The position numbers were made by a program, and so were the translations under genes. From NCBI GenBank assembly GCA_003118195.1, contig BEXV01000868.1, positions 1-64,000 on the forward strand: 64,000 bases of DNA, in the 5' to 3' direction. The DNA comes from Hemicentrotus pulcherrimus. Taxonomy: Eukaryota > Echinodermata > Echinoidea > Camarodonta > Strongylocentrotidae. The notes beneath the pieces are model-generated. The model saw only the letters and a program-made list of their open reading frames with translations. It did no database searches and was not told where the DNA came from. Shown here one piece after another: positions 1 through 64,000 of the stretch; position 1 is the stretch's first letter; the number at the start of each line of letters is the position of its first letter.

Positions 1-1887
1 CGTGAAATGTACGAAATTGCGAGCGCGAAGCCTTACGGCGTGGGGCGTCTGGGGCGGCCCGCTTAAGGGCCCCCGTAAATTTTGAACCTGTAGCTGCTCT
101 ATGGTACATTCTGAGGCATTTCTGAATGAGAAAAATGGAAATTTGTGTGAGAAAAGAGAGAGGGGGAAGAGAGACACGGAGGAGGGGGAGATGAGAGGAT
201 AAAAGGAAGAGGTGAATTAAGAGAGAGGAAGGTTAGAGGCATGTCAATAGACTTGGGCTTGAACTCCCATTGGCAGATTGATGATAAATTTATTCACTCT
301 GTATTGCGAATGTGTGTAAAGTATGACCTTTCATCTTCATGATTAGCCCCTCAGTCACAAGTATCTACTCATCATGTTTATCTGGCTCAGACTCGGAGAC
401 CCTAAAACTTACAAGCTCTGCTTCTAACAGGGTCTCCCGTCGTCTTTCTTTTAGTTAACTTTGTTTTTATCATCGCCATAATTTGTTATTTTGCATTGTA
501 AATGTGTAATGATCTAATGTAATGCTCTATGTGTCATATTTTGAAAGAAAGACGTATAAATATCTTATCTTATCTCTTATCTTATAAAAACTCCCCCAAA
601 CTAAATTATAAAAGATAATTTTCAAGTGTTTCAACTAAGAACCCATATTGTATTGTATTGTATTTTTAAAGGGACCCTCACGGTAAAGAATTTTCACAAG
701 GAAAAGGGAAAAAAGACCTGAGCATTTTTTGAACAATTATTGATATTACCACTGCTCCAGTGACACAGTCTCATAGAGACATATTTTTCAAAACAGATCT
801 ATGTGAACAGTCCATAAAACTTCCCATTATTTACGCCCTCTACGTGCGTAACTAGGTGAATGTTGTTATATGGTTACTGTGTGCATTTTTCGACCTATTG
901 ATTTATGCCAACAAATATGCCAGGTATGTCAATATTTCGTTATCATTTACTTTAGAAAAATAATAATGTGAGTATGAGGATCTTTTGAAAGTACTGTGAG
1001 AACGTTTTATTGACACATATGACTAAAACCAGCAGATATGACTATCGTCTTGGCCTGGTTTCTCTGACTCTGCCTCTCGGCTTTGCAAGTGCATACGGTA
1101 CGCTGCGCCTGGCTTTGCGTCCCCCAGCCCCGCAGGGCTGGACGTTTGACGGGGACACCCGTAGTACCACGTCAATGGCCGCGGGTTGGCAGAGCATTAG
1201 CCTAGTAGTAATAGACTAGGATTAGCCTAAAGGGCTAGGAGATAACATGAAATAGCACATGGATATCACTTAGAGTCAACTGTGATGCAAACATAACCTT
1301 TAAAATGTTTGTAATCACCAACTCCCGCACCCGATAAACCTTGCAAACTACCTTCGGGGATCGCTTTTATCTTATTATTGGGTCATAATTAATGGACGCT
1401 TCTATCTACTCATACAAAGCATTTTGAAATTGGTAAAGTAAAGATTTTAACCAAAAATGTGATACTGACAATGATTTTCTAACCTTTCAAGAGTTCCTAA
1501 TAAGAACGATCTAACAAAGCGCGCGATTTACATTCCAAAACGTATAGCGTTTGGCATTAGATCTATGCATGCTCTTGATTTCACTTCCTAAGGCTAGAGC
1601 ATGTTGACAGGGTTCTCTGCAGCAACCCAAGGGTTTTGTTAGCCTTGTTTAGTATAAGTTAGCAGTATGTATTCCAACTAAAGTGACAATCAAATAAATG
1701 TTACTTGTTAGACCTAATTCAGAAAGTTAGATCTAATATATAAGTTCAGCATACAGTTTCTACAATAAGTTACTACTATACTAGTAGCGTAAGAAATTCA
1801 TAGGCGTTTTCAATGTCGCAGTTAACTTGGAAAGAATAAACAAGACGTGTGTGCTACTCTTGATAACCATTTCTATTTCCTTCACAG
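1..1887. other. Upstream non-coding region of the ANKRD42 gene
   Basis: No exon could be supported here. The first 110 bases are GC-rich and look like a fragment of a dispersed repeat; a purine-rich GA tract follows at about 145-240. The rest is AT-rich single-copy-looking DNA apart from the GC-rich patch at 1019-1219. The ANKRD42 promoter and any 5' exon probably lie here or to the left of the window, but I see no convincing TATA box or start exon. Confidence 0.5.
1019..1219 (+). other. GC-rich open reading frame of unknown status
   Basis: An ATG at 1019 opens a 66-codon frame ending at 1219. The base composition is clearly richer in G and C than the DNA on either side. The predicted peptide has a hydrophobic stretch near its start and resembles no family I know. 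No acceptor or donor sites link it convincingly to the ANKRD42 exon at 1888. It could be a 5' untranslated CpG-rich promoter patch of ANKRD42, a repeat fragment, or chance. I do not call it a gene. Confidence 0.2.
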
Positions 1888-10584
<8,697 letters not shown>

Positions 10585-11103
10585 GTCCTGTGCAGAGCCC
10601 AGACCTAGAACCAATGGCCAGATAATCTAACCTGGACCTTTGCCAAGCCCCCTCTAAGATCTAAACCTGTTCTAAGACATGTGGAGGACCTAGACCAGTT
10701 ATCTATTAGAAACAATGTTGAAAGGCAAATGAGATGGTAATCTAAGCTGGACTCTCACCAAGTCACCTCATAATCTAAACCTGCTCTAAGTCCTATTAAA
10801 GACCTGACCCATATATTAGTACTAATATCAAGAGAGCCATATTCATGTAATCTAAGTTGGACTCTCAACAAGCTACCCCCAATTACATATTCCAGTAGTC
10901 CTTTTGAGGACTTAATTTCATACCCAATGATGGGTGAAAGCTCAGTCTAAGTAGCATTTGACAAAGGAAGCAAGCTTGCTTAGACCTAGCATCAGGTTTA
11001 ACTGAACTAGTAGAATACAGACCACTTTGTATTTCCACCTTCACAAGAACATGGCTTGTAAGTCCCGCCAAAATGTATTGATCGATGAAGGTCTTATCTG
11101 TAC

Positions 11104-11312
11104 AGGAGGCGCAATGGCTCAGTGGTAGTCCAGTGGTGTCATAACCGGGAGGTCCTGGGTTCTAAACCAAGTCTGTGCCCTTTGGTAAGGCATTGATCCT
11201 CATTACCAAGTCTCTCGGAGAGCACTCAAAGCCATCCGTCCCCTGGGTGATTACCTATGAGCAAACAAATACTTTCTTTTCAGTCAGGTAAAACAAACAA
11301 ACAAACAAACAA
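11104..11312 (+). mobile_element. tRNA-derived SINE copy
   Basis: An A-box-like TGGCTCAGTGG (11115-11125) and a B-box-like GGTTCTAAACC (11158-11168) are about 33 bases apart, the internal pol III promoter arrangement of tRNA genes. The body has no tRNA cloverleaf and ends in an (AAAC)n tail at about 11290-11311, as expected for a tRNA-derived SINE. It sits inside the putative ANKRD42 3' UTR in the sense direction. Confidence 0.65.
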
Positions 11313-12267
11313 TCAAAATGAAATTATCAATCCAAAAGAACAAACAGTATTTCCTGTGTAGTTGAGAGTCAGAAGGACATTACTGCTCTTTTGAATTAAT
11401 GGAGCATACATCGTGTTGGTTGAAGATAGAAGGTGGCTAGCTTCAGTTGAACATTTGACTTTCAAACAAAATATTTGAAGTATGAGATCATAACTGAATA
11501 ATTAAAATATTCCAGCAAAATTCTATGGAAATCCAGAGCACTGGTTACGTTTTTTCTTAGAGAAGTTTCAATCATGTTAATTTAAGGTATAGAAATGGTT
11601 AAAATGTTCTAAATCTCTTGTATTTGTGCAGTAAATGTATTCAGCATGTCAAGACCATATGATGGTCTCATCAAACAAATCGATCAAAACAGTTTAAACA
11701 AATATTTTTGCTGTTTATTTTTGAAAAATATCTTGATTGAGGATAGAAAACTAGAGGAGGAATCCAAATAACGTAACTGCCTATTAGCAGATTGAATTAT
11801 ATTTTCTTCTAAATATTAGAAGGAAAAAACATTGAAAAAGGCACAAGATAGCATAAGAGTTTGTGTTCATATAACATGATTTTAAATACTTACCACTCTC
11901 AGTTGTGCTGGTATTTTATGTATGACAGTTATCTCTGATTGAGTTTGGTTTCATTTCAATCTATCATTCTTATGTACATGCAAGTTTTGTAAACGATTAA
12001 TTATGGTGATCCTGCCTTTAACATTAAACTTTATTACAATGTGTACTGAACTATTTGTATACTAAACTAATAGAAAGTGAAAACTATGTGTACCTTAATT
12101 AACTCCATTTTTTGGCAAACGCATCATGCTACTCATAATATTTAGAGTACTGTATATTTATTATTCTGTACATAAATACTGGTTTTGTAATATTTGATCA
12201 GACCTTGAAATTCCAGTGAGATTTTATTGTATTGTATAAATGTATAGTTCTAATATTATATGCCGTC

Positions 12268-12273
12268 AATAAA
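12268..12273 (+). promoter_or_regulatory. Candidate polyadenylation signal of ANKRD42
   Basis: An AATAAA hexamer is followed within about 20 bases by a TG-rich stretch. It is the first canonical hexamer I noticed after the stop codon in this strongly AT-rich tail. Another AATAAA lies at about 12782. Confidence 0.45.
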
Positions 12274-12947
12274 TGATTGTCATAATAATTGTGTGAAATG
12301 AAGATGCTTACTACACATACGAGATAAAGAGAGATAGAAAAAAAGAAGCCCAATGTTCAACTCCAAATAAAAAAATAAAAAATAAGACAAGATAGACCAA
12401 GTTCAGCAGTATGATCTTGTACCCCATTGTGTCATCTTTAAAGAATGAACATTTATAATTTTGTAAGTGATAATAGCTAGAAATATCTTGTGATAGTAAA
12501 CAAGGGTGGTGTATTGTAAGAATAGTTGTTGTCTCATGGTTGTACTAAAGCTACTAGCTGTCGCAGCTTTATAATGCACCAACATACTTTTATTCTGAAA
12601 TGGCGCCATTCCTTAAAAGTGGATTTTCTTTTCTTCAGACTAGTATTATGTCTTGAAATTGTGCAAGAGAAGAAAATTTATCACTTTAACTTTTAGATTT
12701 CCTGTCCTCTGTGAAATAGAATTATTTATACATTATCATCAGTCATTGAATTATCCTGCAAATTCAGTGCTTTGTTTTGTCAATAAATATATCTGCAATA
12801 TGCTAAATATTAGTTTGGTTTCTATTAGTATCTAGTGTTCACAGATAAATCTCCCCCTCTTCTCATTTTATATTCTAGTTATAAGTCTAGATACAACAAT
12901 CCATTTGTAAATATCACGGTGATCTATTCTTCCTGCTTACAGATCAA

Positions 12948-12984
12948 GGGGGGGGGGGGTTGTTTATTATTAACCCCCCCCCCC
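12948..12984. repeat. Poly-G/poly-C inverted repeat (hairpin)
   Basis: Twelve G (12948-12959) and eleven C (12974-12984) flank a 14-base AT-rich spacer whose ends (TT/AA) extend the pairing. The + strand could fold into a very stable hairpin. The length of such runs is also prone to sequencing error. Confidence 0.7.
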
Positions 12985-13020
12985 AAAAAAAAGCAATTGA
13001 AGATAAAATCATTGGTATCT

Positions 13021-13145
13021 TGATAAAGATGATGATATTGATGATAAAGATTAGATTGATGATATGATGATGGTATTATTGATGATAATGATGATGGTGA
13101 TATTAATGATGGTGATATCAATGATGATAATGAGGAGGAGGATGA
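13021..13145. repeat. GAT/GATGAT-type microsatellite
   Basis: Imperfect tandem GAT/ATG/ATT triplets run through this stretch and end in GAGGAGGAGGAT. Open frames on either strand are trivial consequences of the repeat. Confidence 0.85.
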
Positions 13146-14427
13146 TCAGATAATTTAAGGCATAAGAAGAATCAACAGATCAAAATGAGCATCCTTTTTT
13201 TTTTTTGCACTTTAGTGGGTACCGCTACATCAGGCCTTCTCAACTTGCGGCGCGCGACTGTTGCAACAACAACAACAACAACAACAATACATATTTAAGA
13301 ATTAAATACTCGGCTAAATCAAGAAGTCGCAGTCTAATTTAAGCCCCAAATGCCTGCTTAACTAACAGGAAGAAAGGGGAATTCATCGTTTATTACCATT
13401 CTATATGACTCTAAACCTAAGCTCTGAACAACAATTACCTTACGATGGGCTACCAATTTTAACATTGTCAATCTCTGGAAACATCTTGTTTGTTTTGTTT
13501 TGTTTTTTTTTCACTTTTATTTATTTGAAGCGCGAAAGCTTTGACGTTTCATAAATTATCAGAGAAAGGAGATGATTCGTTGTACCGTTCTCGACTCTTA
13601 TTCCCTTTTCTTCCTACGTCCTCTTCCTTTCTTCTTTCTCTTTTTTGTTTGAGGGGGTGGGGTAACCGCCCCCACCGCCCCTGGCTATGCGCCCCCCCCC
13701 GACGTCATAGCTCCTTGGCATTATCAGATATATATAAATATATAATAAATATAATATATATAAATATGTCTACATTATCAGCCGGATTATTATATCACTG
13801 CGAAGTATGACGTCACTGTGTCTCCGTCTATTTTCAATGATTTAAAAACTGAACTTTCATTTCCAATTATAGATAAAGCGATTGACATTTTCACCAACCT
13901 TTAGGAAATGCCTACTGTGAACTTAAAACGTGTCAATTTATCTATTTCGGGCAATGCCTAGTTGGAGCAAGACACGCGTTAAAGGAATTATACCAGGGCT
14001 AATTTAAGTCAATAGATGACTTTTTCATTTAATTCGGACGGCGTTCGACACGGATGTTGAGTACCTGTCATAAATAAAGTGATTAACATTTTCAGCCTAT
14101 ATCGGCTAGCTCATTATTTTTTTCCCATTTTGAATCGCAACTAACAATAACAGGGTATACGATTATTGGGAGAATATCAATCTTTGCCCAAATCTGATAT
14201 ATTCTTTACAAAAACGCATAATGACATCAAGTTATAGTTTGAGACTTGCCCGACATAACATCGATTATGAAGTTACAGCAATATTACACCATACTTCCGG
14301 CTTGGTTTTCATGAAAAACAACAACTGACAATCTCAAAATATGTTTACAAGAATCTCAGACACGAGCCTAAGTTAATGAGCGGTTAATTCGTTTCTGTTT
14401 CATCGTTTTCTGCTTATAGATTTACTT

Positions 14428-14430
<3 letters not shown>

Positions 14431-14468
<38 letters not shown>

Positions 14469-14527
14469 GTCTCCCCCTGGCCATTTATCTCTTCCATGCT
14501 CTATCATACATTATTTTCTCCACCCCG

Positions 14528-14565
<38 letters not shown>

Positions 14566-14570
14566 TACTT
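14431..14570. repeat. (CT)n arrays with (CA)n
   Basis: There are two CT dinucleotide arrays (about 14431-14466 and 14529-14553), the second followed by a short CA run. These are simple repeats with no gene. Confidence 0.9.
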
Positions 14571-15193
14571 CTCAATTTACTCACTCTTAATTTTCTTACT
14601 CTATCATATTCTTTCCAAATCTCTATTTCTGTTACCTTTTCTCTCAAATGCTGTTATCATGGTAACATTTTGTCCAAATCTCATTTCCTCTTTCTCCCTC
14701 TTTCTCTACGAATTTACACCTTTTCTTTCTTGAATATACATTGTATATTGTATCAAACATAAAAATACAAAATACAAAATGATTTACAAAGGAATCACAC
14801 GAAAAAATAATACAATAATTACAGAAATGACATATATACTTTGAAACAGTTATGAAGAAAACTAGCAACAGATGAAAAACAGAAAATGATGCAAAAGGTG
14901 GCTTAAAAAATCAACTTGGTAACAAACACAAGAGGGAGTATCAAGGATAAGAAGTGTATTCATACATAGGATTTTCTATACTCAAATGTTTTGATAAACA
15001 AGGCGAAGAGACGTGATCGTGTTAATGATAATTAAATAATGAATAGATGAGAACGAAATGGATTCTTTATATAAATGACGTCCTTTTAAGGCACTGGCAG
15101 TGCAAATAACGTCACACGTAGCAGTCAACTATGTCGACGTGCGAATCTAAATGCCCCTACTAATGTCCCAATCGTAGAGTGCATCTTGTGCGT

Positions 15194-15350
15194 CCTGAAG
15201 TGCGCACTCACGTGGCGCCACGAAGCTTAGCTTCCGATATCACGTGCACGTCGATTGAGACTCCACGACATTGGCTACCGACTAATGATTAGCGTCTAAT
15301 GCGTCTTACTGCCGGATTTCCCCTTCTATTCGGGCTATCCTTTTTGTGGG
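15194..15350 (+). repeat. Direct repeat, copy 1
   Basis: This segment starts CCTGAAG, contains GGCGCCACGAAGCTTAGC, a CACGTG at 15241-15246 and CCCCTTCTATTCGG. It matches 16225-16408 in the same order and orientation with scattered differences. The two copies are about 1.03 kb apart. They could be duplicated non-coding DNA or termini of an unrecognised element. Confidence 0.65.
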
Positions 15351-16224
15351 TTGAAGGATTTGATATGCACTTAATTGCATTTTGGTTCTTTAAAAGTGAT
15401 TAGTTTTTCACTTTTTTCCGTTCATATCTTTACCAGTGTATTTCAGCAGTGGGAGGTTGACACCGTGCAGGCTGCCGAACCTCTCATCGTTTCCAAAGAA
15501 AATTGTTGATTAAACAATGAATGTCATATTCGCTTTTTAAAGAAATGATGATTTTAAAAATTGATTCGCTTTACTGCTTTTGGTTCACTTGCGTAGGATT
15601 TCAAAGGTTTCTGGTTAAGGGGGCGCTGATTGCAGGATGGTGATGTAGAGTTCACGATATATAAGGAAGTGTGACCAGAAGCAGTGTTTCATGGAAAACT
15701 AATCAATATGAAGAATCTTTCAGAATTGAACGTGGGAAGTGTTATTTTCAATATGCACACACTCAATGAGCCTATCCACTGCCTCTTAAATATCAATGAA
15801 TATTAATTTGAAACATCCAATAATTGTTAACGAGCCCCTTAACCAAATTTTCAAATTGCTCCTGATTTTGCCCTATACGGGATTTTCTGTTGGCCCGTTT
15901 TCAAAAGATCTTCAAATCTGTGACTTTGTAAGCGCTATGGTACTTTGATTGATTGTTTGTTTTTAACCGTGATTTAGACCCCTTACGTGAATTTGGGCCT
16001 TATAGTGTCTGAAAAATCGTTGTAGCAGACACATAGCAAATGTAGTCGAGTACTGTGCACCTGAAGCGAGTAATCTACATGAATGGAATCAGGAACTGGT
16101 CAAAACAAACTAACCCGTCATGTCTTACTTCGAATTAAAGACACGACTCTAATTTCTAGATGATGTTTATGTCGTGACCTAATTCAAGTTCGACAGACAG
16201 ATAGTTTAATGCTTTTGACCAATT

Positions 16225-16408
16225 CCTGAAGCGCGTACGTACGTACGAGGCGCCACGAAGCTCAGCTTCCGCTATCACGTGCACGTCGATTGAGACGCCA
16301 CGCAATTGGTTACCCACTAATGACCCACGTCTTAATTACTGCGGGCCTTCCCCACATAACTGGTAAACGCGTGTTCCAGTTATGTGGCCTTCCCCTTCTA
16401 TTCGGTCA
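16225..16408 (+). repeat. Direct repeat, copy 2, with a perfect 12-bp hairpin insert
   Basis: This is the second copy of the 15194 segment, including CACGTG at 16276-16281. Compared with copy 1 it carries about 40 extra bases: CCACATAACTGG (16352-16363), a 12-base loop, and the exact inverted copy CCAGTTATGTGG (16376-16387). The short CCTTCCCC motif is duplicated on both sides of the insert, like a small target duplication. Confidence 0.65.
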
Positions 16409-16413
16409 ATGCT

Positions 16414-17858
16414 TTCATATACAGGGGCGTAGACAACGGGGGGGATTAGGGGGATGCATCCCCCCGCCTCACAAGGTGGGGGGGATGGCATGTACAATCA
16501 TCCCCCCCAGGTTTTGGGGAATGATATTTGCTTACTTAATAAGTCATAATGATGATAATAATAGTAATAATGATAACAATTATAATATTAAAAATGATAA
16601 TAATTATGATGATGATAATAATAATCCTCATCATTATTGNNNNNNNNNNNNNNNNNNNNNNNNNNNNNNNNNNNNNNNNNNNNNNNNNNNNNNNNNNNNN
16701 NNNNNNNNNNNNNNNNNNNNNNNNNNNNNNNNNNNNNNNNNNNNNNNNNNNNNNNNNNNNNNNNNNNNNNNNNNNNNNNNNNNNNNNNNNNNNNNNNNNN
16801 NNNNNNNNNNNNNNNNNNNNNNNNNNNNNNNNNNNNNNNNNNNNNNNNNNNNNNNNNNNNNNNNNNNNNNNNNNNNNNNNNNNNNNNNNNNNNNNNNNNN
16901 NNNNNNNNNNNNNNNNNNNNNNNNNNNNNNNNNNNNNNNNNNNNNNNNNNNNNNNNNNNNNNNNNNNNNNNNNNNNNNNNNNNNNNNNNNNNNNNNNNNN
17001 NNNNNNNNNNNNNNNNNNNNNNNNNNNNNNNNNNNNNNNNNNNNNNNNNNNNNNNNNNNNNNNNNNNNNNNNNNNNNNNNNNNNNNNNNNNNNNNNNNNN
17101 NNNNNNNNNNNNNNNNNNNNNNNNNNNNNNNNNNNNNNNNNNNNNNNNNNNNNNNNNNNNNNNNNNNNNNNNNNNNNNNNNNNNNNNNNNNNNNNNNNNN
17201 NNNNNNNNNNNNNNNNNNNNNNNNNNNNNNNNNNNNNNNNNNNNNNNNNNNNNNNNNNNNNNNNNNNNNNNNNNNNNNNNNNNNNNNNNNNNNNNNNNNN
17301 NNNNNNNNNNNNNNNNNNNNNNNNNNNNNNNNNNNNNNNNNNNNNNNNNNNNNNNNNNNNNNNNNNNNNNNNNNNNNNNNNNNNNNNNNNNNNNNNNNNN
17401 NNNNNNNNNNNNNNNNNNNNNNNNNNNNNNNNNNNNNNNNNNNNNNNNNNNNNNNNNNNNNNNNNNNNNNNNNNNNNNNNNNNNNNNNNNNNNNNNNNNN
17501 NNNNNNNNNNNNNNNNNNNNNNNNNNNNNNNNNNNNNNNNNNNNNNNNNNNNNNNNNNNNNNNNNNNNNNNNNNNNNNNNNNNNNNNNNNNNNNNNNNNN
17601 NNNNNNNNTGCGTGAGTATAATGTGTGCGTGCACGCTTGTGTGTGTTATTTTACCTCATTAAGTATGCATCAGATTGCACGATTTCAAGTTCAAAATTGC
17701 AAAAGCTCCCTACCGTGGGAGGGGGGACACCCCCCTCCCACACCCTCCCCCGCTCGGTCGCTTCCCCCCTCTCGCTCGGGCGCTTCGCGCCCTCACTAGC
17801 GTTGGCAGCCCAGTCATCCCCCCAGGTGTACGAACCTGTCTACGCCACTGTTCATATA
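16414..17858. mobile_element. hAT-type DNA transposon copy, non-autonomous or unresolved
   Basis: The element 16422-17850 begins CAGGGGCGTAGAC and ends GTCTACGCCACTG, near-perfect terminal inverted repeats. It is bounded on both sides by the identical 8-bp direct repeat TTCATATA (16414-16421 and 17851-17858). Eight-base target duplications with CAG-type ends are the hallmark of the hAT superfamily. G-rich and C-rich subterminal stretches are also present. The interior is hidden by the assembly gap 16640-17608, so a transposase cannot be excluded. Confidence 0.72.
16640..17608. other. Assembly gap (969 N)
   Basis: This is an unsequenced stretch inside the hAT-type element. Open frames that appear to run through it are artefacts. 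Confidence 1.
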
Positions 17859-18419
17859 TATTCCAGTCTCGAGGCTCCATCCGAATAACGTCATTTCCCT
17901 CCGAACCAGCTTTTTTTCCCGTTTTCGCTTGACCTGGAATTTTTCGGACGCAGGTTATGCTCCTCAGGTCATCATTACTTTAAACCCTCTGCTTCCCTAG
18001 TGACCCCAAAAATGACCATTCCCACAGGGCCCTGCCCTTCCCCTACTCCTGTCACTGGTAAGATGATATCCACTAGGGAATATGAACAATCGAAACCAAT
18101 TCCATTTCACGTGAGAATGTACGTATTTGTTCCGTGAAACTTTCGTTTTTATTTATCATTATTCCTTGTTGCTTTAAAAAAGAAAATCATCAGAAGTTTG
18201 TGGAGCCAGGATATTGTATGTTTTTATTTTATATTATGACCTAGGATGTCATAACTTGTTATGTGCCGATGCTGTGTTTAATTTTATTTTTAAGCTATGA
18301 GATTCTGCCTTTCGGGATGAACATATTACGATAATTCACCGTATAAGTTTATGTGCAAAATAAGTCGAATCCCTCTATGCCCAAATTAATTTAAAGGGGC
18401 ATTTCAATTGATTAAAAGT

Positions 18420-18615
18420 GAACAAAAAAAAAACAAATGAAAGAAAGGAACACAGAAAGCAAGAAAATGAAAGCAAGCAAGAAAGATAGAAAGGAAGAAA
18501 TCCTAAGACTAAAGTAAGTTAGAAAGTAAGACAGAAAGAAAGAAAGAAGGAAAGAATCGGGAGTAAAAAGGAAAGAGAGAAAATTAAAGTAATCAATAAA
18601 GAAAGAGAGAAATAA
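18420..18615. repeat. Purine-rich GAAA-type tract
   Basis: Imperfect GAAA, GAAAG and AAGAAAG repeats dominate this stretch. It is low-complexity DNA. Confidence 0.8.
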
Positions 18616-18659
18616 AACTAGAGTTACGCATTTTTTTCGACAACCCCGAAAGTGCCCAT

Positions 18660-18960
18660 TTTACGTAGGGAACATGTTCCCTGTTGTGCCTAATAAGCGC
18701 CTCTCCCCCTTCGCCCCCTTTGTCCCCAGTGTCCCTTTCACGTCGGATAAGTATCCCTATCCAAATCTATTAGATGCCCTTGTACTTTGACAAGTGTCCC
18801 CTTTTCGTTTATGGCAAGTGTATTTTCTCCTTTTAATATGACATCTTTGATGATAGCCCTTTTGGTATGTTCAGTGCCCATTTTCCTTTCAAATAAGTGG
18901 CTTTGTTACTTTGATCAATGTCCCTTTTTCTTATTTATAATTGCCCATTGAAAATTGCAC
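18660..18960. repeat. Degenerate tandem repeat with an AAGTGTCCCTTTT-like core
   Basis: A CAAGTGTCCCC/CAATGTCCCTTTTT-like core recurs about every 30-40 bases (near 18728, 18755, 18792, 18818, 18866, 18893 and 18922) with diverged spacers. It looks like an old minisatellite. No coding frame or splice logic was seen. Confidence 0.45.
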
Positions 18961-20290
18961 GATTTTACCGACATTTTGTGTAGTATCATGTTCCCTATGA
19001 AAAGCAGTGATGAAGAATATGAAGGAGTTAGACAAAAAATGGCGGGGTTTTCTAACCCAAAGGTTACTGCATTTATATTACTAAGAGTCATTCATATTAA
19101 TGTTAAAGAGAAATAAGATTACCATACGCGCTATGACAAGAGTTTTTTTTTTAAACCACCCCTCATATCCTCAGAACAATATATTTCTCATTGCCTCTCT
19201 TACATGTGTATGTTTAAAGCGGCCGAGAGTAATTTTTCTCAAATTTCCAGCATTTGTCAAGTAAAAAATCATATTAAAGTTCTTATTCATTCTTTTATCG
19301 TGAGATTGTGCTTAAGACCACATCAGGATTGGTAAATTCACCTGATACTAAAATCACGTTAAACTAAAGGAAAATTTAGAGCGCAGATTACCTTCTGATT
19401 ATTTTGAACAAAAGTATAAACTACTCGTCGGTTTTGAATGTTCAAATGTTCGGAGAATACGGGTCATATTGTGCTCAAAATGTTCGCAAAAGGTCTTGGT
19501 GACGTTACAACTTTAAAGGAGAAGTCCCCCCTGATATAAAATTGGTTTTGATAGAAGCAGAAAATGAGAGGAAGAGGTAATCTGACCGAGCGAACCCATC
19601 ATACACTGTTGAAGAAAAACAAAGTTTAAAGTCAAAAGAAAAATTAGTATTTCTCTTCAAAGATTGAGATAAGTATGTTTTCCATGGACGGGGGGGGGGG
19701 GGGGGNTGGGTGTCAAGCTTTTAACTACTCAACTGTCCCTTTAACATAATCTATAGCCCAATAATACTACAATTATTTTAATTAGCTGAATATTTTCAAA
19801 AGAATATTGAGTATTTTCCAACTATATAGGGAAAAATCAAAGAACCAATACAGCACTCAGACACTAATGATATTAAGCCCCTTACGTCATATTATTCTTG
19901 GAATTGGTGAGATGTTACAGGTTTACAAAGGACTGCCACGATGTGGTCAGGTCACGATTTCTTCTAATAATATTAATGCCATCCACGAAAATCAGTCAGG
20001 CGTTACTATGCCACTACATCAGACGGTTTTTAATCTCTGTCGAAATTAGTGTCGTGATCTGACTTTTGATATTGCTCACCGTGCTATATTTATTTCTCAT
20101 AAATGATTAAAATTTGTGATGTTTGTTCCATGAGCATGTCTATTTTCAGGTTTCCGGAGGGTGATTTTTGTTTAGAAGGAATAATAACCTATTAAGCAAT
20201 TCAATAAAGGGATTAAGACAACAATATCAGACCACGTATCTTTTTTAAGGGGTGGGTGTTATCAATAATTATATTAGGTGTAACTTTATA

Positions 20291-20298
20291 TATATAAG
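20291..20298 (+). promoter_or_regulatory. Candidate TATA box of the cytokine-like gene
   Basis: TATATAAG lies 112 bases before the ATG at 20403. A start site 25-30 bases downstream (about 20320) would exclude the in-frame ATG at 20310 and make ATG 20403 the first start codon in the mRNA. TATA promoters are common in inducible genes. No mapped transcription start is available, so this is an inference. Confidence 0.4.
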
Positions 20299-20402
20299 TT
20301 ATACCAATTATGAGGTCTTTATATTGTTGCAGAAGAGAGTACGTTGTTCACAGTTTGCAAGGGCAGCTATCAGTAAAGACAGCTTTAATAGTAGTTTTCA
20401 AA

Positions 20403-20484
20403 ATGGAGTTCATACATCTACATCTCATCAAGTGGAAAAGTGCGGCTTTTTCCTGTAAAAGGATTAAAGTATGGAGTATAGTGG
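20403..20484 (+). CDS. Cytokine-like gene, coding exon 1 (signal peptide start)
   Basis: This exon encodes 27 residues plus one base, ending ...VWSIV G. The donor GTGAGT is at 20485. The n-region is rich in Lys, Arg and His, and the hydrophobic core is split by the intron. In class-I cytokine genes intron 1 likewise interrupts the signal peptide in phase 1. A TTGTTGCAG acceptor at 20323-20331 could instead mark a 5' untranslated exon boundary. Confidence 0.55.
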
Positions 20485-23400
20485 GTGAGTTCAATTTTAT
20501 CTTAATTTCCCAACTTAAAATTTGCTTCGTTTGTTTAGCACATGTCGTTATCTTTTAGTGATATCATGAAAATGATGATGAAAATAGTAATAATAGTATT
20601 TAGTATTATTATTGTAACATTATCTATCCAAACGCTTAGAGCATTGTTTTATTACGCCGGTCACTGGATTCAACTGCTATTCTGTACGTCATAGAGCACA
20701 TTATCCACTCCTTGGTGAGCATTCCAGCTAATAGTCTTTTCAAGGTTCATGTAGAACCTCTATAAGGAAACAAAAAAAAAGTTACTGTGATTTCTGGTTA
20801 AGTTCATAAAAACTAGTCTGTCTGATATAGTCTAAATATCTTTTTTAAAAACTAATAGAATACTATACTTGAAAAGTGCAATATGTGTCCATTGCTGTAA
20901 TAAATATATTTGCCGCCATCCCAAATCACGCATCAACTGATCAATGCATGATTATGAATACACGGGCGCACAGAACAAATCGCAAAGACTTTCGAAAACT
21001 CAACTCACGGGCATTTTCAATACCCTATCCCGTAGAAATCCAGTTCATTTTCTATTTAATTTGAACACCGATTCTTTGATCTGCAATTATCATCTCGGAG
21101 TCAAATATCTTTCTTGGTCCATGCAGGATTGCTTATATGTAGCCTAGATTGGATGGTTTACCCCGTGACGTCAGCAGTGACGTCAGTGCCGTGTACCAGC
21201 GTCGTATCTTATGAGATCTCAAAGAAAGTAGATCTAGCCCGTAACTCCACACTCAATCTCCTTTCAAATGTAAGTATATTTTGCAATTTTTTGTAGTGGT
21301 TTTTCAAAACACGATCTCAAAGACTTCAAAAATCAATCTCAGGCAAATTTTAGTAGGCTTACAAGTGCGTCTCTTATTAAAATGTGCAAACATGATAATG
21401 CCATAGATGCATTACGTAATCCAAATATGATGTTCATAAGCAGGACAATGAGGTATTGAAGTTGTCTTTTATCGCTTGAGAGCCTCAGTTGCAAACGTGC
21501 TCGAACAGAAAAACACAACAGTTTGAAAGTTGGGATGTTTTTGTTTCGATAAAACTACTAGTCGTTATTTGAAACACAACGGTTAATATACTATTTGAAA
21601 TACAAAGCAAAGATAATATTGAGAAACCCTCAATATAAGGGTTAACGGTTCGAATCCCAACACGGCACTAACGTCCTTTGGCACGACCTTAATGCACATT
21701 GACCACTCTCCACCCAGGTGTTAAATGGGTACCCGGTAGGATGTCCAAGTTTGTAACATGTCTGAAAAGCGCATAGAGAAACCGTCTATGATAAGCGCTG
21801 TATAAACCCAGAATATTATTATTATACAATGTCTGAAATAAGTATTATGAGACGAGGACATTTTTCAGATGGATGACATGGAAATTATTAGAGGTGATCA
21901 TATCCTCTGCTATTATTTACGAATGTAAAATCTGATGTTTTATTTGATGTTCTAGAATAAAATGATTTGAATTGAATTGAATTGCACACTAGACGCTTAA
22001 AATAATGAAGATCCACTATGATTATGCACATGATGATAAGATCATTGAAACGGAATGCGTTTTCTCCACTTTTTGCCCTTTGACTTTGGGTCACCTGCTC
22101 CCCGTGTCTACGCCATTGTTGGTTAAATAACCAGGACTTATGTTCATCGCTGACGTCACCACTAAACCCTTTAACCCAGTGTGGAATATCACCTGTACCA
22201 TCTCAGCTTAGCACCAATGTTCATAACGTCACCTGGAGCGATGTAAGTCAATCAATCCGCTTGACGATCTAGAAATAGTACTAAAGATAAATGTAAAAAT
22301 TCCTTGATTACTCAGTTTTTAAACGGAAAGCCTGCTCTAAAAGAAAGTAGAAACACCGGATAAGCTAATGTGTGGGTGCGTGTGTGTGGGTGTGCGTGTG
22401 TGTTTTATTTAGTATATTTCTTGAGTTGAGAATGTTAGCAGACATCCACTGAGTGAGTAGTGTGTGTGTGTGTGTGTGTGTGTGCGTGTGCGTGTGTGTG
22501 TGTGTGTGTATGGGTGGGTGTGTTTGTGTGACGGAGGGGGGCAGGGAGGAGCAGGGCTTTGTTCCTTGTACCAAAATATCCTCCAGATTTGTTAAAGTTT
22601 TTTTTTGTATATAGAGTGAATTAATTTAGTTTGATTATGTTTATGTATAAGCAATTAAAATTGAAAACGTTTATTCATTTTATTCAATTTTATGTTGTTT
22701 GTGTTTGTATTACATTTGGAGGAATAAAACAAAATTACAACAACAACAAAAATTTGTTGGTGGGAGTGTGTGTGTTGGTGCACAATATTATATTTGTGTT
22801 TTTGTACTTTAAGCTTACTTTCAATTTTAGCTCAGTTATATATACTGCTTATGAGTTGTTGTTTAATTATGTTTTTGTTCATGTATAAGCAATCAATATT
22901 GAAAACATTTTTATTCTATTGTATGTTTGTATTACACTATTGGAGGAATTTTAAAAAAAAAGTGTTTTTATATCAAAATGATTATACATACATACATAAA
23001 TATTGATATTTATATAGCGCCTTTACACAAACAGGCTCAAAGCACCGGTGACTGTCTAACATCTCAACTGTTTTGTAGTTTTATTCATTTGTTTATTTAT
23101 TTATTTATCTATTTTTATATCTATCCATTTATTACAGATAACCTCATTTAATGTATTCGAGAGATATATCAACACTACAGTTTTCTTCGAGAGGAGCATT
23201 GCACATCTGATTACAGAAGAAACTGAAAGTCTTATCAATCAAAAACTAGTATCTTTGAAGAGGATCCTGAACCAACTGAATGAACATTTAATGCAGACTA
23301 GTCATAACTGTTGGGTAAGTACTTGCTTCTCTTCATCCAGGGTATTAAATGGGCGCCCGGTAGAACGCGTAGGTCCTTGTGATGCGTTCAGCAACGGGAG

Positions 23401-24235
23401 AGCTTTCAAAATAGCGCCTAGTTGGAATGCTCCCCAGGGAGTGGAGAATATGCCTACATTATGTGTGGGCGAACCGGATTCCTATTACCGGGTAATAACA
23501 CATTTGTTAGCGCTGATAGACATCGTAGATGATTTGTATTAAACAATAGATAAAATCAAAATGCTATCTAATTTCATAAGTGCACTTTTGGAAAAGTCAA
23601 TGTGATACCCTCGATTGTCAGAGGAAAGTCTCATTTTGAAGCACTTTCCTCAACGGAGATGTAACAAGAAGCTCCTTTTTGGGTAATCCTTTTTTACTAC
23701 CCTCACAGTGTACTTCTATTCTTGTCTCTTATTATGCCTAAGCAATGACAATGTTTATGGAATGAAGTTCTTGGTATTGCTTTGATTAGAGGAGTGTGAA
23801 TATACCAATGCACATTGCAGATGTCAGAGGTGCCCTTTTTAAAAGCAGCCTCATGGACAACCACTGAGTCAGACCTGTGTAATGATGATGATGATGATGA
23901 TGTTCCACGGCACTTGTAACGTGCCATTTATCTGTTTCAAACATGTAAAGGTTTTGCTTGTTTGCAAAATGTGTTGCCACTTGCAAAGAATTCATACATG
24001 TTTATTAATCTTTTCGTCATATAATGTCATCTAACGTATTGCCACATGTATTTCTTTCCCGTCACTACCACGGTTACAGTGTCGATATAACACCAATCAG
24101 TCTCAAGTGACCTTTGATTCCAACGCGTCATCGACAAGGACTTGTTCCGTCGTAGAAAGTCTTCGGGAGTTTCTCGACACTGCCCTCGACGGATTTTCAA
24201 ACAACGCTGTCAGTAATCTACGTCTGTCGTGTTGA
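20403..24235 (+). CDS. Secreted four-helix-bundle cytokine-like protein, 5 exons
   Basis: Exons 20403-20484, 21127-21269, 22180-22242 (an acceptor at 22135 or 22207 is also in frame), 23138-23314 and 24080-24235 join with GT-AG sites in phases 1, 0, 0, 0 into one open frame of about 206 residues. ATG 20403 has A at -3 and G at +4. Residues 1-44 form a basic n-region and a hydrophobic core, a likely signal peptide cut near Ala44. The mature part has six cysteines (50, 76, 154, 156, 177, 206) and five N-glycosylation sequons (67, 91, 108, 161, 170). Four amphipathic stretches fit helix A (exon 2), B and C (exon 4) and D (exon 5). Vertebrate class-I cytokines and hormones (EPO, IL-6, growth hormone) share five coding exons and 1-0-0-0 phases. 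I infer an extracellular ligand for a gp130/Domeless-type receptor. Primary sequence matches no family clearly; another secreted helical protein is possible. Confidence 0.65.
20644..20740 (+). repeat. Dispersed repeat fragment (related to 28700-28840)
   Basis: TTACGCCGGTCACTGGATTC and TCCACTCCTTGGTGAGCATTCC match, with changes, the copy at 28750-28830 in the same orientation. It lies in intron 1 of the cytokine-like gene. Confidence 0.5.
21127..21269 (+). CDS. Cytokine-like gene, exon 2 (signal end, helix A)
   Basis: The acceptor follows a pyrimidine-rich TCTTTCTTGGTCCATGCAG and the donor is GTAAGT. The exon is 143 bases; human EPO exon 2 is remembered as 146. It encodes the end of the hydrophobic signal (LLICSLDWMVYPVTSA), one mature cysteine, and an amphipathic stretch SYEISKKVDLARNSTLNLLS with an NST sequon, the likely helix A. 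Two TGACGTCA palindromes lie inside the exon at about 21166-21184. Confidence 0.65.
21634..21830 (+). mobile_element. tRNA-derived SINE copy in intron 2 of the cytokine-like gene
   Basis: It contains a canonical B box GGTTCGAATCC (21647-21657), then the shared motifs CTTTGGCACGAC, CACCCAGGTGTTAAATGGG and GCGCATAGAGAAACC, ending in an ATT-rich tail at about 21815. The order is the same as in the copies at 7322 and 60644. Confidence 0.6.
22180..22242 (+). CDS. Cytokine-like gene, exon 3 (A-B loop)
   Basis: Three acceptors (AG at 22133-22134, 22178-22179 and 22205-22206) all keep phase 0 and lead to the same GTAAGT donor at 22243. I prefer 22180 because it gives an even number of mature cysteines. 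The 22135 version (108 bases) adds a Pro/Leu/Ser-rich stretch and would also suit a long crossover loop. The exon contains the NVT sequon. The exact start is uncertain and could be alternatively spliced. Confidence 0.45.
22371..22530. repeat. (GT)n/(TG)n microsatellite
   Basis: Long GT arrays with interruptions (GGGTGT, GTGCGT) lie in intron 3 of the cytokine-like gene. A poly-His/Thr open frame on the other strand is a by-product. Confidence 0.9.
23138..23314 (+). CDS. Cytokine-like gene, exon 4 (helices B and C)
   Basis: A clean exon: acceptor ATTTATTACAG, donor GTAAGT, 177 bases, phase 0 at both ends (human EPO exon 4 is remembered as 180). It encodes two amphipathic helices, around FNVFERYINTTVFFERSIAH and KLVSLKRILNQLNEHL, then ends in Cys-Trp. 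The heptad-like spacing of Leu, Ile and Phe is what a helical bundle needs. Confidence 0.72.
23325..23500 (-). repeat. Dispersed repeat fragment, inverted relative to 28700
   Basis: The stretch TGCTCCCCAGGGAGTGGAGA and the following 50 bases are the reverse complement of 28757-28830, and a weaker forward relative lies at 20650-20735. It directly follows the donor of exon 4 of the cytokine-like gene. The GGTATTAAATGGGCGCCCGG motif links it to the SINE family. Confidence 0.55.
24080..24235 (+). CDS. Cytokine-like gene, exon 5 (C-D loop, helix D, stop)
   Basis: The acceptor is CACGGTTACAG and the stop is TGA at 24233-24235. The exon has 156 bases including the stop, the same as the remembered human EPO last exon. 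It starts with Cys, has two sequons (NQS, NAS), then an amphipathic helix CSVVESLREFLDTALDGFS and a terminal Cys. This helix would be helix D, the receptor-binding helix in IL-6/LIF-type cytokines. Confidence 0.7.
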   Translation, partial: CRYNTNQSQVTFDSNASSTRTCSVVESLREFLDTALDGFSNNAVSNLRLSC

Positions 24236-24477
24236 CCCGACCTTGGTTTCGAAGTAGGATTCATACCATGTTCGAACTTGAGATTTGAATGGTGAAAATT
24301 ATGTTAAAAGTTGATGTTGGAGCAAACCTTATAATTATGGATGACGATTTTGATATGGAATTCCCTTGGCTTGAAATCAACCCTCTCGATATACCATTTA
24401 TTATTTCTTTAGTCAATATTATTTTTAATTGAAAAGAATCATTATTGTAGATGAACATTGATACCACCAAATGTCTC

Positions 24478-24483
24478 AATAAA
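24478..24483 (+). promoter_or_regulatory. Candidate polyadenylation signal of the cytokine-like gene
   Basis: AATAAA lies 243 bases after the stop codon and is followed by a T-rich stretch. It would give a short 3' UTR. An ATTTA pentamer at about 24387 lies within that UTR; such motifs often mark unstable cytokine mRNAs, but one copy is weak evidence. Confidence 0.5.
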
Positions 24484-25296
24484 AGTTGATCGTTTATCTT
24501 AAAACTTTAATGGATAATTCGTCATATTGATGTGTCCTAAATAATTTTCAACAACTGGAAGCAGAATAAGGGTCTGAAACATTTACTCATCTAACTAGGC
24601 CTATTATGACCGTCTTATCATGTTCGCTGGTCGAAAATGGGGACGGTGTATTAAAAAACACGATCACTACTATTTATTAAAAATCAGCTGAAGGGCAATT
24701 TAAATTACCTATTTTACATATAATGGGAATCATGTTCAGATTACCTAATACGTCATTGTTATGTTGACGCCTGTCCACAAGGCTCTTGAAACTGACCTAG
24801 ATTTTTTTTCCCAGATAGTAGTTGCTATCGTGTTCAAGTCAAAAAGGGACCGTGCCTGCTTTTCAGATAGATTTCATTTGTATGAAAGATTGTAAGATTG
24901 TAAGTTTTTATTGATTCTATCGACCCCCTCTCGGGTTATGAGAGTACAAGAATATTTACAACATAGTATCAATATAACAATAGTATAACAATGATGAACA
25001 TGTGATAACATAACATTTGATAAACATAATGAGATAATATGAACAATAATAAACATGTGATAATATGAATGAAGGTAATCTAAAATGGAATACAGGGAAA
25101 CTCAAAAGAACCAGTGTCACTATAATCATGTCAATGAATTGGAATTTTCTAAGGAATTCAAGGGGGAATAAAAGAATGTGGGATTACATTTCGCTCTAAT
25201 AATAAACATGATCAGGCCGCTAAATCGTGTCAAATTCTCCCATACAATCAGAATATCCTTGGGGTCATAATTTCAAAGTTCGAATTCATCGTTTTG

Positions 25297-25823
25297 TTAA
25301 AGGTACTATGTCCCATTTGCACGCCAAAAAAATGAAAAAGTTAAATTCCAACTGCATTTGAAAGATAATACTAATTTAGAACTTGACCCTAAAAAAGGTG
25401 GGGCTTGAAAATGTCTTCAAGTGGGAAAATAATGACTATAAGTTGTCAAATCGAGCCCAAAAGTAATAGTCTTGATTTGCAGACAATTGTACAGAATGGT
25501 CATACGTTTTATGCTGCGAAAAGATCAAATCAATTTAATCTTGGCCATCACAAGAAGTGGGTTATTGATGTAGACCAATGCTCATGTACCCTTTACAACT
25601 CTTTTCATGTATGTTATTACCAAAGAAGAAAAAAAGCCAGTCAGTCACTCAATAGTGTCCGACAGTGAAGTCTAGCAAGTAAACGGGTTTCCTTGCATAA
25701 TTTGAATATGATGACACCGCTAACGTTTAAATTTCACAGATACGACATACACGACATATTCATAATTTCTGCAAAGTTCTACAGCATTTGAGGTTGGCTG
25801 CAAAAGGGACATAGTACCTTTAA
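25297..25823. mobile_element. TTAA-flanked inverted-repeat element (MITE-like, 519 bp)
   Basis: The element 25301-25819 starts AGGTACTATGTCCCATTTGC and ends with its near-exact inverse (GGGACATAGTACCT). TTAA borders both ends (25297-25300 and 25820-25823), the target site of piggyBac-like transposition. An 87-codon open frame inside (25405-25668) resembles nothing and lacks transposase features, so the copy is likely non-autonomous. Confidence 0.65.
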
Positions 25824-26088
25824 GTCGTTTTCTCTTGTAGAAAAACAATAGTGCCTGAAAAATGATAAATTGTCAATTTGAGAGACATTGTAGAATATAG
25901 ATTGTATATGCATAACCACAATAAATGTATGTTTCGTATATCTGAAGTCAGCATTGTACTCAGTAGTAATTTTTCTTTTTGATTAGGAACAGACATGCCA
26001 ATTTGATTATTTTTTGTAGAGCTTTGACTATATCTACAGTTCAAAACTATGCATTTATATTTCATTGTTGATAAATATGACAAAGAGA

Positions 26089-26154
26089 GACAGAGAAAAA
26101 AAGAAAGAGAGATCGAGAGACAGAGACAGAGAGGCAGACAGAGAGTGAGAAAGA

Positions 26155-26194
<40 letters not shown>

Positions 26195-26250
26195 TGGGAG
26201 AGAGAAAGAGAGGGAGAGGGGGAGACAGGCAGAAACAAAGGAAATGTGTA
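26089..26250. repeat. (GA)n purine tract
   Basis: Imperfect AG/GAGA repeats, with a pure (GA)n core around 26160-26189. The predicted Arg/Glu-rich and Ser/Leu-rich frames are artefacts. Confidence 0.9.
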
Positions 26251-26559
26251 AGAGGAAAGGAGCAGAGAAAAAATACAGTTAATACGAAGAAGAAAAAATT
26301 AAATGAAAGATCAATATTTGGCGCCATGTTAGTAAAAGAGATCCCTGCTGAAGTTTTGCAAGTTAAAAGTCCACTTCTCGTCCCCCATCAAAACCCGCTC
26401 GAATCTCAGCAACACCATTTACTATCTTTTCCCGTTTTCACCCCGTAAACCTCCTTTCCTTCTATTGTATCTCCTTCTTGAATTCCAGTTTACTTATCTC
26501 CACTAATTCTTCTCCTTTTTTAAAAATCTCACTTAATTCTATCTTACTCATATTTCCAC

Positions 26560-26646
26560 AATCTCTTCCTCTCTCTCCCTTGCCATTTTCCACTCTCACA
26601 TCTCCTCTTCCTTTTCTGCTCTATACCCACTTATTTTCTTCCCCAA

Positions 26647-26682
<36 letters not shown>

Positions 26683-26684
26683 TA
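26560..26684. repeat. CT-rich tract
   Basis: A pyrimidine-rich stretch ending in a (CT)n array at about 26648-26683. Confidence 0.85.
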
Positions 26685-28689
26685 AAACAAGATTCAGTCT
26701 TTATTCAACCTTCTTTTCTAATCTCAATCTTTTTATCAGAAGGTATATGAGAAAGAAGCCTTATACATGTAACTCAACAAGTAGATTCGATTTTTGAAAA
26801 TCTAATTTCCCTCACATTTGTCACTCAGAATAGCCAGAGACATTTTATTTTCAATGTAACCCACATTAAAAAAAACAAATAGCAATGCATCATTTAAATG
26901 TAAGTACAGTTTATTTGGAACTGACAATTTTAAGTAGTACAATCGCAAATTTCATTTCTGGGCTCTGAATTGTCATTGTGTGAACATTTTCAACTCTTCT
27001 CTTCAATTGAATACCTCAATTTATTATCAATGCAAGAAAGATGATTGCAAAGTCTTTGAAAAAAATCAATGTGAGCGAATTTTTCATAAGATTTGTGCAT
27101 CACCAATTGAAACGTGGAAAGAAAGATGTATTAAGTAAACAACATGATTTCAATGGCCAATACAATTGATTTCTAGAAAGTCTTTGCGATCCTGTTGAAA
27201 CCCATTACAATGGACAATGCCTTAAACACTGAATCCTTGGATACATATAAATAGTCTAGCTAACAACATAAAATATTATACAACTCGATATATATATATT
27301 CCTTTGGCATATGCCATTTAGACACATTAGACCCCATGTTTGAGTTCAATTGACCAGCTATAACATTACATTATATTAAGTAGTTTAATAGATTTGACAC
27401 AATAGAGATACATACTCCAAAAGTATATTAGTAGATCTAGATCAGACTATTCAATCAGCCAGTAAGCTATACACTCCCCCACTACAATAATTTATGATAT
27501 TAATAACGATAACATAAAGAAAAGGGATAGAATGATAATCATAATTAAAGGAATATAAAATATACTTTTGCCCTGCATCAGTTAAATACCAGGCCTTACA
27601 GACACTTGTAATAATTCTGAATTAACCGAAATTCCATTTTTTTTCTTTCTTTTACTACAAATGAATACTCCATCTAGCTAAAGATATTTTATAAGTCATT
27701 GCAATAAAGTCATGATTTCTCAATACTGAAATGAATATCAAGTCCTTATTTACATATATCTGTGTGTTAGGAAGCTATTTTACCTCTTTTTAAATGATAA
27801 CTATAAAGATTATTCTGTGTTTGTTAAGATTCTGTGAATTTAGAGCACTTTAATGTTTGAAAGACATTTAGTATATTACTGAATACATCTACCAGTGCAC
27901 TAGAATAAATTCATATCTCAAAATGGCTGCTATTATATTTGACTATCTTTGATTTCCATTCAAATCAGATACCCAAGCTAAAGACATAATTATACTTATA
28001 ACAAAGCAACAACAAAAATGCTAATGTACATCAGAATTCAAATGAGAATCTTTAAATGTGATGTTTCAATAGTCAATTATACTTCAGGACTTGAAAATGT
28101 CATCTCTTTCTATTCTATCAGCTCATTCTTCAATTATAATATGTACAACCATGTATCGAATCGAACTATATCTATAACCTATCATGACAAAGGGAACAGC
28201 AATGTCATATAAATACAATATTAAGTACTGGTTTCATGACAATATTTGTGTACATATATTTTGAAATATTCAGCAATAAAATCATAATACATCCCACATT
28301 TTGTGAAATTCATACCTATTTTGTTTGCAACAAGTGAAAGGTTGAAGACTTGTACCCAAAAGAAATGGATAATCTAGAAAATGATCTTATTGAAGTAAAT
28401 AGTTTCTCTATTTCCATAACTTCTAACTTTCATCTTATAAACCTGTCTACTAATAATGGTTTAAGAGAATTGGATATATAACTTCATACTCTCAAAACAA
28501 AATGCTATTGGTATTGCAAATCCTAATATACAAATCATTCAACATATATAATCGCAGCTGATAAAATAATTGTGAAGAAGTGAGCAATGAAACGTGCATA
28601 AGCCGCAACTTTAATTTAAATAGTCTATGAAGTCTTCATGTTTTTTGCAACCACTACAAAATTTTCAGATAATAATAATAATAATGAGT

Positions 28690-28840
28690 GTTGTTTACCC
28701 AGGGTAGCCTCATCAGTATTAATACTGTTCTCCCTGAGGGCCCTGCAATCATATTATTACCCCGGTCATCGGATTCAGGCTTACCCGCACACAATGTATG
28801 CACATTCTCCACTCCCTGGGGAGCATTCCAGCCAGTGCAT
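28690..28840 (+). repeat. Dispersed repeat copy
   Basis: It begins ACCCAGGGTAGCC, contains CCCTGAGGGCCCTGCAATC, CCGGTCATCGGATTCAGGC and CTCCACTCCCTGGGGAGC. Relatives are at 20644, 23325 (inverted) and 53845. No gene content. Confidence 0.55.
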
Positions 28841-30724
28841 CATTTTTACAAGTGCACACTTGCTTATCTAAGCTCATTAGCTTTAGCATCCTAAAGTGTA
28901 ATACATGTTACATTACTGGATCTTATATCACAGAGTTATACAGTGAGTACACGTAGGATCTGTGTTGCGCGCAGTAGCCATTTAATTACACATGAAAAAC
29001 GGAAAAACGTGGCATTTTTTGTTTCATATCTGGATGAGCTTCATGAATGCAAATAGCAAAGAATATACAAATCACTGTTGAGTTTTTTGCCAACAGTCTG
29101 GGGGCTTCAACATTCCCAACCTGGTAAACATACAATCATGTACATGTACACTGAATAAATGTATGCTAAGACTTGGAGCAAGAGAGGTATTAACTCCATT
29201 TGATTTTGACGTAATGCCCTTCTGGCTCTCAGCAGAAGGTATGGGTTAATATCTCATCAATGATATTATTCAAGGTTACGTCCTCAATTCATCTCTTTAT
29301 CATTTCTCCAATATTATTAATTCAAAACATAATAAATACCATACACATATCTCGGCAATTATCATAAATGTTCTCCCAAAATTAAACCTAAGTGAGAAAT
29401 ATAAGACAAGTCACTTTTGCAACATGAAACTTTTGCAAATTGCAAACAATAGAGATAATCACTACAAATCACAAAATCGCAGTTGTTTTATTAATATATC
29501 ACGGCAGGAAACATTCCCAAATCTTAAAACACTCACAAAATTTGTGAACATTCCTTGAACGTAAAATTTTCTGGTTTGACAGTATGCTTATAATAGCGTG
29601 ACTATGTATAAATCATATCATGTTGAGGCTAGTGTTTCTCATTACCTTTGACCTTTGACCTGCTATGACAATGCTCTGTGTTTCTGTGAAGACATGAAGC
29701 ATTTTCAGCAAGGGATGCATGTGACTACACCACATTCACAAAGGACCATGGCTTTTTGACACATATACAAAGACAATAACACTTGAGGAAAAAAAATACT
29801 TTTACAGTCCAACAAAATGCTTAGAGACATTTGTATTAAGCGCTATATAAAATTTAAATATTATTATTATTATCATTACCGTCAAGGCAACTTTGTGTTA
29901 GTTAATGATAAATTGTATTGATAACGGTTATATTGTCTGTTATGAGCGGGAAGAGCATTCAGTCTGTGTTGAAGTATAAGAGATAATGTCCTTTTGGCTC
30001 AAAATAGATGACATAATACCACCTATACTATCATCTGCTGAATGCTAGAGGGGCATAAAAAGGTCTTTTAACACAAAGTCAAAGCCCTTCTTATATGCAG
30101 CTGACAACAGAACACTTTCTCTGTATGTACATGTACTTTTAATCTTCAAATTCAAACTGTATCACCTTTTAGCTGTAATCATGAAGATTGTAGAAAAATG
30201 TCACCAGTCAATAAATCATTATCACAAACATAAACATGTAGTTATATTGGTCCATTTCAATACAAAGAATATATAAATTAATCCTCATAAATTTGACACA
30301 TTCAAAGCTGGAAGATATCTTATCTTAAAATCAAGGCAGCGTTTTGATGAAAGACACATGAGTATATGCAAGGTATCAAATTGTACGGTCATTCTTGCAT
30401 TATTCTGAGTACAATATTTTGAATATTTGAATCCTAAATATGTTATTGCATGATTTGATGGACTGATTACTTTGAAATTATAAAAGGCCTTGGTAATATG
30501 TCAATGATGTAACGCAGTACTTTTTATAGTGTTATCAGTTAATCACTGTTTACATGCATATTTTTAAAGAAGCATATTTCAACAAATAAGTACAATACAA
30601 CATGCAAATATAAGTACGATGCTATCACATTATTCATTATTGGGTGATAGTTTAAGTGCTGTGAGTATATTTCTAATAAATATAAAATATTTAGTTGTCA
30701 TTTAAAATGTACAATGAGCAATCA

Positions 30725-30778
30725 TATCATTTCACTTGTATCATTTCACTTGTGTCATTTCATTTGTATCATTTCAAT
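30725..30778. repeat. Short tandem repeat, about 15-bp unit x4
   Basis: The unit TATCATTTCACTTG is repeated four times with small changes. It lies in the possible 3' UTR of myosin VIIa. Confidence 0.75.
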
Positions 30779-30875
30779 GCTAACTGCAGTTGAAATGGTA
30801 AATAACATGCAATTAGTTAATGAAGATACTCTGTGAAAATATGGTTGCATTTATATCTTTCCAGTAATAAAATCC

Positions 30876-30881
30876 TTTATT
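30876..30881 (-). promoter_or_regulatory. First candidate polyadenylation signal of MYO7A
   Basis: TTTATT on the + strand reads AATAAA on the coding strand. It is the first canonical hexamer after the stop codon, giving a 3' UTR of about 0.8 kb. Later hexamers (29487 and about 26909) are alternatives. Confidence 0.35.
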
Positions 30882-31673
30882 TAATATTGGATTATCATTG
30901 ATATTACAGTTTCTATCATTCCTTCTATGTGCACTAATCATAATACTTTCTCAATATTAATATAACTTTCTCCACATGAATATATTTCATATAAAACTAT
31001 TCATGATCAAAATTGTGCAAAATTACAAATACAAAATTCTTTCCAAATTGTGCAAATGAAATAGAAATTCATACTTTGGGAAATTTTGTATATACTATCA
31101 CATGATCTATGGGCCTTATACTGACTACAAATCTGAGAATTAGTTAAGAAGCATTCTATAAACAAAAGCAGAAGTTTGTGAAATGAAGTAGTAAGTTGAG
31201 CTACCGGGTAATCAGATTTGTTTTCTTAAAGTACCATTTCAATTTGCACTATCTTTTATGTACAATCACCATAGAGCATTATTAATTGTAGTCTTACATC
31301 TAATTTTTTTTAGATAAAATGGCTTTTTATGTTATGTCTGCCTCTTTTCAGCTATAATGCGAAGCAACATTACCTGAAGGACATGTCCTAGCTATTTTGA
31401 CCACGAATACGATTTCATTACATCTGATCAGCGCATTGCGTTTACAGACCAGACCAGATATGCAGTGAAAAGACACATTTGATTTCCATTTATGTTCAGA
31501 TGTACACAATACTAGGTAATGTATAGGACACCAACTGACCACAAACCTTGGACTTGCCCTAAAATTCTCAGCCATATTCCATCGCTACCTTACTGCCAAT
31601 TATTCAGAATGTTCCTATGGAAATGTTGACCAAGTTGACCTTGACCAATCATTGACCATTCCAGACCGTCTGC

Positions 31674-34600
31674 TCACCTCACATGTTGTTTATTCATGTT
31701 GGTCAGCATCTGGCTGATGTAAGAGGTCAGGAGGTCATCCATCTTGTAGCCCTGTAATGCAATGAGAAAAAAAGAAATGAAAATAAATTGCTCTTCAATA
31801 GCTCCATAAAGGAAACCAGTTGAATTTGATTAGATAAGTATATCAGTCAAAAGATACAAGATGTCAAAGATACTTTTGCTTTGTGAAAGTGTTAAAAGAA
31901 CCTGAAAAGGGTAAGTGTAGACCTTTTTATTCCATTGTATCACCAAGTAAGGATACTACCAGAGCCACTAAAACTTAATAACCTAAATATGGCTGCATAA
32001 TCCAATATAATCAAGACTGCATTTTGGAACAAATGTCAACTAGGATAAGTTAGGCTGAAATAAGTTAGGACAAAATAAAAAATGACCTCACAAGTTTGCT
32101 TTCCAAACACTGCCATTGATTCATATTCATAACACACATGAATCCAGCATAAGCTTGCAAAGAATTAGTGTCAGATGCAGCCATAATTGAGTGTGCACAG
32201 AAACAGTACTGTCCCTAATATGTGAACAAAGGAATAAATATTATAACAGCCATCAAATAACCGGGCTTTTGTCTGTTGCGGCTATGACTGAGGGAGCTCA
32301 GAAAGAGTACAGTACCCAACATGTAGCCCTGTGGGATTGCTCAAAGTTACATTATTATTATTATTATTATTATTTTTTTTTTTGGGGGGGGGGGCACTTT
32401 CAAAAGAAAAAGATTCAGGAAACAATATACAATGTAAATAGGACAAAGTGAATGAATAAAATAATTTGACACTTGCGCACCCGACCAGGTAGCCTGGGTA
32501 AGGAACAGGTCAACTTATTGACTCACCAGAGAGGTTTCACAGAGAAGCTTGGTGCCACCGACCAGATTGCCGATGGTCATGTGGAAGTAGGTGTTACCAG
32601 AGCTCCAGTTGGAGATCTTGGTGAATGGATAAGTTGCCAATGGTTCCTAAAAAAACAAAATAATAATTACAGATTTTAATAGTCAGTTAAGTAAATACAT
32701 GTTTAATATTTATCAGTGCATATGTATAAGACCACAGTCAAAATTAATGATTGTGTTACAAGAACTGAATAAGTTTGAAAGGGATTTCCCGAAAAAAACC
32801 TATAGTAGCCTTTGATGTTTGATGCAACAGCGTGAGTTGCATTTTAGTAGCTTAGCATGAGTGAAACTTTATGGCCTACCATGTCCATCAAATCATACAT
32901 GGCTTTAGGCCCAATTGCCATAAAATATCCACATATCCAGCACAGATCAGAATGGATACAGTTGGATGTTGTATATATATGTAAATGAACCCTAAGAGTC
33001 TAATCAATTAATATCAGGTGGTGTTGGGCTCATTAATCATGATTTAACAAACTCATAGTTCTGTAAAATGCCCACGTAAAATACATCATGTATAATGATT
33101 AGTTTCTGTAATGTTTAACCCACAGCAGACCAGAAGTTGCCAAAATTTCTGATGTGTCTGTTTCTCTTCCTCAAATACCTACATTCTTACGACAAAATAA
33201 AATATATATCAAATATCACATAAAGGTTAGGATAGATCTGCTTTTGCAACACTACACTTTTAAATAAAATGCAGCAGTTATGATGGTTACATATTGTGGA
33301 GATACAAATTATTTATCTTTATGCTTTATATGTATATCACTATCCTTAACAAGATGTGTAAGATATTTGTACCACTCTGTAACTAAACTAAATGTAACAC
33401 AATTTTTCAAAAAGTGACAAAATAGATACACCTCCTTTGCTTCTCAACTCTTCATTTACAATAACGAGTATTCAGATAACCAACATGGTGTAAGAGCAAT
33501 TGATTTCTTACCTTGTTTCTTGGATCAATAAGATTGACCCCATGTTTGTTAATGGCAATCAGCAGGATATCTGGAAGATGATTGGCCGATGTTTGCTGTA
33601 AGGAGAAAACAAAACACAGCATGTAAAAAAGGCAGAAAATAACAGCTGCTGCTGTGGATATGATAAGTAGTGCAAAAAGATCAGAAAATGGAATAACAGC
33701 TGTTTGTGAATATAATTGATTATTTTCCTATTCAGGCACAGTGCAGCCAACTAATTTTCATCTCATTAAATGCATGTTTGTTTAAAAAAAAAAAAACAAT
33801 ACATAACTGAGAGCAACTGCAAAATATATATATATATACATGTGCAAACAAAACCTGTATATCCCCCTCATCCCTCCTCCCCCTCCACTTATCTTCCCCT
33901 CTCCCCCTTCCCACTCCTTCATTCCCTTTTCTGCCCCTCTCTCCCCGTCCCCTTCTCATCCCCTCTCCTCCCTTCCCCCTCCTTCATCACCCTCACCCTC
34001 ACCTCCCCCTCCTTCCTCCCTTCCTTCCTCCCCCCTCCTCTCCCCACTTCTTCAACATCATGCATCTTGATCCTGTGGCTGTGCATGTGAAAAGACATGC
34101 AGTTCTGAAGACATATGAATAGTTGGTGAAACGCACAGCAAAAGAAAATTAAGTAAACATGAGAAAGGTGGCAATTACATGTAAGGGTTCAAGTCCTATT
34201 ATTTGCTGAAAACCAGAAGGACATTAGCTCAACTTTTGAATGAGATTATTTTAAACTTCATACATGTACATTTATCTGGGTATCTTTTCTGAGGAAGGAC
34301 CTTTATTTTTTGCTTAAAGTAAGATTACAGATTTTCTGGAGTTTCAAATTTTAATATCATATATAATACACCTTATTGAGGTTAGGGAAAATACCCGTAT
34401 GTTTAAAATTACAGCACACTCTAACATGCATTTCAATTCAGTTCATTTCAAGGCCATGCTTTTTAACATCACATCAAATCCTTTCTTGCTTTGATCATCC
34501 ATTTCATTCCTTGTGATCAGGCCCAACAGATCTTATTGTTTTTGCTAAAAAATTATCCCTCCCCCCCGCCCTCAAAAAAGAATATAATAAAAAGAGGAAA

Positions 34601-36329
34601 TTGTTGATTACAATTTCATCAGAAATATTCAGCAGAACACAAGATTATGATTGAATTCATAAATCCTAAACAGGTTACTAATAATAGAATAGATGGCTAA
34701 ATTGCAGAGCTGCCAACCATTACGTTTTTCCTAAATTATTCTGTTTTTTTATCAAAATTATAGTAGTACATTATTTTTTCATAAATTACATATATATATT
34801 TTTTTTACATATCGCACATCGAACAGCTGCCCTAAAATGTTGATTTGATCACAAATTCTATAAAAAACTAAGGTAAAAAATATTCTCAAAAAGAACAAAA
34901 TACTGATATACCAAAAAACTTCCTTCTTGTACATAAATCCTAATATGAAAAAAAGAACAGCATGAGGAATGGACATTTCTGCATTGGAAGTGTGACGCAC
35001 ATGGTTGTAAGTTTCATTCTAATGAATTCCTTTTTTTTGTTGCTTGAAATCCTTTTTTATTGCCATCATGGTTCCTTTTTTTGGTCGCACAAGGTTGGCA
35101 GCTCTGAAAATAGTATCTCTTTATTATTAGAGAAGATCTAGCTCATGCAGATTTATATGATATAGCTTTATTGTTGTAAAAAACTGAAGAATGAAAACGT
35201 GTTCATGATCGCCATTTGTATATTTATTACTTTTAATTATGATTATTCTTGCTTATTGTGATGGTATTAAGAGCAATAAAAGTCATTCTACATGTTGACA
35301 CCAATTTCACCACAGGCAACTGCTTTCTTCTCTCCATGCTATTATTCTAGCTCCCCTGTACTCTGATAAGGGTGTTACACTATGATCTTCCACATCCAGA
35401 TACAACGTCAAATGAAATGTGAATGTTTTGTGCAGGTTTTTTTATACTATTATATCCATGTACATGTACCCTTAAATTTCAATCACATATGAAAGAACAT
35501 AATCAAACTCTTAATCTATTTGAACGTTAAAAGGGAAGTCCACTTCTTTATTATCTTTAATGCAGAAATAGCCATGCACACTTATATTTAATTTCATGAT
35601 TTTCACACATATAGTTGTGCAGCTTCAGCAAATTTTACATCTCATAATAGGAGGTGTAACAGATATTCAAGCATCTATATATAAAGATGTCATGCACATG
35701 CAGAGAAAAGATTCAACTCACCCCCACCTCAGAATTGTTAATTTGAGGACACTGAATAGGATACATGGTAGACTCTAACATAGAAGACTAAGAAAAGAAA
35801 GAATGGTTCCACACTGAAGTCCCACATTTTGCAAGTAAAAGATAAAAGACTAAATGAAAGAAAGATTCTACAATGTAGTCCCACATAAACAAAGAAATTC
35901 CATGTGAGAAAGGAGAATAAAACATTGAAATATGCAGAAGTAAAAAAAGTGATGATATTGGCCCCTGAAGAAAAAGCATAACCAAGTAAAGGGGTACCGA
36001 TGATTAAGAAAATGAATGATAAGAAAGTTGAACTTTACTACAATTAAATGTGAATGCATGACATAAAGGAAGAATGTCATAGAAGAATTCTATGAAACAA
36101 TCATCAACAGGATGCTATTGATTACAATCTGTTTATTGTAAAAATTAGAATAGTTACCAACATCATTGTTATCACAAAATCATGACTACATACTTTATGT
36201 TCCATCATCATCACCACAACCATCATCATCATCATCACCGTCATCATCGCCGTCGTCATCGTTGACATCATCATCATCATAGTCGTCATTGTCATCAGCA
36301 TCGTCATCAGCATCGTCAACACCATCATC

Positions 36330-36392
<63 letters not shown>

Positions 36393-36425
36393 TTCATTGT
36401 CATCTTAGTGGTCATCATTATCATT

Positions 36426-36460
<35 letters not shown>

Positions 36461-39400
36461 TATCATCCTTACCCTGACTTCAAAGAAAGCTGATCCAAAA
36501 GTCTGCCATCTGTAGATGATCTTGAGGAAGGCTATCTTGGCATCGTCCTGTGACTTCCCGGCATGCTTGTTGTAAGCTCCAATGATGGTCTGGAACAGAT
36601 TCAAGGATGAAATGAATATAAATTATTTACATACGTGTGCATACTTCCAATCCAGTGATTATGAAGACAAAGGAAGGTCAAGCGTATCAGACTCAACACG
36701 AACACCGAACACCATACTTGAAATCACTCATTGTATTTGCATAAAATGGAAATAAGTCTAAACAGACCCTATCATGACAGCATAATGCTATAAGAAATAG
36801 TTTTTTAATTTACTGAAAGTCAGAAATATTTTAATGAGAAGTACACAAAAATGTGTAGTATTTTGCACATTATTGAGGATACTCCAAAAAATCATGACCT
36901 TGATCATTTGAAGAGGTTTTTAAATGGTATACCTAAAAACAATGAAAGTCAATAAAACAATGAAAGTCAATAAAACAATGAAAGTCAATATACCATTGCA
37001 ATACATAATATACATACAAAATCTATATGTCTAATACTGTCATATATAATCAATAATGTCCTGTCCCGCTCGAATTATAGTTCCGCATGTTACAATATGT
37101 CCTATGTCTAACATATCTCATGTTAAATTTCTATGCTATTTCAATTCACGAGTGAATGCAATGAATAGAAATGTAAATAGAAAACAGTCACATTCTATTT
37201 CCTTATCATTTTTATAATTGTCATTACTTTCTAAATACTCACCCTCTTCCATTCCTCGGGGGATTGCACCCTCTGTAGGTCAGCAGGGACCAATTCCTTC
37301 AGGAGACGTGGGATGCTTTGGAACTCCGTCTTGTCATTGTCGAAGCGGACCCGGTACTGGAGCGCCGCCAGTTGTGCTGCCTCCTCCTTGCCACACTTGT
37401 GGTAGCCACGCAGCAACTTGGGCAACTCCTGGTGGTAGTGGAAGATGATGTCGGCGTTGCGGTCCTTGCCAGGGACAGTGTTGGTCCAGAGTTTCTTCAT
37501 GAAGAACACTTGGTATGTCAGCGGCACACCACCTAGGATAAGGAACAATGTAAAGAGATAATAAAGGCAAGCTCACATAATCACAAATATACACATAATT
37601 CATACTATTTCACAATTTTCTTCAAAAGGATGTTTTAATTATTTTCACAATTTCAATCCTAAAATAATATTCATAAAATGGTTCTTATCAAAGCAGATTT
37701 TGTTTAGACCTAAAAAACAAACACAGGAATTCAAGATTTTGTAGTAATTGAAAGGAAGAAAGGAGATCTTGAAAACATTTGCTCCCTGGTCAATTTCCAA
37801 CACTAACAAAAATAATTAAAAAGCAGAATTCTCAACTTCAATCCTGGACTCAACACCAAACATAACCCTAAACCAAATCTACAACCTAATTGCAACCTTA
37901 ACCCCAACCTTATGCCTTTATAAAATAGAGCTCGAAACAGTATTCACATACGACGGAGCACCCACTACTAGAACTAAATGATAGAAGATAACCATTCTTC
38001 ATGCGTGTATCTTACCATCTCGATTTGGCCTTGCTTTACGGATCCAGTCCGTCAGATGGCGGACAAAATCAAAGAAGAAATCACCTTCAGGTACGCTGAT
38101 CACTGCAGGAAAAGGAAACAAATGATGTTGACACATTCAGAACTAGATACAAGAGTATCTTTGGGAAACACATTGGAGAGATGGAGAGCACTGATACTAG
38201 TGAATCAATAAGATGTGTTGTATATAGAGTGGTGAAGTGTGACGTCATAAAAAATATATTTTTGGAATTTCTCATTTTTTTTCTTTATTTCCGAAAGAGT
38301 ACCAAAAATAATGTCCAAATTAATTGTTATTAAACCATTTTTAAGCGGAGAGGTAATGTACTTTTAACATCAAGTGAGTGTTTATTAATTAAGTATTACT
38401 ATGACTTAAATGAATAAAATAATGAATTACGGGCATTCCATGAGCATCATTGTTGTTGAAATCATCAATAAACTTCCATTTAAGGCTCTCCCAGCAAACA
38501 GCATCAATAAAGAAAAAGATCAAACTGTATGTCATGAAATATTTTCAATTTGAAATTCAATCTTTCAGGCTCTCGTTAACAGTATAAAATAAACAGACAA
38601 CAAATTTGATAGCACTCTATCAACAAAGAATTCTTTTTCAAATTTATGGCAGCACAGTCAAAATAATGAAGCATTTGACAAAACTTTCTATAATTACGAA
38701 GATTTTATTCCTTAATGCCTAAATTCTAGCTCATACCAACATCCAGTCCATCTATAATCCTTGCTTACCTTTATCAACAATCTTGACAAAGAGACTGAAC
38801 CCTTCTGGTGAGACAAGTCTCAATCTCGTGCTGATGCTACGGCAGAAGTCCTTGGCCCTGGTTCCAGAGTCTACCTCAAAGGCCTAGAAATGAGATAAAC
38901 GTGTCATTGGTCAAGGATGTAAAGAAATCTCAAGTACCGCTATAAAGTTATCTGTCTCTACTGTTAGGACTGTGTTGGTGTGGTGTGTGTTCTTCTTAAT
39001 GATTACATAGTAGGTGGGAATACATAATCAAACTATTTCACTCTTACAATTTCGGGTTTTCAGTATTTCTTTCTTTGTTTGTTTCATTTCAAACAATTTT
39101 TTTTTTTACATGAATTTCTATTTGTCATTTTCTAAACGTTTTATCTAATTTGAAGAAATGTATCAATACGTGCTTGTACAATTATTTATATTTATTTATA
39201 TTGTTTTAATGTATCTTTCAAATGATTTTTCCATATTTGTAATAGTTATTATGCCTTTGTTTTTTTGATGACAAAATATTAAAAAAAACATCTTTCATTA
39301 TGATTATTTGTTTCATGATTAGAGAAAAAAAGGAAAAAAACTTGCAATTACATCTGGGGAGGGATTGTGGAATTTGCCGCACATGACACGGAAGGATCTT

Positions 39401-39500
39401 CAAACTTCAACACTCACCTCATCAGTATCATCAGGAAAGTAGACTTTGTGGAAGATCTGAGTGGTCTTGTGCTGAATAGCCTCGACCTCAACTAGATGAG
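31674..39500 (-). CDS. MYO7A: MYO7A second FERM domain and C-terminus (8 exons)
   Basis: From exon 39418-39676 on, through 38769-38883, 38016-38102, 37243-37532, 36473-36589, 33512-33595, 32527-32646 and 31674-31751. Landmarks: [118 protein letters not shown], and the end [20 protein letters not shown]. The C-terminal MyTH4-FERM binds scaffold proteins in vertebrates (harmonin, PDZD7) and folds back to inhibit the motor. Confidence 0.95.
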
Positions 39501-42500
39501 GAGGGTACTTGCGCTGGCCAAACCTCATCGTCTTCTGCAGCCGGTTGAGGCAGTTGAGAGCCAGCTGGTGGCGAGCCGAGCGTAGGAACTTGGTGACCTC
39601 CGGTAGCATGGTCTGACTGCAGGCGAAGATACCGGTCAGGAGCCACATCAGCTCCCAGCCACGTTCATTACTCAGTCTGAAACAGAACAGGGAAACAATT
39701 GGTGATTTTTTTTCAAATCCAAAGGGTATTTGATACAGCGCCTTTTACTTGGAGTCTCAAAGCACTGCACACATCAAATCACCAGTTTGGGCCACTTGAA
39801 CACTTACATTCCACTTCAAACGAAGACCATGTGAGTCAATAAAATTTGACGAATTCAATACAAAATATTCATGTACCATATGAATGAATTTTTTTTGAAT
39901 GAATACAAAAATTCCATTCATTCTCTAACAAAAAGAATGGGGTGTCGAATGTTTTCAATCAAGTCAACAGATGAAGCTGTTCCCCTTCTTCTCTCTTGGT
40001 TTCTGATGGGAGGTTAGAAGCGCGTCTAAACTTTCAAGTACATATATGTTTTACCGACTTACACTTTTAAAACTTGAGGGACCTATGGCTGCATATACAT
40101 GCATGGCCCTGTAGTCATGAATATAACACACCAAACATACCACTTCAACACATAGGTGAATAATGACTCCATCCTTTCCCTGAGCACCTCAATGCTCTAA
40201 AAACGGACCTTGCTATTCTGTTGATGAAATATAAAATTTCTACCGAGTACTGTCCGGAACATCTTGACACTATAACAACACTCTCACAACAATAACTCCT
40301 CACATTTTCTACATACACTGTATGGTGTCCAGAAAGGCATGCATGACAAGACATATTGTACAAGCATGTATACCAATGATGATCAGATGAAATGCAAAAT
40401 GATATGTTTCATAAGCTACATGTTACAAAGATAACCCTATCCAAAGAATTTCAAAGACACATGTCCCTAACTTCTTGGTCTTTTGTCCTTTCTAATGTAT
40501 AACACATTGCTCCAGCTACAACTGCCCCACAGCCAGTATCCTACATGTTCAAGTATAAAATTCCTAACTGCAATCTGTAAAAGACACAACTCCTTATCCT
40601 AACCTTAAAAACAAAATTACTACCCTATCCCCTCTGACAAATATCTGTCACCCTTGTCTTCTCTTGACCTGGATCTATGATCATATTATACTTTATTTAC
40701 ACTTCATGTAGGATCCTATTATACTTTATGTAGGGGTGTTGTGGTCTGTTCGATAAGTCTCCAGACAGTGAACCACAAGTTACAGGGGTTCAGATTGCTG
40801 GCCCAGCACTATTACATCCTTTGGCAAGATATTAATCTACATTTGCCACACTCAACAGGCAAGCAGGTACCTGGCTGAATAAATTCCTCAAAATGCTAGG
40901 GAGTCATATTAGCAGCCATGCTATAGCTGGGGAAATAGTTGTAGAGCACCTGGAGTGTCAACTCTGGCAGACATGATTGCTATATAAAAATTACCTACTA
41001 TCATTATTACTCCACTCAGTGATAAATATACCAACTTTCCTATATTCTGATGTAAAAACAAATATTCAATGATTAAACACAACAAAAGTATTTATAATTA
41101 ATTACAAACCTCTGAAGATGTATTAACTAATGTACAATAAATTCTGTGGTGACCACAAACTACAACACTGAATAGTGAGAGATGGGCTTGTTCTTATCCA
41201 ACCTATATAATTTGTGAAGTGTAACTTCAGGGCTGCAAGCTTGTGATGAAAAACATAATTTTGCATAAATTGTTTCCCATCTTGCCCCACACTGCATCAC
41301 AAAAACTTTCCATTACTGCATACAAAGTGGTTTGCTTCTTCACTTCATGTGCGACATTGTGTCAATTCAATCTGAAAAATCAAACAAAGCAGCAAGGCAT
41401 GGATATGTCTGTGCTAAAAAAAGGTGACACCATTTATCTCACCTAGTAAACCTTCTTGGGTCCTTCAAATCCAACCTTTTAGAGTTTCTTTTTACAAGAA
41501 AAATGTCGCAAAATCAAATGAAGATGTTTAGCTTCTTACAGAAGTTTTGCTTTTCACGACTTGATATACATGTCAAAGATTGTCCACATATAGATAAACG
41601 ATGAAGTTCCACTTTGTTACATACTCCAGCTGGTCTTGCCGTCTCTTTGTGGGTGTGGTGGCAATATTTTTAACCCAAATCATTTACAAACATAAGAATG
41701 TCAGTGAGATATTCTCGTAACAAAGACTTATTTTGATGCTACAGATGATGGAACATTTAGCCCTCTCTTAAAGCCATTACAGTTCTAGCATGAAACAGTG
41801 ACCATTTTGATTAATTAAAATTTTTCAGAGAGTGATTAGAAATATTTATTTTTGGCCATATTCTGATATTATTTGAATTTTAGTGTATATTTGCAAGGAA
41901 TGCTAGATCACAGCTATACACTCCCCTGCACAAGAAACATTCCAGTCTGATGGCTCCTGACATAACAATATCAGCACCTTGCTTTAACAGAGATAGCATG
42001 TTTAGACTGTAGTGTATGCCAATGCTCCTTGCAGGTATAATTCATGTGTAGTGGAGGTTCCACCATTGCAGTTGTTGGAATTTACATACCAGGATGCATA
42101 TATCTCTCGTCATTAGGCCTATGCATAAATGTAGCTTCATGCAACCAGTGAGGAATGGATAATATTCAATACAAAATTCAAGGCAAATCCCCAAACAGAT
42201 CAATAATCAGAAACTCAATGCCTGACATATAACTGCACTTCAACTTCAACCGACTCACCCCAAAATATAATGAAGTCGTCTGAAAAGGATTAATGACAAA
42301 TGGAAAACAACTCAAATGAAAGTAAATCAGATGATAGATGTACGGTCTGAGTAACACCAGACTGAAGCTACAATGTATCATGCCTTGAGATGGAGGGGTT
42401 AAAGCCTGTTCATATGCAAACCAAATGGTAATAACCAAACCGTGGCATATTTGTTGGTTTATTTACATGTTAACGATTGGAAAGTAGGGTGAAACAAGAG

Positions 42501-45500
42501 GATCTGTGAGCACTGAAGGTCTTAATGTACTAACTTATACACTGTTAAATACAAGAATGTGAATCCCAATTCGCTAAATCTTGCCTTGGCGGTTTACAGG
42601 GGCATATGAGAGCGATGCTTGAGGCTGTCTACCTCCGGCTGATTCGTACAAAGGTCAGTACACATTCCTCCACATGTCTATACAATAAATGTACATGCAC
42701 AAGCATGGGTGCAAATTCTTTCTCTCTTTCTCTGTCACCATCTCTCTTACACATGTAGACCCATCTGTCTCTCCCTCTCCAAATTCCTTGATTGCTAAAA
42801 AATCCAAACAAATGAAGTCACCTTTTTCTGCTGTATAGTTGCTGAAATTGCTTTTCCTCCCCCCCCCTCCTCTTTCACTCTATCTCTCTCTCTCTCTCTC
42901 TATTTCTTTCTTTCTTTCTNNNNNNNNNNNNNNNNNNNNNNNNNNNNNNNNNNNNNNNNNNNNNNNNNNNNNNNNNNNNNNNNNNNNNNTCTCTCTCTCT
43001 CTCTCTGGCTCCATAACACTGTCCTCCACTTTCCGTGAAGCATATTTCATCAAAAGAACTCACCCATTCCTGTTATCTGTGAGTTGTTTGATGATCTGAC
43101 AGTAAACCTCATCCTTGAGGGGCTCCGTCTTCAGCGCTGGCTCATAGATCCTGTCCGTAAGGTCGTTGCCATGTCGGGCAATCCTCTTGCCCGGGAAATC
43201 CCCCATATATCTCAAAATAGGTGCAAAGAAGTCAAGGACAAAGCTACTTGATATTGCGAGTGCATGCAGTCTTTAGAGTATTTAAAGTCTTTAAAGACAG
43301 TGGATGTTAAAGCTCAGGATTCCTTTAATCCATGACTTGATCAGTGAGAAATATTCTATATTCCATTTTTTAACAGTAGTACATTGTTGTTTAATAGTAC
43401 AGTAATTTGCTTAATCATGTCCTATTCAAAATGTGTACAGATACGTTTTTCCTGCATACAGAATTTCAAGTTTCATAATTGTAACCACAATTTTCACAAG
43501 ACGGAATCAAGTGACAAGAACTGAAGAAATAATGTGGTATTATAGATGAGTGGTCGTTCTATACAGGTGGTTTGACTATGTTTGTTGGTAAAGGATATCT
43601 TCAAAGACTCTGCAAGCTTCCATTGAGACATCTGAGTTTGGAAGAAGTTTCTTGAGAAGTGGCTGTCTAATGGGTTCCTTGGCATGGTTCCAGATGGTCT
43701 CCCTGGTACGACGCATGGCCTTCCCTATGGTGCGCTTGGGTGGAGGTCTGAAAGTAAGATGCATTGAGAGAGAAAAGTTTAGTTTCCTGTTCCCCCTTCA
43801 CTCTTACTCTGTATCTCTGTTTGTCTGGCTCTCCGCCTGTCTGTCTGTCTATCTGTTTCTCTGTGATCCTTGTTTTTCTACTTCTATTTCAAACAACCTT
43901 TTTTTCTGTCTGTCTCTGTTTTTACTTGACTGTACCAAACTTGAAATCATCTTTGAATTAGTTCAGTGTCTATTTTTATCTGTTTTTTTTTTCTTCTTTT
44001 TTTCTTGTAGTTCATCGTTGATGCCTGGCCTATTTTCGAGTTCCATTATAAGTTTCCTTTTAACAGTTTTAAAGTTCAAATTAAATCTTTAACACAAAAA
44101 TATAAGCTGACATTCATGCTAAACTGGATGTGACATTTACACACAAAAAAACAATAGTGGAGATACCAAATGGTCTACTATAATAATCAATAAAAAAATA
44201 GAAGTAAAGTCATTATAATATGATATTCATTTGTACATGTATTAAAAAAATGTCATTCATAGATTGACTTTTAAAAAAACTGGCCTGTATGAGGGTCCAA
44301 AAAATGGGGGAAAAAAAGAAGTAAAATAAACTGGTACCTGAAATGATCAATGGAGAATTCTTCCAGTGTATGTTGTTTGTTTGGTATATCCTGACTCATG
44401 GCAATATCAGCAGGTCCAATGGTTCGGTCAGCCATCTCCGCAGGGTGCATTGTGAACAAAGACTGGAACATAACAATCATGGGAGGGTGGGGGATTTGAA
44501 ATGAAACATTTTTCAAATTGACAGAAAAAGATGGTTTTATTTCTATTTTGTTAAGATTCCCAATAACTATAACCACATTTTTTGCATTTAGACACTAATA
44601 CGGAGTAAACAATCTAAAGTAAAAATAATAGAAAATAATCTTTTTTATATATAACTAAAAAAGTAAATGATGAAGAAAATATATGTTTAATTAAGAAAGA
44701 TTGTTTAAACGGATGGATTTATGGTGTGTAAAAATCTTTGAAATATAGGTGTTTTTATAACCCCCACATTTTGAGTAAATCACATTTCTGATTTCTAATA
44801 TCCAACTTTCAAATATATGTAAAAGAATTTGTTACTTCAAACTCGTAATGAAAATTATATCATTAAAAAGGTCTTTACAAGCTGATACATATGTGGTCAT
44901 GATATTAAAATTCTCCATTGACACCATCAACAATTTTATCACCATCAGCCTGATGATAATTATCATCATCCTCATAATTTTCATCATCACTACATATATC
45001 AACATCCTCCTCCTCCTCCTCATCACCACCACTATACTATGGCTATCATAGTCACCACCACCGCCACCACTGCCACCACTGCCGACACCACCAGCAGCAT
45101 TACCATGAAGTTAAACCCCCATCGACTTACCACAACCTCATTTGGTGGTTTAGTCTTGGTTGGCATCACATAGACGCAATCTGCAGGGAAGTCCCCCTTC
45201 TGTCCCGTGCGGTCATTCTGACCATAACACCATCCCTGGTTCATCCCCTGGTCACCGTTCTCTTGCTCCAGGATGATCAGATCTCCACGCTGGAAACTCA
45301 GATAAGATGACCCTTGACCTGTGGATAATATTCAGAAACATAACATTATACAAATGATACACAGCAGTGAGGGCATTAGTAAGAATTACCCACACGAGGT
45401 AACTTTGAAACAGTCAGTTTTGAAGGTAACGAGTGTGGGAAAGTTAACTAATGCCCAAACAAAATGATGTGTATTATTTGTTTTATAAGATTATGTTTTA

Positions 45501-48500
45501 TTTGTTTAATAACATGATTTTAATAATGACAGGTCATTACCATTGGATAATGGCTGGTCATTATCCAAATTACGAGTTAGGCAAAATAAATGCCTGGTCA
45601 CGTGTAAGCATTCAACCAATCATTTGATTAGGATCCAAAACATAATCTTATAATATGCAATATCCTTATGTAATACCCTGCATTTTCTACCCATCCCACA
45701 ATATGGTAAAGTCACCATCTTACATTTCCCTCACCCAAAGACTCTCTGAGAGACTAAGGGGTATTTCTTGATGGGACCACAGGTTTGCTGTGTGCGAGAC
45801 ATCCACAAAGTCTGATGTCAGCAGACTTTGTGGACATAGAAAATGACGACCATCTCCCTTCAACTTCAACCCTAAACCTAACCTAAAACCCCGAGTGCAA
45901 CCCTATATAACCCTATATGTGTAACAAAATAAAGTCCGGAGCAAAGTTTGGGTCACTAGTGACGAGCCCTAGGTATAAAAATAATATTAGGTTTTGTGAG
46001 CAGTGACTCACTATGCTTTGGACAGTCCTGGAGCGCCACCACGTATCTTGATCTCTTCTTGAGTCCATCCAGGAAGTAGACGATGAGATCCCTGATGTCT
46101 TCAGCATTGGACGATGTGAAGGTGAACTCTTCACCTTTTACCGTCAGCAGGGTGAAGCTCTGGCCGTGCAAATTACCCGTCCTGGAATAGAGATTGAGAG
46201 AAAGGTCAAAGGTCATAGTACTTGCACACTCAAATGTTGCACACTCAAATGTAAAAGCACTGACGAAGTAACCGACCTGTCTTCGATATTGGCAAGAATA
46301 CAACTCGGTCAATAACTTATTCTGTCAGCAGAATGAAGCACCGACCATGCATCCAATATACCCTCCTCTTCAAAAGAGGATTTTTCTTTATTTCATTCTA
46401 ATGGTGAACCCCTTCGTGTACAAGTATCTGAATGATTGCAAAACCTTCTTTCTCGCAATTTGCTAGTCGCGATGACTATAAGTATGAATGACATACATAT
46501 TGGTAAAAACACATGTACAAGTTTGGAAACTTATATGCAATAAAAGAAAAAAAAAAAAAATAATAAAAAAAACAAAACCTGTCAATAAAGGCCACATTTA
46601 TTATATCACTAATGTTTCTCATTAAAACCCGTAGGTCTAGTGAAAGACCATCTGCCAATAGAACTTGTAAGCAGTCGTTACATGCACATACAGGTCAGTA
46701 ACTGTGTTTTTCTCATACCTGCTGCTTGACACCTGAGTGATCTCCGGGAAGGACAGCTCCAAAAGAACTTGCTCGAGGTCGTCGACCACGTACACTCCGG
46801 TCCAGTTGACGGCGATGATGACCTCGTTCTTGGGCAGGCTTGGACCGGAGAACTTGTAGGCCTCGTAGAAGCGTGAGAAGAGAAGCGGCCATCGGAGCTG
46901 GGCGTACCTGACAACGTCCTCCTTGACTCGGACTGGGTTCTCTTGGTCTTTGACGTAGTAGCTCTGTGGATGAGAAATATTGTTATATTCATTATTATTG
47001 TTACATTATTGTTATCATGATATGTTTCAAAATGTTCATACAACAAGGATGGTCTGCAATAATGCTTGTGAGCACCTTAGCAGCACATGGACAACTATTT
47101 AGGTATTCACAATGCACAATGCATTTAGTACCTGGTATTGTGCATAGTAAAAGCGTGATCAGCTGGCCCTGCACAGCTAGGGTCTGCATGAACAATACTA
47201 CATCAAATCAATGGCTGAATGAAACATCTTGATTCTATCCTTGATTTGGATCACTAAGAAGTATTCACAAGATCTTCATGGTAACTAATGAAAATCAGGT
47301 AACGTATGATACAACAGTTCTTACAGTGGACATGTCGATTGTGTAACATTGTCTTAACCCTCAAAAAACCATCGGTAGTTTGGTCAATTACGAGGTAAAA
47401 ACCATTATTGCCCATCTATCTAAGTTTCAATTGGCTCTATATATATTGCTCTTTGAAGATATATGCAGCCTGGATATATGAGTTGTAGAACATCCCAGAT
47501 AGGCCATTTGTCTACAGTATCCAATTTTTAAAATCTCCTTGGGAAACGTTGAACAGGTTAGACTATATTCATAGAATGTCAATAACAGGTCAAAAGTCAG
47601 TGATAAGTTTAAGGGTTAAAGGCAAAGTGACTTACACTTGTGTGTTGTCTGCTGATCATCTGTGCCCATCTCTCGGCTGTCTTGGCTCCTGTCATGGCGT
47701 TATCAGGTATGTAGGATGGGATGAGCTTCAGCAGACGCTCGTAGGACATATCACTCTTGTATTCAACATAGTATTGCTGAGCGGCAATGGCTGCCAAGTC
47801 TTCATCCTGTTAAGAGATAGGAAGAAAGAAGCAAACAGAATTAATGACAATAGAATTGATCAAGGTAATAAGCAATAAACAAAGAAACTAAAAGAATCAA
47901 GTACTGAGCATACACCGTCAGCTCTTTCATCATCATTTCTTCTACTAATCATCACCACTATTTTTGTCATTCATATTATGATGACCATCATCATCATCAC
48001 CATAATCATCAACATCATCATCATCATCATAATCATCACTCATTATTTGTATCAATATCATCACAATAAACACCATCTTGCTCAATATCATCATCACCCT
48101 CCTCCTCCTCATCCTTGTCACCATCATCATTATCATCATTATCACCATCATCATCACCATCATCTTTATCATCATCATTATCATCATCATCATCACAACA
48201 ACCAACATCATCATATTCATCATCAACATCACCATTGCCAACACCGCCACAAGTAATGTACCCTCCACTTCTATTCATCATACCTTATCACACCGGTACT
48301 CTCCAAATTTGACGCCCCTCACGATCTGCTGGTAGATCAGATTGGTACCGACGGGGTCAGCCGTGGGGTCATGCCAGGGGGCAAAGATCTCCTTCCTGAA
48401 GAACAATCTCCAGGGAGCGTTCCTCTCCTGCGCTCCCTTCTCTTTGGCGTACTGCTCACACTGCGAGATAGCATCCATAACATGGTCTCCTCCGCTACCA

Positions 48501-51500
48501 AGGGAAGATACCTGTAAGTGATACCAAAAGAGACATCTCATGAGTGATAAACAGTGAAACCTGTATAAAAAGACCCCTCCAGGGAGGCAAGAATAGTGGT
48601 CGTTATAGGCAGGTGGTCTTGATTGGCTGAACACTTCATAACATCACCGAGAACAGAACGACCGTAGACCAATATTTAAGACAACAATAGTGTATTTTTA
48701 AAGATAATTCTACCTTATCAAAAGAATAGCTAATAAATGAATTAAGCTTCATGTCCATCATATTTCTTTAGATGATTCAATAATGTGAAGACGACCTTCT
48801 GGAATGTACCACACATGGAATTGAAAAAAATAAAATAATCTACCTTCTCAAAGAGAGCGATGTAAAGCGAGAAGCCAAACTGGTCTTTCAATCCAATCTT
48901 CTGGGCTAGGAGCTGACAGAGTTCCCTGGCAGTGGTAGCAGAGTCAGCCAGTAGGGTACGGGTTGTTCCATCCATGAACGTGATGGGTAACATCAGGGGG
49001 TTCTTGGTCTTGGTAGCCTGGTTATAGATGAATAATATAATATAACATCTTAATTAACAATGAAATATATGCTTAAAAACAAAAAAACATCAATAAATGC
49101 ACTGAGTACAGCACTTAAATTTAAAAAAAATGATGATAGTACATACAACACTGTTTATAAAGGCAAACAAAAATTCAAGAGATAAAAACAAATTCATCTG
49201 AAGAATTCTTAAAAATCATTTCTGCAGCGAAGGAACAACCTCCTTCCTCCCCTGAAGGATTCCCAGGCCTGAGACCAGCTCCAGCTAATGCAAGCCTAAG
49301 TGCAGACAGAACAAACTAAGGAATATGATGGTTGGAGCCTTATGATAAATCAAAGTATTTTAACATGTTACCATGCTATAGAATGATATGGAAATTGGGT
49401 AGTGCATGGTGATAAAAATACAAAAGAACAATGAGCACTGCAGCACTGGAAAAATCTAAATGAGCTCTGGTAACAATTTTTGGTGATAAAATCTCACATC
49501 AATTGCAAAAGATTCTTTAATAGCAACCTCCCATGACAAAAGTTTTTTTTAACTGATGCATACCTGAAGTTCGAGCCAGCTAGGTGGTTGACTCCTGGTG
49601 CCGTTGGCTAGGGTTCTCCTCAGTCTCTCCTCACAGTAGGCTGCATACCCAGGTGGTCCTTCAGTCATGATGAAACAGCGCAGGTACTTCACAAACTACA
49701 GGCAGAAGAAGTGCAACTCTTTATATGCCAAACAAATAATCTCTGGTCGCCACATTGTTTTCATCATGGGATAGATATACAAAAGGCTTCAAGAATATTT
49801 AACTTTTTTCCAGTGCAAGATTAATCTATACCGGTGTTAAAAGGGTTGTCATCGAAAGAATATAAATGGGTAACTTTGCAAATCAAGACAAATATTAAAG
49901 CCACACAATTGTATAATTCTTGATAGTGATAAAATCTAACATGTCCACTGGGGGCTTAAGTGAATCACAAGTACTCTTAAAGCCCCACTGCACTACTTAT
50001 AGCGACTTGCGCCCTCTGTATAGCAAATAATGCCTTATCGGTGCCTGTTGGTCCCCAATGATCCCCTTTTTCTTATGTTGATCGAGAGCTGATTTGATGA
50101 GATAACCACCTGTCAGTGACCTTGCAGGGAGGTCTAATCTCCCCTGGCAAAACTGGTGCAGACAGGCTTTAATATAATTTGCTGTCTCCACGTTAGCATG
50201 AAATCTTCTTCTGGAAAATATTAAAATAAAAATGAGAGGAGGAATGACAGATGGTATCCTACCCTATCGGTTGGGGCGAAACACCCTACACAGAGGGAGA
50301 GGAGGATCCAACCACGAGGTAGACTGGTCTGAGAAGGGTTGTTAGTCAGCTGTTTACAGATCATGCAATAGATCTCATCCCTGGAAGGAAAGAGAAACAA
50401 GAAGATGTTTAATGGAGAGAAGAGATGGACAGTTCAAACCTCAGATAAATAGTGTCTTGTTTTATTGACTTTTGTTATTGTCTTTTCATCAGGAATGCTA
50501 TGAGGTGCATGTAGTAGATGATCAGAAAGATCAAATATTAAAGACAAATTTGATTCAATTGCTGTTGCAGTACATTATGCCAATCATGGAAAAACCATTG
50601 CTATTAATATTACAATTATTACTATTACAATTATGATTATTATTACTATGATTATCACTTGATTTACTATTTCTATTGTCCTATTATCATCATCATAACT
50701 ATCATTTTTACTATCACTATTACTTTTAATGTTAATACATATATTACTAATGACTATTAATATTACTATAACTATCATCATTAATAAGTGTTAACAAAAT
50801 TACTCTTATTATAACTACACATACTTGTATCACTATCATATTGATATTATCATTTACCTGAGCTCTGGACGTAGGAGCCCATGGCCTGTGATGAAGTGAA
50901 GATTCTCCAGGTTAGAGGTCGGTCTATCAATCAGCATACTATTACCGACCTCATTCTCGTTTCCATCTTGAATCCTCTGGGCCATCTCCTGGCTGATCTT
51001 GGACTTCCTCTTGAGTGTCATGGAAACCAGCTTACGTCTCATCGTGTTCTTGTTGCGACCAGTCGTACCAGAGTTAGGCACATCATTAGGCTGCATAGCG
51101 AAAGGCAATTGCAGGAAGACAGAAAATTTTGTCAGGTTTTCTCACTTGCCACCACTAGATTGCCAAGCAATATGGTCTCTCTCTCTCTCTCTCTCTCTCT
51201 CCCTCTCTCTCCCACTCTCTCTCTCTCTCTCCATGTAGTAGCCCAAACATGAGTTGAACATATAATTTAAAAACATGATGTGACTGCCACATCTGCCTCG
51301 CCCAATCAGCTCATGAAACATTGGCACAAGCTATTGCTTTAGTAGCAAGAAGAAGAAAAAGAAAAAGAAAGAGAAACTTACAATCATGTCATCTCCAATC
51401 ATCATCTGTTCAGCTGTTTGTTTGCCATTCGACCTTCCTAAAGTGTTGTAGATCTTGGTCATCACAGACTTGCCATCCTACAAATAAAAACAGAACATCA

Positions 51501-54500
51501 CTTAGTTTTTAGGATTGTGGGAGTATAACCTTCTTGAAAAATATTTGCTAGCACTTATCAAAGTGCAAGATATCCACCAGCAGAGACAGTGCATATCATC
51601 ATTCATTACATACAAAACAGAAATTCTTAAATATATTTACATTATTATTTATCAAGGATTGTGGGAGTGTAACTTCCTGAATAATCCATTTGATCATACT
51701 TTTCAAAAAGTGGGCCAAAGTTAAAAATACAGCCCACTGCCTGCAAGCATCTACTTGCATAGACGATGTATATCATCATTTATTATATACAAAGAAAGTA
51801 TGCACAATGATAGACAAAACTAAGTAGTACACTATTCTGAAAATGGATTCAAACTCATTTGACCAAACTGACATGTAGTAGATTTCCTTTCCTTTTGTAA
51901 GTTATAACATGTTTATTTCTACGTCCTTACCTTTTTTTCTCTACCGTCCCATGAGCACTTTAGTTACACGAAGGTGGCATCATAATAATTTCTACTATTG
52001 AATCAATCACAGTACATTGACTACTGGATGAGGTCATTCCCATAGGCTTTAACACTGAAGAAACCCACTTCCTGTAGGTAATGGGTTAAATCCAAACAAA
52101 AAAAGTAGAGGAAAAAGAGGAAAATTTGTCTTACCCTGTCAGCCATTGCAGCAGATGCCTTTGGCTCTGGAAGATCACCCATAAACCTCAAAATCATGAT
52201 CCAAACAGCTAGGGCAGCCTGATGAATGGAAAGAGAGAAATATTACAAGAAATACAAATAGCAAACTAATTAACAGCTTATGTGCTACACAAGAAATGTT
52301 CTATAATCATCACAACTGAAATTTTAGTCAGTAATGAAGATGTACATGTACTTGGCATATTTCACAGACAAGGTTTAAACCCAAGACGATGTCAATCAAT
52401 TGAAACAACTGCACAGAGCCCTCTCCCCCCACACACACACACATTTCATCATAACCTTTGCCCCGACACTAACCCTTATCCTAACCTTCACCTTCATGTT
52501 ATCATTATCTCCTCATCATTATCACCATCGTAATCATTATCATTACTACAATTAGTATCAATATCCTCAGTATTTCCTTTGGCAAACACAAAACCAAAAT
52601 ATAATTAAGTTCTAAGAACAACCTAAGGGCTAGCTTGAAATTTAAATAGAATTTTAGAGCTAGTGCTAGTAGAGAATCATGCTCTTACCTGTCGATCGTT
52701 CTCATTCTTCAGATCCAGCAAGGGCTCATGAATAGGTTTGCGTATGTGAAACTGCGTGTGCCCAGCCTCAAAGTATGTTGCAGCGAATTTCTCAAACCGA
52801 TACTCTGAGATGTCTTCGTCGTTATCCGGCACATAAGGCTTCATGGCGTCGAATTCACCTGCGATGACTGCATTTTGGTGAGACATTTCCAGATCCTAAG
52901 GAAAACACAGAGAGAGTTTCAAATATTAATTCTTTGTTTGATTGCCTAATGACTCCTAAAGGCTTGTTCAGATATGGCGCGCCAAAACCATCGCAAAAAA
53001 TCTGCCACGTTTTTTAAAATATTCACTGAGCTCTGTGTTATTATATACAGAAATGTGAAGCATTTATACTTTACGTCAACAAAAATTCCACAGACAGATT
53101 GCCACACTCTTTACGGTAACATGTTCCATGTATAGAGAGGTATATGTAGAACAGTATTATCAGGACCAAGAGCCATAAAGTACTTCTTCTACTATTACTT
53201 CTAGCAATGATAATAAACATTTCAAAGAAACGTACATGAGTTAGTAATTGGTTCCATAAACATGGTGCAGCAGCTAAGAAAGCTTGGTCTCTAAGAGATG
53301 ACCTTTTCTCTGGAATACTACCTCGACTAAGCCAGAAATATGGTAACGACCTTGCAGATGAGTCAAGATTTAAAATTCAAAGATAACACGTAAGAATTAT
53401 GTATTTTGCATTCTTGATGTGTTTTTACTTCCAAATAAATTTCTCTACACTACATGCACCTTACCTTACGGCCTTGCAGATGTGTCAAGATTTGAAATTT
53501 AAAGAGAACACCCATTACTTGTGTCTGTTGTATTATGGAGTGTCTTTACTTCCAACTAAATTTCTCTAAGCTACATGTACCTTACCTCAAATCCTTTCGG
53601 TGCCTGTCCTGTATCATCATTTCCATCGATGTTTCCGAAGAGTTCATCCACCACCTCGACGTCTGTCCGTGGTTGATTGCGACGTATTTCTGCCTGCTCG
53701 ATGGCGTGGACCTTTTCCATCCTCTGACGCTTCTCCTGCTCCTCACGCTCCTGGTCCATCCTCTCCTGCTCCAACAGAAGAGCCTGAAGAAGAAAAATAA
53801 ATTGACATCAAAACTTAAAGATAAGTTTATAATATAGATTTGAATATTACCCAGGGAACCATAATTAACTACAATACCATTATTCTTGAGGGCCTTGCAA
53901 TTATTATTAATTGCCTGGGAGTAGTATTGGATAGTATATCCAGGCTGGGATGACCCTCAACCCTTTGTCTAAGATTCACAATAAATATAATGATCATATG
54001 CAATACCAGAGCTCTTTTCTTAGCTGGACAACTAACATATTATTTGATATCCAGGTTTCACGATTTTATCAGAAACTAGACAACTAACATACTGCTCTAC
54101 ATCTAGTTTTTAATAATAATAATATACTACATTATAAAACGTCTTTTCATTAGAAAGAAAGCCCATCAACAAGAAATATTTGAGGTTACTTAAGTGGAAA
54201 TAAAACAGATTTTGATACATTTGAATCATGATCTGTCATATTCATATGCTTGTCAAAGGTAACACCTAATATGCGAACAGATGGTGAAGGTGAAATTATG
54301 GTATGATCAACAATCTTAAGATGGATATACTGTAACTGTTGGTGGTGATTTGGAGATGCGGAAATCATGAATTCTGTCTTTCACTACCCCCCCCCTCCTC
54401 TTTCAGCTGGACGACTACCATATTATTTTTAATATTTACCTGAGCCCTTCTTTCAGCCTCTTGCTTAGCCTTCTTAGCTCCAAGCTTTCGTTTCAGCTTC

Positions 54501-57500
54501 TCCTCCTCCTCCTTGCGTACCCTCTCTGCTTCCACACGACGACGGTGCTACGATAGAGCATGACAATCAAAGAATTTTTGAGATACGAGCCCACGTACAT
54601 GTAGAAGGCAACTATATTCTAACTATGCCCATGAAAATGAATAAAGTTACTGATGGAAACACTGAAATTGTGGGAAGTATAATGCATTTAGGGACTATGC
54701 CCTAGCTATATTGAAGTCATATATTTATGTACACACCTCATAAAACTGTAATGTTTTAAAGTGAGAAATTAATATCTCTCCTAAAATTTACTTGTACTTA
54801 AAGGGTCACGTTTTGGCTATTCCTCAAAGATTTATTATTACACAAAACAAATTTTTCAAGATGAAGACTGGCCTTACCTCTGTCACTAGTTTCTTGTACT
54901 TTCTCCTGGCTAACACCATACGGAATCCTGACTGGACCTTGACGATGCTACTGCGATATTTCCTGGTTGTCCGACGAACCAAGAAGCCCCTGGCATGAGC
55001 CTGTTAAAAAAGTATACAATATATAGCTTTACTACCTAGGTGTAATAAATGGCCATGGATATGCTCCATTTTCACAAAAGTATAAAGAAAAATAATTTTA
55101 TCTAAAAGTTTGAATTAGAAATTGCAATATCTCTGTACAGAAGTAATATTTGAAAATCAAATTTTGAATATAGAATTAAGACATGAAACTAATAGCATAG
55201 GGGGAGAAGAAGAAAAATAAAATCATATTTTGGTGATAAGTACACTTTAATTAATGGACCTTTCAAAAAATACATTCTACCAACAGAGGGCACAAACAGA
55301 ACAAGTCAAAAGAAATGGAATGTAGACAATCATACAAGTTTTATTAGGTGCAAAATTTTATCATGTGCAAGTTTTATTATGTGCAAAGTTTATTTGTATA
55401 ATTTCTTGAAAAAATGAATTATTTATGAAAAAAAATGTTATATCTTTGTTTACCTTTCTGTTGAAAATAAAATAAAATATGAATATAATAATAATATACC
55501 TGGAAACCTCTGATTCTCCTCCTCGTAAACTCATATCTGTAAGCCAAGATCCTGGCTCGGAGGACAGCCTGAAGTCTGAGAAAACCTCTCTTCATCTGAA
55601 CAGGTACGGGTAGAATGAGAACATTGCATGATAATATCAGACGTTATTTTTACCGTTTGAGACGGTCATTCCACATGTTATGGTTTGGCTTTATATCAAA
55701 GCTTTTGATTTAGAGCCCTAAAAATAAGTCAGATGTATGAGTAGGAGGAAAGTTTCTGCACACGTTGCTTCCACTTTTTTTGCATGACCATCTTGCATTT
55801 GATGCCAGGAATTTAACCCAAAAAAAGAGAAACTAAGCTATAAAATTTGTGAGTTTGCAACTCATTGAGTGGTTCAAAATCAATGTTTTTAAAAATAAAA
55901 ACTGCCCCCTTTTTTTTCTTCCAACTTTTCGACTGATTCCTTACCCATGTATATTTTTTCAGAGATGATACATGTAGCAAAAAAGGGAGCACTAATTGTT
56001 GGAAATTTAACGGACAAAATGTGATCAATTTAGCTCTAAAAACCTGTCCTGAAAGGGGTTGAAGGAAACAGTTGGCCTTCACAGCTCGTTCACAGATCTG
56101 TGCAAATGATTTGAGTACTACCAATGAGGATGAGAATAAAAATTTAAAAAACAAATGATTTTGAGAGACTTTTGATACAACCATAAATGGTTAACCTCAA
56201 ACTGGTTGTCGAAAACATGATTAAGCAACAGTCTCTCTGAGACCAATTTCTAACATTTTAACCAAGGACTGCATTACTCTACTTAGCCCTAACAGCTGAT
56301 GTCTATGGAATCAAAATCCATTAGCAATTCAAGACCTTACCCCATCTTTGACGAATGTCACTGCAGCAAAATATTATCGGATCACCCTCATGACATAAAG
56401 TTACGGTATACAGTCAGGCTTTACACTTTGGAAAAAAGCATTCTTATAACAGATAATCTCAAAAAAAGAATATGAACGTACCTTGAGGTAACGGATTCTC
56501 TGAGCGTATTTTCGCCATGCCTTGCTGATGATGATGGCAGCTGAGCGCATCTGCAGGAAACGTCGTCTGTAGAACCAGCCTCGGAAGACCTTCTGGATGA
56601 TGACACACTGTGCGGTGAGTGCTTTGTCTCTCTCGCTCTCAAGGTATAAGTCTTGTGCATCCTGAAGGGGGAATAAAAACGAGCAAGATATTGTCAATTT
56701 GTGAAGTTTCTGGGCATATCTGAAAACCACAAAATGTTCGTTCAAATCCAAGTGAAAGCCAATTCTGATCTTGAGTCACTTAGGATTTGGACCACGTGAA
56801 GTTTTGAGAACACCTTTTAACATCAATCAAATCAGTTAAAATCACACACAAATGTATGAGATGAACACAGAGTGGGTGTACTAGCTCTGTATTCACATAT
56901 GGTACTGCCCAGTGTTGTCCTGCTGTTTTGTGTTCAATCTGTTAAACTGTGGTTTATCCTTGTTATGTCAAAATAGACAGTTTGCATGTATGACAACAGA
57001 AATCTTGTGGAACTCATATAGTGGTGGCAGCGGTGGGATGTGTCATTGAAGCGATGACATTTCTCATTGGACTAATTACAATCAAACCTGTCTTAGTGGC
57101 CACCTCTCTATACTGTTGTTCAGTACTCACTGTTATATTGATTTTTGTCTTTGCCTATTACATAATAATAATAATAATAACAACTTAAATGCAGGGTTCT
57201 TACCTTGAGGAAGACTTTCTTGGTTCCAAGCTGCCAGTCCTCACCTGCAAGGAATGCCTTACCAATCTTCTTACAAGCAGCAATGCAGTCTTCCTTTTGG
57301 GATGGTTTGATCCCTGGTACCAACATCCTGTAGCGGTCTACAAACTCAGAGAAGGTGTGACGGATTGGGTATCCAGCTCGTCGGATCCTGAACGAAAGAA
57401 GATCATAGTTGGCAAAATACAACTGAGATCACGAAACCGAGGCCAATACTGCACATTTAAATCTGACTCTGGGTTCAGATTTTTGTCCGAGGTTTAACGA

Positions 57501-60500
57501 GGGAATTGAGTCTGAAGTCTATGTTTTCTGCTTGTTAAACATGAATTTAGACAAAAGGTTGGATTTAACTAAATTAGAAGAATACATTTCAAAGAGAATT
57601 GATTATTCATATATATTGTAACAAATCAGGGATTTAGTATGGGACGGAGGTTAAGCATGTTCAGTTGTGCGCACATATACGCGCATGCGCTATAATAATA
57701 TGGGGCAACGTTGATTTAGCAATTATCAAATTGAAGGAAAATTAGTATAAATTCCATATTTTGATCATGTTGGTCCAATTATCATGTTTCTTTTGGGGCT
57801 ATTATTTATATGATAGTTATCGAATCAAGAATAATGGGTTGTCCTGAAGATTGTGTTCGGTAATTTCATGAAATAAGCAGAAATGTTGTGTTACAGTCTT
57901 ATTTTAGTAACGAGGACATAATTGTTCTTTTATACGCTTAAGTACAGGAAGATTGTTTGGATGCGGGAGGATTGTGTATTAGGACTATCCACTACACTGT
58001 ATCCGTTATACAGGCCAGCCTCACCGAGGCTAACCTGAAGTTTTACCTTTGTTATACCCTACCTGTTGACCATGTAAGCATTAAAAGCTTTTTGACTTGG
58101 AATTCAGTGTTCTGGTGTAATTTCTTGGAGCAGTGAAACGTTGGGAGTCGGAGATAACGAAGGGATGAATGATTGATTGATTGATTGCTCGAAGGATGCG
58201 CAATTGACTGTTGCTGTGCTCAACGATTGGGGTGACCGATTGCAGTCGAAGGATGCATGATTGTTGACATGCGACGTGAGAGCAGTGAAGAACTCCAGCC
58301 ATCAAGCTAGGGCATATATTTTGTCCAAACGGACGGAGAGCGCCTGGCCAGACACGGTCATCCTGACAAGTCATCCGTGTCAGCCAAGGTGGCGAACCGT
58401 GCCCGTCACAATATTATTATGTTTTCTTTTGAAAAAAAATTCTAATTGCTGTAAATAATTTTAAAAAAAAGAAACATCTCAACTAAAATAAAGACATACA
58501 TCTACATGTACATGTAAATGAAAGCTCTGTATCCTCTGATTAATTGTTGATAAAATAAATGAACCCCTACTTGGTGGCAAAAGAAAAGTCTAATTACCTG
58601 ATAGTTTCCATCATGCCAGAGTAACGCAGCTGTCTTACCACAAGTTCTCTCTCAAAGTCCTGTAAAATTGAAGCAGAGAAGAAATATATTACTACTAATA
58701 TCAGTTGCTCCTTATATACCAATCAAATCTGTCAAGCTGTGACAAACATGGTACTTTAGACATTACTACCCTGGTTGCCAATTGGTTGTATGTTCTGGTG
58801 ATAATTGCTCCACGTTATATGTCCTACGGTAACAGCATTCTCAAATTCACACCTGGATAACATGATACCTAACACCATGAAACATAACCCTTATCCTAAC
58901 CTACCCCAACACATAAACCTAACCTTAAACATATACCTTTACCTATACCTAAACCTAAATTAAAACCTAATAGCAAGCCTAACCCTAAAACTACGTCTTC
59001 AGCGAATCAACAAGTAACTGTCGCCAGAGCAAATGTCAAAGGCATCCATCCTAGCCGTATGTCTTTAATGAGTCAAAAAGTAACTGCTGCCAGAGCAAAT
59101 GTAAAAACATCTGCCGACCAACTCACATTAGGCTGTTTATGCTCGTTTGGCTTGATACAGCGGACAAAGAATGGCTGACATGCTCCCAGAGTGGTCATCA
59201 GAAGATCTAGAGACTTCTTGAACTGTGCTCCCAGCGTTGGTGACTTCTTGCGCATTTCAGTGGTGGACGAGAGGTCTTTGGCAAAAAGAATCGTGAGGTA
59301 TTTGTTCTGACTGGTGCGGATTAGCTGGATGAAGTCAGGGCTGAAGGTGTCACGATTCTTGTCCAGGAAACCTATAGGGAGTGAGCCGAGGCAAACATTT
59401 ATGATCAGTTTCCTTTATTCACTGTCAGGGAGTAGAATAAACCCTACTCAACAAGGAAATGGGAGGGGAAAAAATATCCTGTAAGACCAGAAGGAAGTAT
59501 GGATGTATCAAGGCAGATTCTGGCAGTTCAGGGATCAATAAGAATCGATTCACTCCTTTTTGCAACTAACGACAACCAATATTGGTACACTATCATGAGT
59601 CAAAGTGGAGGTTTTTAATTGTTGTTAAATTCTGTTGGTTCTTTTACATTTTAATGAAAACCCTCACACTCTATTCAACTGTTTCTTTTTCAGAAAGAAA
59701 AGACAAGCAACTTTTAGGCAAAACTTCAAGTTGAGCATTCACTTTCTCGGGCAATCTATGTGCCCATAGCATGAAATGGGTAAAGGGCACATACCTGTTG
59801 CTTCATAGTAGACTGTTCCTGCGAAGTGCTTGATACCAAAGAGAGTACCCTTGGCCGAGGCACCACTGATGTAAAGCTTGTTCTTGGAGTGTTGCTTGTT
59901 AAGCTTCGCCAACATGGTCTCATCAGATCCCTGGAAAAAATAAGGTCAATAAAAGTCCTCGTTTCCTGTTTTGTTTTTGTTTTTTTCTAATCGCTAATTA
60001 AGAAAGCAAATGCATGCCTGTAAGTAAGTAACCACAGGACCGATTAACTTTAAGTCCTTCCTGAAGGACTTGGTAATGAGAATTAATGCCTTGCCGAAGG
60101 GCACAAGCACACTGATTTGGATTTTACCCTGTGGCCTCCCGGTAATGAGACCACTGCATGCTCTACTACAGAACCATCGCGTCCCCTAGAAAAAACAACG
60201 CAAATTTGTGACGGCTACAACAAAAACTCGAAAAAGAATGCTTTCAAGACAATTGCCCTTACAGAAGCTGTTGAAGAATGTATGGAAAATATTTCATCAT
60301 CCATGTCCCCTGGATACTGTATAATCATTCCATATATGTTTTGCATAACCATGTATGAAACATATTGATTTCTTCTTCAGCGACTACGACAATGGAAATG
60401 TATGAAATTTTGTGTACAGAGCAAAAAGGGGATAGGCCATCAAAAGATCAGCACACACATTTGCCAATTCCTGTTTGAGTGAATACTGTACATTTGCTAA

Positions 60501-63500
60501 AATTCATAACTTTCTTAATTTTTATCAGATTTTGTTTGAGCTTTCACTGATCTGTTTTAAATACTACTTTCAATAGAACTATCTAAATATCAGAGCAGAC
60601 TTTTCCCTTTTAAGGAAAATTATTGAGTCATCATGTCTTGTGGCGGTGTCGCGGTGCAGTGGTTCATTTACTTGACTCTCAATCCTAGGGTTGAGGGTCC
60701 AGATCCCTGCCTGGCAATAATGTCTTTCGGCAAGACATTTACCCAGATTTGCCACCCTCCACACAGGTGTGAATGCATGGATACCTGGCAAATGTTCAGG
60801 TACTAATAATTCCAGGGCTCTCCAGTAGAACAGCAATGGTGCTAATGAGGCTACCCCAGGTAATCAAATTATTGTTATCATCGAACAAGGCCTTAAAGAC
60901 CTACCCTTGGGAAGCGGGACTCCTCATCGACCAGGGCAATGATGTTCATGGGTTTGACAGCGATCAGGTCTAGGGTTTCCTGGTTATCCACAAACTTGAT
61001 GTGCTGCCACTTGATTCCTTCTCTATCATACTCTTCCTACAAGGACAATATAGGACAGTGGGAAGAAAGCAAAAATGGTCATGAAGAGTTAAAAATTACC
61101 TCTAAATACAAGTAATAACCATTTCTACATCTATATGTATGTAGTTTTCATTTTTCTTTCTCACTTCATTCATCTGTATTCTCCCTTCCGTTTTTTTTTT
61201 TATTATAGTCTTTATATCTGTGTTCGTCTTCTGCCAACATTCATACCCACCCCCCCTTCTTCCCTCCTCTTCTCTCTCCGCCTCGTGTCTGTCTGTTTGT
61301 CTGTATGTCCCCCTCTCTCTCTCTCTCTGTCTCTTTCTCTCACTCACTCTCTAAGTGTCCAATACACTTAACAACTTAAAAATTCATACCCCTTCTAAAT
61401 GTTATGTTTTTTGAATTCTTCGTAACTGGTTGATTTTGGGACCTTGTTGAATGCTTTTAGATATAAGCTTTAATACGTCACATTCTCAAGAAAAGTATAT
61501 CAAGACAATTCAATTTTTCACATCTTTAAAAAATTACGAAACTTGGTGGGGGTGGGTATGAATAATTTAGTTTGTCAATTGTATATCTCAGATATGCTCG
61601 TTGTGTGCATTTGCGTTTCAGACTTGTTTTTCTCTTTCAAAAAAAGAACTTTACACATTCACATTTTTAGAATATCTTTCTCTCTTAAAAAATCAAAGAA
61701 TTAGAATTATAAAAATAAATCTGTACCTGCTCAAGCTTGAATATATGCCTGACGAAGAACTGCTGCAGATTCTCATTTGCGTAGTTGATGCACATCTGTT
61801 CGAAGCTGTTGAAAACAAAGTCAGAAATGTACATCAAGAGAAAGATAATACAGTATGATGAACATCTTTTTTTTTCACATGTGAGAGAACACTGATAAAT
61901 TTTGTAGGGTTTTCGACATATTGTCATAACAGGCTAAATCTTCTAAGAGAAGGCGAGAATGCAAGAATATTACCCCATCTAAACAGAGGAGCTACTCTTT
62001 GTCCAAAGAGTTGATATACAGTACCGCTTGGGTAGTTCAAGCTGCCTCAAGCACTGAAAAGGTTTGGGGTGGTCCATTTCCAGTGGACAAGGCATCTCAT
62101 ACCATCACAACACCTTGGCATCATTTCAAGCAACCATCCTTTAACAAGTTTGCCTACATCCTGTTAACCCATTCTGGACAGCTGTCAATAAAGCATTTTA
62201 GTTGCAACAAAGTCAAGATTTAAGAGTCAACTGTTTTTGCCAAAGTTCTTAAACCTGAAGATGTCCACAGGTCCGATGTCTACCCACAGGTAGTCCATTA
62301 CCATCGGACAAAGTGTCTCACCTGTTCTTGCCGAAGTTCTCGAACCCGAAGATGTCCAGGAGTCCGATGCTGATCCTCTTCCCTGTACTCCTGTCATGCT
62401 CCTTGAAGGTTGCCATGTTGAGTTTGTTAACGATCCAGATAAAGAGCCGGCCGTAGATGGCTTTGACGAAGGCATCCCTCATGTCGATGGCCTTGGCATG
62501 ACTGACAGGCGAGATGATGACCTCGCCGGATGCTGTGGTGGACTTGGTGGTCAGCACTTCTTCCAGGGCTTTTTGGTTGACCTGTATGAATGATCAAATT
62601 GTTGGGAATCATCAATTGCAAGAATTACCATTCCAAAGGTTTGTTTCTTTCAAGATTTGAACAAAACCTGACGGATATTTATTTCCAATTATTAAAGTTG
62701 AAACAAATACTAAATATCTAATATTACTAATGACAATTAAAATCTTACAAATAAGAAATACTCTGCACTGTATGTTCAGGGTGCCATGCCAATACATTAT
62801 CATTAAAACATCAAGCAGAATCTATGAAAACTTTGTGTCATACTAGAATCATAATCCAACACGTCAAAGATCATATAAGGCAGATCAAAACAAAGGAGCA
62901 ACCCTACTTTTAGTCAAAGTGGATTGAGCTCGACTTACAGCTAGGAGTTTGGCCACCTTGGCGGTCTGAGAGTGGTCTTTGAAACCTGTTGCATCCAGGT
63001 TGGACTTCTCAATGGCCGTGTACTTGATGTTCCCCAGGTGGAGGATGGAGGCCAAGAGCTTGAAGATATCCCAGATTTCATCATCGGTGAAGTTCAGGAC
63101 CTTCATGGCGGCTCGGATGGTGGAGAAGTCCTCACGATCGTTCCTCCCAGGACATTCGATGCAGTCACCCTAAGGTTCAAAGATACATTTATCTCATCAA
63201 GAAATATTTGAGATAGTGGAAGCTAGGTCATCAAAAGCATTTCTAACTTCTATATAGTTATTCATAAAAAGCAAACTTACAGAGGGTTCAAAACAATATT
63301 GATACAATCCATTCCTTCCATACTTCTTACATGGGAAATCACAATTTTCTGTACATATTTCATTCTAATGAGAAAGTCGATTTTGCAGATAATATACATG
63401 TAAACGTAAAGTTGAAAATTACAATACACCAATGTGATTTTTAATGATGCACAATAAGTGCATCATTAAAAAGGCACATCGTTGGATCGGTGTATTGAGC

Positions 63501-63889
63501 GCTATATATAAAAAGCAGATTATTATATATTATTATAATTCTTGGTTCTAAACAATGGACACAAAGTGGCATAATAATGAAAACAGGACTTTATCGGCAC
63601 ACCACCAAACCGACTCCAAAGTAATTCTTGGTCATTAGGGGACTGTCATTTTTGTTCAGTCTAGTATAGGTCTGTTGTCAGTTTTTGGTATGTTGTTGTA
63701 ATGGTGTCGGCCTGGTTTTGGTGTGGTGTCAATCTGGCGTCAGTCTCATCTGTTGGGCTGGAGTAAGATGCATACCTGAGTGAGGTAATAGTAATCCTTT
63801 GCATTGGTGAGTTCCAATTCCTTCTTCTCCTGTTCAGGCATACAGCTCATCAAACAGTAGAAGATGTGGTAGTTTCTCTCATCACCTAG
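31674..63889 (-). CDS. MYO7A: Unconventional myosin VIIa, 5'-partial, 37 exons
   Basis: The exons were read on the minus strand with one continuous frame. From high to low coordinates: 63776-63889, 62939-63169, 62322-62581, 61727-61805, 60905-61036, 59795-59930, 59127-59371, 58598-58659, 57204-57387, 56482-56661, 55500-55595, 54878-55000, 54440-54547, 53586-53783, 52689-52895, 52135-52218, 51382-51477, 50858-51090, 50263-50380, 49564-49695, 48844-49017, 48284-48511, 47636-47806, 46719-46963, 46012-46181, 45131-45318, 44338-44462, 43599-43747, 43064-43220, 39418-39676, 38769-38883, 38016-38102, 37243-37532, 36473-36589, 33512-33595, 32527-32646 and 31674-31751 (stop TGA at 31674-31676). Together they encode 1,924 residues: motor, five IQ motifs, charged helix, MyTH4-FERM-SH3-MyTH4-FERM. 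This is the class VII layout, and long stretches are identical in remembered human MYO7A. It is an actin motor of actin-based protrusions (stereocilia in vertebrates). About the first 250 residues lie beyond the window. One intron is U12-type. Confidence 0.97.
33596..36472. other. Large MYO7A intron with low-complexity tracts
   Basis: This 2.9-kb intron separates the exons 36473-36589 and 33512-33595. It holds a C/T-rich tract (33858-34056), AT-rich DNA and a TCA microsatellite at its 5' end. No embedded gene was seen. Confidence 0.6.
36196..36470. repeat. (TCA)n microsatellite abutting a MYO7A splice donor
   Basis: A long ATC/TCA array with pure runs of more than 60 bases at about 36327-36390. 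It ends about 3-6 bases from the donor of the exon 36473-36589, so the intron starts GTAAGGATGATAATGATG. The Met-rich frame on the minus strand is an artefact. Confidence 0.95.
36937..36993. repeat. 19-bp tandem repeat x3
   Basis: The unit AACAATGAAAGTCAATAAA is repeated three times with almost no change in a MYO7A intron. Confidence 0.85.
39418..44462 (-). CDS. MYO7A: MYO7A second MyTH4 domain (4 exons)
   Basis: Exons 44338-44462, 43599-43747, 43064-43220 and 39418-39676 encode residues 1399-1628. Landmarks: [63 protein letters not shown] and [17 protein letters not shown]. The last exon also starts the second FERM ([20 protein letters not shown]). The intron between 43599-43747 and 43064-43220 is U12-type AT-AC. 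Confidence 0.94.
40735..41005 (+). mobile_element. SINE-like repeat in a MYO7A intron
   Basis: It contains GGGGTTCAGATTGCTGG (B-box-like), CTTTGGCAAGATATTAATC, CAGGTACCTGGCTG, AAATGCTAGGGAGTC and a TATATAAAAATTACC tail. The motif order is the same as at 60644. It lies antisense to MYO7A. Confidence 0.55.
42875..43006. repeat. (CT)n microsatellite with assembly gap 42920-42989
   Basis: CT/TTTC repeats flank 70 undetermined bases (42920-42989) and continue as CT to 43006. The array length is unresolved. It lies in a MYO7A intron, about 60 bases from the donor at 43063. Confidence 0.95.
43221..43598 (-). other. MYO7A: U12-type AT-AC intron in MYO7A
   Basis: Reading the minus strand, the exon ends ...GTCTTTGAAG and the intron starts ATATCCTTTACC, an exact match to the minor-spliceosome 5' consensus. 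The intron ends TTCTTTGCAC (AC). A TCCTTGAC branch-site match lies at 43231-43238, putting the branch adenosine about 11 bases from the intron end. With AT-AC ends the protein reads VFEAILRYMGD, colinear with the human AFxAVLKYMGD. No GT-AG pair here preserves that frame. Confidence 0.88.
43550..43578. repeat. Fragment of the CAGTGAAACCTG repeat family
   Basis: GTGGTCGTTCTATACAGGTGGTTTGACTA is the end of the family described at 4651. It lies inside the U12-type intron, near its 5' end. Confidence 0.5.
44985..45100. repeat. CAT/CCTCCT/CCACCA imperfect repeats
   Basis: Imperfect ATC, TCC and ACC triplets lie in the MYO7A intron just after the donor of exon 45131-45318. Confidence 0.8.
45131..46060 (-). 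CDS. MYO7A: MYO7A SH3 domain
   Basis: The end of exon 46012-46181 (YVVALQD) and exon 45131-45318 encode the SH3 core: [31 protein letters not shown] and VYVMP, about residues 1325-1390. The ALQD, GWxxG and FPxxCVYV elements are at SH3 spacing. An SH3 between the two MyTH4-FERM units is specific to this myosin group. Confidence 0.93.
46012..49017 (-). CDS. MYO7A: MYO7A first FERM domain (5 exons)
   Basis: Exons 48844-49017, 48284-48511, 47636-47806, 46719-46963 and 46012-46181 encode residues 1007-1335. Clear matches are [104 protein letters not shown]-like [11 protein letters not shown] and [16 protein letters not shown]. The domain has the three-lobed FERM layout and binds cargo and membrane partners. 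Confidence 0.94.
47930..48262. repeat. (ATC/TCA)n microsatellite
   Basis: A long imperfect CAT/TCA array in the MYO7A intron after exon 48284-48511, starting about 20 bases from the donor. Frames on both strands (Met-, Ile-, His-, Asp- or Ser-rich) are artefacts. Confidence 0.95.
48552..48624. repeat. CAGTGAAACCTG-family fragment
   Basis: It starts CAGTGAAACCTGTATAAA and contains GTGGTCGTTATAGGCAGGTGGTC. It is a partial copy in the MYO7A intron before exon 48284-48511. Confidence 0.6.
49564..52895 (-). CDS. MYO7A: MYO7A first MyTH4 domain (6 exons)
   Basis: Exons 52689-52895, 52135-52218, 51382-51477, 50858-51090, 50263-50380 and 49564-49695 encode residues 717-1006. Diagnostic pieces are [88 protein letters not shown] and [17 protein letters not shown]. 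MyTH4 domains pack against the following FERM domain and bind cargo; in vertebrates the first MyTH4-FERM unit binds the USH1G protein Sans. Confidence 0.94.
50584..50850. repeat. ATT/TAC imperfect microsatellite
   Basis: Imperfect ATTACT/ATTATC triplets in the MYO7A intron next to the donor of exon 50858-51090. Confidence 0.75.
51176..51232. repeat. (CT)n microsatellite
   Basis: A CT array in a MYO7A intron; it reads (GA)n on the transcribed strand, about 90-140 bases upstream of the acceptor of exon 50858-51090. Confidence 0.9.
53586..54547 (-). CDS. MYO7A: MYO7A charged single-helix region (2 exons)
   Basis: Exons 54440-54547 and 53586-53783 encode residues 615-716. The first part is an almost uninterrupted run of Arg, Lys and Glu ([20 protein letters not shown], then [19 protein letters not shown]). 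This pattern forms a stable single alpha-helix that lengthens the lever arm in class VII. An acidic linker ([15 protein letters not shown]) leads to the first MyTH4 domain. Confidence 0.92.
53845..53960 (+). repeat. Dispersed repeat fragment
   Basis: ATTACCCAGGGAACC, ATTCTTGAGGGCCTTGCAA and a trailing CTGGGAGTAGTATTGG resemble the copy at 28690. It lies in a MYO7A intron. Confidence 0.45.
54878..56661 (-). CDS. MYO7A: MYO7A lever arm: five IQ motifs (3 exons)
   Basis: Exons 56482-56661, 55500-55595 and 54878-55000 encode fragment residues 482-614. Five IQ-like units can be picked out, centred on [65 protein letters not shown] and [17 protein letters not shown]. Each would bind calmodulin or a light chain, making the lever arm. 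Five is the usual number for myosin VIIa. All introns here are phase 0. Confidence 0.93.
57079..57115. repeat. CAGTGAAACCTG-family fragment
   Basis: CAATCAAACCTGTCTTAGTGG followed by CCACCTCTCTATACTG matches the start of the family. It is a partial copy in a MYO7A intron. Confidence 0.55.
57204..63889 (-). CDS. MYO7A: MYO7A motor domain, C-terminal two-thirds (9 exons)
   Basis: Fragment residues 1-481. Landmarks in order: [38 protein letters not shown]; the switch-II/relay [75 protein letters not shown]; and [11 protein letters not shown] at the converter end. The P-loop and switch I lie upstream, outside the window. The ATPase and actin-binding parts look intact. The intron after 62322-62581 carries a decayed partial copy of that exon (62231-62290). 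Confidence 0.96.
57613..58414. mobile_element. Probable solo LTR in a MYO7A intron
   Basis: The segment 57617-58410 starts TGTAAC and ends GTCACA (the TG...CA termini of long terminal repeats). It is flanked by ATAT on both sides (57613-57616 and 58411-58414), a 4-base target duplication. It is about 794 bases, differs in composition from neighbouring intron DNA, and has no open frame of note. A gypsy- or BEL-type solo LTR is the likely origin. The short AT-rich duplication could be chance. Confidence 0.45.
58880..58990. repeat. Degenerate CCTAAC-type tract
   Basis: Imperfect AACCCTAA/CCTAAACC units, similar to degenerate telomere-type repeats. Shorter tracts of the same orientation occur at about 37852-37915, 45866-45900 and 52440-52495. 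Confidence 0.55.
58991..59110. repeat. Two tandem copies of a 60-bp unit at an exon border
   Basis: The motif AAGTAACTGTCGCCAGAGC and its flanks (58991-59046) recur at about 59057-59110 with substitutions. The second copy ends about 17 bases from the donor of the MYO7A exon 59127-59371. Confidence 0.7.
60644..60890 (+). mobile_element. tRNA-derived SINE-like repeat in a MYO7A intron
   Basis: An A-box-like TGCAGTGGTTC and a B-box-like GGGTCCAGATCCC are followed by CTTTCGGCAAGACATTTACC, CACACAGGTGTGAATGC and TACCCCAGGTAATCAAATT. It is the best-preserved member of the family shared with 7322, 21634 and 40735. It ends about 15 bases before the donor of exon 60905-61036. Confidence 0.6.
61300..61352. 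repeat. CT-rich microsatellite
   Basis: A (CT)n array with TGTCTGT interruptions in a MYO7A intron. It produces Ser/Leu- and Arg/Glu-rich artefact frames. Confidence 0.85.
62231..62290 (-). pseudogene. Decayed partial duplicate of a MYO7A motor exon end
   Basis: Read on the minus strand, this copy encodes [13 protein letters not shown] and then a stop, beside the true exon end [13 protein letters not shown]. The critical DIFGFE has become DIFRFK, and the GT donor after AACAG is TT. The intact exon 62322-62581 lies about 30-90 bases away. A used alternative exon is therefore unlikely; a local tandem duplication is the simplest reading. Confidence 0.65.
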
Positions 63890-64000
63890 CTGTTTTTAAG
63901 AGAACAGAGAAGGTGTTTAAAGCTAAACTTTAGTACTGGTAATGTGATTGCATTGTGAAAGAAAAGGTGTGGAAAGGATCAGAAACAGTTGATCATGTAG

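Follow-up and report, generated by a model that had tools for sequence, protein, structure and literature searches.

A sea urchin gene with the five-exon plan of EPO, GH and IL-6 genes as a possible class-I helical cytokine

The genes encoding EPO, GH, PRL and IL-6 have five coding exons separated by introns of phases 1-0-0-0. In human EPO the coding exons measure 13, 146, 87, 180 and 156 nt and the protein is closed by a disulfide between C7 and C161. Among invertebrates, the Domeless ligands of Drosophila, Unpaired (Upd1-3), fill the role that we propose here, binding a gp130-like receptor in an invertebrate. The gene of another Drosophila protein, the 'helical factor', has since been annotated as glucan-binding-protein-like, which counsels caution in inferring cytokines by bioinformatics. 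That factor, too, is reported to have been proposed as a helical cytokine on bioinformatic grounds (Malagoli 2007, as cited in PMC2248247). Below we describe a gene within the first 64,000 nucleotides of Hemicentrotus pulcherrimus contig BEXV01000868.1 (the window) and compare it with these systems.

A five-exon gene and its chance tests

The window holds a so far unannotated five-exon gene on the plus strand of this echinoderm genome, at a locus beside a myosin VII-like gene. Coding exon 1 (20403..20484, 82 nt) carries the start codon, a basic n-region and the beginning of a hydrophobic stretch, and ends at a GTGAGT donor in phase 1. The three donors that follow are all GTAAGT in phase 0. Coding exon 2 (21127..21269, 143 nt) holds the rest of the hydrophobic stretch, C50, a weak proposed helix A and the sequon N67; coding exon 3 (22180..22242, 63 nt) the proposed A-B loop, C76 and the sequon N91; and coding exon 4 (23138..23314, 177 nt) the proposed helices B and C, the sequon N108 and C154. 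Coding exon 5 (24080..24235, 156 nt including the stop) comprises the C-D loop with C156, N161, N170 and C177, the proposed helix D and the terminal C206. Translation of the joined exons gave 206 codons and a stop with phases 1-0-0-0. The exon positions, lengths, phases and protein length of the earlier note, including its 108 and 36 nt variants of exon 3, were thus all reproduced, as were its counts of six mature cysteines (C50, C76, C154, C156, C177 and C206, all past residue 45) and five NxS/T sequons. The cysteine count applies to the 63-nt form of exon 3; two other acceptors, at 22135 and 22207, bring the exon to 108 and 36 nt and the cysteines after residue 45 to seven and five, respectively.

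The ATG is preceded by A at -3 and followed by G at +4; a motif scan placed an AATAAA polyadenylation signal at 24478..24483 on the plus strand. The scan also marked a TATA-box-like run at 20285..20298 on the same strand, about 105-118 bases 5' of the ATG, which is weak alone because 109 such matches occur across both strands of the window. The upstream region 19300-20402 showed no NF-kB, AP-1, CRE or IRF motif. One STAT-like palindrome lies there at 19895 and carries no weight as evidence. Rfam returned no match.

Only five GTRAGT hexamers occur on the plus strand of 20001-24500, and four of them are the donors of this gene. None of 1000 dinucleotide shuffles of 20201-24500 yielded a five-exon chain of at least 190 aa with GTRAGT donors. 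When the four donors were held fixed, 3 of 3000 shuffles gave any chain and none (0/3000) gave one of at least 150 aa. Of 56 tiles of 4.3 kb on both strands, 5 were left out on account of N; 50 of the remaining 51 lacked such a chain, and the sole positive (start 19351, plus strand) overlaps the gene itself. In exons 1, 2, 4 and 5 the stated frame outscored the other two, which it did not do in exon 3; codon bias was weak, with 221 of 2000 null sets scoring equally high. Identical mechanical splice rules are satisfied by 40 chains in the region. The 15 of these that were listed all use the four donors; they vary in the start (20310 or 20403), in the acceptors of exons 2 and 3 and in the last exon (at 23849, 24080 or 24156). 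Since alternative chains differ at these points, we settled them by judgement.

Helical segments and the comparison with EPO

The earlier note described four amphipathic segments, of which two stood out from within-segment shuffles, helix C (p=0.02) and helix D (p=0.03), with neither A (p=0.55) nor B (p=0.30) doing so; the proposed A-B loop, run as a control, scored p=0.06 in the same test. Along exon 4 the hydrophobic moment sinks to 0.13 at residue 118, and its direction shifts from ~90 to ~180 degrees; the hydrophobic face rotates by ~90 degrees around residues 116-122. The corresponding profile of human EPO exon 4 drops to 0.14, with a rotation of roughly 100-130 degrees that runs the other way. 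Exon 4 resembles a pair of amphipathic helices separated by a break. Folded in isolation, it gave one continuous helix over residues 2-58 with a mean pLDDT of 92; exon 5, treated likewise, gave a single helix at exon residues 24-39 after a loop, with a mean pLDDT of 54. Together these data show that exon 4 strongly favours helix and that its hydrophobic face is broken, and they weakly indicate a helix in exon 5.

The likeness to EPO lies in architecture. Exons 2, 4 and 5 (143, 177 and 156 nt) are near the EPO sizes of 146, 180 and 156 nt, whereas exons 1 and 3 (82 and 63 nt) differ from the 13 and 87 nt of EPO. The EPO/TPO family shares the five-exon 1-0-0-0 plan and a similar mature size, and its members, like the present protein, have one cysteine near the mature start and another near the end (C50 and C206 here). 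A sequon follows the first cysteine by 17 residues in both EPO (N24) and this protein (N67). In contrast, EPO has no counterparts of C154, C156 and C177, and helix A is weak here. The phases and the exon-to-helix layout are also those of the long-chain class-I cytokines IL-6, GH and prolactin.

At the sequence level, the family profile (PF00758) gave no Pfam match, and hhalign against an alignment of 14 EPOs returned a probability of 0.2% (P 0.31). The hhalign alignment pairs N24, C33 and W51 of EPO with N67, C76 and W94 without a gap, and C7 and C50 fall in the same register by count; given the P of 0.31, this register is a lead only. Pairwise local alignment with eight cytokines gave none convincingly above shuffles: those scoring equally high numbered 17 of 500 for IL-7, the best, 24 of 500 for IL-2 and 162 of 500 for EPO, and no similarity to IL-6 or GH was found. 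Exon by exon against EPO, equally high shuffles numbered 716 (exon 2), 172 (exon 4) and 578 (exon 5) of 2000.

Wider searches were equally empty, as the earlier note had anticipated in calling the similarity too weak for ordinary homology searches: neither Pfam, PDB sequences nor the protein database yielded a relative. In Pfam the only hits were RyR (E 0.036) and DUF29 (E 0.048), both under their cut-offs, with no match to IL-6, LIF/OSM, GH/PRL or further Pfam-A cytokine families. The protein database, which draws on nr, UniRef and eukprot and considers candidates that share exact 5-residue words, offered 197 candidates for the full-length protein and 24 for residues 96-206, none at E<=10. 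EPO as a control query gave 128 matches, and all of the 120 listed carry the EPO/TPO Pfam domain. Because of these sources and the success of the control, the empty answers are informative within the reach of the 5-residue words and of whatever echinoderm proteins the database includes. A search of the same genome for paralogues matched only the gene's own five exons, and among viral contigs seven pattern matches included no relative. Such a lack of relatives would be unsurprising given the fast divergence typical of cytokines.

Receptor candidates and the weighing of readings

We searched the same genome for the receptor side, where a class-I receptor would show a cytokine-binding module of two FNIII domains with WSXWS. 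IL6Ra-bind gave no match there and was silent in the control genomes too, and Lep_receptor_Ig gave seven weak matches, none over the cut-off. No WSXWS motif was present in the six candidate receptor loci drawn from these matches (roughly 3.2 kb each). By eye, five of the six contain Ig-like frames, and the matches were set aside as such; the sixth locus has no long frame. Of the earlier note's interpretation, the gene structure, the intron phases and the echinoderm origin are supported. The mitochondrial contig of the genome reads with the echinoderm code and carries cox1, followed by tRNA-Arg and by frames identified by eye as nad4L and cox2, an order and a code that mark echinoderms. The class-I cytokine itself drew no match from Pfam or the EPO profile, and no WSXWS came from the six loci. 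We favour this reading tentatively, as somewhat short of probable. Under it, a single-copy gene would produce, with a signal peptide, a secreted four-helix bundle of the long-chain class-I cytokine kind, N-glycosylated and linked by disulfides, in which exon 2 would supply helix A, exon 3 the A-B loop, exon 4 helices B and C and exon 5 helix D. A C50-C206 bond would staple the protein, analogous to the terminal bond of EPO. We hypothesize that the product is a ligand for a gp130/Domeless-like receptor, and that it may bridge gp130/EPOR-like receptors to signal through JAK and STAT. Secretion, disulfide pairing, helix topology, receptor binding and signalling are all steps that we infer.

The N terminus admits two readings. 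The earlier note had called it a signal peptide, and a hydrophobic stretch indeed spans residues 23-41 (19-residue mean hydropathy 1.65), but a basic n-region of 22 residues precedes it, and both features would also fit a type II membrane protein with residues 1-22 in the cytosol, 23-41 as an uncleaved signal anchor and a helical ectodomain. D35 and P40 sit inside the stretch and a plausible cleavage site, VTSA/V by eye, lies downstream of it, which makes such an anchor unlikely. The product is a small protein with many cysteines and glycosylation sites, partly helical and probably secreted. It may nevertheless be no class-I cytokine at all: a fast-evolving or lineage-restricted secreted helical glycoprotein, such as an immune effector or a gamete or coelomic-fluid protein, is a real possibility, itself short of probable. 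Its 1-0-0-0 pattern would then be a phase-1 intron in the signal sequence followed by phase-0 introns by coincidence, and by a rough estimate from phase frequencies ~3-5% of such genes are expected to show it. This reading accommodates a gene model that is solid by shuffles, the missing sequence link to any tested cytokine or database protein and the restriction of amphipathicity beyond shuffles to C and D; it is opposed by the three exon lengths and the exon-to-helix layout close to EPO and by the exon 4 hydrophobic face, which breaks midway.

CSF-1 has intron phases 0-0-0-0-1 and a membrane anchor downstream. Helical cytokines of the CSF-1/SCF/FLT3L/IL-34 type, which bind receptor tyrosine kinases, share the fold class, a similar size, several disulfides and glycosylation with the protein proposed here, and exons 3 and 4 of CSF-1 (63 and 171 nt) are also near in length. 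The phases 1-0-0-0, the stop in exon 5 and the absent Pfam match render this type quite improbable, slightly more so than the type II membrane protein. That the frames form a chance chain with no gene behind them is the least credible reading and very improbable: weak codon bias, the absent homologue and the many mechanical chains would suit it, but the shuffles failed to reproduce the chain (0/1000 and 0/3000), and the four GTRAGT donors, the even cysteine number, the ATG context and the AATAAA all argue for a gene.

Meaning for the class-I cytokine system

Our literature searches turned up no description of an echinoderm class-I helical cytokine. A survey published in 2026, covering 18 metazoan phyla or subphyla, found IL-6 in vertebrates only and places IL6R-like genes of a sea urchin and a hemichordate beside vertebrate IL6R (PMC13203501). 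The survey required BLAST E<=1e-5 and identity of at least 30% (PMC13203501), thresholds at which a gene like the present one would be missed. It is possible, if rather doubtful, that we describe the first class-I helical cytokine gene of an echinoderm, one that has kept the five-exon 1-0-0-0 architecture of EPO, GH and IL-6; this would make the ligands of the class-I system older than the chordate/ambulacrarian split and nominate a candidate partner for the IL6R-like receptors that sea urchins are reported to have. Were this true, the helical cytokine system would date to the deuterostome ancestor. If the product is not a cytokine, gene architecture can still flag fast-evolving genes that escape homology searches.

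Gene model and its chance tests

The earlier note described a one-frame, five-exon gene with intron phases 1-0-0-0, and its coordinates, donors, acceptors and 206-codon frame were all recovered. On the plus strand, exon 1 (20403-20484) ends at donor GTGAGT and a phase 1 intron, exons 2 (21127-21269), 3 (22180-22242) and 4 (23138-23314) each end at donor GTAAGT and a phase 0 intron, and the last coding exon, exon 5 (24080-24235), holds the stop, so that the joined exons give 206 codons plus stop, with AG acceptors. The ATG at 20403 is preceded by A at -3 and followed by G at +4, and AATAAA lies downstream of exon 5 at 24478. Upstream of the chosen ATG is a TATA run near 20290, from which transcription would be expected to begin no earlier than 20310.

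Five-exon chains with GTRAGT donors and a length of 190 aa or more arose in 0 of 1000 dinucleotide shuffles of the gene region and were absent from 50 of 51 tiles of the window (4.3 kb, both strands; 56 tiles, 5 left out for N), the sole tile with a qualifying chain overlapping the gene. Four of the five GTRAGT hexamers in 20001-24500 are its donors; when these four were kept in place and the remainder shuffled, any chain appeared in 3/3000 shuffles and a chain of at least 150 aa in 0/3000. The codon-usage test, whose reference was 527 codons from other genes of the window, gave weak support: equally high scores came from 221 of 2000 random stop-free sets, and exon 3 scored higher in its alternative frames than in the model frame. 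The unshuffled region holds 40 five-exon chains that fit the same mechanical rules, hence the start (20403 or 20310), the acceptors of exons 2 and 3 and the last exon are a matter of judgement; the choice of 20403 leans on the TATA run and on the context of its ATG. We conclude that the locus is almost certainly a real, unannotated echinoderm gene.

The assembly (414 Mb, 4189 contigs) contains a cox1 that translates with the echinoderm mitochondrial code into an echinoid-looking protein, followed by tRNA-Arg (ARAGORN) and frames identified by eye as nad4L and cox2. This gene order and this code are echinoderm marks.

The minus strand carries a myosin VII-like gene (37231-59414; myosin head, IQ, MyTH4 and FERM matches), which provides a landmark for locating the orthologous locus in other echinoderms. 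The window also holds an open frame with ankyrin repeats (4265-4594), an assembly gap (N run, about 16640-17610) and a weak STAT-type palindrome, TTCYNRGAA, at 19895-19903, ~500 bases 5' of the ATG (6 strand-wise matches windowwide). Intron 3 carries GT-rich simple repeats (22369-22530). Introns 2 (21721-21741) and 4 (23345-23365) each contain a copy of a 21-base stretch, the two being near-identical and perhaps pieces of a SINE-like repeat; their pattern TTAAATGGGYRCCCGGTAGRA, derived from these two copies themselves, had a mean of 0.00 in 100 shuffles.

Protein features and predicted helices

The protein begins with a basic segment of 22 residues; residues 23-41 are hydrophobic (mean hydropathy 1.65), and by eye there is a plausible signal cleavage site near residue 44. 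Six cysteines follow the hydrophobic stretch, and the 206 residues include five sequons. Half of the proposal of four amphipathic helices was supported: C in exon 4 (p 0.02) and D in exon 5 (p 0.03) stood out from within-segment shuffles, whereas A in exon 2 (p 0.55) and B in exon 4 (p 0.30) were no more amphipathic than these. Two loop controls gave p 0.06 and p 0.47.

Exon 4 in isolation was modelled as a single helix (mean pLDDT 92). AlphaFold tends to straighten isolated helical peptides, so this model demonstrates helix propensity and says nothing against a turn. The hydrophobic moment of exon 4 falls to a minimum of 0.13 at residue 118 while the hydrophobic face rotates from ~90 to ~180 degrees, which is what two turn-linked helices would give. 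In human EPO exon 4 the moment likewise falls, to 0.14, and the face also swings, by ~100-130 degrees in the opposite sense. Isolated exon 5 was modelled with low confidence (mean pLDDT 54), with a helix at its residues 24-39. The product is probably a helical secreted protein.

Relatives and the cytokine reading

Searches with the protein found nothing over cut-off in Pfam, no match among PDB sequences and no viral relative. A protein database (nr and UniRef sources) that does recover vertebrate EPOs when searched for them was queried twice and gave no relative at E<=10, and the search of the gene's own genome led back to its exons alone. Local alignments to EPO, TPO, IL-6, GH, G-CSF, IL-7, IL-2 and IL-4 were within or near shuffle noise, the top scores being IL-7 (17 of 500 shuffles as high) and IL-2 (24/500), with EPO at 162/500; profile comparison with 14 EPOs gave a probability of 0.2%.

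The link to class-I cytokines thus rests on gene architecture, namely the 1-0-0-0 phases, which vertebrate EPO, growth hormone/prolactin and IL-6 genes also have, and the exon lengths. Human EPO coding exons measure 13, 146, 87, 180 and 156 bases; exons 2, 4 and 5 fit (146/180/156 versus 143/177/156), whereas exons 1 and 3 do not (13 and 87 versus 82 and 63). As rough estimates, the phases alone would be a 3-5% coincidence and the exon-length match one of the order of 1%, allowing for choice among several cytokines and exons. This likeness is suggestive, not proof, and we rate a class-I helical cytokine as somewhat less likely than not.

Candidate receptors

The IL6Ra-bind profile had no match in the gene's own genome, but control genomes were equally silent, so that this result does not establish absence. 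Lep_receptor_Ig gave seven weak matches there, all under cut-off, six of which yielded loci; by eye five of the six have Ig-like frames, and WSXWS occurred in none of the six (~3.2 kb fetched per locus). Three of similar layout, L008 (contig C2713), L009 (C3620) and L010 (C1677), have long frames that by eye look like Ig-domain receptors with a TM stretch and cytoplasmic tail; their profile scores are under cut-off, and the parts of L008 are split across different frames.

In a 2026 survey (PMC13203501), Strongylocentrotus purpuratus and Saccoglossus have IL6R-like genes that group beside vertebrate IL6R, and IL-6 was found in vertebrates alone; a study of sea cucumber coelomocytes lists Jak-STAT among enriched pathways (PMC7161275). 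Such reports of IL6R-like receptors and Jak-STAT outside vertebrates leave a gap for an invertebrate ligand, which a gene of this kind could fill.
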